A stretch of 47,896 nucleotides of DNA, taken from NCBI GenBank assembly GCA_013042375.1, contig JABDQH010000110.1:1-47896 (forward strand), read 5' to 3'. A model generated the notes under the pieces. The model searched no databases and was not told where the DNA came from. It worked only from the letters and a program-made list of their open reading frames with translations. This document shows, one piece after another, positions 1 to 47,896 of this stretch. Made by a program: the position numbers and the translations under genes. The stretch's first letter is position 1, and each line of letters opens with the position of its first letter. The stretch comes from Woeseiaceae bacterium. Lineage in GTDB: Bacteria; Pseudomonadota; Gammaproteobacteria; Steroidobacterales; Woeseiaceae.

Positions 1-2582
1 AGGGCCTTCTTGTGCACCTCGAACACGAGCTCATCGTGTACCTGCATGATCATGCGCGCACCGGGTTCCCTGTCGAGCAACCACGCGTGCACGTCGATCA
101 TCGCGTGCTTGATGATATCGGCAGCCGTGCCCTGCATCGGCGCATTGATGGCGCTGCGTTCGGCGTACTGGCGGCGCTGCGCATTGCGCGCGTTGATTTC
201 GGGCAGGTACAGGCGGCGGCCGAAGACGGTCTCGACGTAGCCTTTCTCGCTGGCTTTCTTGCGGATGTCGTCCATGTACTGCTTCACGCCCGGGTAACGG
301 TCGAAGTAGACGTCGATGTATTCCTGGGCTTCGCCGCGCGCAATGCCGAGCTGCCTGGCGAGCCCGAACGCGGACATGCCGTACATGAGCCCGAAGTTGA
401 TAGCCTTGGCCGAACGACGCTGGTCGTCGGTGACGTCGTCGAGCTCGCACCCGAAGACCTCGGCCGCGGTGGCACGGTGTATGTCGAGTTCCTTCTCGAA
501 CGCGTCCAGCAGCCCCTTGTCGCCCGACAGGTGGGCCATGATCCTGAGTTCGATCTGTGAATAGTCGGCCGCCAGCAGGACATGGCCGCGCGGCGCGACG
601 AATGCCTGGCGAATGCGCCGGCCGTCCTCGGTGCGGATCGGGATGTTCTGCAGGTTCGGGTCCGCCGAGGACAGCCGTCCGGTCGCGGCCACGGCCTGGT
701 GGTACGAGGTATGAATACGCCCGGTGCGCTCGTTGATCATGAGCGGCAGCTTGTCGGTGTAGGTGCTCTTGAGCTTGCTGACGCCGCGGTAATCGATGAT
801 GACGGCCGGCAGCTCGTAGTCCCCGGCGAGTTCGACCAGCACGTCCTCGGCCGTCGACGGCTGGCCTTTCGGCGTCTTGCGCAGCACCGGCAGCCCCTGC
901 CGCTCGAACAGGATCTCCTGTAGCTGCTTGGGCGAACCGAGATTGAACGGCCCGCCCGCGAGTTCGTGCGCCTTCTTCTCGAGCCGGGCCATCTTCTTGC
1001 CGAGCTCGCCGCTCTGAACCTTGAGCATCTCGCGATCGACGAGCACCCCGGTTTCTTCCATGTCGAGCAACACGTGCACGAGCGGCTGCTCGATGTTTTC
1101 GTAGACTTTTCGCAGAGCTGGTATGTCACCTAGCTGCCGCCACAGCGTCTCGTGCAGCTGCAAGGTAATGTCGGCGTCCTCGGCCGCGTACGGGGCGGCC
1201 GTCTCGAGGTCGACCTGGTTGAAGGTCAGCTGCTTCGCGCCCTTGCCCGCGACGTCCTCGTAGTGAATCGTCTCCTTGCCGAGATAGTGGCGTGCGACCG
1301 AGTCCATGTCGTGCCGTGTCGCGACGCTGTTCAACACGTAGGACTCGAGCATCGAATCGAACGCCATGCCGCCGAGCGCGATGTCGTAGCGCGCCAGCAC
1401 GTGGGCGTCGTACTTGAGGTGGTGGCCGACCTTGTGTCGCGCATCGTCCTCGAGCCAGGGCTTGAGCGCCGCGAGGACCTCGGCGCGCGGCAGCTGCTCG
1501 GGCGCCCCCGGGTAGTCGTGCGCGAGCGGCACGTAGCAGGCCTCGCCGTGCGCGACGGCGAGCGACAGGCCGACGATCTCGGCGTTCATGTAGTCGAGGC
1601 TGTTGGTCTCGGTGTCGAAGGCGACGAGCTGCGCCTTGCCAATCTTCTTCAGCCACGCCTCGAAGGCCTGTCTGTCGAGAACCGTTTCGTACTCGGCATC
1701 CGGCGCTTTCTCGACCGGCTCGGGGGTATTGCCGGACTCCTCGTCGAGCTGACGCAGCAGGGAGCGCAGCTCGAAGTAGCCGCAGAGCTCGCGCAGCGCG
1801 TCGATGTCGCCTTCAACCGGATCGAGGTCGTCGATACCGACGTCGAGTTCGACGTCCGTGCGAATCGTCGCGAGCTCGTGCGACAGGCGCATCGATTCGA
1901 TGTTGTCCCGGAAGCTCTCGCCGACCTTGCCCTTGATCTCTGCGGCATGCTCGACGATGCCGTCGGCGCTGTCGTAGAGGTTGAGCCATTTCGACGCCGT
2001 CTTGGGCCCCACCTTGGGAACGCCCGGGATGTTGTCGGAGGAATCCCCGACGAGCGCGAGATAGTCGACGAACTGCTCGGGCCAGACGTCGAACTTGGCC
2101 TTGACCGCATCGCGGTCCATGCGCGTGTCGTCCATCGTGTTGATGAGCGTCACCTGGTCCGTGACGAGCTGGGCCAGGTCCTTGTCGCCCGTCGAGACGA
2201 GGACTTCGAGTCCGCGCTTGCCGGCCTGCGCGCACAGCGTGCCAATGACGTCGTCGGCCTCGACGCCCTCAACGCGCAGCAGTGGCAGCCCCATCGCCTC
2301 GACGGCGTCGAGTATCGGCTGCACCTGCGCGCGCAGCTCGTCGGGCATGGGTGGCCGCGTCGCCTTGTACTCGCTGTAGATGTCGTCACGGAAGGTTTTG
2401 CCGGGCGCGTCGAACACGACGGCGACATGCGCGGGACTTTCGTCGCGCAGCAGTTTGCGAATCATCGTCAGGACGCCGTGCAATGCGCCCGTCGGCTCAC
2501 CCTGCGAGTTCGACAGGGCGGGCAGGGCGTGAAAAGCACGGTACAGGTACGATGACCCGTCGATGAGGACGAGATCGGTCAT
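1..2582 (-). CDS. polA: DNA polymerase I (3' end outside the window)
   Basis: Family A DNA polymerase for Okazaki-fragment processing and repair synthesis. The frame opens at an ATG at 2582 (MTDLVLIDGSSYLYRAFHA) and runs about 860 codons until the window begins, so only the last part of the palm domain is missing. The N-terminal 5'-nuclease domain (about 1-290) contains the GDSSDNIPG helix-hairpin-helix signature. The 3'-5' exonuclease domain follows, and its first acidic motif VAFDTETNS is intact, so proofreading is probably active. The polymerase domain shows LLAADYSQIELR (motif A), the RRSAKAINFGLMYGM O-helix and MQVHDELVFEV (motif C). It is the last gene of a minus-strand run after argH and a small lipoprotein gene. 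A long open frame on the opposite strand here is a composition artefact. Confidence 0.97.
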   Translation of the reverse strand, partial: MTDLVLIDGSSYLYRAFHALPALSNSQGEPTGALHGVLTMIRKLLRDESPAHVAVVFDAPGKTFRDDIYSEYKATRPPMPDELRAQVQPILDAVEAMGLPLLRVEGVEADDVIGTLCAQAGKRGLEVLVSTGDKDLAQLVTDQVTLINTMDDTRMDRDAVKAKFDVWPEQFVDYLALVGDSSDNIPGVPKVGPKTASKWLNLYDSADGIVEHAAEIKGKVGESFRDNIESMRLSHELATIRTDVELDVGIDDLDPVEGDIDALRELCGYFELRSLLRQLDEESGNTPEPVEKAPDAEYETVLDRQAFEAWLKKIGKAQLVAFDTETNSLDYMNAEIVGLSLAVAHGEACYVPLAHDYPGAPEQLPRAEVLAALKPWLEDDARHKVGHHLKYDAHVLARYDIALGGMAFDSMLESYVLNSVATRHDMDSVARHYLGKETIHYEDVAGKGAKQLTFNQVDLETAAPYAAEDADITLQLHETLWRQLGDIPALRKVYENIEQPLVHVLLDMEETGVLVDREMLKVQSGELGKKMARLEKKAHELAGGPFNLGSPKQLQEILFERQGLPVLRKTPKGQPSTAEDVLVELAGDYELPAVIIDYRGVSKLKSTYTDKLPLMINERTGRIHTSYHQAVAATGRLSSADPNLQNIPIRTEDGRRIRQAFVAPRGHVLLAADYSQIELRIMAHLSGDKGLLDAFEKELDIHRATAAEVFGCELDDVTDDQRRSAKAINFGLMYGMSAFGLARQLGIARGEAQEYIDVYFDRYPGVKQYMDDIRKKASEKGYVETVFGRRLYLPEINARNAQRRQYAERSAINAPMQGTAADIIKHAMIDVHAWLLDREPGARMIMQVHDELVFEVHKKA

Positions 2583-2594
2583 GGGCTGGTCGCG

Positions 2595-2765
2595 CTAGCG
2601 CTTGTCGGCGTCGCGATCCTCTTCCGCTTTTTCTTCCGTCTCTTCCTCGGCTGCCGGCGGCGGTTCCTCCATGCGGCTCGGGTTGCCCGGGATGTAGAGC
2701 GGCCCGCTCTGCCCGCAGGCGGTCACGAACAGGATGGCGAACAGAGCTGTCAGGAATCGTCTCAT
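2595..2765 (-). CDS. lptM: LptM (YifL)-like small lipoprotein
   Basis: A lipoprotein of 56 residues. It has a basic N-terminus (MRRFLT), a short hydrophobic segment and a lipobox ending in VTAC, followed directly by GQSGPLYIP. The Cys-G-x-x-GPLY-x-P pattern is the hallmark of LptM, which in E. coli binds the LPS translocon LptD/LptE and helps its oxidative maturation. The C-terminal half is acidic and low-complexity (runs of Glu and Ala). I chose the ATG at 2765; an upstream in-frame ATG at 2792 would overlap argH and place the signal peptide internally. In other proteobacteria this family often sits next to lysA or dapF, so the position between argH and polA is different. The function is inferred from the motif. 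Confidence 0.8.
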   Translation of the reverse strand: MRRFLTALFAILFVTACGQSGPLYIPGNPSRMEEPPPAAEEETEEKAEEDRDADKR

Positions 2766-2788
2766 TGCATCGACCCGTTGCGAAAAGG

Positions 2789-3973
2789 TCACTTAGTATA
2801 GCGCGCGGCGACCTTGCGATACGCCTCGCGAAACGGCAGGCCTTGTTCGCTTACGAGACGGTAGGCCTCGGCCGTGGCGAAGATGCCGTCGTCGAGTTCG
2901 ATGTTCTCGGGCAGGAAGCGCACGCCCTCGAGCAGGTAGGCCATGATGTCGACGCTTTCGACGGCGAGGTCGATCGAGCGGAACACGGGCGGCTTCAGGC
3001 GCTGCAGGTCGCGGTGATAGCCCGACGGTAGTTTCGCCGTAATCAACATGGTCTCGTCGAGGCAAGCCTGGGACGTCGCCGCTGCGGCACGCAGCAGCTC
3101 GAGTACGTCGGGATTGCGTTTCTGCGGCATGATCGACGAGCCCGTCGTCACCTCGGCGGCCAGCGAGATGTACGCGAACTCCTGCGTATAGAAGAGCAAC
3201 AGGTCGCTGGCCATGCGCGACAGGTCGTGCATCATCAGCGCGATCTCGAACAACAGGGCGCTCTCGGCCTTGCCCCGGGACAGCTGCGCCGCGGTGACGG
3301 GTTCCTGGGTAGCGGCGAAGCCGAGCCGCCTGGTCGTAAACTCGCGATCGAGGGGCAGCCCCGGCGTGCCATAGCCGGCCGCGCTGCCGAGCGGGTTCTT
3401 GTTGATGCGCCGCTGCACGGCCTGCATTCCTGTGACGGCGTCGGCGAAGCCCTCATCGAAGCCACCGCACCAGAGCGCGACCGACGACGGCATCGCGTGC
3501 TGCATGTGCGTGTAGCCGGGCAGCTCGACCTCGCCCTGGCGTTCGGCGAGATGGGCGATCGAGACACGCAGGTGCTCGATACGCCCGACAAGGTCGAGGG
3601 CGACGTCGCGCAAATATAGCCGCAGCGCGGTCAGCACCTGGTCGTTGCGCGAACGGCCGAGATGCAGGCGCCCGCCGGCTTCGCCGATGTTCGCGGTCAG
3701 TCGTGACTCGAGCGCGGTGTGCACGTCTTCGTCCTCGAGACTGATCTCCCAGTCTCCTGCCTCGAAGCCGGCCTCGAGCGCTCTCAGGCCGTCGCAAATC
3801 GCATGGCAATCGTCGTGCGAGATCAGGTCCTGGGCGGCCAGCATCTCCGCGTGCGCGATCGACCCGCGCACGTCATGGGGGACGAGGCGCGCGTCGAGCA
3901 GGTGATCCTCGCCCGCCGTATAGCGCAGCACGCGTTCGTCGAGCGGCAGCCCTTTTTCCCACAGCCGGCTCAT
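2789..3973 (-). CDS. argH: Argininosuccinate lyase
   Basis: Last step of arginine synthesis: cleaves argininosuccinate to arginine and fumarate. It belongs to the fumarase/aspartase superfamily. The signature GSSIMPQKRNPD with its catalytic Ser loop is intact, as are LHLGRSRNDQV and the LPGYTHMQHAMPSS segment carrying the catalytic His. At 394 residues it is clearly shorter than the usual 430-470. The missing part is at the C-terminus and in helix-connecting loops, not at catalytic motifs. Its ATG overlaps the argB stop by four bases (ATGA), so translation is probably coupled. It ends the arginine part of the operon. Confidence 0.95.
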   Translation of the reverse strand: MSRLWEKGLPLDERVLRYTAGEDHLLDARLVPHDVRGSIAHAEMLAAQDLISHDDCHAICDGLRALEAGFEAGDWEISLEDEDVHTALESRLTANIGEAGGRLHLGRSRNDQVLTALRLYLRDVALDLVGRIEHLRVSIAHLAERQGEVELPGYTHMQHAMPSSVALWCGGFDEGFADAVTGMQAVQRRINKNPLGSAAGYGTPGLPLDREFTTRRLGFAATQEPVTAAQLSRGKAESALLFEIALMMHDLSRMASDLLLFYTQEFAYISLAAEVTTGSSIMPQKRNPDVLELLRAAAATSQACLDETMLITAKLPSGYHRDLQRLKPPVFRSIDLAVESVDIMAYLLEGVRFLPENIELDDGIFATAEAYRLVSEQGLPFREAYRKVAARYTK

Positions 3974-4899
3974 GAGTCGACCGCCTGTTCTTCGGGCGTC
4001 AGCGCGGCGATGTCGTCGACGACCAGCGTGCCCGTGCCTTCGTTCGTGAACACCTCGAGCAGGATGCTGTCGGGCAGCTTGTGCGAGATGACGTGCACGC
4101 GCGAGACGCCGTCCCTGATCGCGGCATCGATGGCCGCGGCTTTCGGCAGCATGCCGTCGGCGAGTGCACCTTTTTCCTTGAGCGCCCTGAGGTGCTTGCG
4201 GTCGATGTAGCTGATCAGCGACCCCGGGTCGCTAGCGTCTTCGAGAATGCCCGTGGCGCCCGTCACGAGGATCAGTTTCTCGGCGTCGAGCTCGGCCGCG
4301 ATCGCCGCCGCGACCGTGTCGGCGTTGATGTTGAGCAGCGTGCCCGACTCGTCGCAGGACAGCGGGCTGACGACGGGCATCAGGCCGTTGTCGAGCTGCT
4401 TTCGCAGGATGTCGGCGTCGACAGCGTCGATGTCGCCCACGTAGCCGTAGTCGACGGACTCGCCGGCGCTGCTTTCGACGGGCGGTCGTTTGTGAGCGCG
4501 TATGAGCCCGGCGTCGACGCCGCTGATGCCGACGGCCGGAATCTGCAGGTCGCGGCAGGCGGCGAGAATACGCGTGTTGATCTGGCCGTTCAGGATCATC
4601 GCCGCGACATTGAGGGACTCGCTGTCGGTCACGCGCCGACCGTCGACGAACTGCGTGTCGAGCCCGAGGTCGGTGGCGAGCTTCGTGGATTGCGGGCCGC
4701 CGCCGTGGATCAGCACCGTGCGGATGCCGACCTGGTGCAGGATGCCGACCTGCTCGACGAGCGCCGTGGTGAGTTCCGGGTCGGCGAAGACCTCGCCGCC
4801 GGCCTTGATGACGAATACCTTGCCCTTGAACAGGCGGATATACGGCGCCGCGTGTTTCAGCGCCGAGACGACGATCGCGCGCTCTCTTTTTGACGTCAT
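3970..4899 (-). CDS. argB: Acetylglutamate kinase (N-acyl-glutamate kinase)
   Basis: Phosphorylates the gamma-carboxyl of N-acyl-glutamate, the second step of the N-acylated arginine route. The protein is 309 residues from the ATG at 4899, which overlaps the TGA of the upstream carbamoyltransferase gene (ATGA). A longer frame reaching 5088 exists but would run through that gene. Amino acid kinase motifs are VFVIKAGGEVF near the N-terminus, VLIHGGGPQ for the acyl-glutamate/phosphate site, LNINADTVAAAIA and a Lys-containing DGMLPKAAA near the C-terminus. An N-terminal extension of about 25 residues (KRERAIVVSALKHAAPYI) resembles the helix that binds arginine in feedback-inhibited, hexameric kinases, so the enzyme may be allosterically inhibited (inference). 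Confidence 0.95.
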   Translation of the reverse strand: MTSKRERAIVVSALKHAAPYIRLFKGKVFVIKAGGEVFADPELTTALVEQVGILHQVGIRTVLIHGGGPQSTKLATDLGLDTQFVDGRRVTDSESLNVAAMILNGQINTRILAACRDLQIPAVGISGVDAGLIRAHKRPPVESSAGESVDYGYVGDIDAVDADILRKQLDNGLMPVVSPLSCDESGTLLNINADTVAAAIAAELDAEKLILVTGATGILEDASDPGSLISYIDRKHLRALKEKGALADGMLPKAAAIDAAIRDGVSRVHVISHKLPDSILLEVFTNEGTGTLVVDDIAALTPEEQAVDS

Positions 4900-5903
4900 T
4901 GCGAACCACCCAGCATCTGGTGGAGGACGGCCATCTGCGCCAGCATGCGGTTGCGTGCCTCGGGCACAACGATGCTGCGCGGCCCGTCGAGAATTTCGTC
5001 GGCGACGACGACACCTCGGCGCACGGGCAGGCAGTGCATGAAGCGCGCGTCCTCGCGCGCATTGGCGAACCAGGTTTCGTCGACGCACCAGTTGAGGTGT
5101 TGCTCGCGCTGTTTCTGGTCGGCGATGCGGTCGCCGTAGTGTCGGGTCGACGACCAGGACTTGGCGTAAATGACGTGCGCGCCTTCCATGGCTTCCTTGC
5201 GATCGCCGGTTTCGGTCACCGAGCCGCCCGATTCCTCGGCCGCGAAGATGGCCTTCTGCATGATCGGTGCGGGGAGTTCGAAGCCTTCGGGACGCAGCAC
5301 CGTGACATCCATGCCGCGCATTGCCGCCATGTGCAGCGTCGCGGCCGGGACGGCCAGCGGTAACGCCTTGGGATGGTAGGCCCAGCTCAGCACGAACTTG
5401 CCGCCGTTCGCGGGCATGTCGAAGTCGTCGAGCGTCTTCCAGTCGGCCAGGCTCTGGCAGGGATGATTGCAGGCCGACTCCATGTTGATATAGGGCTTGT
5501 CGACGAGTTCGGTCAGCGAGGCGAAGCGCTTCTCGGCGATGTCGTCCTCGATCTTCTTGCGATCGGCGAAGGCGCGAATGCCGATGGCGTCGCCATAGGA
5601 CGCGATGACCGGTACGGCCTCGCGAATATGCTCGGCCGCGACGCCGTCCATGACGATGCCGTCACGCACTTCCAGCCCGTGGATCGACATGTCGGGCGAG
5701 ATGACGAACGAGCCTCCGCCCAGGCGCAGCATTGCCGCCTGGAACGACGCGAGTGTCCTGAGCGACGGGCTCAGAAACAGCAGCGACAGGACCTTGCCCT
5801 TGAGCGCTTCCGGCTCGGGCGTAGTATCGAGGCGTCCGGCGAGCTTGACGAGCGCCTCGATCTCCTCCGTCGAAAAATCCGCGAGATCGTTGAATGCTTT
5901 CAT
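4896..5903 (-). CDS. argF': N-acyl-L-ornithine carbamoyltransferase (AOTC/SOTC family)
   Basis: Transfers a carbamoyl group from carbamoyl phosphate to an N-acylated ornithine. The 335-residue protein resembles the Xanthomonas N-acetylornithine and Bacteroides N-succinylornithine enzymes rather than ordinary ArgF. It has a SPSLRT carbamoyl-phosphate loop (45-50), IVMDGVAAEHIRE (83-95), NHPCQSLADW, FVLSWAYHPKALP and FMHCLPVRRGV. In the Xanthomonas enzyme Glu92 in MDGDTEEH selects acetylornithine, and in the Bacteroides enzyme Pro90 in MDGDKPEH selects succinylornithine. Here the equivalent residue is Ala90 (MDGVAAEH), so the acyl group cannot be read from the sequence. The start ATG lies 73 bases after argD, beyond a perfect palindrome, unlike the overlapping junctions elsewhere in the operon. 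An acyl-citrulline deacylase is needed but is not in the window. Confidence 0.9.
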   Translation of the reverse strand: MKAFNDLADFSTEEIEALVKLAGRLDTTPEPEALKGKVLSLLFLSPSLRTLASFQAAMLRLGGGSFVISPDMSIHGLEVRDGIVMDGVAAEHIREAVPVIASYGDAIGIRAFADRKKIEDDIAEKRFASLTELVDKPYINMESACNHPCQSLADWKTLDDFDMPANGGKFVLSWAYHPKALPLAVPAATLHMAAMRGMDVTVLRPEGFELPAPIMQKAIFAAEESGGSVTETGDRKEAMEGAHVIYAKSWSSTRHYGDRIADQKQREQHLNWCVDETWFANAREDARFMHCLPVRRGVVVADEILDGPRSIVVPEARNRMLAQMAVLHQMLGGSQ

Positions 5904-5929
5904 CTTTCTATCCCTGGTCAGTTCTTAAT

Positions 5930-5975
5930 CAGGTGCCAGTCACCTTATTCTGAGAATAAGGTGACTGGCACCCTG
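5930..5975. repeat. Perfect 20-bp inverted repeat between argD and argF' (REP-like hairpin)
   Basis: The left arm 5932-5951 (GGTGCCAGTCACCTTATTCT) and the right arm 5953-5972 are exact reverse complements around a single central base at 5952. The transcript could form a very stable hairpin just after the argD stop (5977-5979) and about 28 bases before the argF' start. There is no run of T after it, so it is not a canonical intrinsic terminator. From memory, GGTGCCAGTCACCT arms occur in REP-type elements mobilised by Y1 transposases, but no transposase gene is present here. It may set the ratio between the upstream and downstream halves of the operon. Confidence 0.8.
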
Positions 5976-5976
5976 T

Positions 5977-7161
5977 TTAATTGGTTGCCGGTGCGATGCT
6001 GGCGAGTACTTCCGCCAGGCGGGCCACCTGTCCTTCCTGCAGGACCAGCGGCGCGAGGATGCGCAGCACCTCGGGGTCCGCACTCGTCCCGGTCAGTATG
6101 TCGTGTTCGAGCAGCGCGTCGCGCACCTCGGTCGCGGGCCGGTCGCACACGAGGCCGAGCAGCAGGCCCATGCCCTGGATCTTGCTCACGGGGCCGACGA
6201 CGCACTGTTCGCGAATCTGGGCTTCGCGCTCGCGCACGTTGACGAGCAGGTGCTCGGCGAGGATGCCATCGATCGTCGCCGAGATCGCAGCAGCGGCGAT
6301 CGGGCCGCCACCGAAAGTCGTTCCGAGAGCGCCGGCTCCGAAATGGCCGGCAGTCTCCTCGCTGCAGAGAACGGCGCCGCAGGGGATACCGCCGCCGAGT
6401 GCTTTGGCGCTCGTGACGATGTCCGGCACGACATTGAAGGCCTGCACGGCAAAGAAATGCCCGCAACGCCCCATGCCCGACTGCACCTCGTCGGCAATCA
6501 GCAGGGCGCCCGCGGCGGCAGTCGCGGCGCGCAGCGCCTCGGCGAATTCGAGCGACAGGTCGTACGCGCCCGCGACGCCCTGGACGGGCTCGAAGATCAC
6601 GGCTGCGGTCTCGTCGTCGATCATGTCGTGCGCCGCGGCGACGTCGTCGCGCGGAATGAAATCGACCTCGAACGGCTTCTGCGGGAACGTGTACCACGCG
6701 TCCGACTTCCAGGTGACGGCGCCCGCAGCGGCGGTGCGGCCATGAAAGCCATGCGTGATCGCGAGCACTTTCCTGCGCCCGGTGACTTTGAGCGCCATGC
6801 GCAGGGCGTTCTCGTTCGCCTCGGCACCGGAGTTGACGAAGAACACGCGGTCGAGCCCGGCCGGTGCGACGCGGGTCAGTCGTTCCGCGGCATCGGCGCG
6901 GATGTCGAGGGCGACGGCATTGCTCTGGAACAGCAGCTTGCCGCTTTGTTCCTGGATTGCGGCGACGAGGCGCGGGTGCCCGTAGCCGAGCGCCGCAACC
7001 GCATGGCCGCCGTACAGGTCGAGGATGCGCCGCCCGTCGCGCGTGAAGATATCGCAGCCGCTCGCGCGCTCGGGCACGAACGGCAGTTGCCCGTAAACGG
7101 GAATCGTCAGCGCCGCTTCTCGCGTACGCGGGTCGTCTTTCGTTGCCGTGGCATGCGCCAT
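5977..7161 (-). CDS. argD: Acetylornithine (N-acyl-ornithine) aminotransferase
   Basis: PLP-dependent class III aminotransferase converting N-acyl-glutamate semialdehyde to N-acyl-ornithine with glutamate as amino donor. The protein is 394 residues. Visible features are YGGHAVAALGYGHP, the phosphate-binding VNSGAEANENALRMA, ITHGFHGRTAAA, LIADEVQSGMGR with the PLP-ring Asp, and SAKALGGGIPCGA with the Schiff-base Lys. The ATG at 7161 overlaps the argC TGA by one base (TGATG), which decides the start. A longer upstream frame would run into argC. It is the last gene before the palindrome. Confidence 0.95.
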   Translation of the reverse strand: MAHATATKDDPRTREAALTIPVYGQLPFVPERASGCDIFTRDGRRILDLYGGHAVAALGYGHPRLVAAIQEQSGKLLFQSNAVALDIRADAAERLTRVAPAGLDRVFFVNSGAEANENALRMALKVTGRRKVLAITHGFHGRTAAAGAVTWKSDAWYTFPQKPFEVDFIPRDDVAAAHDMIDDETAAVIFEPVQGVAGAYDLSLEFAEALRAATAAAGALLIADEVQSGMGRCGHFFAVQAFNVVPDIVTSAKALGGGIPCGAVLCSEETAGHFGAGALGTTFGGGPIAAAAISATIDGILAEHLLVNVREREAQIREQCVVGPVSKIQGMGLLLGLVCDRPATEVRDALLEHDILTGTSADPEVLRILAPLVLQEGQVARLAEVLASIAPATN

Positions 7162-8222
7162 CAGGTCCACCCCGGTGCGGGCATGTCGAGCCCGGTCGTT
7201 TCCGGCAGTCTCCAGAGCCGGTTCATCCATTGCATCGCGCCGCCGGCCGCGCCCTTGACGAGATTGTCGATGGCGGCCATGACGACGATGCTGTCGCCAT
7301 CGGTCGCGACGCCGATGTGACAATGGTTGCTCGCGACGACGTTCTTGATGCGCGGCGTGCCGTCGACGATATGCACGAACGGCGCACCGGCATAGGCGTC
7401 CTCGTACACCGCGCGCAGTTGCGACGCGGATACGACCGACGTCGACTTCGCCTGCACGGTCACGTGTATGCCGCGCGCGAACGGCCCCGAATGCGGCACG
7501 AAGTGCACGCCGGTCGTCCGGCCGCTCGCGGCCTCGGTCAGTGTCGCCACCTCGGGCGCGTGCCGGTGCGCGAGCGGCTTGTAGGCGTAGAGATTGCTGT
7601 TGCGCTCGGGGTGATGCGTGCCCGCGACGGGCTTCTTGCCCGAGCCCGTGCTGCCCGTGATGCCCGCGATGAATACCTCGGGCCCGGTCAGCCCGCTTGC
7701 GATCAGCGGCACGGTCGCGAGCGTTGACGCCGTCGCGAAACAACCCGGATGACCGACGTGCGGCGTATCGATTTCGTCAGCGTGCTCGGGCAGCGCGCAG
7801 GTGAATTCGCCGAGCAGCCCGGGCGCGCCGTGGGTCGTGCCGTAGATCGACTCCCATGCCGCCTGCTCGGCGAAGCGGAAGTCGGCCGAGGCATCGACGA
7901 CATGCACGTCGACAGACTTCTGCGCGCACGCGGCGAGCGCGTCCGCGAGCATGGCCGCCGACGCGCCGTGCGGCGCCGCCGAGAACAACGCGAGCTCGGA
8001 GCCCGGCTCGATAAGGCCGAGCCAGTCGGCGTGCGCAACGAATTCGTGGTCGGGTAGTGCTGCTGCCAGGTGGCCGAACAGCGCGCCGACGGTCTGGCCC
8101 GCCGCACTGTCGGATACGGCCGCCCTGAGTTCGAAATCGGGATGGACGGCGACCAGGCGCAGCAGTTCGCCGCCCACGTAGCCGCTGGCGCCGAGGATGA
8201 CGGCGGGAATTGCCCTGCTCAT
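7161..8222 (-). CDS. argC: N-acetyl-gamma-glutamyl-phosphate reductase
   Basis: NADPH-dependent reduction of N-acyl-glutamyl phosphate to the semialdehyde. The 353-residue protein starts with a Rossmann motif (VILGASGYVGGELLRL). It has the catalytic cysteine in GHPGCFATA (most ArgC have NPGCYPT), followed by GITGSTGSGKKP and the His-containing AHRHAPEV. The ATG at 8222 overlaps the stop of the unknown P-loop gene by four bases. The central loop with KKPVAGTHHPERNSN is richer in His and Lys than I would expect for textbook ArgC. That may be relevant to the acyl group used here, but it is not diagnostic. Confidence 0.95.
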   Translation of the reverse strand: MSRAIPAVILGASGYVGGELLRLVAVHPDFELRAAVSDSAAGQTVGALFGHLAAALPDHEFVAHADWLGLIEPGSELALFSAAPHGASAAMLADALAACAQKSVDVHVVDASADFRFAEQAAWESIYGTTHGAPGLLGEFTCALPEHADEIDTPHVGHPGCFATASTLATVPLIASGLTGPEVFIAGITGSTGSGKKPVAGTHHPERNSNLYAYKPLAHRHAPEVATLTEAASGRTTGVHFVPHSGPFARGIHVTVQAKSTSVVSASQLRAVYEDAYAGAPFVHIVDGTPRIKNVVASNHCHIGVATDGDSIVVMAAIDNLVKGAAGGAMQWMNRLWRLPETTGLDMPAPGWT

Positions 8223-9274
8223 GCCGTCTCCCCCTGCAGCAGGCTCGCGATCCTGTCGCCGAGTTCGACGGGATTGACGAGGGCATTGATCGCGGGAAGC
8301 CCGGTGCGTTCGTCGATCTGCTGCACTCCGACCTCGTTATCGGTCGCAGGTCCGGTGACGAGGGCCGGCTCGATGTGAAACTCCTTGCGCAACAGCTCGA
8401 CGCCACCCCAGGCCGAGACCGGGTCGTTGGCACACAGCAGGACGACCGTGAGCGCCTTGCGAATCTCCTCGTCGCCCAGGATCGCACCGACACCGTAGGC
8501 GCCCAGCAGGCCGTCGCCGAGCTCGAGGACGATGACGTCGGGTCTCGTTTGCGCTAGCCCCGTGAGCAATGCCCGCGTGAGCTCGCGGCCGTTCTTTTCG
8601 GTCGTCGTGACAATGCCGAAATCCGAGAAGATCATCGACGCGCTGGCGCCGGCATCTTCCATCGCGAGCACGTCGCGCCGCAGGGAAACGCCGGTCGCCT
8701 TGCACGCGGCGACATCCAGCCCCAGGTGACGCAGCCGCCCGACGATGGCGCAGGCGGCGGCCGTCTTGCCCGAGTCCATGCAGGTGCCGGCGAGCGCGAT
8801 GACGGGCACGCCGGCGGTGTCGATCGCGGGCTCGTCCTCGAGCGTGCTGGAGCCGGCGCGCGCCGGAACGCCGATGCGTTCGCCGAGGTAGGGAAAGCTC
8901 AGCACGGTGCCGAGCACCTCGCAGTCGAACGGCGCCCCGACGTCGGGGTTGGCCGAATCGCAGACGCCGAGCACGCCGCCGATGTTCAGGAGTTGAATCG
9001 TATCGCCGGGCTTGAGCGAGGTAGGCAGGTGTCCCGAGTAGCCGCGCAGCGCCTTGCGATGGCCGAGCGCGCCGACAATGATGTCGCCCTGGTTGACCGT
9101 GGCCATGCGGCCCGAAGTCAGCTCGAGCTGGTTGTAGCGCGACTTCGTGTTGAGCACCCTGGCCGCGACGAGCACGCCTTCCTCGCACGGGATGTCTTTC
9201 GACACGCGCAGCTCGGAAGCGAGGTCGTTGTGCTGGGCGACCGATGCAATCTTGTCGACGTTGACGCTCTTCAT
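8219..9274 (-). CDS. P-loop NTPase of unknown function embedded in the arginine operon (DUF1611-like)
   Basis: A 351-residue protein not part of any textbook arginine pathway. The N-terminal part (about 1-150) is Gly- and beta-rich, with LKPGDTIQLLNIGGVLG, and may be a small barrel domain. The C-terminal part (from about 157) begins with a Walker A-like loop GTCMDSGKT (163-171) followed by a helix and CKATGVS. This arrangement is seen in the dethiobiotin synthetase/MobB/CobB class of P-loop enzymes. Further on are SDFGIVTTT and VLELGDGLLGAYGV. Overall layout and length recall DUF1611 proteins, some of which act on D-glutamate, but I cannot confirm membership. It overlaps argG upstream and argC downstream by four bases each, so it is co-translated with arginine genes. 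A role in N-acylation or deacylation is a hypothesis only. Confidence 0.85.
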   Translation of the reverse strand: MKSVNVDKIASVAQHNDLASELRVSKDIPCEEGVLVAARVLNTKSRYNQLELTSGRMATVNQGDIIVGALGHRKALRGYSGHLPTSLKPGDTIQLLNIGGVLGVCDSANPDVGAPFDCEVLGTVLSFPYLGERIGVPARAGSSTLEDEPAIDTAGVPVIALAGTCMDSGKTAAACAIVGRLRHLGLDVAACKATGVSLRRDVLAMEDAGASASMIFSDFGIVTTTEKNGRELTRALLTGLAQTRPDVIVLELGDGLLGAYGVGAILGDEEIRKALTVVLLCANDPVSAWGGVELLRKEFHIEPALVTGPATDNEVGVQQIDERTGLPAINALVNPVELGDRIASLLQGETA

Positions 9275-10476
9275 CCACCCGCCCGTGTCTGTAATGTGCC
9301 CGGCAGCGACAGGATCCTCGCGTAGCCGAGCGCATCCGCCGGCGTCCACTCGCCGGCCGACTCGCCGTACACGCCCCTGGTCGCGGCCAGCAGCGAGTGC
9401 TCCGACTCGACGCCGTCGATGAACAGCCGGCCAGGCCGTAATGTGAATTTGACGGTGCCCGTCACGCGCCGCTGCGATGATACGAGCATGGCTTCGATGT
9501 CGGCGCAGGCAAGGTCGAGCTGTTTGCCCTCGTGAACGAGGTCGCCATAGATCGCGGCGACGCTGTCCTTGATGCGCATCTGCTGCGCACTGAGCACGAG
9601 CTTCTCGAGTTCGCGGTGCGCCGTGATCAGCGTGATCGCCGCCGGCGCTTCGAACGCGACGCGGCCCTTCGTACCGAGCACGGTGTCCCCGAGATGGATG
9701 CCGCGGCCAATGCCGTAGCTGCCTGCGAGCGTCTCGAGCGCCTCGATGAGTTTGACGGGCGGCAGCGACTTGCCGTCGAGTTTCGCGGGAATGCCCTTGC
9801 GGAACTCGAGCGTGTGCTGCGACGCGGCGCGCGGTTCGCTGAACGCGTGCGGCGACAGCACCCAGGCCGCCTCGGGAATCGAGTTCTCTGAGGTCAGCGT
9901 TTCCTGGCCGCCGATCGTGACGCCCCAAAGGCCGCGGTTAATCGAGTAGGCCGAGCCCTGGGCCGGCAGCGGCATGCCTTGCTTCTCGAGGTAGGCCAGC
10001 TGTTCGTCGCGCACCCAGCTGTTGTCGCGCACGGGGGCGAGGACTTCGAGGCCCGGGTTGAGCGTGCGCAGCGCGACTTCGAAGCGCACCTGGTCGTTGC
10101 CGGCCGCGGTGCAGCCGTGCGCCACGGTCGTCGCGCGGCGCGCGCGCGCGATCTCGGCGAGTTTTTCCGCCTGCAGGCCACGCTCGGCGCCGACACACAG
10201 CGGGTAGGCGTTGCCACGCAGGACGTTACCGGCGATCAGGTGGCGGATCACCGTCTCGAAGAACTCCTGTTTCGCATTGATGAGCACGTGCTCGACGGCG
10301 CCAAGCGCCTTCGAGCGTTCCTCGAGCGACTCGGCGGCCGCCTCGTCTATGCCGCCCGTGTCGACGCAGGCCGTGACGACGTCGCGGCTGTAGTTCTCCT
10401 TGAGCCACGGCACGCAGAACGAGGTGTCGAGACCGCCGGAAAAGGCGAGGATGATCGGTGATTTGTCCGTGCTCAC
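9271..10476 (-). CDS. argG: Argininosuccinate synthase
   Basis: ATP-dependent joining of citrulline and aspartate to argininosuccinate. The 401-residue protein carries the PP-loop LAFSGGLDTS at the N-terminus, VAHGCTAAGNDQVRFE, the substrate loop SINRGLWGVTIGG and GIGRGIHLGDTVLGTKGR. The start is a GTG at 10476 preceded by a good AGGAGA site six bases upstream, twelve bases after the argR stop. Its TGA overlaps the start of the P-loop gene. Because the upstream carbamoyltransferase makes an N-acyl-citrulline, a deacylase must act before this enzyme; none is encoded in the window. Confidence 0.96.
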   Translation of the reverse strand: MSTDKSPIILAFSGGLDTSFCVPWLKENYSRDVVTACVDTGGIDEAAAESLEERSKALGAVEHVLINAKQEFFETVIRHLIAGNVLRGNAYPLCVGAERGLQAEKLAEIARARRATTVAHGCTAAGNDQVRFEVALRTLNPGLEVLAPVRDNSWVRDEQLAYLEKQGMPLPAQGSAYSINRGLWGVTIGGQETLTSENSIPEAAWVLSPHAFSEPRAASQHTLEFRKGIPAKLDGKSLPPVKLIEALETLAGSYGIGRGIHLGDTVLGTKGRVAFEAPAAITLITAHRELEKLVLSAQQMRIKDSVAAIYGDLVHEGKQLDLACADIEAMLVSSQRRVTGTVKFTLRPGRLFIDGVESEHSLLAATRGVYGESAGEWTPADALGYARILSLPGTLQTRAGG

Positions 10477-10488
10477 GGTGTTCTCCTG

Positions 10489-10953
10489 TCAGGACCGGGT
10501 CGCATGCTCGATGCGTGTTATCAGGTTCTTCTGTGCATGCGCCGACTCGGTGGCGACGAAGATCGTGTCGTCACCGGCGATCGTGCCGACCATGCCGGGC
10601 CAGCCGCTGCGGTCCATTGCCAGCGCGACGCGCTGCGCCGCACCAATGGCCGTCCGGACGACCAGCAGGTTCGCGCCCGCCGGCGTGACCCCACGCAACA
10701 GGTCGGCGATGGCGGCGACCTGTTCGTCGCCCGCGTCGCCGCTCGTCGGCAACTCGTAACCGTGCGGTGTCTTGATCGCGCCGATCTCCCTGAGATCCCG
10801 GCTGACGCTGGACTGCGTGGCCGCGAGCCCGATCCTGCCGAGCGCGCGCACCAGCGAGGCCTGCGTTTCCGCAGGCCGCTGCAGCAGCAAGTCGCGTATG
10901 GCCGCGCGTCGCTGGACTTGTTCCTCGCTCGTCGGGGGCATCGTAGCCGCCAC
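10489..10953 (-). CDS. argR: Arginine repressor ArgR
   Basis: Hexameric arginine-dependent transcription factor of 154 residues. The N-terminal winged helix has RAAIRDLLLQRPAETQASL and the recognition segment ATQSSVSRDLREIGAIKT. The C-terminal oligomerisation and arginine-binding domain ends with GTIAGDDTIFVAT, where the paired Asp residues contact arginine. The first ATG (10953) is used here, but MPPTSEEQ at 10941 is an equally good start. The gene leads the arginine operon, which implies autoregulation through the palindromes just upstream (10961-11001). Confidence 0.93.
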   Translation of the reverse strand: MAATMPPTSEEQVQRRAAIRDLLLQRPAETQASLVRALGRIGLAATQSSVSRDLREIGAIKTPHGYELPTSGDAGDEQVAAIADLLRGVTPAGANLLVVRTAIGAAQRVALAMDRSGWPGMVGTIAGDDTIFVATESAHAQKNLITRIEHATRS

Positions 10954-10960
10954 CTGGTTT

Positions 10961-11001
10961 GAATAAATATGCGCATAGTAAATCGATAATGCGCATAAAT
11001 A
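10961..11001. promoter_or_regulatory. Putative tandem ArgR operator in the argR/esterase divergent region
   Basis: Two AT-flanked ATGCGCAT palindromes lie at 10969-10976 and 10989-10996, centre to centre 20 bases (about two helical turns), inside AATAAAT...AAATAG sequence. ArgR hexamers bind pairs of imperfect 18-bp palindromes with this type of spacing. The core differs from the E. coli TGAAT half-site, so assignment rests on position upstream of argR, spacing and symmetry. Confidence 0.55.
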
Positions 11002-11075
11002 GCAAGCCCCGCCCGCCTATTTTTTTGCGAGGGATGCGTTACACTGCGCGGCCTTTCCAGGAGCGGAGCGGTTTC

Positions 11076-11738
11076 TTGTCTCTACCCGAGTGCGTCGAAG
11101 TAACGACAGGCGCGAATCCCGTCGGCAGCGTTATCTGGCTGCACGGTCTCGGCGCCGATGGCCACGACTTCGAACCGATCGTGCCCGAATTACGGCTGCC
11201 CGCCGAGCTGGCGCTGCGTTTCGTTTTTCCCCACGCCCCGACGCGTCCCGTGACGATCAACGGCGGCATGGTAATGCGCGCCTGGTACGATATCGTCAGT
11301 CTCGATGCCGAGGGTCGCGCCGACGCCGACGGCGTGCGAGCCAGCACCGCCATCCTCGAGGAGCTGATCGCACGCGAAATCGAGCGCGGCATCGATGCGT
11401 CGAATATCGTGATCGCCGGCTTCTCGATGGGCGGCGCGATCGCCATGAATACGGCGCTGCACACAGACCACGAGCTTGCGGGCCTGCTGGCATTGTCGAC
11501 CTATCTCCCCTTGCCCGGCGAAATCGAAGGCTCGACGGGCAGCCGCGATGTGCCCGTGTTCATGGGACACGGCACCTTCGACCCGATGGTGCAGCACGCC
11601 TGGGGCAAAGCGGCGGCGCAGCAGCTGGGCGATGCGGGCTTCAAAATCGAATGGCACGACTACCCGATGATGCACGCGGTCTGCGCGGAGGAGATTCGGG
11701 ATATCGCTGCCTGGCTCGTCACGGTCCTGCGCGGCTAG
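11076..11738 (+). CDS. Carboxylesterase / acyl-protein thioesterase family alpha/beta hydrolase
   Basis: Serine hydrolase of the phospholipase/carboxylesterase family. Motifs are VIWLHGLGADGHDF (oxyanion region), the nucleophile elbow GFSMGGA, the acid in MGHGTFDPMV and the catalytic His in YPMMHAVC. I chose a TTG start at 11076, seven bases after a GGAG at 11065-11068, giving 220 residues, the normal family length. An ATG at 11034 and a more distant one at 10959 are in frame but would add residues atypical of the family. The 11034 codon also sits against a TACACT -10-like box at 11040-11045. The gene diverges from argR and overlaps the convergent amidase by four bases at its end. The substrate is unknown. 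Confidence 0.88.
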   Translation: MSLPECVEVTTGANPVGSVIWLHGLGADGHDFEPIVPELRLPAELALRFVFPHAPTRPVTINGGMVMRAWYDIVSLDAEGRADADGVRASTAILEELIAREIERGIDASNIVIAGFSMGGAIAMNTALHTDHELAGLLALSTYLPLPGEIEGSTGSRDVPVFMGHGTFDPMVQHAWGKAAAQQLGDAGFKIEWHDYPMMHAVCAEEIRDIAAWLVTVLRG

Positions 11739-13297
11739 GGATCGAGCTCTGGAAACGAGGCCGGCGGCACGCGGTGTCGGGTCGCCTGCTCGTAAGCGTA
11801 CGCGAGGCCGATCAGCAGTCCCTCGGAATACGGCCGGCCGAGAATCTGCAGGCCGGCGGGCAGCCCGCCGTGGGTGTAGCCCATGGGCACGCTGACGGCC
11901 GGCAGCCCCGTCGCCGGCGCGATTAGCTGGCTGTTGTCGCCGCGGTAGTCCTCGATGGCCCGTGCGAGGTGTGCGGGTGGGCTGGTCCAGCTCGGATACA
12001 CGATGGCGTCGACGCCCGCGGCATCCATCGCTGCGACGACGTCGGCGAGATAGGCCTGGCGGCCGGGATGATCAGGGTAGTCGGGGCAGGGGGGATCCCG
12101 ATCGCGCGGATGGACGCTCGCCGGACCGTCGCCGAAACGTCTGAGGCGCTCCTCGATGTACAGATGGTATGCGCCTGACTCGAGCACCTCTATGACGTCG
12201 CGAATCGGCGCGGCCTCGCCCAGCGACGCGAGGTAGACGTGCATGTCGTATCGAAACCGCATGCAAAAGTTGTTCGCATCCATGTGCGCCTGTAAATCGG
12301 TAACGACGAAGTCGTCGACGATCTCGGCTCCGGCATCGCCGAGTTCGGCCACGGCCTGCTCGAACACGCGGATGACATCCGCATCGGCGTCCTCCGTGTC
12401 GACGAGTGCCCGCAACACGCCGATGCGCTTGCCCTCGAGCGCCGTTGCATCGAGGAAATCGGTGTAGTCCGCCTCGACCTTGTTTTTGCCGGGCAGCGTG
12501 TACGAGTCCGCCGGGTCGTAGCCGGCGATGACGTTGAACACCCTGGCGCCGTCGGTCACGGTGCGCGTCATCGGGCCCGCGATGTCGCGGTCGAAGACGA
12601 GCGGGATGACGCCGTCGCGGCTCGTGAGCCCGAGGGTCGAGCGAATGCCGAACAGGGCCAGGTGTGACGACGGCCCGCGAATCGAGTTGCCCGTGTCGGA
12701 TCCCATGCCTACGACGCCGAAGCTCGCCGCGATGCCCGAGGCGGTCCCGCCGCTGGATCCGGCCGGTACGCGTTCGAGATCGTACGCATTGGCCGTCACG
12801 CCGTACGAAGAGCTCAGCGTCTGCTTGGGGCTGAAGGCCCATTCCGCCATGTTGGTCTTCGCGATGATGATCGCGTCTGCTTCGCGCAGCCTGCGCACCA
12901 TGAACGCATCGTCGGGAGGCACGCTCGACTTCAGTGCGACCGAGCCGCCGCTCGTCGGCATGTCGGCCGTGTCGAAGTTGTCTTTGAGCAGGACGGGTAC
13001 GCAAAAGAGCGGACCGGGCGCCTCTCCCCTGGCGATGCGCGCGTCGATTGCCGCGGCCCGGGCGACGGCGTTCGGGTTGGTGAAGATGATGGCGTTCAGC
13101 CCGGTCGCCTTGTCGAACGTGTCGATACGCCGCAGGTAACCCTCGACGATGTCGACACAACTCGCCCTGCCATCCAGTATCGCGGACTGCACATCGCCGA
13201 TCGTGGCCTCGACATGGGCGAAGGGCTGTTCCGGACCGGTGTGTGCACAGGCGCTCAGCGCGAAACACGCCATTGCCGTTAGTTTGCGCGATCTCAT
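11735..13297 (-). CDS. Lipoprotein amidase (amidase signature family)
   Basis: Amide hydrolase of 520 residues with a Ser-cisSer-Lys triad. The Lys is in VPVLLKDNFDTADMPTSGGS, the first Ser in AGSSGGTASGIAA and the second in GSDTGNSIRGPSS. In the last motif Asn replaces the usual second Gly (DTGGSIR), a small deviation. The N-terminus has a signal peptide with a lipobox (ACFALSAC at about 11-18), so the enzyme probably sits on the periplasmic side. I start at the ATG at 13297; longer in-frame starts upstream would bury the signal peptide. It diverges from the TonB-dependent receptor gene, 269 bases away, which may mean that the receptor imports an amide or peptide substrate (inference). Confidence 0.9.
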   Translation of the reverse strand: MRSRKLTAMACFALSACAHTGPEQPFAHVEATIGDVQSAILDGRASCVDIVEGYLRRIDTFDKATGLNAIIFTNPNAVARAAAIDARIARGEAPGPLFCVPVLLKDNFDTADMPTSGGSVALKSSVPPDDAFMVRRLREADAIIIAKTNMAEWAFSPKQTLSSSYGVTANAYDLERVPAGSSGGTASGIAASFGVVGMGSDTGNSIRGPSSHLALFGIRSTLGLTSRDGVIPLVFDRDIAGPMTRTVTDGARVFNVIAGYDPADSYTLPGKNKVEADYTDFLDATALEGKRIGVLRALVDTEDADADVIRVFEQAVAELGDAGAEIVDDFVVTDLQAHMDANNFCMRFRYDMHVYLASLGEAAPIRDVIEVLESGAYHLYIEERLRRFGDGPASVHPRDRDPPCPDYPDHPGRQAYLADVVAAMDAAGVDAIVYPSWTSPPAHLARAIEDYRGDNSQLIAPATGLPAVSVPMGYTHGGLPAGLQILGRPYSEGLLIGLAYAYEQATRHRVPPASFPELDP

Positions 13298-13566
13298 GCG
13301 GGCCACCTTAGCCGAAACCCGGGTGTAATAAACCCCGCGTAGCGGCCGTGCGGCCGCGGCGAAACTTTCGACCGAAACTGTTCCGTGCGTTTTGGTTTGA
13401 CTCGCCCGGCCGAAACGTCGATAGTTAGGGGGGTTATTTGTGGTAATTCCGCAACGAGCATGAACAGCCGGACCCCGTGCTGCGGCGAGCACATCGTCGT
13501 GAGCAGGGTTCGGCATGCCATATGGAGCGTCCTTGTAGAGCGAAAGACGCCAGGGAGATAGATAAA
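13298..13566. other. Intergenic region between amidase and TonB-dependent receptor genes
   Basis: 269 bases containing the divergent control region. A ribosome-binding sequence GGGAGAT lies at about 13554-13560 before the receptor GTG. A frame continuous with the receptor begins at 13477, but it would place the signal peptide 30 residues inside the protein. I see no convincing sigma-70 hexamers, no obvious palindrome and no Fur-like box. Confidence 0.5.
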
Positions 13567-16266
13567 GTGAAACGAAAAACGAGTGTATATAGCGCGATGC
13601 TGTTGTCGCTGGCCTTGCCGGCTACTGTTGTGTTTCCGCAACAAGCTTTTGCGCAGAGCGGTGGTGCCGATGAGATGATCGAAGAGATCGTCACCACCGG
13701 CACGCGGCGAGCCGACCGCTCCGCGTCAGACTCACCGGTGCCGATTGACGTTATCGGGGGCACCGAGATTTCCCAGAATGCATACTCGGACGTCCAGGAG
13801 CTGTTGCGTACAGCGGTCCCGTCGTTCGACGTGAACACGCAGCCGATCAGTGACGCCGCGACCATTGTGCGGCCCGCCAACGTTCGCGGCCTGTCGCCGG
13901 ATAACGTTCTGGTCCTGGTCAACGGCAAGCGCCGTCACCGCGGATCGGTCATCTCGTTCCTCGGCGGCGGCATCTCGGACGGTGCACAGGGCGTCGACAT
14001 CTCCGCGATTCCTTCGCTCGCCCTCAAGCAGGTCGAGGTTCTGCGCGACGGTGCGTCGTCGCAGTACGGCTCCGACGCCATTGCCGGCGTGCTCAACTTC
14101 GTCCTCAGAGACGACGCCGAAGGCGCCGAAGTACAGGTCAGCTATGGTTCGACCTACGAGAACGACGGCGACAATTATCGCATTGCGGGCAATATCGGCC
14201 TGCCGCTCGGCAACTCGGGCTTCATCAACCTGACCGGCGAGATCAACGACACCGAGGGTACTATCCGGTCGGTCGTTCGTGACGATGTCCAGGCGTTGAT
14301 CGCCGCGGGCAATACGGACGTAGCCGATTTCCTGACGGTCAATTCCTACACGAGTGAAGTCCCGCAGTACTGGGGCCAGCCCGACGTGGACGACGATATC
14401 AAGTTGTTCGTCAACTCGGCGTTCGAACTGAGCGAGAGTGCGGAAGTCTACTTCTTCGGCAACTACGCACAGCGCACCGCGGAAGGCGGCTTCTTCTTCC
14501 GCAACCCGACCAATCGTGGCGGCGTTTACGCCGGTCCGACCGTCGATCCGCTGACCGGCGATCCGCTCGACGCGGATGATGGCGGTGTTGCCTCTATCCG
14601 TGTCGGCGACCTGGACGGCCTCGGCGTCGGCGGCACGTGCCCGGCCGGCATCCCGCTGACCGGTACCGACGGCCTGATTGGCGATGCGGACATCCTGGCG
14701 CAGGTTGTGGCCGATGCGAACTGTTTCTCCTTTGTCGAAACGATTCCGAGTGGCTTCGTGCCGCGCTTCGGCGGCGACAACGAGGACATGGCCGTGGCAG
14801 CCGGTATCCGGGGTGAATTCGACCTCGGCTCGGGCCTGAGCTACGACTTCAGCGCCTCGCGCGGCTCCAACCGCAGCGACTTCTTCATTCGCAACACGAT
14901 CAACGCATCGCTCGGTCCGGATACGCCCAGAGACTTCACCCCGGGCGGGCAGGAGCAGACCGAAACGATGGTCAATGCCGACTTCGTATATGCGGTCGAT
15001 ACTGGCTTCACGTCGGATCTCAACGTCGCTTTCGGCGCCGAGTACAGGAAGGAAGAGTTCGACCTGTTCGCCGGCGATCCGGCGTCATACGCGCTGGGGC
15101 CACTGGCCGACCAGGGATTCTCGTCCAGCTCGAATGGTTTCGGCGGATTCCCGAACAACACGTCGGCCGACCAGGACAGCTATGCCGTTTACGTCGACCT
15201 CGAGGCTGACCTGACCGAACAGTTCACGATGCAGGCCGCAGTCCGGTTCGAGGACTTCAGTGAATTCGGTGATACCACTGACATCAAGGTTGCGGGTATC
15301 TATCACGTCAGCGATACGGTCAGCATTCGCGGCGCATTCTCGACCGGCTTCCACGCACCGACCGCGGGACAGGCGAACATCACGAACGTGACGACGCAGA
15401 ACGTCGGCGGCGTGCTCATCGACCAGGGCACTTTGCCGCTGTCGTCGGCAGCCGGCCAGCTCGCGGCGGACTTCATCGAGAGCCAGGGCAACGGTCGCCC
15501 GTCCCTCGGGCCCGAAGATGCGCGTAACTTCGCGTTGGGTGTTGCCTTCGATATCGGCGGATCAAGCTGGACGGTCGACTTCTACGACATTCAGCTCGAG
15601 GATCGCGTCGCGCTCGGCGCCAACGTCGACTTCCTCGACGCGCTGAACTTCGCCGGCGGCGGTACGTCGTATACGAGCGTCTCGGAAGCGCTGACCGAGC
15701 TGGACGCGGATGGCGTCATCGATCGCCAGGATTTCATCGGCCTCGACGACCTGTCGCAGTTCCGCTTCTTCTCCAACAGCTTCGATACCTCGACGACGGG
15801 TATCGACGTCGTTGGCAGGTGGGACTTCGGGCTGGGTAACGGCGAGTCGAACATCACGGTCGCTGCTAACTACAACAAGACCGAGGTCGACGATGTCGGT
15901 ACCGTGAACCCGATCGATGCGGATCGCGTGCGGGCGCTCGAGGACCTGCTGCCGAACGTCAAGGGCAGTGTGACCTGGACGCATTCCGCGGACAAGCTCC
16001 GTACCCTGGTGCGCGCCAACTACTACGGCGGCTGGGACGACACGGGCAACGGCGTCGATGGATTGAGCGCAGAAGTGCTGTTCGATGTCGAGGCCGGTTA
16101 TCAGCTTACCGAGAGTATTGAGCTAATTGGTGGTGTGGCGAACATCCTCAATTCCTATCCTGACGTGAATCCCGGAGCAGGTGACCTGGGTCAGCAGTAC
16201 TCGGAAGCCAGCCCGTTCGGGTTCAATGGCGGCATGTGGTACCTGAAGGGTCGCATGACGTTCTAG
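13567..16266 (+). CDS. TonB-dependent outer membrane receptor
   Basis: An 899-residue outer membrane transporter powered by TonB. The signal peptide covers about residues 1-30 (KRKTSVYSAMLLSLALPATVV then AFAQ). A TonB box-like IEEIVTTGTRR follows. The plug domain includes LLRTAVPSFDVNTQP, VRGLSPDNVLVLVNGKRRH, and the conserved VEVLRDGASSQYGSDAIAGVLNFVL. The barrel covers the remainder and ends in Phe (LKGRMTF), as outer membrane barrels usually do. The GTG at 13567 is chosen because it immediately precedes the signal peptide and has a purine-rich site upstream. Family membership is clear; the substrate is unknown. It is monocistronic with its own terminator. Confidence 0.95.
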   Translation: MKRKTSVYSAMLLSLALPATVVFPQQAFAQSGGADEMIEEIVTTGTRRADRSASDSPVPIDVIGGTEISQNAYSDVQELLRTAVPSFDVNTQPISDAATIVRPANVRGLSPDNVLVLVNGKRRHRGSVISFLGGGISDGAQGVDISAIPSLALKQVEVLRDGASSQYGSDAIAGVLNFVLRDDAEGAEVQVSYGSTYENDGDNYRIAGNIGLPLGNSGFINLTGEINDTEGTIRSVVRDDVQALIAAGNTDVADFLTVNSYTSEVPQYWGQPDVDDDIKLFVNSAFELSESAEVYFFGNYAQRTAEGGFFFRNPTNRGGVYAGPTVDPLTGDPLDADDGGVASIRVGDLDGLGVGGTCPAGIPLTGTDGLIGDADILAQVVADANCFSFVETIPSGFVPRFGGDNEDMAVAAGIRGEFDLGSGLSYDFSASRGSNRSDFFIRNTINASLGPDTPRDFTPGGQEQTETMVNADFVYAVDTGFTSDLNVAFGAEYRKEEFDLFAGDPASYALGPLADQGFSSSSNGFGGFPNNTSADQDSYAVYVDLEADLTEQFTMQAAVRFEDFSEFGDTTDIKVAGIYHVSDTVSIRGAFSTGFHAPTAGQANITNVTTQNVGGVLIDQGTLPLSSAAGQLAADFIESQGNGRPSLGPEDARNFALGVAFDIGGSSWTVDFYDIQLEDRVALGANVDFLDALNFAGGGTSYTSVSEALTELDADGVIDRQDFIGLDDLSQFRFFSNSFDTSTTGIDVVGRWDFGLGNGESNITVAANYNKTEVDDVGTVNPIDADRVRALEDLLPNVKGSVTWTHSADKLRTLVRANYYGGWDDTGNGVDGLSAEVLFDVEAGYQLTESIELIGGVANILNSYPDVNPGAGDLGQQYSEASPFGFNGGMWYLKGRMTF

Positions 16267-16295
16267 GACCAGGACCTCGATTCAGCGTTACAGAG

Positions 16296-16326
16296 AAAAG
16301 CCCCGCCTTGCGCGGGGCTTTTTTTA
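16296..16326 (+). terminator. Rho-independent terminator after the TonB-dependent receptor gene
   Basis: A GCCCCGC / GCGGGGC stem (16300-16306 and 16312-16318) with a five-base loop is flanked by AAAA upstream and a run of eight T downstream. Because of the A and T flanks it could also stop transcripts arriving from the minus strand, but the NRDE gene ends inside it at 16324. Confidence 0.92.
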
Positions 16327-17082
16327 TTCCGGCGACGCCGTTGCCTGGGTGTCGCCGACCGCCGCGCCCGACGCGTCGAAGCGCCGCTCGATGAAGCGCC
16401 AACTGCCGTTCCTGTCGGCGAGAATCAAGGTCGTGCAGCGCGTGCCGTAGTCGGGCGTTACGATAAACGGGGCCGAGATCGCGTGCGCGCGCTCGATGTC
16501 GAGGGCCCCTTTCTCGATGCGCTCGAGCGGCGCGCGTTCACGATCGTTCATCAGGCGCATCAGGCCCGCGTCGCTGACATCGCCTGCATCGAGCAGCGAT
16601 TCGAGTCGTTCCCTCGCGCGCTCGACCTTGTACCAGGGACCGTCGAGCAAGGCGTTGCTGAGCCCGTACAGGCCGGGCCCGAGCGCACGCGTGCCGTCGT
16701 CGCGATTCGACAGGTAGCCGACGTCACCGGGCGCTCCGACGATCAGGTTGAAGCCCGCGTACCGGTTTTTCTCGATCGTTGCGAGATAGTCCCGCGGCGC
16801 GAGATCGCCGTCGAGAAACTCGGTCACGAGCAAGCCGCGTGAGCGACAGTCCGGCGACGGCGGCTTGATGTCCTGGTAGTTGGTCACCGTTGCGAACCGG
16901 CCGTTGCGGCTGATCGCAAGCCAGGTGCCGCCGGCCTCCAGGTCGCGTCCACCGAAGACGCCTGGCTTGTCCGGCCACCAGTGCGCCTCTTTGGCGGGCC
17001 GCGCATGAAACTCGTCTCGATTCGCCGCAAGGATGAGCGGGTAATCGGGATGCTGCCCGAGCGCCATGACGACGAGGCACAC
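16324..17082 (-). CDS. NRDE family (TANGO2-like) protein
   Basis: A 252-residue protein named for the motif seen here as LAANRDEFHARP, followed by WWPDKPGVFGGRDLEAGGTWLAIS and TNYQD. Members begin with Met-Cys, and the cysteine is thought to be important in an N-terminal-nucleophile-like fold. This is why I take the GTG at 17082, which yields MCLVV. TANGO2 relatives have been connected to haem or lipid handling, but no activity can be assigned from sequence. It is the last gene of a run flhC-like, mscL, nudC, NRDE, ten bases after nudC. Confidence 0.88.
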   Translation of the reverse strand: MCLVVMALGQHPDYPLILAANRDEFHARPAKEAHWWPDKPGVFGGRDLEAGGTWLAISRNGRFATVTNYQDIKPPSPDCRSRGLLVTEFLDGDLAPRDYLATIEKNRYAGFNLIVGAPGDVGYLSNRDDGTRALGPGLYGLSNALLDGPWYKVERARERLESLLDAGDVSDAGLMRLMNDRERAPLERIEKGALDIERAHAISAPFIVTPDYGTRCTTLILADRNGSWRFIERRFDASGAAVGDTQATASPE

Positions 17083-17092
17083 GGCTAGGGCC

Positions 17093-17977
17093 CTAATCCC
17101 CGTTGATGAAATAATCGACGAGGCGCCTCGCTATCGAGATCGTGAACGGCAGGCCGACGTCGCCGGACTTCAGTTCGTCCCGCGTAAACCAGCGGGCGTC
17201 CTCGAGTTCGCCGTCGTTCAGGCGAACGTCCTCGGATGTCGCCTCGGCCACAAAGCCGAGCATCAGCGACGACGGGAACGGCCAGGGCTGGGAACTGTGG
17301 TAGTGCACGTCGCCGACGCGAATATTGGTTTCCTCGTAGACCTCGCGTCGCACCGCATCCTCGAGCGACTCGCCCGGTTCGACGAACCCCGCGATCGTCG
17401 AGTAGCGTCCCGCAGGCCAGCTCGCCTGGCGGCCGAGCAGGCACTTATCGCCCTGGCGCACGAGGACGATGATCGCCGGGTCGGTGCGCGGAAAAATGGA
17501 CTGGTGGCACTCGGGATTGCAGCAGCGTCGTGAATTTCCTCCGGCTTCGGGAACCGATGCCGAGCCGCACTGCGGGCAATACAGTGTCGCGCCGTTCCAT
17601 AGCACGAGCGCGCGCGCGTGGGCGGCGAGATTCGCCTCGTCGGGTGGCAGGGCCGTGCCGACAAAGCGCAGGTCCCGGAACTCGCCGATATCGGCGTAGG
17701 GCATATCGACGTCGCGGCTGATCGCGACGGCAAAGGCCGGCTGCTGGCGGAACAGGCCGAGGAATATGACGTCGTCGCCGAGGTGTTCCTCGACCATCGA
17801 TCGCCGCAGCAGTATCGCGCGCGGCGGATCGCCGCCGATCAGGCAGCGATCCCCCCAGACCGGCACGAAGCGCGTATCGGCATGCGACAGCGCCTCGGCC
17901 AGCCAGTCGGGATCCTTGCGTCGTTCGCCGCTGCGATCAACGAAGGCGCCGGCGAAGACATTCGGGTCTTGCGTCAA
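17093..17977 (-). CDS. nudC: NADH pyrophosphatase / RNA decapping hydrolase NudC
   Basis: Hydrolyses NAD(H) to NMN(H) and AMP and removes NAD caps from RNA. The 294-residue protein has a four-Cys zinc ribbon (CPQCGS, then CCNPEC), the Nudix box [23 protein letters not shown] (key residues G, E, R-E-V-x-E-E) and the NudC-specific [14 protein letters not shown]. The start is a TTG at 17977 that overlaps the mscL TGA (TTGA), suggesting coupled translation at a low rate. No ATG occurs near the expected start. Confidence 0.93.
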
Positions 17978-18360
17978 TTCTTGCTAAGCAGGTCGCGAAT
18001 CTCGGTCAGGAGCTTCTCTTCTTTCGAGGGCTCGGGTGGTGCGGCCGGCTTCTCCTCTTCTTTCTTCTTCATCGAGTTCATGCCCTTGACCACCATGAAG
18101 ATCGCGAAGGCGATGATCACAAAATCGAGTACGTTGTTGACGAACAAGCCGTAGTTGATCGAAGCGGCTTCCTCGCCTTCGCCCAGCATGATGGCGAGAT
18201 CGGAAAAATCCACGCCTCCCAAAGCCATGCCGATCGGCGGCATGAGCACGTCATTGACGAACGATGACACGATCTTGCCGAACGCCCCGCCGATGACGAT
18301 ACCGACGGCCATGTCGATGACGTTGCCGCGCATCGCAAATTCTTTGAATTCTTTTAGCAT
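17974..18360 (-). CDS. mscL: Large-conductance mechanosensitive channel MscL
   Basis: A 128-residue inner membrane channel that opens on hypo-osmotic shock. It has the amphipathic N-terminal helix ([13 protein letters not shown]), the first transmembrane pore helix with [18 protein letters not shown], a periplasmic loop, the second helix ([19 protein letters not shown]) and a charged C-terminal bundle (KKKEEEKPA then [12 protein letters not shown]). It lies 21 bases after the FlhC-like gene and overlaps nudC. Confidence 0.97.
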
Positions 18361-18381
18361 CTGGTCTAACTCCCCAAGTCG

Positions 18382-18978
18382 TTATGTTTCTTGCACGAAC
18401 GATTCGTGCGCGCCAAGTGTACCGGAAGCGGCCGCGGTTATGCAGGCGGGGCAGGCCGCCTCGTCGAGCGCGTAGGCATCCTGTACGTAGCGGGCGTCGC
18501 AGGAGCCGCAGCTGGCGAGGTAGAGCTCGTCGTTCCAGGAAATGCAGTGCAACAGGTTCCAGGCCCACTCGAAGTTGAGCTTCGCGTCGGCGTGCAGCAC
18601 GAGGTAGGTCTCATAGGCGCGGCACAGGCGGTGCCCGAACTCGACGCCGGGACGCGGCCAGCAGGCGTGGACGTTGTCGTCCTCGTCGATACGAATCAGC
18701 AGGCTCGCACAGTACAAAGCGACCAGCGTCGTCGCCTGCAGCTGGTGAGCCGGGTTCTTGACGTAGTACTGCACCTGGCGAGGCGACTTGCCGCGGCGGC
18801 GGCGGACATGGGTCTTGCCACCGTTCAGGAAATAGGTGGCGAACAGCTTGCGAATGCGGTCGTCCGAGAGCCCCGTGCACTCGCGAATCGTGCGCGTGCG
18901 TGCCTCGTGACGGATCATGCGCAGGGCCAGTTCGAACTGGCTTCTTTCTCCGGCGTAGCGGTCGTCGGTGAGTCTCAT
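18382..18978 (-). CDS. FlhC-family transcriptional regulator (orphan)
   Basis: A 198-residue protein matching the layout of FlhC, the DNA-binding partner in the FlhD4C2 flagellar master activator. An N-terminal helix-turn-helix-like part (FELALRMIRHEARTRTI, then LSDDRIRKLFATY) is followed by an all-helical region. The C-terminal zinc site has CGSC and CPAC separated by 15 residues, close to the spacing in E. coli FlhC. No flagellar genes are nearby. It is instead the first gene of a run with mscL, nudC and an NRDE gene, and it diverges from a possible FlhD-like gene across an AT-rich spacer. The start ATG at 18978 has an AAGG six bases upstream. It may control something other than motility. 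Confidence 0.75.
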   Translation of the reverse strand: MRLTDDRYAGERSQFELALRMIRHEARTRTIRECTGLSDDRIRKLFATYFLNGGKTHVRRRRGKSPRQVQYYVKNPAHQLQATTLVALYCASLLIRIDEDDNVHACWPRPGVEFGHRLCRAYETYLVLHADAKLNFEWAWNLLHCISWNDELYLASCGSCDARYVQDAYALDEAACPACITAAASGTLGAHESFVQET

Positions 18979-19117
18979 AAGTTGCCTTTTATGCTAGTAT
19001 TAGACCATATACGTAATAATCATACGGTATAACATCCATACATGGTCCACAATTCCAAAATATAGTAATTCGAACAACCGTCGAAAAACAGGCGGGACGC
19101 CATTCAAGGGGGGACGT
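18979..19117. promoter_or_regulatory. AT-rich divergent control region between FlhC-like and FlhD-like genes
   Basis: This spacer is clearly richer in A and T than its surroundings. It contains several short inverted segments, for example GACCAT near 19003 and ATGGTC near 19042, and ATACGTA near CATACGGTAT. A -10-like TATAGT lies in CAAAATATAGTAATTC for the rightward gene, and a strong GGGGGG precedes the 19118 ATG. Shared regulation of both genes is likely, but no known operator is recognised. Confidence 0.45.
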
Positions 19118-19735
19118 ATGGAGTACGAGGGTCTGACGAGCGACGACCTGGCAAACGTCCGGGCGCTGAATCGCGCCTGGCTCGATATCTCGAAGGTCGG
19201 CTCGCGGCAGCTCAGCGAGTTGTCGTCGCGGCGTCTCGATCGCATCGCCGCAGCGCCGTTCCTGTTGTTTTCCTTGCGTGAGAAAGATCTGGCCCTGTGG
19301 GAACGCCTCCTCACCGACAATGCGCAGCGGGACCTGTTTCACCGCAGCGCAAACCTGGCCGGAGGCCTGCGGCACCTGCAGGCGACTGCCATCGCGTTCC
19401 TGTGGGCGCTGGCGCGCCGCAATCCCTATGCTGCGCGGCTCATCAGCGACGCACCGCTGTACTGGTGCGAGCGCATCGCCTCGGCGACGCTCATCCAGGC
19501 GACGGCCGCCGCGGCGCAGCAGGAATTGGCCGCTGCCCGTATTCAGAGCGACTCGCCCGAATACCGACGATTTATATTGCGCGGCAGCAGCGCTGTGCGC
19601 GACGCGCGCGAATTTGCCCATATCACGACGCTGCAGTCGCTGCTGACCGGTACCGGGGCTGCGCGCCATGGTCGGCTGCCGGCCGCAGCCTGCCGTATGA
19701 CTCGCGTTGCGAAGAACGTGGCTGACAAGCTGTGA
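19118..19735 (+). CDS. Possible distant FlhD-like regulator
   Basis: A helical 205-residue protein without an obvious named domain. Residues about 10-60 (DLANVRALNRAWLDISKVGS, then QLSELSSRRLDRIAA and FLLFSLRE) follow the pattern of FlhD, where an N-terminal helix is followed by L..L....+..+A..P.L+..LR. Beyond this it carries about 110 further residues rich in Ala, Leu and Arg that FlhD (about 115 residues) lacks. The divergent arrangement with an FlhC-family gene supports a partner relationship, but the sequence evidence alone is weak. It could equally be an unrelated helical protein. ATG at 19118 follows a GGGGGG site. Confidence 0.5.
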   Translation: MEYEGLTSDDLANVRALNRAWLDISKVGSRQLSELSSRRLDRIAAAPFLLFSLREKDLALWERLLTDNAQRDLFHRSANLAGGLRHLQATAIAFLWALARRNPYAARLISDAPLYWCERIASATLIQATAAAAQQELAAARIQSDSPEYRRFILRGSSAVRDAREFAHITTLQSLLTGTGAARHGRLPAAACRMTRVAKNVADKL

Positions 19736-19753
19736 CGATCGGCGACACGCGGT

Positions 19754-19759
19754 TACAAT
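19754..19759 (+). promoter_or_regulatory. -10-like box TACAAT close to the ABC ATPase start
   Basis: TACAAT at 19754-19759 lies ten bases before the ATG at 19770. Transcription starting about seven bases after the box would give a leader of only a few bases. No clear -35 hexamer or Shine-Dalgarno sequence is visible, so a leaderless or near-leaderless message is possible. Confidence 0.4.
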
Positions 19760-19769
19760 ACGCGGCGCC

Positions 19770-20693
19770 ATGCAAGCCCTGTCGATCAAAAACCTCTCCA
19801 AGACCTACGCCAACGGCAACCAGGCGCTGAAGGGCATCGACCTGTCCGTCGAGGAGGGCGATTTCTACGCGCTGCTGGGACCGAACGGCGCGGGCAAGAC
19901 CACGGCGATCGGCATTATTTCCTCGCTCGTGAACAAGACCGGCGGCGAGGTCGAGATCTTCGGCCATAACATCGACACGGATCTCGAAGCGGCCAAGGCC
20001 TGTCTCGGCATCGTGCCCCAGGAAATCAACCTGAACCTGTGGGAGACGGTCGGCAATACCGTTACCAACCAGGCCGGCTACTACGGTATCGGCGGCAAGC
20101 TGGCGAAGGAACGCGTCGAGAAGTACCTGCGCGCGCTGCGTCTCTGGGATCGGCGCAATGATGCAGCCCGCAGCCTCTCGGGCGGCATGAAGCGCCGCCT
20201 CATGATCGCGCGCGCACTCGTGCACGAACCGAAACTCCTGATCCTCGACGAGCCGACCGCGGGTGTCGACATCGAGATCCGGCGTTCCATGTGGGATTAC
20301 CTGCGCGAGATCAACGAAGCCGGCACGACGATTATCCTGACGACGCATTACCTCGAGGAGGCGGAATCCTTGTGTCGGGATATCGCGATAATCGACGAGG
20401 GCCGCATCATCGAGGATGCGCGTATGAGTGAGATCCTGCGCCGCCTGCACCGCGAAGTGTTCGTCCTGAGCCTCAAGAACGAGCTGCACGAGGCGCCGCT
20501 GCTGAATGGCTTCGAGACGCGCCTCCGCGACGACGGCGAGCTCGAGGTCGAGAAGGGGCCGAACTCCGAAATGAACGACCTCTTCGCACAGCTGCAGGAC
20601 AAGGGCATTCACGTCGCGAGTCTCAGGAACAAGGTCAACCGGCTCGAGGAGATGTTCATGAAGCTCGTCGAAGGCAAGGAAGCGCCCGCGTGA
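19770..20693 (+). CDS. ABC-2 type exporter, ATP-binding subunit
   Basis: A 307-residue ATPase of the YadG/drug-exporter type. It has Walker A GPNGAGKTT, Q-loop VPQE, signature LSGGMKRRL, Walker B LLILDEPTAGVD and switch His in TTHYLEEAE. The C-terminal extension is typical of ATPases paired with a separate ABC-2 permease. ATG at 19770 is taken because residues before it do not match the family. It is followed by the permease gene with a GTGA overlap. The substrate is unknown. Confidence 0.94.
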   Translation: MQALSIKNLSKTYANGNQALKGIDLSVEEGDFYALLGPNGAGKTTAIGIISSLVNKTGGEVEIFGHNIDTDLEAAKACLGIVPQEINLNLWETVGNTVTNQAGYYGIGGKLAKERVEKYLRALRLWDRRNDAARSLSGGMKRRLMIARALVHEPKLLILDEPTAGVDIEIRRSMWDYLREINEAGTTIILTTHYLEEAESLCRDIAIIDEGRIIEDARMSEILRRLHREVFVLSLKNELHEAPLLNGFETRLRDDGELEVEKGPNSEMNDLFAQLQDKGIHVASLRNKVNRLEEMFMKLVEGKEAPA

Positions 20694-21463
20694 ACATCGC
20701 GCTGAATCTCGTCGCCGCGAAGACGATCGTGCGCAAGGAAATGGTGCGCGTGTTGCGCATCTGGGTGCAGACGATCGTGCCGCCTGCGATCACGATGACG
20801 CTGTATTTCATCATCTTCGGCAACCTGATCGGGCGGCGTATCGGCACCATGGATGGTTTCGACTACATGCAGTACATCGCGCCGGGCCTGATCATGATGT
20901 CGGTCATCACCAATTCCTACGGCAACGTCGTGTCCTCTTTTTTCGGCGCCAAGTTCGGCCGCCACGTCGAGGAAATGCTGGTCGCGCCGATGTCTTACGC
21001 GACCATCATCGTCGGCCATGTCGCAGGCGGCGTCCTGCGCGGTCTGCTCGTCGGTTCTCTCGTTACGATCATCGCGCTGTTCTTCACGCGGCTCGAGGTG
21101 GCGCATCCGTTCATTACGATCTCGATCGTGTTGCTGTCCTCGATCGTGTTTTCGCTGGCCGGCTTCATCAACGCTGTGTTTGCGAGGAAGTTCGATGACA
21201 TCTCGATCGTACCGACCTTCGTCCTGACGCCGCTGACGTATCTCGGCGGCGTCTTCTATTCGATCTCGCTGCTGCCCGAGTTGTGGCAGAACGTGTCCAA
21301 GGCCAACCCGATTCTCTACATGGTCAACGCGTTTCGCTACGGCATCCTGGGCACGTCCGATATCGGCATCGGCCAGGCCTATGTGATCCTGATCGTGTTC
21401 GTCGTCCTGCTGTTCTCGGGTTGCATGTACCTGATGAAGCGCGGCATCGGGATCAGGGAGTAA
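20690..21463 (+). CDS. ABC-2 type exporter, permease subunit
   Basis: A 257-residue inner membrane protein of the YadH family with about six transmembrane segments. An example is AITMTLYFIIFGNLIG, and the C-terminal helix is AYVILIVFVVLLFSGCMYLM. The family region PLTYLGGVFYSISLLPELWQ is intact, as is NPILYMVNAFRYG. The GTG start at 20690 overlaps the ATPase stop (GTGA). With the preceding ATPase it forms a two-gene exporter of unknown substrate. Confidence 0.93.
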   Translation: MNIALNLVAAKTIVRKEMVRVLRIWVQTIVPPAITMTLYFIIFGNLIGRRIGTMDGFDYMQYIAPGLIMMSVITNSYGNVVSSFFGAKFGRHVEEMLVAPMSYATIIVGHVAGGVLRGLLVGSLVTIIALFFTRLEVAHPFITISIVLLSSIVFSLAGFINAVFARKFDDISIVPTFVLTPLTYLGGVFYSISLLPELWQNVSKANPILYMVNAFRYGILGTSDIGIGQAYVILIVFVVLLFSGCMYLMKRGIGIRE

Positions 21464-21476
21464 GGGAGGCCCTGGC

Positions 21477-22145
21477 ATGTGCGGCCGTTTCGCTTTTTAC
21501 TCGCCCAGCGAAGCCGCCGCTGCATTGTTCGGCGTGTCGACGGACATCGGGGTCGAGCCGCGCTACAACATCGCACCCACGCAGTATCTCGCCGCGATCC
21601 GCAACGCCGAAAGCGACGGCCGGGAGCTCGTCATGCTGCGCTGGGGCCTCGTGCCGTTCTGGGCGAAAGACCCTGCCATCGGCAATCGCATGATCAACGC
21701 GCGCGCCGAGACCGTCGCCGAGAAGCCGTCCTACCGGAACGCCTACAAGCATCGGCGCTGCATCGTGCTGGCCGACGGTTTCTATGAGTGGCGCCGCCAG
21801 GGCGAGGCCAAGACGCCTTACTTCATCTCTCTCGCGAGCGGCCAGCCGTTTGCGCTGGCCGGCCTGTGGGAGAACTGGCAGGACAAGGAAAGCGCTGAGT
21901 CGCTGCAGACCACGACGCTGATCACGACCGACGCGAACGAATTCATGCAGCCGCTGCACCATCGCATGCCGGTAATCCTGGAAGCGAGTTCGGCCACCGA
22001 CTGGCTCGCCGGGTCGAACGAACTGCTCGACGATGTTGCCTCGATCACACCGCCGCTGCAGGCGTGGCCTGTCGATCGGCGCGTCAACAACGCGCGTAAC
22101 GAGGGCGAGGACCTAGTCCGCGCGGTTGGCGACGTCCTGAGCTGA
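21477..22145 (+). CDS. SRAP-domain protein (YedK/HMCES, abasic-site DNA-protein crosslink)
   Basis: A 222-residue protein of the family that protects abasic sites in single-stranded DNA by covalent attachment of Cys2. Met-Cys2 is intact (MCGRFAFYS), so the initiator Met must be removed. Other conserved parts are YNIAPTQ, LRWGLVPFWAKD, MINARAET, LADGFYEWRR with the catalytic Glu, and LHHRMPVIL with the catalytic His. Its last 33 bases overlap the 3' end of the convergent FakA-FakB fusion gene. Confidence 0.95.
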   Translation: MCGRFAFYSPSEAAAALFGVSTDIGVEPRYNIAPTQYLAAIRNAESDGRELVMLRWGLVPFWAKDPAIGNRMINARAETVAEKPSYRNAYKHRRCIVLADGFYEWRRQGEAKTPYFISLASGQPFALAGLWENWQDKESAESLQTTTLITTDANEFMQPLHHRMPVILEASSATDWLAGSNELLDDVASITPPLQAWPVDRRVNNARNEGEDLVRAVGDVLS

Positions 22146-23951
22146 CAGCCAGGGACGTATCGCGACCAGCAGGGTGCCCGGCCCGCCGTGCACGCCGATC
22201 GCGGGGCTGAGCCCGAGAACGCCGATCCGGCGGATGTCGGGAATCCGCGCTTTGAGGTGTTTTTCGAGTTCCAGCGCGTCAGCTTCGCAGACCGCGTGAC
22301 CGACGCCGATCTCGACGGGGCCGAGCGGTGCGCGCCTCGCGACGTGGCGGGCAAAACGCTCGATGCGCCTTTTCTTGCCAAACAGCGTGCCGCTCAGGCT
22401 GATCTTACCTTCCCGGGTCGTACAGATAACGGGCGTAAGGCCCAGCGCCTCGGCGATCGTGCGGACCCAGGCCGGCAGCCGCCCGCCGCGTACCGCGTAA
22501 CGCAGATTGCTGAGAATCGCGAACGTGGCCGCCGTTGGCACCTGCGACTCGACTGCCGCGAGCGTGGTCTGAGCGTCGACACCGGCCGCGGCGCATTCGG
22601 CCGCCAGCACGGCGAGCTGGCCCTGCGCCAGCGAGGCGTTGCGCGTATCGACGACGTGAATCTTCCCCGGCGCGTCGACGCGCGACGCGGCCAGGCGAGC
22701 GGCTTCATAAGTGCCGCTGGCGGCACTCGTGAGGTTGACCGAGATCACGTCCTCGAAGTGGCTGGCGAGGAACTGGAATGTGCGGCGGAAGTCGCCGGGG
22801 GCGGGCTGGGAAGTCGTCGGGTGATGCGGATTGTTTGCAAGCTCCTCGTAGAACTCGTCGATCGTGATGCTGAGCTTGTCGAGGTAGCCGTGGTCGCCGA
22901 ACTGGATGCGCGTCGGCACCATGTGAATATCGAGGCGCTCCATGTCTGCCTCGCTGATGTCGGCACCGGAGTCCACGACGACGGCAAATTTTCGCTTGCC
23001 GTCATGCGTCGCGTGCTGCTGCCGATGCATGTCGTCGGCCTTCTCCTTGCTGAGCTCGCCGAAACGCCGGGCCGTTTCGAAGACCGTTTCCGGGTCGTCG
23101 ACGTGCACGTGGATCTTGGCCTTGCGCTTGCTGCCGGCCAGTACGATCGAGTCGCCGATCTCAGCCAGCGCCTCGCGCAGCTTGCGGCGGTTGATGTCGT
23201 GGCCCGTGACCATACATTCGGTGCAGTAACGGTATTGCGAGACGTTGTCGGCTTCCGAGAACTCGACGACGGCCTCGACCGACTTCGCCAGCGAGGCATT
23301 GGGCAGCGGCGCCTCGGTGCCGTCGGCGAAGTACTCGGCCATGCCGGCGACGAGCTCGGCAAAGCCCGCGGCCCCGGCATCGACGACGCCGGCTTTCTTT
23401 AGCACGTCGAGCTGGTTCGGCGTGTCGGCGAGGGCCGTTTCCACGTGATCCCGCGCGCGCGCGAGCACGGCATGGAACGCGGCATCGGGGTCCGACTTGA
23501 GCTGCTGCGAGATGCTGCGGGCAAACGCCGCGATCACCGACAGGATCGTGCCCTCGCGCGGCTTCGACAATGCATCGTGGGCGTATTCGTTGCCGAGACT
23601 GACGGCCTTCGCAAACGTGTACGTCGTGAACCGCGTGATCTCGCCGGCCGCATCGCTGAGGCCCTGGAAGAACTGCGCGACGATGGCGCCCGAGTTGCCG
23701 CGCGAGCCGTCGAGCAGTGCGTCGGCGATCGCGGCGAGCATCGTGCCCAGGTGCTTCTCGCCCGGACGATTAAGCACCGGCAGCGCGGCGCCGAGCGACA
23801 GTCCCATGTTGGTGCCCGTATCGCTGTCGGCCACAGGAAAAACGTTGATTTTATTGAGAAAATCCTGCTTGGCAAGGACGCGGTGTATGCCGGACCGCAG
23901 CGCCGCGGCCAGCGTGTCTCCTGCGACGTGTTTTTCTACATGGCCGGCCAA
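22113..23951 (-). CDS. Fatty-acid kinase fusion: FakA (DAK2) plus FakB (DegV) in one chain
   Basis: A 612-residue protein. Residues 1-200 form a DAK2 kinase domain with NVFPVADSDTGTNM (36-49; Asp42 and Asp44 for Mg) and GSRGNSGAI (82-90). Residues about 200-310 match the FakA middle domain, with Cys243, His281 and His283 corresponding to the zinc and phosphotransfer residues Cys240, His282 and His284 of the S. aureus protein. Residues 321-612 are a DegV/FakB fatty-acid-binding domain: VVVDSGADIS, TTSQPAPGDF, NLTSAASGTYEA and LSNLRYAVRGGRLP. In Firmicutes FakA and FakB are separate proteins. The fusion suggests acyl-phosphate made in cis from exogenous fatty acids. The TTG start at 23951 gives the expected N-terminus; no ATG is available. 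It is the last gene after exeA and gspB. Confidence 0.93.
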   Translation of the reverse strand: MAGHVEKHVAGDTLAAALRSGIHRVLAKQDFLNKINVFPVADSDTGTNMGLSLGAALPVLNRPGEKHLGTMLAAIADALLDGSRGNSGAIVAQFFQGLSDAAGEITRFTTYTFAKAVSLGNEYAHDALSKPREGTILSVIAAFARSISQQLKSDPDAAFHAVLARARDHVETALADTPNQLDVLKKAGVVDAGAAGFAELVAGMAEYFADGTEAPLPNASLAKSVEAVVEFSEADNVSQYRYCTECMVTGHDINRRKLREALAEIGDSIVLAGSKRKAKIHVHVDDPETVFETARRFGELSKEKADDMHRQQHATHDGKRKFAVVVDSGADISEADMERLDIHMVPTRIQFGDHGYLDKLSITIDEFYEELANNPHHPTTSQPAPGDFRRTFQFLASHFEDVISVNLTSAASGTYEAARLAASRVDAPGKIHVVDTRNASLAQGQLAVLAAECAAAGVDAQTTLAAVESQVPTAATFAILSNLRYAVRGGRLPAWVRTIAEALGLTPVICTTREGKISLSGTLFGKKRRIERFARHVARRAPLGPVEIGVGHAVCEADALELEKHLKARIPDIRRIGVLGLSPAIGVHGGPGTLLVAIRPWLSAQDVANRAD

Positions 23952-23959
23952 ACGAACGC

Positions 23960-24685
23960 CTAGTCGCGCCGTACCAGGAAGGTCGTGCCGTTGTGGCTCA
24001 GCACGACGCCGTCAACCGTAATCTCCTCGACGAGCGGTCCCTCTGCCAGGCGTGCACCTTCGTTGTACTTCGTCATGTTGATGAACACGAAGCGGTCCGC
24101 CGCGTTCTCTGCAAAGACGTGAATGTCGACGTGCAGTTCGCCGACGTTGACGAGGCCGTTCGCCATGACCTCGTGAATCGTTGGCAGCAGGGCGGTGTTG
24201 GTGGCTCTCGATGCGGCAGCGGAGGAACCGGTGGGAGCGGCGGAACCGGTGGGAGCGGCTTTAGCCGCGAATTGACTCGGGCCTGAAGGCCCTCCCACAG
24301 AAGGCCCTCCAACGTCCTCCGGCGCCACGTCGTCACGCGGCAGTTCCGCCTCGCGCGCGGCGGCAAGCCGGTCGGCGAAGTCTTCACTCGCCTGCGCGGG
24401 TTCCTCCTGAACGGGTTCGTCGGTTGCGGCCGGCACGGACTCGATGACGGGTGACGCGAGCGCATCTGCGGGTTCGGCGTCGGACGTTGCTGGCCGCACC
24501 CCTGAGCGCATCATGATGCCGGCCAGTACCATGAGATTGATCAGCAACAGGGCGCCGAGGACCCACAGCCAGGCCGGCGGACCTTCGCGCCGCTCACCGC
24601 TCGTCGGCACGTTGACGAATTCGGCCGAACCCTGTTCCTGGCGCTCCGTTTCCGACTTCTTCAGTGCATCGAGTATGAACGACAT
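23960..24685 (-). CDS. gspB: GspB-like general secretion / pilus biogenesis protein
   Basis: A 241-residue protein starting with MSFILDALKKSETERQ, the signature of GspB/ExeB. A transmembrane helix (about 38-60) anchors a periplasmic part that ends in a GspB-type domain with HEVMANGLVNVGELHVDIHVF and VVLSHNGTTFLVRRD. With ExeA this family inserts the type II secretion secretin through the peptidoglycan. The linker between about residues 125 and 165 is low complexity (Gly, Pro, Ser, Ala) and is encoded by a REP-like repeat (24226-24310). The gene starts three bases after the exeA stop. No other type II secretion gene is present here. Confidence 0.88.
   Translation of the reverse strand: MSFILDALKKSETERQEQGSAEFVNVPTSGERREGPPAWLWVLGALLLINLMVLAGIMMRSGVRPATSDAEPADALASPVIESVPAATDEPVQEEPAQASEDFADRLAAAREAELPRDDVAPEDVGGPSVGGPSGPSQFAAKAAPTGSAAPTGSSAAASRATNTALLPTIHEVMANGLVNVGELHVDIHVFAENAADRFVFINMTKYNEGARLAEGPLVEEITVDGVVLSHNGTTFLVRRD
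24226..24310. repeat. REP-like repeat inside the gspB coding region
   Basis: The plus strand reads GTGGGAGCGGCTTTAGCCGC (24249-24268), a 7-base spacer region AATTGACT, then GGGCCTGAAGGCCCTCCCAC (about 24279-24298). GCGGC-TTTA-GCCGC and GGGCCT-GA-AGGCCC are two small hairpins, and GTGGGAG/CTCCCAC pair the ends. This is the structure of Pseudomonas/Xanthomonas-type REP elements. AACCGGTGGGAGCGG is duplicated with an 18-base period (24226 and 24244), and GAAGGCCCTCC is duplicated at the other edge. The element keeps the reading frame of gspB. Confidence 0.75.
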
Positions 24686-24688
24686 GTA

Positions 24689-26389
24689 CTAGTCCTGTGT
24701 CGATGCCGGTTTCGAAAGCCGCGGCGTATTCTCGGCCGCCAGCAGCGAGTTGATGATGATCTGCGTTTGCCGGCCCGCCACGCCATCGACGGCGAGACGA
24801 TGGTCCCGCTGAAAAGACCGGACGGTCCGTTCGAGTTCGGCATCGAAAACTTCCGGCAGCGCATCGTTGCCGACATAGCGATCGTCGATCGTGGCGAGGC
24901 TGTCACGCAGCCAGGCGACGGCCGGTCCCTGCGCGCCAAGGCTCAGGGTCACGGCGGAACCGGTCGGCGGCCGCCACAGCAGCAGGAAACCACCGAACCA
25001 GGTGCGCGAAATCTCGCCGATCGAGTGCTTGACCGACACGCCGCCGATGGAAAGCTCGGCCTGTTCGCCGTCGATTGCGGTCAGCGTGACGTCGTGGCGG
25101 TTGCCGGCATCGTCGACGAGCGTCAGGATGGCGGGCCGGTCCATGAGCGCCAGGCCCGCGAGCGAACCGCGCTGCGACAGGCACGCGAGACCGGCGGCGG
25201 CGGCCTGGGCGCAGCCACTGCGTCCACCGGTACGGTACTCGATACCCCAGGCATCGAAGAGCGAGGCGAGCGCATAGTCGGGGCTCGTCAGATCGCCGGC
25301 AAGCCGCAGCTGTTCCTGGAGCGTCGGCTCGGGTTCCGGTTCCGGTTCCGGTTCCGATATCGGCTCGGCGAGTGCCAGTGTTTCGGTCCCGGCGTCGGCG
25401 GCGGGGACGGGCTCCGGCTGGGCAGCTGCAGCGGTGAAATTTCCGGACCCCGTGGTTTCTGGCACCTCGGCCGGCCCTGTCGACCTTGCCGCCAGCAGCC
25501 ACACACTCGCGGCGACGACGGCGACACCCGCGATGCCGGCGGCCCAGGCCGCGCGCCGCAGCCAGGGTGAACGCTGCAGCTCGCCCTTGACCTCGGCCGC
25601 TGCCTCGCGAATGAGGCGCGCATTCGCGCGGCGAGACTCGCGCGCATAGGCACCGAGCAGTGCGCGATCGCATATGACGTTGATGAGGCGCGGCACGCCC
25701 TGCGAGAGCCGGTACACCTCGTTCATGGCCCCGCTGTCGAACACCTCACCGACGGCGCCTGCGACCTTGAGCCGGTGCTCGATGTAGCGCTTCGTTTCCT
25801 CGCGCGACAGCGGCTCGAGGTGGTAGCGCGCCGTGATGCGTTGCGCGAGCTGGCGCAGATCGTTGCGGGCCAGCAGATCACGCAGTTCTTCCTGGCCGAT
25901 CAGTACGATCTGCAGCAGCTTCTGTTTCGCCGTCTCGAGGTTCGTCAGCAGGCGCACCTGTTCGAGCACTGCGGGCGCGAGGTTCTGCGCCTCGTCGACG
26001 ACGAGAATCGTGCGTCGGTCGGCGGCGTGGGCATCGAGCAGGTGACGATTGAGCGCGTCGGTCAGCGCCTTGACGCTGCCCCTGTTGTGCGTCACCTCGA
26101 TGTGCAGCTCTTCGCAAATCGTCGCGAGAAACTCGACCACCGACAGCTGCGGGTTCAGCACGACCGCGACGTCGGCGTTGTCGGGCATGCGATTGAGCAG
26201 CAGCGACCGCACCAGCGTCGTCTTGCCCGTGCCGACCTCGCCCGTGAGCTGTATGAAGCCGCCGCTCTCGGTGACGCCGTACACCAGGTGGGCGAGCGCC
26301 TCGCCGTGGCGTTCGCTCAGGAACAGGTAACGCGGGTCAGGCGTTATCGAAAACGGCTTTTCATTGAGTCCGAAAAAACTGGTGTACAT
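24689..26389 (-). CDS. exeA: ExeA-family AAA ATPase with C-terminal peptidoglycan-binding domain
   Basis: A 566-residue inner membrane protein. It begins MYTSFFGLNEKPFSITPDPRYLFLS, the ExeA/GspA family signature. The cytoplasmic AAA domain has Walker A GEVGTGKTT, Walker B ILVVDEAQNL and GVPRLINVICDRAL. A transmembrane helix lies near 285-303, followed by a Pro/Glu linker encoded in part by four GGTTCC hexamers (25332-25355). A C39-like region follows (ASLFDAWGIEYRTGG, then ACLSQRGSLAGLALMDRPAIL). A PG-binding-1 domain ends the protein (about 480-555, FQRDHRLAVDGVAGRQTQ). The partner gspB follows. The likely role is local peptidoglycan remodelling for secretin or pilus assembly. Confidence 0.93.
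   Translation of the reverse strand: MYTSFFGLNEKPFSITPDPRYLFLSERHGEALAHLVYGVTESGGFIQLTGEVGTGKTTLVRSLLLNRMPDNADVAVVLNPQLSVVEFLATICEELHIEVTHNRGSVKALTDALNRHLLDAHAADRRTILVVDEAQNLAPAVLEQVRLLTNLETAKQKLLQIVLIGQEELRDLLARNDLRQLAQRITARYHLEPLSREETKRYIEHRLKVAGAVGEVFDSGAMNEVYRLSQGVPRLINVICDRALLGAYARESRRANARLIREAAAEVKGELQRSPWLRRAAWAAGIAGVAVVAASVWLLAARSTGPAEVPETTGSGNFTAAAAQPEPVPAADAGTETLALAEPISEPEPEPEPEPTLQEQLRLAGDLTSPDYALASLFDAWGIEYRTGGRSGCAQAAAAGLACLSQRGSLAGLALMDRPAILTLVDDAGNRHDVTLTAIDGEQAELSIGGVSVKHSIGEISRTWFGGFLLLWRPPTGSAVTLSLGAQGPAVAWLRDSLATIDDRYVGNDALPEVFDAELERTVRSFQRDHRLAVDGVAGRQTQIIINSLLAAENTPRLSKPASTQD
25332..25355. repeat. Four tandem GGTTCC hexamers in exeA
   Basis: Four exact copies of GGTTCC (minus strand GGAACC) encode alternating Glu and Pro in the periplasmic linker of ExeA. 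A change in copy number would alter linker length by two residues per unit without shifting the frame. Confidence 0.8.
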
Positions 26390-26441
26390 GCTTCCTGACC
26401 GCGAGCAGGCGGACCGTCGATTCTACCCGAAAATCGGCGAG

Positions 26442-26981
26442 TTACGGCAGAAGCTGGTCCAGACCGACCTTGAACTGCAGGAAGAGAATGCCATCGATTG
26501 TCGGATCGACAACCTGCGCTTTTGTGACCTTTTCTACGGCCTTGCGCGGCATGTAAGTCAGGTTGACCCCAAACTTGCTGTTGCCGACACTGATGCTCGG
26601 CAGGATACCCGGAAACGGGTTACCCCCATTGACGTCTGCGCGGGTCATCACAAATGCACTCAGTCCCGCGTAAATATAAAACCGATCCAGTTTGTCTGTT
26701 TCGAACAGCCGCCTTTGCAGGCCAGCTCCAGCCATATAAGACATCTCATCGACGCTGTCGCGAAAACCACTGGCCATCGCGATCTTCTTCCAGCCACTCC
26801 TCTGCTCAAGCTCGTACTCAATGCCGAAACCGGAGTTGTTTTCATTCCAGTCGTAACTCGAGTTGATGTGGTATGACTTGCCGTTGAGGACAGCATTGAT
26901 GTTGCCCGCCACAGCCGGTGGCGGCGAAAACATCAGGAACAGGGCAAGGGTGGCAAGCGGTATGGAGAGTCCTTTCTTCAT
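26442..26981 (-). CDS. Small exported beta-rich outer membrane protein, unknown
   Basis: A 179-residue protein with a classic signal peptide (MKKGLSIPLATLALFLMFS, cleaved near AVAG). The mature part alternates polar and hydrophobic residues, as in short outer membrane barrels: GKSYHINSSYDW, GFGIEYELEQRSGW, MAGAGLQRRLF, FYIYAGLSAFV and FGVNLTYMPR. Charged and Asn-rich turns separate the strands. It does not end in Phe or Trp. The overall look recalls PagP- or deacylase-like small barrels, but no catalytic motif is visible. Codon usage is less GC-biased than in the neighbours, as in the following SGNH gene. Confidence 0.75.
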   Translation of the reverse strand: MKKGLSIPLATLALFLMFSPPPAVAGNINAVLNGKSYHINSSYDWNENNSGFGIEYELEQRSGWKKIAMASGFRDSVDEMSYMAGAGLQRRLFETDKLDRFYIYAGLSAFVMTRADVNGGNPFPGILPSISVGNSKFGVNLTYMPRKAVEKVTKAQVVDPTIDGILFLQFKVGLDQLLP

Positions 26982-27182
26982 GCTTCCAGTGTAGGCGACC
27001 TGCGGATGTGGCCGCTACCGACGCGGTCGCCACGGACAGTGCGACGTCCGTCACAGCGTCCTTGTTGAACCAGAGCAGAAACATGACAGCGAAAAGGCCA
27101 GGCGTATTGCCGGACGAGCGGCTGCTTCGGGTCCTCTTGCGAAGAACCTCGCTGGTTCTCTCGTTTCTTGTAGAGTGTCGAG
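26982..27182. other. Intergenic region, divergent promoters presumed
   Basis: 201 bases between the divergent outer membrane protein and SGNH hydrolase genes. Frames that cross it on the minus strand have no family resemblance and are discounted. A -10-like TTGTAGAGT lies near 27168. No strong palindrome or RNA structure was seen. Confidence 0.4.
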
Positions 27183-27908
27183 ATGAGAAATCTGCTGTTC
27201 TGGATCGCCTTTCCATTCCTTATTCCGCAGGCACTCTACGTGCGCCGAAACGCACCCAGATTTGCCCCTGCGGGAGGACCGTCGGAGGGATCAGTCGGTA
27301 GTGGTGAGCAAGTGCACCTGCTCGCCATCGGGGATTCCATCATAGCCGGCGTGGGAGCGACGGAGCTATGCAAAGCGCTGGTCGGCCAGACAGCAACTGC
27401 TCTGGCAGATTCCCGGAATTGCCGCGTCTCCTGGCGGGCGTTTGGTGTGAGTGGATATGACTCCGCCAGGGTACTGGAACGCATCGTGCCGAGGCTGCCC
27501 GACGTCGCATTCGATTACATCATTGTTTCTGTCGGCGTAAACGACGTGACTGGCCTATCAACAGTTCGGCAATGGCGTCGCAACCTCACGCGCGTCCTGG
27601 GCACGCTGCAGGCGCATTCTCCCAATGCCCTTGTTGCAGTCGCCGGAATACCGCCGTTGCACGGATTCCCGTTGTTGCCCCAGCCCCTGCGCGCTGCCTT
27701 TGGGATGCGGGGCAGAGCACTCGATGAAGTCGCCAAAAAGGTTGTGAACAAAGGGGAAAATTCACTACACGTTCCACTTGAGTTCGAGCCCGATCCATCG
27801 AAGTTCGCACCTGACGGATATCATCCGTCGGAAGAAAGCTACACGCTGTTCGGCCGTCACATGGCGGAAGGTCTATTGGCCATGGAAGCAAAGAACCCTA
27901 TTGCTTAG
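27183..27908 (+). CDS. SGNH/GDSL hydrolase with N-terminal membrane anchor
   Basis: A 241-residue lipase/esterase-like enzyme. Block I is LLAIGDSIIAGVGA with the nucleophilic Ser, block III IVSVGVNDVTG with oxyanion residues, and block V FAPDGYHPSEESY with catalytic Asp and His. A hydrophobic N-terminus (MRNLLFWIAFPFLIPQALYV) looks like a signal anchor. The substrate is unknown; similar enzymes deacylate lipids or glycans. It converges on dinB with about 15 bases between stop codons. Base composition is less GC-rich than the adjacent isoprenoid genes. Confidence 0.9.
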   Translation: MRNLLFWIAFPFLIPQALYVRRNAPRFAPAGGPSEGSVGSGEQVHLLAIGDSIIAGVGATELCKALVGQTATALADSRNCRVSWRAFGVSGYDSARVLERIVPRLPDVAFDYIIVSVGVNDVTGLSTVRQWRRNLTRVLGTLQAHSPNALVAVAGIPPLHGFPLLPQPLRAAFGMRGRALDEVAKKVVNKGENSLHVPLEFEPDPSKFAPDGYHPSEESYTLFGRHMAEGLLAMEAKNPIA

Positions 27909-27923
27909 AGGTGGTTTGGCGCG

Positions 27924-29096
27924 CTAGGGCTTGTCCCGATCCATTGTCCGCGCCCTTCCCAGGGCCTTCGAGCCGAAGCGGTCGCGGATCTCGTCGACCG
28001 TGTTGTCGACCGGTGATTCGACACCGTGTTCGCCGAACAGGTCCGCCTGCCCCGCGGGACCGAGTTCGCTGCCGCCGACGCCGAGGAGCCGGATGCGTGT
28101 CCCGGGATTCTCGGCGAGCCATGCGCCGAGCAGGTCTCGCGCGACGGCGTAGACCTGGTCCGTGCCGTTCGCCGGGGGATTCAGCCGGCGCTGGCGCGTG
28201 AAGGTCGTGAAGTCGGCCTGGCGAATCTTGACCTGCACGATGCCGGCCGCGAGTTCAGCCTTGCGCAGGCGCGTGGCGGTGCGGTCGCTGAGCCGCAGGA
28301 GCTCGCGTTCCATATCCTCGCGTTTCGCCAGATCCGTATCAAAAGTCTCTTCGGCGCTGATCGATTTCTCCGCGCGCGAGGGCACGACGGGGCGGTCGTC
28401 GAGGCCCGATGCCCTGGTGCGCGTCTTCGCCGTGAACCGGCCGAAGACGGGCTCGAGTACGCGGTCGGGGGCGAGGCGCAGGTCGCGCACCGTCGCGATG
28501 CCCGTGCCGGTGAGCCGTCCCAGTGTCTTGCTGCCGATGCCCGGGATGACCGAGACCGGCAGCGGGTCGAGTCGTGCCTCGTAGTTTTCGGGGTACAGCA
28601 CGGTCAGGCCGTCGGGTTTGTCGAGATCGGATGCGATCTTGGCGACGAGCTTGTTATGCGCTACGCCGACCGACGCCGTGACCCGGGTCGTATCGAGGAT
28701 CTGCTGCTTGATCGAGAGTGCGATGTCGACGGGATCGCCGAACAGGTTTTCGCTGGCCGTCACGTCGAGGAAGGCCTCGTCGAGCGACAGGCCTTCGACG
28801 AGCGGCGTGAAGCGGCGGAAGATCTCGAAGACCTGTTCGGACACGGCCTTGTAGTGGGACATGCGCGGACGCACGCGCAATAGATCGGGACAGCGGCGCA
28901 AGGCCTCGCGCATCGGCATCGCGGAGCGCACGCCGAATTCGCGGGCCTCGTAACTGGCCGCGGCGACTACGCCGCGACTGCCCGTGCCGCCGACGGCCAG
29001 GGGCTTGCCCCGAAGCTCGGGATTGTCGCGCTGCTCGACCGACGCGTAGAAGGCGTCCATGTCAACATGCAGGATGCTGCGTGCCGACGCGGCCAT
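27924..29096 (-). CDS. dinB: DNA polymerase IV (Y family)
   Basis: Translesion polymerase of 390 residues. The N-terminus SILHVDMDAFYASVEQRDNPELRG carries the first metal-binding Asp, and LSLDEAFLDVT carries the catalytic Asp-Glu pair. GVAHNKLVAKIASDLDKPDG and the helix-hairpin-helix VIPGIGSKTLGRL follow. The little-finger domain is at the C-terminus, but I do not see a clear beta-clamp-binding QLxLF at the end; QADLFGEHGV is the likely equivalent. ATG at 29096 is only four bases from the ispA stop, so dinB is probably co-transcribed with ispA. No LexA box was noticed immediately upstream. Confidence 0.95.
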   Translation of the reverse strand: MAASARSILHVDMDAFYASVEQRDNPELRGKPLAVGGTGSRGVVAAASYEAREFGVRSAMPMREALRRCPDLLRVRPRMSHYKAVSEQVFEIFRRFTPLVEGLSLDEAFLDVTASENLFGDPVDIALSIKQQILDTTRVTASVGVAHNKLVAKIASDLDKPDGLTVLYPENYEARLDPLPVSVIPGIGSKTLGRLTGTGIATVRDLRLAPDRVLEPVFGRFTAKTRTRASGLDDRPVVPSRAEKSISAEETFDTDLAKREDMERELLRLSDRTATRLRKAELAAGIVQVKIRQADFTTFTRQRRLNPPANGTDQVYAVARDLLGAWLAENPGTRIRLLGVGGSELGPAGQADLFGEHGVESPVDNTVDEIRDRFGSKALGRARTMDRDKP

Positions 29097-29100
29097 TGCT

Positions 29101-29991
29101 TTACTGTCCGCGCGCGACGATGAAGCGCGCCAGCCACTCGAGGGGCGCGGCGGAGCGGTCCAGCACCTCGAGGCGGGCGACGGCGCTCTGCAGGAGTTCG
29201 TCACAGCGCGCCCGAGAGGCGTCGAGGCCGAACAGCGACGGGTACGTTGCCTTGCCCAGTTTTTCATCCGAACCCGAAGGCTTGCCGATGATGTGCGTCT
29301 CGCCCTCGACGTCGAGGATGTCGTCCTTGATCTGGAACGCGACGCCGATGTCTCGCCCGAAGGCATCGAGCGCCTCGCCATGCTCAGCCGGGAGATCTTC
29401 GCTGAGCAGCGACGCCGACACGATCGAGGCGTGAATCAGGGCCCCGGTTTTCAGCGCGTACATGTGCTCGAGTTCGCCGGTGTCGAGAGTGGCGCCCTCG
29501 GCCGCCAGGTCGATCGACTGCCCGCCCGTCATGCCGAGCGAGCCGCAGGCATCGGCGACGAGCCGGACGAGTTGGTTACGCGCGTCGGTTGATGCGGCAT
29601 CGAGGCGGGCAATCGTGGCGAAGGCGAGCGGCACGAGGGCATCGGCCGCGAGGATCGCCGTCGCCTCGTCATATTGGATATGCACGGTCGGCTGGCCGCG
29701 CCGCAGGTCGTCGTCGTCCATCGCGGGCAGGTCGTCGTGTACGAGCGAGAACGCGTGGATCAGCTCGATCGCGACGGCCGGTGCGTCGAGCAGGTCGGCG
29801 TCGACGCCGAGGCACTCGCCCGTGGCATAGACGAGCAGGGGCCGCACGCGCTTGCCGCCATTGAACACGGCATAGCGCATCGCTTCGTGCAGGCGCAGCG
29901 GTGCGAGGTCTGCAGGCGGCAGGGCCTCGCCGAGACGCCTGTCTACGCGTTGCTGGTAGTCGGCGACGCGTCTCTCGAAATGCTCGGGCAC
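29101..29991 (-). CDS. ispA: Short-chain (farnesyl/geranyl) diphosphate synthase
   Basis: Trans-prenyltransferase of 296 residues condensing IPP with DMAPP/GPP. Motifs are NGGKRVRPLLVYATGE, the first Asp-rich motif LVHDDLPAMDDDDLRRG with the insertion typical of bacterial FPP synthases, GMTGGQSIDL, and the second Asp-rich motif QIKDDILDVEG. I take a GTG start at 29991, seven bases after AGGA; this gives 37 residues before AMRYAVFNGG, as in E. coli IspA. Another GTG at 30006 is possible. Longer frames upstream run into mvaD on the other strand and are discounted. It diverges from the mevalonate operon, whose products are its substrates. Confidence 0.93.
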   Translation of the reverse strand: MPEHFERRVADYQQRVDRRLGEALPPADLAPLRLHEAMRYAVFNGGKRVRPLLVYATGECLGVDADLLDAPAVAIELIHAFSLVHDDLPAMDDDDLRRGQPTVHIQYDEATAILAADALVPLAFATIARLDAASTDARNQLVRLVADACGSLGMTGGQSIDLAAEGATLDTGELEHMYALKTGALIHASIVSASLLSEDLPAEHGEALDAFGRDIGVAFQIKDDILDVEGETHIIGKPSGSDEKLGKATYPSLFGLDASRARCDELLQSAVARLEVLDRSAAPLEWLARFIVARGQ

Positions 29992-30022
29992 GGCGTATTC
30001 CTGCACAAACCGGGGCGTGTAG

Positions 30023-30032
30023 CTTATATAAT
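30023..30032. promoter_or_regulatory. Shared bidirectional -10 region between ispA and mvaD
   Basis: The palindrome TTATATAA (30024-30031) supplies a -10 hexamer on each strand: TATAAT at 30027-30032 for mvaD and TATAAG (complement of 30023-30028) for ispA. It is the only AT-rich stretch in the 76-base spacer. The -35 elements are weak on both strands. Divergent transcription from overlapping -10 boxes would let the two directions compete. Confidence 0.55.
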
Positions 30033-30067
30033 TCGCGTCCCTTGCACGACACCGAGGAAGCCGCGGC

Positions 30068-31030
30068 ATGCAGGCGACGGCTATCGCACAGCCGAACATC
30101 GCGCTCATCAAGTACTGGGGCAAGCGCGATCTCGATCGCAACCTGCCGGCCGTAGGCTCGATCTCGATCACGTTGCGTGACCTGTTCACGCGCATGCACG
30201 TGGCATTCGACGAGGCGCTCGCCGCCGATACGCTGGTGGTCAATGATGCGCCCGACGCGGCCATGCTGCCGCGACTCGCTGCCTGTCTCGACCGCATCGC
30301 CGGCGAAGCCCGGCCGCGTGCGCATATCGTCAGCACCTGCAACTTCCCGATCGCCGCGGGACTCGCCTCGTCCGCATCGTCGTTCGCCGCACTGACCGTC
30401 GCCGCGGCCGCGGCGCTGGGCCGCGAGCTCGATGCCGGTGAGCTCGCGAGGCTGGCGGGCCAGGCATCGGGATCGTCGGCGCGCTCGCTGTTCGGCGGTT
30501 TCGTCGAGCTCGCCAACGTCGGTGACGACATCGAGGTGACGAACATCTGCGAGGCCGAGGCCTGGCCGATGACCGTCGTCATTGCGATCACGGAAACCGG
30601 GCCAAAGCCCGTTGGCTCGAGCGAGGCCATGGAGATCAGCCGCAGGACCTCGCCGTTTTACGCGAGCTGGGTCGAACAGCAGGCCGACGACCTGGCGAAG
30701 GCGCGGGCGGCGATCGCGGCGCACGATTTCGGCGCTCTCAAGAGCGTCTCCGAACATAACTGTCTCAAGATGCACTCGATCATGTGGGCGTCACGCCCGC
30801 CCGTCGTGTACTGGAACGCGGCGACGCTACGCTGCCTCGAAACGGTTCGCGGCCTGCAGGCGGACGGTGTGCCGGTCTTCTTTACCATCGACGCCGGACC
30901 CCAGGTCAAGGCGGTGTGCCTGCCCGAGGCGGCCGGGACCGTCGCGGCCGCGCTGCGGGCGACGGACGGCGTACGCAACATCATGACCACGGGACTCGGC
31001 CCGGGCGCGCGCCTCGAGGCCGATTCGTGA
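30068..31030 (+). CDS. mvaD: Diphosphomevalonate decarboxylase
   Basis: ATP-dependent decarboxylation of mevalonate diphosphate to IPP. The 320-residue GHMP-family protein starts with AIAQPNIALIKYWGKRDLDRNLP, the family signature. It has the nucleotide loop FPIAAGLASSASSFAAL, then ASGSSARSLFGGFVEL, TSPFYASW and FFTIDAGPQVKAVC with the catalytic Asp. It is the first gene of a four-gene operon; its TGA overlaps the GTG of the next gene. A GAGGAAG lies about nine bases before the ATG. Confidence 0.95.
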   Translation: MQATAIAQPNIALIKYWGKRDLDRNLPAVGSISITLRDLFTRMHVAFDEALAADTLVVNDAPDAAMLPRLAACLDRIAGEARPRAHIVSTCNFPIAAGLASSASSFAALTVAAAAALGRELDAGELARLAGQASGSSARSLFGGFVELANVGDDIEVTNICEAEAWPMTVVIAITETGPKPVGSSEAMEISRRTSPFYASWVEQQADDLAKARAAIAAHDFGALKSVSEHNCLKMHSIMWASRPPVVYWNAATLRCLETVRGLQADGVPVFFTIDAGPQVKAVCLPEAAGTVAAALRATDGVRNIMTTGLGPGARLEADS

Positions 31031-31929
31031 CCGTTGCCAGTGCGCCCGGCAAGATCGTCCTGGCGGGCGAATACGCCGTGCTGTGGGACGCACCCGCCGT
31101 GTGCATGGCCGTAGATCGGCGCGCACGTGCGCGGGTGACGCCGAGCGACGACGGCGAATGTCACCTCGTGACGCCCGGATTCACGGGCGCGGAGCGGTTT
31201 CGTGTGCTCGATGCCGTTACGGATGGTCGTCGGCCCGGCTATCGGATCGAGCTCGACACGAGCGCGTTCCGCGAAGACGGGCAGAAGACCGGTATCGGGT
31301 CGAGCGCGGCGCTCGCGGTTGCGCTGACCGCCGCGCTCGGGAACTCGGTCGATGTCTTCGCTGCGGCGCTCGAGGCCCATGCCAGGTTGCAGGGCGGGCT
31401 GGGGAGCGGCATCGACGTCGCGGCGGCGGTCCACGGCGGCGTGTTCGCGTACGAGAAACCGACGCGCTGCGTGACGCCGATTTCCTGGCCCGAGGGCCTG
31501 CGTTACCGGGTCATCTGGACCGGCGTACCCGCCAGCACCGAGGGGCAGATCGGCAAGCTCGCGGCGCAGGCGACCACGGCGTCGCGGTCGGCGCTGCTGC
31601 TCGCAGCGCCGAAGCTATGCGCGGCCTGGCAGTCCGGCAGCGCAGACGACGTGCTGGCGGAGTACGTTTCCTATATCGGCGTGCTGCGCCAGTTCAGCAT
31701 TGACCACGATCTCGGCATATTCGATGCTGGTCATGACCAACTGACGGATGCGGCCATGGCCGACGGACTCGTATACAAACCCGCCGGCGCAGGCGGCGGT
31801 GACATCGGCATGCTTTTCGGCAGGAGCGACGCCGAGCTCGAGGCGTTTCTCGAGCGGCGCGCGCCTCTCGTTCACGGCGCGCTCGACTGCGATCTCGATC
31901 CGGTCGGCGTCCGCCTGGAGTCGGCATGA
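31027..31929 (+). CDS. Phosphomevalonate kinase (GHMP kinase)
   Basis: Converts phosphomevalonate to mevalonate diphosphate. The 300-residue GHMP kinase starts at a GTG overlapping the mvaD stop (GTGA). It shows SAPGKIVLAGEYAVLWDAP, the glycine-rich ATP loop KTGIGSSAALAVAL, GSGIDVAAAVHGG and the C-terminal PAGAGGGDIGMLF. The lysine-rich first motif and GSGID.A resemble phosphomevalonate kinases more than mevalonate kinases. The mevalonate kinase of the pathway is recognisable elsewhere (fused to HMG-CoA reductase), so phosphomevalonate kinase is the remaining activity. Longer frames reaching back into mvaD are ruled out by the overlap. Confidence 0.9.
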   Translation: MTVASAPGKIVLAGEYAVLWDAPAVCMAVDRRARARVTPSDDGECHLVTPGFTGAERFRVLDAVTDGRRPGYRIELDTSAFREDGQKTGIGSSAALAVALTAALGNSVDVFAAALEAHARLQGGLGSGIDVAAAVHGGVFAYEKPTRCVTPISWPEGLRYRVIWTGVPASTEGQIGKLAAQATTASRSALLLAAPKLCAAWQSGSADDVLAEYVSYIGVLRQFSIDHDLGIFDAGHDQLTDAAMADGLVYKPAGAGGGDIGMLFGRSDAELEAFLERRAPLVHGALDCDLDPVGVRLESA

Positions 31930-34061
31930 GCGATTCGCGCATTCCCGGCCTTTACAGGCTACCGGTCGGCGAGCGCATCGCGCGGCTGCGCGAACTCGGC
32001 TGGCTTGGCGACGAGGACGCGGCAAAGCTCGAGCAGGGCCAGCACGTGCTGTCGGTGACGGCGGCCGACCACATGATCGAGAATGTCGTCGGCGTGTTCG
32101 GCCTGCCACTCGCCGTGGTGCCGAATTTTGTCGTCAACGGGCGCGATTGTGTCGTACCGCTGGTCGTCGAAGAGCCCTCGATCGTCGCCGGGCTCAGCAG
32201 CGCTGCCGCCCTGGCGCGCTCATCGGGCGGCTTCGAGGTTGACAGTGACGGCTCGCTGCTGGTCGGCCAGGTACACGTCACGAATCTCGCAGATCCCGAC
32301 CAGGCCATCAGCGCGCTCGAGGCAGTGCGCGCGAGCCTCGTCGCAGCGGCAAACGCCGTGCACCCGCGCCTCGTTGAACGCGGCGGCGGCGTCCGCGATA
32401 TCGAGACGCGACTGTTCGCGCTGCCCGACGGCGCGCCGCTGGTCGGCGTGCACGTGCTCGTCGACACCTGCGATGCAATGGGCGCGAATCTCGTCAATTC
32501 GATCTGCGAGGCGATCGCACCCGAGATCGCCAGGGTTTGTGGCGGCAAGGTGGCACTCCGGATCCTGTCCAACCTCACCGATCGTTCGCTGTTCACGGTC
32601 CGGGGGCGGTTCCGATTGCCCGATGCCGTGCGCGACGCGATCATCACGGCGAACGACATCGCGCTGGTTGATCCGTACCGCGCCGCGACCCACAACAAGG
32701 GCATCATGAACGGCATTGATGCCGTCGCCATCGCGACCGGCAACGACTGGCGCGCGCTCGAGGCGGGCGCGCACGCGTGGGCCGCGGCCGCGGGCCAGTA
32801 TCGGTCGCTGACGCGCTGGAGCGTCGCCGCCGGTGGCCATCTGCTGGGCGAGATGACGATTCCGCTCAAGGTCGGGACGGTCGGCGGCACCGTGGCCGGC
32901 AACAGCGCCGCGTCACTCGGCCTGGCCCTGACCGGCGCCGCGTCTGCCGGCGAACTCGCGGCCGTCATGGCGGCCGTCGGTCTCGCGCAGAACTTCGCCG
33001 CGCTGCGCGCGTTGGCAACGAGCGGTATCCAGGCCGGGCACATGAAACTGCATGCGCGCAGCCTGGCCGCGTCTGCCGGCGCCAGCGATCGCGAGATCGA
33101 CGCCGTCGTCGAACGGCTCGTCGCGAGCGGTGACATCAAGGACTGGAAGGCGCGCGAGATCGTCGCCGAGCTGGGCCGCGCGGACAACGCCGGGCCCGAC
33201 GGCGTGGCGGCCGGAAAAGTGATCCTGCTCGGCGAGCACGGCGTCGTGTACGGACGGCATGCGCTGGCCGTGCCCGTTCCCGACGCCGTGGCCGTGACGC
33301 TCACGGAGTCCGAGCGCCTCGTTCACGAGTTGCCCGACGAGTACGTTGCACAACTGCTGGCCGCGATCGGCATTACCGACACCGGCTGGCGCATCCAGGT
33401 CGACTCTCGCCTGCCGCTCGGCAAGGGCCTTGGTTCGTCGGCCGCCATCGCCGTCGCGATGACGCGCGCGTTCGACAAGAAGCTCGGCCTGGGGCTAGAC
33501 GATGCGCGCGTCAATGCGATCGCACTCGAAAGCGAGAAATACGCCCACGGAACGCCGTCGGGCATCGACAACACGCTGGCGACCTATGGCAGGCCGATGC
33601 TGTTCCACAACGACGGCGGCCTGCAATTCGAGACGCTGGAAACAAGTGAAGCGCCGCCCCTGCTCATTGCGTGGGGAGCGGCCACCGGCAGGACGAGTGA
33701 ACTCGTCGCCGGCGTGCGCCGGCGCCGGGATCGAACCCCGGCGCACTTCGATGCCGTGTTCGACCGCATGGATGCGCTGAGCCGCGAAGGCGCGGAGCTC
33801 CTGGCCGGCGGGCGCTGGCGGGAGCTCGGGGCGCTCATGGACCTGTGCCACGGGCTGCTGAACGCCATCGGCGCATCGACGCCCGAACTCGAACGCATGG
33901 TGTCGCTGGCACGGCTGAGCGGCGCCGCCGGCGCCAAGCTGACGGGCGCGGGCGGCGGCGGTGCAATCGTTGCGCTGTGCCCCGAGAATATCGACAAGGT
34001 GCGCGCTGCCATGCGGCGTTGCGGTTACCATACACTCGTGCCCGGAACACTTTTTGAATGA
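31926..34061 (+). CDS. HMG-CoA reductase (class II) fused to mevalonate kinase
   Basis: A 711-residue two-domain enzyme. Residues about 1-425 are a class II HMG-CoA reductase. They contain HMIENVVGVFGLP with the catalytic Glu, DTCDAMGANLVNSICEA, HNKGIMNGIDAVAIATGNDWRA with catalytic Lys and Asp, and GHMKLHARSLA with the catalytic His. Residues about 428-711 are a GHMP mevalonate kinase: GKVILLGEHGVVYGRHALAV, PLGKGLGSSAAIAVAMTRA (about 495), HGTPSGIDNTLATYG and LTGAGGGGAIVAL (about 671). There is no stop or frameshift between the domains and only a short linker, so this is a genuine gene fusion joining two consecutive steps of the pathway. It overlaps both neighbours by four bases. Confidence 0.95.
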   Translation: MSDSRIPGLYRLPVGERIARLRELGWLGDEDAAKLEQGQHVLSVTAADHMIENVVGVFGLPLAVVPNFVVNGRDCVVPLVVEEPSIVAGLSSAAALARSSGGFEVDSDGSLLVGQVHVTNLADPDQAISALEAVRASLVAAANAVHPRLVERGGGVRDIETRLFALPDGAPLVGVHVLVDTCDAMGANLVNSICEAIAPEIARVCGGKVALRILSNLTDRSLFTVRGRFRLPDAVRDAIITANDIALVDPYRAATHNKGIMNGIDAVAIATGNDWRALEAGAHAWAAAAGQYRSLTRWSVAAGGHLLGEMTIPLKVGTVGGTVAGNSAASLGLALTGAASAGELAAVMAAVGLAQNFAALRALATSGIQAGHMKLHARSLAASAGASDREIDAVVERLVASGDIKDWKAREIVAELGRADNAGPDGVAAGKVILLGEHGVVYGRHALAVPVPDAVAVTLTESERLVHELPDEYVAQLLAAIGITDTGWRIQVDSRLPLGKGLGSSAAIAVAMTRAFDKKLGLGLDDARVNAIALESEKYAHGTPSGIDNTLATYGRPMLFHNDGGLQFETLETSEAPPLLIAWGAATGRTSELVAGVRRRRDRTPAHFDAVFDRMDALSREGAELLAGGRWRELGALMDLCHGLLNAIGASTPELERMVSLARLSGAAGAKLTGAGGGGAIVALCPENIDKVRAAMRRCGYHTLVPGTLFE

Positions 34062-34633
34062 TGAACCAACACAGAATCGTATCTTCCGAAGGCGAGGAGC
34101 TGATCCTCGTCGACAGCAACGATCGCGAGATCGGCAGCATCTCCAAGGCAGAAGCGCACGACGGCGAGGGCGTGCTGCACCGTGCGTTCTCGTTGTTCCT
34201 GTTCAACGACGATGGCGAGTTATTGCTGCAGCAACGCGCGCCGGGCAAGCGCCTGTGGGGCGGCTACTGGTCCAACAGCTGTTGCAGTCACCCGAGGCTC
34301 GGCGAGTCGCTCGAGATTGCGACGAGCCGGCGCCTGCGCGACGAGCTCAATTTCGATACCAGGCTCGAGCATGTCTACTGGTTCTGCTACCAGGCCAGCT
34401 ATGACGACGCCGGTGCGGAGAACGAGTTGTGCCACGTGTATCTCGGCAGGGCCAGCGACGAGGTCCAGACGAACGACAGCGAGATCGCGGCGCTGCGGTA
34501 CCTGTCACCGGCCGCGCTCGATGCCGAGTTCGAAAAAGCGCCGGAGCGATACACGCCCTGGTTCAAGCAGGAATGGCAGGAACTGAAACTGCGCTATCGC
34601 GAGCAGCTGGAACGCTACTGCACGCTCGATTGA
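34058..34633 (+). CDS. idi: Isopentenyl-diphosphate delta-isomerase, type I
   Basis: Interconverts IPP and DMAPP. The 191-residue Nudix-fold protein has the type I motifs LFLFNDDGELLLQQRA, WGGYWSNSCCSHPRLGES with the catalytic Cys and metal His, RLRDELNFD, and ENELCHVYLG with the catalytic Glu. Start is the first ATG of ATGATG at 34058, overlapping the fusion gene stop; the second ATG at 34061 is also possible. It closes the mevalonate operon and converges on mvaS. Confidence 0.96.
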   Translation: MMNQHRIVSSEGEELILVDSNDREIGSISKAEAHDGEGVLHRAFSLFLFNDDGELLLQQRAPGKRLWGGYWSNSCCSHPRLGESLEIATSRRLRDELNFDTRLEHVYWFCYQASYDDAGAENELCHVYLGRASDEVQTNDSEIAALRYLSPAALDAEFEKAPERYTPWFKQEWQELKLRYREQLERYCTLD

Positions 34634-34648
34634 GTTACCCGGGCCTGA

Positions 34649-36133
34649 TCAGGCGATGTACTTGTAATACTCGATGCCGAGATCGGAGAAGTGCCGCTCG
34701 TCCGTGGTGCCGACACTGTCGATGATGAATTCGTTGCTGGGCTCATACTCGAGCTCCTTAACGTGGCGACCGTCGTGCAATGCGACGTACTGATCGAAGT
34801 CGAGGTCGATCGCGGACTCCATCGCCTCTGCAAAGCCGATCTTCCGTGTGGCTTCGCGCCAGCCCTCGGCGATGAAGAAAGGGATGACTTCCGCGGCGTC
34901 GCCGCTGCCGTAGCCGAGTGTCAGCACTTCCTCACCGGCCTCGAACGAGCCTTCGACGAGGGCCTGCTCGAAACCCGCGGCCATCCAGGCCGGCAGAGCG
35001 GCCGTGTAGAGGTTGCCGAGGTCGAGCATCGTGTCGCTGCCGAGGCGCAGCTTGCCGAGAATTTCCTTGCGGTATCCCGGCGCCGCGCGAAATGCGCGCA
35101 TTGCGGCCATCGTCAGCGGATAGGCCTCATAGCTGTGCTGCTCCGGCGTTGCGAGGTTGGACACCTCCGTCTTCCTGCCCATCTCTTCGACGAGCAGATC
35201 GGCGTCGATGCCGGCTTTCTCGCAATAGGAAGCGAGTTCGGCGCGGTCCTCGGCGCTGCCGTGGCCGAGGGCGAACAGGTAGGAAACGGCCCATCCCGTC
35301 TCCGGCATGCGCCGGTAGGGACGGTGCATGAAGACAGAGCGCAGCGAGCGCAGGTACAGGCTTGGTTCCAGCCTGCGCTTCTCGTACATGTCGTTGAGCG
35401 CCTGCAGCGTCTCGTCGACATAGCAGGTTGTCGAGTACTTGCCGTTGAATACCGGGAAGTCCTGCACGTGGTGCGATTCGGAGCGGTCCTGGCCGCAGAA
35501 TCGCATCATGGGCTTGCGGAAATCCATGATGCGGTAGTCGGATGCCGATCCCGAGCCGACGAGATCGACGACGGCGAGCTGCGGGTCCTCCTCGAGCAGC
35601 ATGGCAACCGCCCCGGCGCCCTGCGTCGGCTCGCCGGAGCTGCCGCGCGCGTACTCGGCGATGTCGGCGCAGACGACGATGGCCTGGCTGCCGGCGCCGT
35701 CGAGCGCGAGGTGACGAATAGCGCCTTTCATGCCGTAAACGCCGCCAAGACAGGCGTGCTTGAACTCGGGCACCTCGCAGCTGCGGGAGATCGGGGGCTT
35801 GCCTCGTTTGGCGAGCGCCTCGTCGACCATGCCCTTGACGATAATCGCGCCCGCGGAATTGTCGGTGCTCGACTCGGTCCCCAGGCCAAGGAATTTGACC
35901 CGTGTCGGGTCGACGTCGTACTGGTCGATCAGGCGCAGGACGGCGTTGGCCGACATCGTGTAAACGCTCTGCTGCGGGCCGCGCACGCGGAAACTGCGTC
36001 CGACTACCTCGCGGATCTTCGGCCACTGGCTATCCGTCCAGTCACACCAGTCCTCCAGCCATACGCGGTATGGCGGGATGTAGGCAGCGAGGCCGCTGAT
36101 TCCGATCGGGCGTGTGGACACGGGATTCTTCAT
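34649..36133 (-). CDS. mvaS: Hydroxymethylglutaryl-CoA synthase
   Basis: Condenses acetyl-CoA with acetoacetyl-CoA to HMG-CoA, the entry step of the mevalonate pathway. The thiolase-fold protein of 494 residues has the catalytic Cys128 in EFKHACLGGVYGM, FLGLGTESSTDNSA, a His at 270 in FMHRPYRRMPE and a C-terminal region with LGYGSGDAAEVIPFF. It is about 100 residues longer than the MvaS of Gram-positive bacteria, with extra material in the second half. It lies tail to tail with idi, 15 bases apart, and is transcribed from its own promoter near 36134-36190. A long open frame on the opposite strand is an artefact. Confidence 0.94.
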   Translation of the reverse strand: MKNPVSTRPIGISGLAAYIPPYRVWLEDWCDWTDSQWPKIREVVGRSFRVRGPQQSVYTMSANAVLRLIDQYDVDPTRVKFLGLGTESSTDNSAGAIIVKGMVDEALAKRGKPPISRSCEVPEFKHACLGGVYGMKGAIRHLALDGAGSQAIVVCADIAEYARGSSGEPTQGAGAVAMLLEEDPQLAVVDLVGSGSASDYRIMDFRKPMMRFCGQDRSESHHVQDFPVFNGKYSTTCYVDETLQALNDMYEKRRLEPSLYLRSLRSVFMHRPYRRMPETGWAVSYLFALGHGSAEDRAELASYCEKAGIDADLLVEEMGRKTEVSNLATPEQHSYEAYPLTMAAMRAFRAAPGYRKEILGKLRLGSDTMLDLGNLYTAALPAWMAAGFEQALVEGSFEAGEEVLTLGYGSGDAAEVIPFFIAEGWREATRKIGFAEAMESAIDLDFDQYVALHDGRHVKELEYEPSNEFIIDSVGTTDERHFSDLGIEYYKYIA

Positions 36134-36193
36134 GGCTAAAAGAAAGTGCTAGCCCGGCGATTTTAGTTGCGCGGGCCTTGTCACTCAATAACT

Positions 36194-36685
36194 TTATTCA
36201 ACGAAGATCGTTATCTTGCCGGATGTCAGCGGCGGATCGTGGGGAATGTGCATATGATCGCCGAGCAGCATCTGCAGCGTATGCTTGCCGGGATCGAGGG
36301 TCAGCTCGGTCTCCGTGCGGCCGTCGCCGAAATGAACATAATTCTCGGTTGCGGGTATCGGCATGCCGAGATCCGGCAAATCGGCGTCGATAATGACGTG
36401 ATGATGGCCCGAGTGGGGGGTGTCGTCACCGGCAGGCGCGACACTCATGCCCTCGATACCGAAGACGATCCTGACGGGATTGCTGACCGTCGCGCCATCG
36501 GCCGGGCTGACGAAAAATACCCGTGCCCCCTCGGGTGCGGGCGTGCGCGGCAGGGCTGCGACCGCCGGCGCGGCGGCAGGCGATTTCGTCTGTGGCGCCG
36601 CCGCGGCCGGTTCTTCGCCGGCTTTCTCGCCACAGGCGCCCAGAAGCAAGGCCAGCACGAGGGGCATCAGGATTTTCGTTTTCAT
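36194..36685 (-). CDS. DUF4399 lipoprotein
   Basis: A 163-residue exported protein. Its lipobox LLLGAC places the lipidated Cys at 18, followed by an Ala/Pro-rich linker (about 20-50) and a conserved domain. This domain contains RVFFVSPADGATVSNPVRIVFGI, a His cluster SGHHHVIID, LGMPIPATENYVHFGDG and LDPGKHTLQMLLGDH. These are the features of DUF4399, an immunoglobulin-like periplasmic domain of unknown function; the His cluster may bind a metal. It follows a DUF3667 gene by 19 bases. Confidence 0.85.
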   Translation of the reverse strand: MKTKILMPLVLALLLGACGEKAGEEPAAAAPQTKSPAAAPAVAALPRTPAPEGARVFFVSPADGATVSNPVRIVFGIEGMSVAPAGDDTPHSGHHHVIIDADLPDLGMPIPATENYVHFGDGRTETELTLDPGKHTLQMLLGDHMHIPHDPPLTSGKITIFVE

Positions 36686-36704
36686 TTTTGTTTCTCCCGG
36701 CTTC

Positions 36705-37691
36705 TCAGAACGTCAGAAGCGCAAATACGATGGCTCCGAGCATCGTGCCGGTGGCGCCCAGCCAGTAGGCGCCGCTGAGCACGACGTACTTGGCGATCGT
36801 TGCAACGTGTCCCTGACCATAGACAAGGCGCATCGCCTTGTACAGGTAGACGGGAATATACAGCGATGCTGTGACCCGCACGAGAATCGTAATCGGATCG
36901 GGCACCGACACGACGCCTGCAAGCCGCGAGAACAGGATCTGCAGGGTCAGGATCAGGAAGACGAACGTGTGGAAATGCACGAAAAACAGCAGATGCTCGA
37001 CGAAGTAGCGCCTCGACAGCGGGTAGAGGCCCTTGAGAACGAGCGCCATGAGCGGCAGCAGTACGATCAGCGCGACCGGGATATTGTCGAGTAGTAATGA
37101 ACCGAGAGTCTTGCCGCCGTCCGCGGTGATACGCTGGCATCGCTCTTCGATCTCGTCCTGGTTCAGGCGGCTCTTGATCCACTCGGGCAACTCCTCGTAG
37201 CCCGTTACCGCGCATTCGCCGGTTTCGGGGTCGACACGGATATTGAATCCACCGTCGGCGGCATCACCGGAAAACGTGACCCCGATATCGTCTTCATCAT
37301 CGTCCTCTTCTGCCCGTTGTTCCTCGGGCGCTGGCTCGGGCTCGGGCTCGAACAGAAGGCTCAGGTCATCGCGCGGGTCGAAGAACGCGACGACGAAGAA
37401 GATGACGCTGAGCACGAGGTACATGCGGAACGGCGGCATGTAGCGGGCGCGCCGTCCCACCAGGTAGTCGCGCGTCAGCCGACCCGGCCGAATCAGGAGC
37501 GGGATCATCGTGCGCCACAGGCGCGAGTCGAATTCGAACAAGTCGCCGAACGCGTCGCGCAGCAGCTCCCACAGGCTGATGAGCCGGTTGGTAGCGCGCT
37601 GGCCGCACCTACCACAGTACTGCCCCTGCAGCTCGCTACCGCAGTTCAAACAGTCCGGTTGGTCCGGCAGCTGCGGTTCACCTTTTGCCAT
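36705..37691 (-). CDS. DUF3667-type membrane protein with zinc ribbon
   Basis: A 328-residue protein. The N-terminus has a zinc ribbon (CLNCGSELQGQYCGRCGQ, 14-31), followed by the conserved SLWELLRDAFGDLFEFDSRLWRTMIPLLIRPG and RARYMPPFRMYLVLSVIFFVVAFF. An acidic insertion (EPEPEPAPEEQ, then EEDDDEDD) splits the first helix from three to four C-terminal transmembrane segments. Function unknown. The upstream neighbour is fadE (40 bases away), the downstream one a DUF4399 lipoprotein. Confidence 0.85.
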   Translation of the reverse strand: MAKGEPQLPDQPDCLNCGSELQGQYCGRCGQRATNRLISLWELLRDAFGDLFEFDSRLWRTMIPLLIRPGRLTRDYLVGRRARYMPPFRMYLVLSVIFFVVAFFDPRDDLSLLFEPEPEPAPEEQRAEEDDDEDDIGVTFSGDAADGGFNIRVDPETGECAVTGYEELPEWIKSRLNQDEIEERCQRITADGGKTLGSLLLDNIPVALIVLLPLMALVLKGLYPLSRRYFVEHLLFFVHFHTFVFLILTLQILFSRLAGVVSVPDPITILVRVTASLYIPVYLYKAMRLVYGQGHVATIAKYVVLSGAYWLGATGTMLGAIVFALLTF

Positions 37692-37722
37692 CGGGGCTCA
37701 TCGAGACAGTTCGACCAGCCCC

Positions 37723-40263
37723 TCAGGCTTTGGCGGTCTTCTTTTTGGCCTTTTTCTTGCGCGTGGCTTTCTTCTCCGTCGCCGTCTTCGAGACCGGGGC
37801 CGCGGCTTCCTGTGCACGGCCAAGGAACTCCTCGGGCGCGAAATCGTCGACGTCGAGCAGCGCGGAGACCTTCTCATGGAAGTTACGCAGGCTGTTTGCC
37901 TCGGCCTTGCTCAGCACCTGGGCCTTTTCGGCTTCGGCGATTTGCAGGCCCAGGTAATCCGCATCGATCAGGCCTTCCTTGCGGGCCTGGCGCAGGCGTT
38001 TCTCGAGGGGTGCGTGTTCCTTCGCGAGTTCGAGCGCTTCCTGCAGCTTGCCGACAGCATTGCCGGGCTCGAGCGTGGTGTAGGCGTACTGGCTCAACCG
38101 CTCGCGCGATTCACCGGGCGTCGTGACGAGATCGATGACACGTTCGCCAAGTTCATCGGCCGGCGCCTTGTAGGTCCGCCCGCGCGGGAAAATGAAGAAG
38201 CGCAGGAACCAGGAGACCGGGCGATTCGGGAAGTTCAGCAGGAAGGCGTGCAGCGATTCCTGCGCCTGGTACATGAGCGTCCGGACCGACCACTCGACGA
38301 GCGGGAGGTCGGTGGCGCGACGCCCCTGGTCTTCGAAGTGTTTCAGTACGCAGGACGCGAGGTACATGGAGCTCAGGATGTCGCCGAGCCGGGCCGACAG
38401 CAATTCGCGCTTCTTGAGATCGCCGCCGAGCGTCAGCATGGCGAAGTCGGAGGCGAGCGCGAAGGCCGCGCTGTAGCGGTTGATGTTCTGGTAGTAGCGC
38501 CGCGTCGGCGTATTCAGCGGCACGCGGCTGAACTTGGCATGCGTCAGCGCGAGGAAGAACGAACGAGCAAGATTGCTGATCGCGTAGCCGATGTGCCCGA
38601 ACAGTGCGTCGTCGAACTCCAGGAGACCGCGATCCTGGTCCTCGTCGGCCGCCGCCTGCAATTCGCGCAGCACGAACGGGTGGCAGCGAACCGCCCCCTG
38701 GCCGTAGATGATCAGGCTGCGCGTGAGGATGTTCGCGCCTTCGACCGTGATCGCGATCGGCGTCGCCATGTAGGGGCGACCCAGGTAGTTGTTGGGTCCC
38801 ATCATGACGCCCTTGCCGCCGTGGACGTCCATTGCGTCGTTGGCGACCTTGCGCCCGAGTTCGGTGCAGTGGTACTTGAGAATCGCCGAGGGCACGGCCG
38901 GTTTCTCACCCTGGTCGATGGCGCCCGCCGTGACCGAGACGGCCGCATTCATAATATAGGTGTGGCCCGCGATACGCGTCAGTGCGTCGCCGACACCCTC
39001 GAAGTTCTTGATCGAGGTATTGAACTGCTTGCGAATCGTTGCGTAGGCGCCCGTCGCGTAGCTGGCGGCCTGGCCGCCCCCCGCCGACGTCGACGGCAAG
39101 GTGATGGCACGGCCCACGGAGAGCAGCTCGACGAGCATCTTCCAGCCTTTGCCGGCCATTTCGGGACCGCCGATGATGTAGTCGAGCGGGACGAATACGT
39201 CCTTGCCCCGTGTCGGACCGTTCATGAACGCGACCGACAGCGGATTGTGGCGACGCCCAACCTCGACACCCTTGGTGTCCGTCGGGATCAGCGCCGCCGT
39301 AATGCCGTACTCGTCCTGGTCGCCGATCAGGCGATCGGGGTCGTACAGCTTGAAGGCGAGGCCGAGCACCGTGGCCACCGGGGCAAGCGTAATGTAACGC
39401 TTGCTCCAGTTCAGGCGGATGCCCGTGATCTCCTCGCCCTGCCATGTGCCTTTGCAGACGACGCCCGTGTCGATGAGCGACGCGGCGTCCGATCCGGCCT
39501 GCGGCGACGTCAGTGCAAAACACGGAATCTCCGTGCCGGCAGCGAGGCCCGGCAGGTAGCGTTCCTTCTGTTCGTCCGTACCGTAATGAAGCAACAGCTC
39601 GGCGGGCCCCAGCGAATTCGGTACGCCTACCGTGCTCGAAGCCACAGCGCTGCGGCTCGCGAGTTTCTGGATGACGACCGCGTTGGCGTAGGCGGAAAAC
39701 TCGAGGCCACCATATTTTTTCGGGATGATCATCGCGAAGAACCTCTTCTCGATGATGTAGTCCCAGACTTCCTTCGGCATGTCGCCGATTTCGTGGTTGA
39801 TCGCCCAGTCGTCGATCATGCGGCACAGCTCTTCGCACGGGCCGTCAACGAACGCCTGTTCCTCTTCCGAGAGCCGCGGGGCCGGGAAGGACATGAGCTT
39901 GTCCCACTCGGGCATTCCCGAGAACAGCTCCCCGTCCCACCAGACGTTGCCGGCTTCGAGCGCCTCGCGCTCGGTATCGGACATCGACGGCAGCATCTTG
40001 CGATAGATGGCGAGCAGGGGTTTCGTGATTTTCTCGCGGCGTATTTCCACGAGGTTCGGCACGATCATTACGCCGAGCACCGCGAGCAGCACGAGCAGCC
40101 ACAGGAATGAGCCGTTGCCGAACAGCGTATAGGCGGCATAGGCTGCGACGGCGACTCCGGTAGCGATCGTCGCTGTGCGCAGGCTGGCACGCTGATACGC
40201 GAGAAAAATTCCGCCGCCGATGAACAGCAGCGCCCAGAACAAGCTGATCGTCAATCCAGACAC
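37723..40263 (-). CDS. fadE: Acyl-CoA dehydrogenase FadE with lysine-rich C-terminal tail
   Basis: First step of fatty-acid beta-oxidation. The 846-residue protein has two N-terminal hydrophobic segments (SLFWALLFIGGGIFLAY and FLWLLVLLAVLGVMIV). The acyl-CoA dehydrogenase core includes KKYGGLEFSAYANA, FALTSPQAGSDAAS, RLNWSKRYITLAPVA, and VHGGKGVMMGPNNYLGR with the C-terminal FadE-specific domain. The last 20 or so residues (EKKATRKKKAKKKTAKA) are almost only Lys, Ala, Arg and Thr, like the tails of histone H1-like proteins. E. coli FadE has no such tail. The start is a GTG at 40263. The very long frame on the other strand is an artefact. Confidence 0.95.
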   Translation of the reverse strand: MSGLTISLFWALLFIGGGIFLAYQRASLRTATIATGVAVAAYAAYTLFGNGSFLWLLVLLAVLGVMIVPNLVEIRREKITKPLLAIYRKMLPSMSDTEREALEAGNVWWDGELFSGMPEWDKLMSFPAPRLSEEEQAFVDGPCEELCRMIDDWAINHEIGDMPKEVWDYIIEKRFFAMIIPKKYGGLEFSAYANAVVIQKLASRSAVASSTVGVPNSLGPAELLLHYGTDEQKERYLPGLAAGTEIPCFALTSPQAGSDAASLIDTGVVCKGTWQGEEITGIRLNWSKRYITLAPVATVLGLAFKLYDPDRLIGDQDEYGITAALIPTDTKGVEVGRRHNPLSVAFMNGPTRGKDVFVPLDYIIGGPEMAGKGWKMLVELLSVGRAITLPSTSAGGGQAASYATGAYATIRKQFNTSIKNFEGVGDALTRIAGHTYIMNAAVSVTAGAIDQGEKPAVPSAILKYHCTELGRKVANDAMDVHGGKGVMMGPNNYLGRPYMATPIAITVEGANILTRSLIIYGQGAVRCHPFVLRELQAAADEDQDRGLLEFDDALFGHIGYAISNLARSFFLALTHAKFSRVPLNTPTRRYYQNINRYSAAFALASDFAMLTLGGDLKKRELLSARLGDILSSMYLASCVLKHFEDQGRRATDLPLVEWSVRTLMYQAQESLHAFLLNFPNRPVSWFLRFFIFPRGRTYKAPADELGERVIDLVTTPGESRERLSQYAYTTLEPGNAVGKLQEALELAKEHAPLEKRLRQARKEGLIDADYLGLQIAEAEKAQVLSKAEANSLRNFHEKVSALLDVDDFAPEEFLGRAQEAAAPVSKTATEKKATRKKKAKKKTAKA

Positions 40264-40316
40264 AGCACAAACCTCTTTTTACGTAAATCTCTGCGACGAA
40301 GGTGCCGCCTCACACT

Positions 40317-41294
40317 CTATAAGAGTGCCTCAATCGCGGCGCGTTCCTCGCGAAGTTCTTTTTCCGTCTCGTCCATACGGGCCCGGCTGAAGTCGTCGAC
40401 ACCGAGTCCCTGGACAATTTCGTAATCGCCCCCCGCGCAACGCACCGGGTAGGAGTAGACGATGCCGGGCTCGATGCCGTAGCTGCCGTCGGCCGGCACG
40501 GACATGCTGACCCAGTCGCCTTCCGGGGTGCCCAGCGCCCAGTCTCGCATGTGATCGATGGCCGCCGATGCCGCCGATGCAGCCGACGATGCGCCGCGCG
40601 CCTTGATTATGGCCGCGCCACGCTGCTGCACGACGGGAATAAACTCGCCGGCCAGCCAGTCCTGCTCGACGAGATCGGTCGCGGCCTTGCCGCCGACGGT
40701 CGCGTGGCTGACGTCGGGGTACTGGGTCGCGGAATGGTTACCCCAGATGATCATCTGCTGCACGTCGTTAACATGTTTGTCGGTCTTCATGGCGAGCTGG
40801 GCCTTGGCGCGGTTGTGATCGAGACGCGTCATCGCCGTGAAGTTACGCGCGTCGAGGTCCGGCGCGTTGGCCTGGGTGATCAGCGCGTTCGTGTTGGCCG
40901 GGTTACCGACCACGAGCACACGCACGTCTCGACTTGCGTGATCGTTCAGTGCTTTACCCTGCACCGAGAAGATCGCGGCATTCGCCTCGAGCAGGTCCTT
41001 GCGCTCCATGCCGGGGCCGCGCGGGCGTGCGCCGACGAGCAGAGCATAGTCGGTATCCTTGAACGCGACGTTCGCATCGTCGGTCGCGATGGTGCCGGCG
41101 AGGGTCGGGAACGCGCAGTCGTCGAGTTCCATGACGACCCCTTTGAGGGCGTCGAGCGCTGGGGTGATCTCGAGCAACTGCAGGATTACGGGTTGCTCGC
41201 TGCCCAGCATTTGGCCAGAGGCGATGCGGAAGGCGAGCTGGTAGCCGATCTGGCCGGCGGCGCCGGTTATCGTGACGCGTACAGGTGCTTTCAT
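40317..41294 (-). CDS. mdh: Malate dehydrogenase
   Basis: NAD-dependent oxidation of malate to oxaloacetate. The 325-residue protein has the Rossmann motif [25 protein letters not shown], the catalytic segment [13 protein letters not shown] and [12 protein letters not shown] with the active-site His. This MDH subgroup is the one with GAAGQIGY found in many Proteobacteria and Actinobacteria rather than the E. coli type. ATG at 41294 has AGGA eight bases upstream; a longer frame to 41390 lacks a site. It is downstream of a sigma/anti-sigma-like pair, 104 bases away. Confidence 0.96.
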
Positions 41295-41398
41295 TCTTCG
41301 TATTCCTGGGTGAGATTTGCGGTTTTCCGGGGCGGCGATTTTAGCACCCGCAGGGCGGCAGGACACTGAGGGAAATCGCGTAATCGCCAAACCGGCGG

Positions 41399-41992
41399 TC
41401 AGTTCGCGTTGGGCGCGCTAAATTCCGGGAAAGCGGTCTGCAAAGCCTCGAGCTCGACGTCGGCAGCCTCGTTGAGACCCTTTTCTCGCAAGGCTTCGAT
41501 GCACTCGTACCAGCTCGCGGCGCTGGCGCGCGCCGCGGCGCCACAGGACACGGGATCCGTGAATCCGGCTGCCGCGGCGTCGACCGCTGACGGCGCAAGT
41601 TCCAGGGCGGACCTGGCGGGAGCCTGCGGCACGGTGCTTTCGCTTAGCTCCTTTGCCTTCATTATGTCACCGCCAGCCGCGCTGCGTGGCTCGACGACGG
41701 CGCCGTCGGTCCCCGCCGGGATCAGGGCCGGTTCCGCGCGATTTTCGGGGATCGCCGTCCCGGGTATGTCGTCGTCCTGTGTCAGCTGCAATACGAACGC
41801 AAAGCTCAGGGCGATCGTGGCGGCCCATGCGACAGGCCGCATCCATGCGCGGGCCAGCCCGTAGCGGGTCCGCGCCCCGGCGCGCGCCGCCTCGTGCACG
41901 CTGCGGTCGAGGTGAGCGGGCGTCGTTTCCGTCGCCACTTCGCGATAGATGGCGCTGACGCGCGGCTCGTGCGTATCTGACTTGTTGCTCAT
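41399..41992 (-). CDS. Probable anti-sigma factor, single membrane pass
   Basis: A 197-residue protein without a clear zinc-binding anti-sigma motif. A cytoplasmic N-terminal part of about 50 residues ([24 protein letters not shown]) precedes one transmembrane helix ([18 protein letters not shown]). The periplasmic tail ends with a Cys-containing segment ([19 protein letters not shown], then [21 protein letters not shown]) suggestive of a small helical repeat. It overlaps the end of the ECF sigma gene by four bases. The order sigma then membrane protein suggests an anti-sigma or sensor role (inference). Confidence 0.7.
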
Positions 41993-42546
41993 GGTCGTCC
42001 TGCCGGTTCGTCGATCGCGACGCGCAGCTTGTTGACGGCATAGCGCAGCCGGCTCTTCGCGGTTTCCCGGTTGCAGCCGGTCACCGCCGCAATCTGGTCC
42101 ACGCTCAGGCCGCCTTCCTCGTACAACAGGAATGCGTCGCGCTGCTCATCCGGAAGGCCGGCGAGGGCTTCTACCAGCCGTTCCCGTGCCAGGCTTCGCT
42201 CGGTCACGGTCTCGAGCGATTCGCCCGGGTCGCTGTGCCATTCCGGCTCGAACGGGGTGTTGTGCGCATGTCGCTTGTTGCGCCTTATGTGGTCGATGAA
42301 ACAGTTGTGTGCCACCCGGTAAAGAAACGTCGTGAACTTTGCGGTCGGGCGGTACGACGAGCGCGCCTTGATGATCTTTCCCCACACCTCCTGGAACACG
42401 TCTTCGGCTGTCTCGGCGTGACCGGACAGGCGCAGCAGGTATCGATACACCGCGTCCTTGTGACGGGAGTAGAGTAGTTCGAACGCACTCGTGTCGCCGT
42501 CCGCGTAGCGCAGCATCAAGGCACTGTCGTCCGGTACGTGCTCCAT
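41989..42546 (-). CDS. ECF-type RNA polymerase sigma factor
   Basis: A 185-residue sigma-70 family protein. Region 2 includes YSRHKDAVYRYLLRLSGHAETAEDVFQEVWGKI with the core-binding and -10-binding segments, then FTTFLYRVAHNCFIDHIRR. Region 4 includes LAGLPDEQRDAFLLYEEGGLSVDQIAAVTGCNRETAKSRLRYAVNKLR with its helix-turn-helix. I start at the ATG at 42546 (MEHVPDDSALMLRYADGD). In-frame ATGs up to 42708 would add 54 residues not typical of the family. The target regulon is unknown; the neighbours are a membrane protein and mdh. Confidence 0.92.
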   Translation of the reverse strand: MEHVPDDSALMLRYADGDTSAFELLYSRHKDAVYRYLLRLSGHAETAEDVFQEVWGKIIKARSSYRPTAKFTTFLYRVAHNCFIDHIRRNKRHAHNTPFEPEWHSDPGESLETVTERSLARERLVEALAGLPDEQRDAFLLYEEGGLSVDQIAAVTGCNRETAKSRLRYAVNKLRVAIDEPAGRP

Positions 42547-42702
42547 GGACTGAGCATAGGTGAGCGTGCCGGCCCTGCAAAGGGACGTCGCAGGCTCTTT
42601 CGCTGTCTCGGCGGTGGCGGTCATCGGCACCTGTGTGGCTGCCCTTTTCCCTGTAAACGCGGCTGTCGACGTATGCGGGTTAGAAATATCGACGGGCAGG
42701 GC

Positions 42703-42742
42703 TTGCAATTCGAGATCTTAGTGTTATAGTTGACTATAACAC
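42703..42742 (+). promoter_or_regulatory. Promoter with overlapping GntR (YtrA-type) operator
   Basis: A -35 box TTGCAA (42703-42708) and a -10 box TATAGT (42725-42730) are 16 bases apart. The -10 lies inside a perfect 9-bp inverted repeat, GTGTTATAG (42721-42729), spacer TTGA, CTATAACAC (42734-42742). Binding of a dimeric repressor there would block RNA polymerase. The GntR gene two positions downstream is the natural candidate, giving autoregulation of the operon. Confidence 0.8.
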
Positions 42743-42794
42743 CAATGCACTAGACCCCAGAACAGGGAGCCCCGGTCGGTCCGGGAGAGGAAGA

Positions 42795-42959
42795 ATGAAC
42801 AAATCGACTCCGTATATTAATGAATTTATTAGCTTTCTTGTCATGTTCCTGCTGCTCGCCGCGCTCGTATCGGGGCAGCTTTACGCGCCGGTCGAGCAGC
42901 AGGCGTCGACTTCGAGGGATTCTGCCGAGATCAGTCACGCCCGTATGCACGGTGAGTAA
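42795..42959 (+). CDS. 54-residue single-pass membrane peptide leading the YtrA-type operon
   Basis: A small frame from ATG 42795 to TAA 42959, preceded by GGGAGAGGAAGA as ribosome-binding site. The peptide is MNKSTPYINEFISFLVMFLL at the N-terminus with a hydrophobic helix (about 11-31), then a short polar tail with EQQASTSRDSAEISHARMHG. The stop lies directly before the AAGGAGG of the GntR gene, so it is placed as first cistron. Correct ribosome-binding site, operon position and a clear membrane helix argue that it is real. The function is unknown. Confidence 0.7.
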   Translation: MNKSTPYINEFISFLVMFLLLAALVSGQLYAPVEQQASTSRDSAEISHARMHGE

Positions 42960-42967
42960 GGAGGCCC

Positions 42968-43351
42968 ATGGATCCTAAGTGGAATGAAGACCAGCCGATC
43001 TATCGTCAGCTGCGGGACCGCGTCGTGGCGATGATTCTCGAGGGCGTACTCGCCGACGGCGACGCGCTGCCGTCGGTTCGCAATGTCGCGGCCGAGTACC
43101 GGCTCAATCCGCTGACCGTGCTGAAGGGATACCAGGAACTCGTCGACGAGGGCCTCGTCGAGAAGAAACGCGGGCGCGGCATGTTCGTCAATGACGGTGC
43201 TCGCACGCAGCTCCTCAAGGATGAGCGCGAGCGCTTCCTCAACAAAGAATGGCCCAAGGTCCGCGCGACGATCGAGCGGCTCGGGCTCGATCCCGTGCAA
43301 CTTCTGGAATCGCCAGTCAGTAAGGCCGCAGGAGACAAGAACAATGACTAG
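42968..43351 (+). CDS. GntR-family repressor, YtrA subfamily
   Basis: A 127-residue regulator. The winged helix is at about 10-75 (QPIYRQLRDRVVAMILEGVLADGDALPSVRNVAAEYRLNPLTVLKGYQELVDEGLVEKKRGRGMFV; key parts ALPSVR and KRGRGMFV). Instead of a large ligand domain only about 45 residues follow, which defines the YtrA group. These repressors usually control the ABC transporter genes next to them, as here. It overlaps the ATPase gene by eight bases and likely binds the palindrome at 42721-42742. Confidence 0.93.
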   Translation: MDPKWNEDQPIYRQLRDRVVAMILEGVLADGDALPSVRNVAAEYRLNPLTVLKGYQELVDEGLVEKKRGRGMFVNDGARTQLLKDERERFLNKEWPKVRATIERLGLDPVQLLESPVSKAAGDKNND

Positions 43352-44201
43352 CCTGGTCACCGCGAGTGGCGTGTCGAAGCACTTCGGTGCCGTGCGCGCC
43401 GTCGACAACGTCAGCTTTGACATTGAAAAGGGCCGCATCCTCGGACTGATCGGCCCCAACGGCGCCGGCAAGACGACGCTGCTCAAGGCCTTGCTCGGCC
43501 TGACCGAGTGCGACGGCGATCTGTCGGTGCTCGGGCTCGACCCGTTCAGGCAGCGCAAGAAGCTCATGCAACAGATTTGCTTCATCGCCGACGTGGCCGT
43601 GCTGCCGCGCTGGATCAAGGTGTCGCAGGCGCTCGACTTCGTCGAGGCCATTCACCCCAACTTCACACGCTCGAGGGCTGAGGAGCTCCTGAAACAGACC
43701 AAGGTACAGCCCGGCGCCAAGGTGAAGGAATTGTCCAAGGGCATGGTGACGCAGCTGCACCTGTCGATCATCATGGCCATCGATGCGAAGCTGCTCGTGC
43801 TAGACGAGCCGACGCTGGGACTCGACATCCTGTTTCGCAAGGAGTTCTATGCCAACCTGCTGAACGACTATTTCGACGAGGAGCGCACGATCCTGATCAC
43901 GACGCACCAGGTCGAAGAAATCGAAAACCTGTTGACGGACATCATGTTCATCAACGACGGCAAGATTCTGCTCGATTCGACCATGGACGAGCTCGGCGAG
44001 ACCTATATCGAGGTCATGACGTCGGGTGAGAACGCGCAGAAAGCGCGAGGGCTCGGACCTGTCGCCGAAGCGGAGATGTTCGGCAAGTCCGTGATGCTGT
44101 TTGAAGGCGTGAGCCGCGAGCATCTCGAGGGTTTCGGCGAGATACGCATTCCCTCGGTCGCCGACCTGTTTGTCGCGAAGATCAAGGAGGCGCGCCGATG
44201 A
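43344..44201 (+). CDS. ABC transporter ATP-binding protein (YtrB-like)
   Basis: A 285-residue ATPase with Walker A GPNGAGKTT, Walker B LLVLDEPTLGLD and switch His in TTHQVEEIENL. The signature is KELSKGMVTQLHL instead of LSGGQ, a variant seen in the YtrB/BcrA group. ATG at 43344 lies within the end of the GntR gene, so translation is coupled. The C-terminal part (about 215-285) is a small regulatory extension. The partner permease follows with an ATGA overlap. Such systems often respond to cell-wall-active compounds or envelope stress; the substrate cannot be assigned. Confidence 0.93.
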   Translation: MTSLVTASGVSKHFGAVRAVDNVSFDIEKGRILGLIGPNGAGKTTLLKALLGLTECDGDLSVLGLDPFRQRKKLMQQICFIADVAVLPRWIKVSQALDFVEAIHPNFTRSRAEELLKQTKVQPGAKVKELSKGMVTQLHLSIIMAIDAKLLVLDEPTLGLDILFRKEFYANLLNDYFDEERTILITTHQVEEIENLLTDIMFINDGKILLDSTMDELGETYIEVMTSGENAQKARGLGPVAEAEMFGKSVMLFEGVSREHLEGFGEIRIPSVADLFVAKIKEARR

Positions 44202-45115
44202 TTGGTCATTACATCGCCCTGATCCGGCGCGAACTCTGGGAGCATCGTTCCATCTTCGTTACGCCGCTCGTCATCGCCTCGATCGTGACGCTCGGTACGC
44301 TGACGACGCTGATGTTCGCCGGCGAGTTCCATCAGCAGCTCGACCTCGTGATTTTCGGGGCCCAGAACGTGGCCGGGGACACCGAACGTCGGGCTATCCT
44401 CACGGGTTTCTTCGTTGGCTCTTCGTGGCTTTTCCTGCTCGGGCTCGGCGTCCTGACGATCTTCTATGCACTCGACGCGCTCTACGCCGAGCGCAAGGAC
44501 AAAAGCATCCTGTTCTGGCGTTCGCTTCCGGTGACCGATGCCGAGACCGTCGTATCGAAACTGCTGACGGCGATCCTCGTGATTCCGGCCGTCGCCTTCG
44601 CGGGTATCGTCGTCACGCATATCGTCAACCTGATCGTGACGAGCCTGTGGGTATCGTCGAAGGGCGGAGATGCCGGCGTCATGATCTGGGGCTCCGTGCC
44701 GCTTATCGACAACTGGCTGGCGACGCTCGTCGTGCTGTACGCCATTGCGATCTGGATGTCGCCGTTCGTCGGCTGGTTCCTGTTCGTGTCGGCATTCACC
44801 AAGCGCGCGCCGTTGTTGATGGGATTCCTGCCGCTTGTCCTGATACCGATGATCGAGGGCATCTTCCTGCGCAGCGGGCATTTCGCCGAGGCGGTCTGGG
44901 GCCGCGGCGCGAAGATCCCGGTTTTCGCGGACATTGATCTCGAGCGCTTCTTCGACGAGGACAGGCTTCAGGTCAGAGACGAGATGGTCAGCCTCCTGTC
45001 GCACCTCGACCCGGTCAAGTTCCTGACCAGCCCGGATACCTGGCTGGGCATCATCGTCTGCGGCCTGCTTGTGACGGCCGCCATATACGTGCGCCGCTAC
45101 CGCGACGAAAGCTGA
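44198..45115 (+). CDS. ABC transporter permease (ABC-2 type)
   Basis: A 305-residue membrane protein with about six transmembrane segments (FVTPLVIASIVTLGTLTTLM; FLLGLGVLTIFYALDALYAERKDKS followed by ILFWRSLPVTDAETVVSKLLTAI; later IWMSPFVGWFLFVSAFTKRAP). The motif of a helix, then ERKDKSILFWRSLPVSD is typical of permeases paired with YtrB-like ATPases. A large loop with VWGRGAKIPVFADIDLERFF precedes the last helix. It ends the operon and converges on pspF, 17 bases between stops. Confidence 0.9.
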   Translation: MIGHYIALIRRELWEHRSIFVTPLVIASIVTLGTLTTLMFAGEFHQQLDLVIFGAQNVAGDTERRAILTGFFVGSSWLFLLGLGVLTIFYALDALYAERKDKSILFWRSLPVTDAETVVSKLLTAILVIPAVAFAGIVVTHIVNLIVTSLWVSSKGGDAGVMIWGSVPLIDNWLATLVVLYAIAIWMSPFVGWFLFVSAFTKRAPLLMGFLPLVLIPMIEGIFLRSGHFAEAVWGRGAKIPVFADIDLERFFDEDRLQVRDEMVSLLSHLDPVKFLTSPDTWLGIIVCGLLVTAAIYVRRYRDES

Positions 45116-45132
45116 CTCCGGCCCCCCGGGTC

Positions 45133-46152
45133 TCAGGCCTGCCCCGGCTTGCTGCGAATATCGAACTTGCGCAGTTTGCCGCGAAACTGGTGGTAGCTCA
45201 GTCCCAGGAGGTCCGCGGCCATCCGCTGGTTGAAGCGTGCTTTCTCCAGTGCAGCCTCGATCAGGTCGACCTCGGTATCGATCAGCCGCTGCTTAAGGTC
45301 CGTTGGCAACAGCGGTGCCTTGCGGCGCCGCGGTCTCGGCTGCGATACACCCGCCGGCGCGGCAAGCTTGTATGGTGAGTCGAACGCATCGAAAACGATG
45401 TCTGCCATAGGTTTCTCGGCGCTCATCGCCCGGTAGACCGAGCGCTCGACGGCGAACTTGAGCTCACGCACGTTCCCGGGCCAGTCATGCCTGAGCAGAG
45501 CAGACGTCGCTCGTGCACTGAAGCCCGGGAACAGGCTCCAGTGCAGCTCGCTCGCCATGTTGATCGCAAACGCGTGCGCAAGCGGCAGGATGTCCTCGAC
45601 GCGCTCACGCAGCGGCGGCACCGTAATGACGTCGAAGGCGAGGCGGTCGAGCAGGTCGTTGCGGAAACGCCCGTCGACCGCGAGCGCCTGCAGGTCGGCA
45701 TTGGTTGAGCCGACGATTCGAACGTCGACGCGCAAGATTTCGTTGCCACCGACCCGCTGGATTTCCCCGTACTCGATCGTGCGCAGGATCTTCTCCTGCA
45801 TGCGCAGTGAGATCGTGGCCAGTTCGTCGAGAATCAGCGTGCCGCCGTCGGCGCGCTCGAAGTGTCCGATGTGCGTTCGTGCCGCTCCCGTGAATGCGCC
45901 GGCCTCGTGCCCGAACAATTCGGACTCGAGGATCGACTCTGTCAGCGCCGCGCAGTTGACCTTGACGACGGGCTGCTCCCAGCGCTCGGACAGGAAGTGC
46001 AGCCTTGATGCGATCAGCTCCTTGCCCGTGCCGCGTTCACCGACGACGAGTACGGGCTTCGACAACGGTGCCGCGCGCGAGACGTGTTCGAGCATTTCGA
46101 GAAACGCCGGGGCTTCGCCGATGATGGGTTGGGATTCGGGCGATACGGCCAT
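45133..46152 (-). CDS. pspF: Phage-shock operon activator PspF
   Basis: Sigma-54-dependent enhancer-binding protein of 339 residues that lacks a receiver domain, as PspF does. It has Walker A GERGTGKELI, the sigma-54 contact loop GAFTGA, Walker B GGTLILDELATI, the sensor region GSTNADLQ and a C-terminal Fis-type helix-turn-helix (NQRMAADLLGLSYHQFRGKLRKF). In E. coli, PspA binds PspF and silences it until membrane stress. It is divergent from pspA; its ATG at 46152 is next to the presumed activator site (46166-46196), which would also allow autoregulation. Confidence 0.96.
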   Translation of the reverse strand: MAVSPESQPIIGEAPAFLEMLEHVSRAAPLSKPVLVVGERGTGKELIASRLHFLSERWEQPVVKVNCAALTESILESELFGHEAGAFTGAARTHIGHFERADGGTLILDELATISLRMQEKILRTIEYGEIQRVGGNEILRVDVRIVGSTNADLQALAVDGRFRNDLLDRLAFDVITVPPLRERVEDILPLAHAFAINMASELHWSLFPGFSARATSALLRHDWPGNVRELKFAVERSVYRAMSAEKPMADIVFDAFDSPYKLAAPAGVSQPRPRRRKAPLLPTDLKQRLIDTEVDLIEAALEKARFNQRMAADLLGLSYHQFRGKLRKFDIRSKPGQA

Positions 46153-46339
46153 TGGCTAATTAGGCCACAACTTAGCAAAATTAGCGACTAAGTGGCGAAA
46201 CAAACCATATCGTGCACCCTCGAGTCGAGCCCCTCTATCGGATTATCTCTCTTATTTACAGCGAGTTACGAATTTATGTCCCGGTTGGCACGGAAGCTGC
46301 AGTAATACAAACAGGTTTCAAGCGAATAGAGGGAAAACC
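46153..46339. promoter_or_regulatory. pspF/pspA control region: PspF enhancer and AT-rich spacer
   Basis: An inverted repeat ACTTAG (46170-46175) and CTAAGT (46188-46193) with CCAC and GTGG flanks contains two direct TTAGC copies. It lies about 100 bases upstream of the sigma-54 promoter, where PspF binds in E. coli. The region between (46200-46280) includes AT-rich stretches suited to IHF bending. The assignment to PspF is from position and symmetry. Confidence 0.6.
46285..46302 (+). promoter_or_regulatory. Sigma-54 promoter of the psp operon
   Basis: TTGGCACGGAAGCTGCAG has GG at 46287-46288 and GC at 46299-46300, exactly 12 bases apart, matching the -24/-12 consensus TGGCAC-N5-TTGC with one deviation (CTGC). 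The transcript would start near 46312, about 28 bases before pspA. The neighbouring gene is a PspF homologue. Confidence 0.9.
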
Positions 46340-47020
46340 ATGGGTATTTTCACGAGATTCAGCGACATCGTGAACTCCAATATCAACGCCATTCTCGACA
46401 AAGCCGAGGATCCCGAGAAGATCGTCCGCCTGATGATCCAGGAGATGGAAGACACGCTGGTCGAGGTACGTTCGGCGGCGGCGCGTTCGATCGCCGACAA
46501 GAAGGACCTGAATCGCAAGATCGAGACACTTGACCGCGAGAAGGACGACTGGGACGACAAGGCCGAATTGGCCATGCGCAAGGGGCGCGAAGATCTGGCC
46601 AAGGCGGCGCTGGTCGAGAAGTCGCGTGTCAAGACGGCGGTCGACGTCCTCAAGGAGGACTACGTCGCCGTCGACGAGGGATTGACCAAGCTCAACGAGG
46701 ACATTGCCCGGCTCGAGGCCAAGCTCGATGACGCCAAGACGAGGCAAAAAGCCCTGCTGGCGCGCCACAAGACGGCGAGCAGCCGCCTGGCCGCGCGCAA
46801 GAAAATCCACGACTATAAGATCGACGACGCCATGCTGCGATTCGAGGCGTACACGCGTCGTATCGACGATGTCGAGGGACGCGTCGAAGCCTATGATCTC
46901 GGCCTGCCGAAGGACCTCAATCACGAGTTTGCGGGTCTCGAGGCCGAGGAGGTGGTCAAGAAGGAGCTGGATGCGCTGAAGGCGCGGGTCGCGGCAGAAC
47001 GGAACGCGGAGGCAGAATAA
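46340..47020 (+). CDS. pspA: Phage shock protein A
   Basis: A 226-residue ESCRT-III-like membrane-remodelling protein of the IM30/Vipp family. The N-terminus GIFTRFSDIVNSNINAILDKAEDPEKIVRLMIQEMEDTL contains the amphipathic membrane-binding helix and the typical PEK-I segment. The remainder is a long coiled coil rich in Lys, Glu and Arg. It stabilises the inner membrane under stress and inhibits PspF. Its TAA is followed without any gap by the ATG of the next gene. GAGGGAAAACC precedes the start. Confidence 0.97.
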   Translation: MGIFTRFSDIVNSNINAILDKAEDPEKIVRLMIQEMEDTLVEVRSAAARSIADKKDLNRKIETLDREKDDWDDKAELAMRKGREDLAKAALVEKSRVKTAVDVLKEDYVAVDEGLTKLNEDIARLEAKLDDAKTRQKALLARHKTASSRLAARKKIHDYKIDDAMLRFEAYTRRIDDVEGRVEAYDLGLPKDLNHEFAGLEAEEVVKKELDALKARVAAERNAEAE

Positions 47021-47269
47021 ATGTATCGTGATCGCGAAAACGGCTGGGTATTCGGGGTATGCGCCGGCATCGCCGACCAGTTCAACCTGAACCTCGGCAT
47101 GGTGCGGGTCATCGCGGTCGTCAGCCTCTTGCTGTTCTTCTGGCTGACAGCGGCCGTATACCTCGGCATGACGCTGCTGGTGCGCGAAAAGCCTTTGCGC
47201 TACTCGGGCACGCGCAATGAGTATGATTTCTGGCGGCTTCACCGCCGCGACGAATGGAGGCATCCATGA
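47021..47269 (+). CDS. Short PspC-domain membrane protein
   Basis: An 82-residue protein consisting of a PspC domain only: GWVFGVCAGIADQFNLNLGMVRVIAVVSLLLFFWLTAAVYLGMTLLV (key FGVCAGIAD, then a hydrophobic hairpin), then a basic tail with YDFWRLHRRDEWRHP. It lies in the place where pspB usually sits, between pspA and pspC. It may be a duplicate of PspC that lost the C-terminal coiled coil, or it may have taken over the sensing role of a third component. Its stop overlaps the next ATG (ATGA). Confidence 0.88.
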   Translation: MYRDRENGWVFGVCAGIADQFNLNLGMVRVIAVVSLLLFFWLTAAVYLGMTLLVREKPLRYSGTRNEYDFWRLHRRDEWRHP

Positions 47270-47664
47270 GCACGTACACGAGGACATCGGGGCGTCGTTT
47301 CTACCGCGATGCGGACCGCGCCGTTCTCGGCGGTGTCTGCGCGGGCCTCGCAAGTTACCTGGGAGTCAATCTCAAGGTTCTGCGGTTCCTGTGCGTGATC
47401 GCTTTCCTGTGCGCGTTTCCCTTTGCCCTGATCGCCTACCTGGCTATCGTGCTGCTGGTGCCTGCTTCGTCCCCGAGGATGTACGACGAAGGAATGTACG
47501 AGGAGCGGCGCAAAGATGCATTGCGTGAGGAGATCCTCAGGGCGCGCCCCACGGCTGGCGAGATCCGGGAACGCTATAAAGGTCTCGACGAACGCCTCGC
47601 GCGCATAGAAAAATACGTAACATCGTCGCGGTACGAACTCGACGAGGAATTTCGCAGACTTTGA
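47266..47664 (+). CDS. pspC: Phage shock protein C
   Basis: A 132-residue inner membrane regulator that signals to PspA/PspF. PspC domain RAVLGGVCAGLASYLGVNLKVLRFLCVIAFLC is followed by a second hydrophobic stretch and a cytoplasmic or periplasmic tail. The end ERLARIEKYVTSSRYELDEEFRRL matches the E. coli PspC end EMERYVTSDTFTLRSRFRQL. The ATG at 47266 is used, after GGAGG and overlapping the preceding stop; an ATG at 47254 adds four residues and has no separate site. Confidence 0.94.
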   Translation: MSTYTRTSGRRFYRDADRAVLGGVCAGLASYLGVNLKVLRFLCVIAFLCAFPFALIAYLAIVLLVPASSPRMYDEGMYEERRKDALREEILRARPTAGEIRERYKGLDERLARIEKYVTSSRYELDEEFRRL

Positions 47665-47686
47665 TTAAACAGCATAGGAATCGTCA

Positions 47687-47896
47687 ATGAACACACTGTT
47701 CTATGTCGTCTGTATCGTCGCGATCGTGTTCACGGCAGACACCATCCAGAAGTACCTGAAGATGAAAAACCGGGAAAAGAACCAGGATCCGGAACTCGAC
47801 GAGACGCTCGCTCACATCGAAGAACTCGAGGAACGCATACGCGTTCTCGAGCGGATCGTTACGGAAAACAGGACCGATCTCAAACGCGAGATCGAC
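47687..47896 (+). CDS. pspB: PspB-like small membrane protein (3' end outside the window)
   Basis: The first 70 codons of a small protein. A membrane helix (MNTLFYVVCIVAIVFTAD) is followed by a charged helix with NREKNQDPELDE and a coiled-coil segment LAHIEELEERIRVLERIVTEN. The order helix then heptad-like EL/RIRVLE corresponds to PspB (E. coli RMRERIQALESILD). It follows pspC by 22 bases with AGGA seven bases before the ATG. The gene order pspA, short PspC, pspC, pspB differs from the usual A-B-C order. Confidence 0.78.
   Translation, partial: MNTLFYVVCIVAIVFTADTIQKYLKMKNREKNQDPELDETLAHIEELEERIRVLERIVTENRTDLKREID

Follow-up and report, generated by a model that had tools for sequence, protein, structure and literature searches.

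The arginine operon of a Woeseiaceae bacterium carries a gene for a P-loop protein, here called X, that is probably a new N-acylglutamate synthase, and probably one that makes the N-succinyl compound; the case is built on gene context, on the elimination of the synthase families searched for and on a distant precedent for the chemistry. In this role, X would most likely be a non-orthologous replacement of ArgA, by a kind of protein not known for the first step of arginine synthesis. An earlier note on this DNA had suggested that X could stand in for a missing enzyme, and the linkage of X to arginine genes, together with the absence of the known synthase families tested, now makes this likely. 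No text linking the X family to arginine was found in the accessible part of the open-licence PMC literature.

The window analysed here is the whole 47,896-nucleotide stretch of contig JABDQH010000110.1. X is a 351-residue open reading frame on the minus strand (8219–9274), whose protein begins MKSVNVDKIASVAQ; the plus strand of the same interval is interrupted by a stop. Its Walker A motif, GTCMDSGKT (residues 163–171; 8762–8788, minus strand), is strongly constrained, with G163, M166, G169, K170 and T171 unchanged across all 40 sequences aligned. The gene is overlapped by four bases at its start by argG (9271–10476) and by another four at its end by argC (7161–8222), which confirms the placement and the coupling first described for this protein. 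The full gene order, all on the minus strand, is argR-argG-X-argC-argD-argF'-argB-argH, followed by polA (recognized by eye), and no argA, argJ or argE occurs in the operon.

Most of the other assignments are supported by family models. The NCBIfam cut-offs were passed by argG (argininosuccinate synthase), argC (N-acylglutamyl-phosphate reductase), argB (N-acylglutamate kinase lacking any GNAT or NAT domain; 3970–4911, start assumed) and argH (argininosuccinate lyase with no GNAT fusion; 2789–3973). The argR repressor (10489–10953) exceeds the cut-offs for both Pfam ArgR domains and scores 108 bits against an NCBIfam cut-off of 130, while argD (N-acylornithine transaminase; 5977–7155, start assumed) falls below the NCBIfam cut-offs and above that of Pfam. 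Through its kinase part, the window's ArgB also reaches 167 bits with the ArgA model NF003641 (cut-off 344), and from its sequence it was perhaps derived from an ArgA-like kinase. ArgH is short (394 residues), and its C-terminal domain match reaches 18.1 bits against a cut-off of 27.3.

The linkage of X to arginine genes is conserved well beyond the window. Of 196 genomes from the gammaproteobacterial order to which the window belongs, 160 gave a match to X or a relative (E ≤ 0.001), and the match was strong in 152. Weak matches (E about 1e-20 to 1e-40) were excluded from the X counts; they occurred in eight genomes of the order (E 8e-26 to 2e-36), where one, in G177, is a genuine X truncated by the end of its contig and the remaining seven have P-loops of the X2 type, six of them having been seen in the X2 cassette described below. 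The 64 X loci examined in the order and in three distant MAGs hold 64 distinct sequences of 48–89% identity, and this diversity, along with the homologues in 160 genomes, places the reading frame far beyond chance. Direct adjacency in the order argG-X-argC was found in 68 of 68 loci (61 from the order, three from the distant MAGs and four from outside the order), and with the window included the gap is at most 30 bases between argG and X in 64 of 69 loci and between X and argC in 65 of 69. Three of the four loci outside the order share the arrangement argD-argF'-argB-argH-argG-X-argC, the fourth contig being too short to tell. A sample of 369 genomes of the class gave any X match in 30 and a strong one in nine (five of the order and four outside it), and a sample of 398 genomes of the phylum gave matches in five, strong in two, namely the window's genome and G809. 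The latter belongs to another class and holds an argR-X-argC-argB cluster without argG, whose products are 46–64% identical to those of the window, which suggests horizontal transfer. Conserved linkage to arginine genes is thereby borne out.

Genome-wide, the window's own assembly (83.9% complete) contains no ArgA over the cut-off, no NAT-type synthase and no ArgJ, so that the suspected lack of an acylating enzyme holds for the families tested. The alternative of argA and argE lying elsewhere with no linkage of X to the pathway is not what was found; linkage is strong and no argA was found, although the genome does encode M20 enzymes outside the operon. Classical ArgA (TIGR01890) was over the cut-off in none of the 196 genomes of the order, and the matches listed all cover the kinase part only. 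ArgJ (PF01960) appeared in one of the 196, in a strong-X genome (G181), where the match is a fragment of 49 residues at the edge of a contig; it may represent either a true second synthase or contamination. Outside the order, ArgA was over the cut-off in none of four X genomes versus 14 of 20 genomes without X proper (13 at full length), the latter having been taken from the head of the list of the class X search plus four with weak relatives; since six of these 20 also had no ArgA over the cut-off, the absence of ArgA does not need X. A GNAT-type synthase comparable to the Bacteroides ArgA2 (BT3761) was looked for among PF00583 proteins. A 98% complete X genome (G005) has a single such protein, RimI, and four others have 5 to 11 matches each, of which the five in G096 were scanned further. 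A GNAT gene beside argH in G029 was considered as a short synthase and set aside, as it occurs at only two of 68 X loci (L054 and L070) and is absent from the window.

A second kind of evidence comes from genomes of the same order in which the first step is filled by a known enzyme. The NAT-type synthase (PF04768), fused to ArgB in Xanthomonas-like operons, was present in 22 of the 196 genomes and in none of the 152 with a strong X; five of the 22 have X2-like weak matches. The Fisher p value for this exclusivity is 3e-17, with the genomes treated as independent despite their kinship. Among the 22 genomes with neither strong X nor NAT, 14 have no ArgB-like match at all, five (G100, G131, G177, G189 and G192) have an arg contig that breaks off where X would lie or earlier, and the rest are G125, G166 and G188. 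The NAT loci viewed (11, some cut by contig ends) have the order argF'-argG-M20-argB/NAT-argC-argH, with ArgF' proteins 32–39% identical to that of the window; at one of them (L102), no M20 match was obtained. The X operon type, in contrast, is without argA and argE and has X in addition. The differences between the two types extend over the whole operon, so that X goes with its operon type and the exclusivity is confounded by shared inheritance. In related genomes that carry argF', the NAT-type enzyme has the role proposed here for X, that of the first step, but it belongs to an unrelated family and works in operons that have an M20 argE-like gene and an acetyl-type ArgF'.

The nature of the acyl group can be approached through ArgF' (4896–5903), the N-acylornithine carbamoyltransferase. 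According to a review (PMC4581275), Glu92, Asn185 and Lys302 mark N-acetyl enzymes, and A/S/P/V/Q, P and V/I/E at the same positions mark N-succinyl enzymes. The window's ArgF' has the succinyl-type residue at each X. campestris position, namely Ala for Glu92 (5634–5636), Pro for Asn185 (5358–5360) and Val for Lys302 (5007–5009; all minus strand), and so falls with the SOTCases under the published rule. In the 58 of 61 X loci of the order whose contigs include argF', the residues are A in 58 of 58, P in 58 of 58, and V in 46 or A in 12, this last alanine being outside the published V/I/E list. All three distant MAGs with X have Q/P/I, and the three of four loci outside the order with argF' on the contig have P, P and V at position 92, P at 185 and E at 302. 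The NAT operons (10 of 11 loci) are of the acetyl type, with E in 10 of 10, N in 10 of 10, and K in nine and Q in one. The succinyl-type residues thus predict succinyl intermediates in X operons, as in Bacteroidetes, and judged by sequence the acyl group of the pathway is probably succinyl, which the earlier note had not anticipated. NCBIfam names the window's ArgF' an N-acetylornithine carbamoyltransferase, over the cut-off, despite these residues, and other ArgF' annotations of the N-acetyl kind may be wrong too.

The closest known parallel is the succinylated pathway of Bacteroidetes, for which PMC7311316 and PMC9026213 describe succinylated arginine intermediates and a GNAT protein as the synthase candidate. 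That pathway (ArgA2/BT3761, SOTCase and BT3549) resembles the X operons in its succinyl-type ArgF' and clustered arg genes, and the order with X is likewise without an ArgA over the cut-off and has ArgJ as one fragment only. It differs in that the synthase candidate is a GNAT protein there and a P-loop protein, X, occupies the operon here, and in that the X operons of the order have no dedicated desuccinylase. Given a first step by a GNAT protein in Bacteroidetes, a succinyl-type ArgF' alone does not imply X.

X itself matched no Pfam or NCBIfam model at its cut-off, hydrolase models included, and the models for ArgA (TIGR01890), NAT-type synthases (PF04768) and ArgJ (PF01960) gave no match even at E ≤ 1 (Pfam) or 0.1 (NCBIfam). 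Searches of the PDB by sequence returned chance-level matches with phmmer and none with a profile. MobB was rejected as the family of X, as PF03205 (18.6 of 26.6 bits) and TIGR00176 (22.6 of 76.2 bits) align with the P-loop region only, and the dethiobiotin synthetase model did not accept X either. Kinship with DUF1611, suggested by the earlier note along with these two families, does not hold as strict membership; PF07755 (at E ≤ 1) and NF041892 do not match X. Compared as a profile with five DUF1611 proteins from the class, X alone reached 3% probability, and X with its paralogue X2 and further relatives reached 82.6% (E 1e-5, 189 columns, 15% identity) over the P-loop domain only, in a comparison that had no unrelated P-loop control. 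With this rise, a distant P-loop domain in common is fairly likely, as the most that these sequences would share, and membership is not. Four of the five DUF1611 proteins were scanned and all match NF041892 (N-acetyltransferase DgcN), one of them over the cut-off; one protein compared with the PDB finds 7xrj, 2obn and 2g0t. DgcN is specific for D-glutamate. Its likeness to X would lie in the C-terminal P-loop domain and in the acyl transfer to glutamate proposed for X, whereas X fails the family models, aligns only C-terminally and resides in arginine operons. DgcN, named an N-acetyltransferase by NCBIfam, would thus be an earlier example of a P-loop protein, possibly a relative of X, that acylates its substrate.

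An AlphaFold model of X (25 sequences; mean pLDDT 80, pTM 0.67) shows an N-terminal part rich in strands and, C-terminally, a P-loop domain. Among the best 50 Foldseek matches to this model, dethiobiotin synthetases and SRP-type GTPases predominate, with query-normalized TM-scores of 0.33–0.40, and the first is the dethiobiotin synthetase 3of5_B (E 3.3e-6). With that enzyme X shares 15% sequence identity, and it has the strand-rich N-terminal part in addition. These matches, together with the invariant Walker A lysine, would suit an ATP-dependent ligase that activates succinate or another acyl donor as an acyl phosphate and passes it to glutamate without CoA, after the manner of dethiobiotin synthetase, its neighbour in structure. 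We regard such a ligase as unlikely, given that a fold does not by itself dictate the reaction, that the TM-scores are modest and that the possibly related DgcN is named an acetyltransferase.

The paralogues of X show that the superfamily reaches into other contexts. X2, encoded elsewhere in the window's genome, has full-length homology to X (99.9%, 27% identity), and X2 proteins come near the DUF1611 cut-off of 25 bits in the P-loop, at 19.7 and 22.8 bits; one X2-like protein, in G203, reaches 28 bits in the P-loop and passes the DUF1611 cut-off. X2 was rejected as the same gene as X, since it belongs to a cassette of its own, where its neighbours are a flavin-reductase gene (PF01613) and an M20 gene. 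This conserved three-gene cassette, of a flavin reductase (PF01613 in L119), an M20 hydrolase that resembles glutamate carboxypeptidases at scores under the cut-offs, and X2, was seen at L118 and L119 in the window's genome (contig C14) and at L120–L124, L126 and L149, and it perhaps serves another N-acyl amino acid route. A further branch, X3 (L144–L148), has P-loops of the GT[SA]MNAGKTTT type in most members, and an ABC transporter gene adjoins it in L145–L147; hence the superfamily is not made up of acyltransferases alone. This variety of contexts, and the P-loop fold, could conceivably mean that X regulates the pathway or helps to assemble it, for instance as an arginine- or nucleotide-sensing NTPase, with N-succinylglutamate made by an unrecognized enzyme such as a moonlighting DapD. 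Such a role seems improbable, as X is missing from those genomes of the order that have a known synthase, is the sole gene without an assigned role inside a conserved operon, and shares that operon with the repressor gene argR.

The removal of the acyl group is a separate matter, and here the M20 enzymes are informative. The window's assembly has nine M20 matches, eight over the cut-off, the best of which is DapE. A search of 12 X genomes with PF01546 gave two matches in each of the single-contig genomes G029 and G070, and 2 to 13 in each of the other ten. In both single-contig genomes, one match is DapE by curated models and the second (40 bits, over the Pfam cut-off) was discarded as an M20 enzyme, these proteins being M28 peptidases with PDZ domains (M28 138 and 143 bits versus M20 38). 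DapE is therefore the only M20 deacylase found in these two genomes, and it is present in seven of seven X genomes checked. In the operons of the three distant MAGs (L042–L044), X occurs alongside an M20 gene of the ArgE/DapE-like kind, so that the step left to X is that of the synthase. That X is instead the missing deacylase is very improbable, for although the L043 M20 protein matched only L042–L044 when compared with X loci L021–L084, so that an argE of this sort is missing from most X operons, and although X2 is encoded beside an M20 hydrolase, these three operons, the constancy of DapE and the lack of any hydrolase model matching X all speak against it. Of the acylating or deacylating function first envisaged for X, only the acylating one is thus retained.

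As a synthase, X would acylate L-glutamate at its amino group, most likely with a succinyl group taken from succinyl-CoA; its P-loop could bind either the phosphates of CoA or ATP, and ATP dependence is possible. ArgB, ArgC, ArgD and ArgF' would process N-succinylated intermediates, N-succinylcitrulline would be desuccinylated by an M20 enzyme encoded elsewhere, possibly DapE of lysine synthesis, and ArgG and ArgH would act after that. An additional succinyl substrate for DapE may be so, as the economical guess. More tentatively, and with rather less confidence than in the synthase itself, X might found a new class of P-loop amino-acid N-acyltransferases, independent of the GNAT, NAT and ArgJ folds, that drives a succinylated arginine pathway across a gammaproteobacterial order and ties it to lysine synthesis, with DapE desuccinylating both N-succinyl-diaminopimelate and N-succinylcitrulline.

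If X is the synthase, the first-step gap in arginine synthesis would be closed for 152 of the 196 sampled genomes of the order, the succinylated route would reach beyond Bacteroidetes, and an unnamed protein family would gain a function. Two likely misreadings would also be corrected. The first is that of argF' as an N-acetyl gene; the second concerns dgcN, which PMC12363236 describes as common in Woeseiales of the Mariana Trench. PF07755 has no match in the window's own genome at E ≤ 0.001, and hence the dgcN of that report may partly be X or X2.
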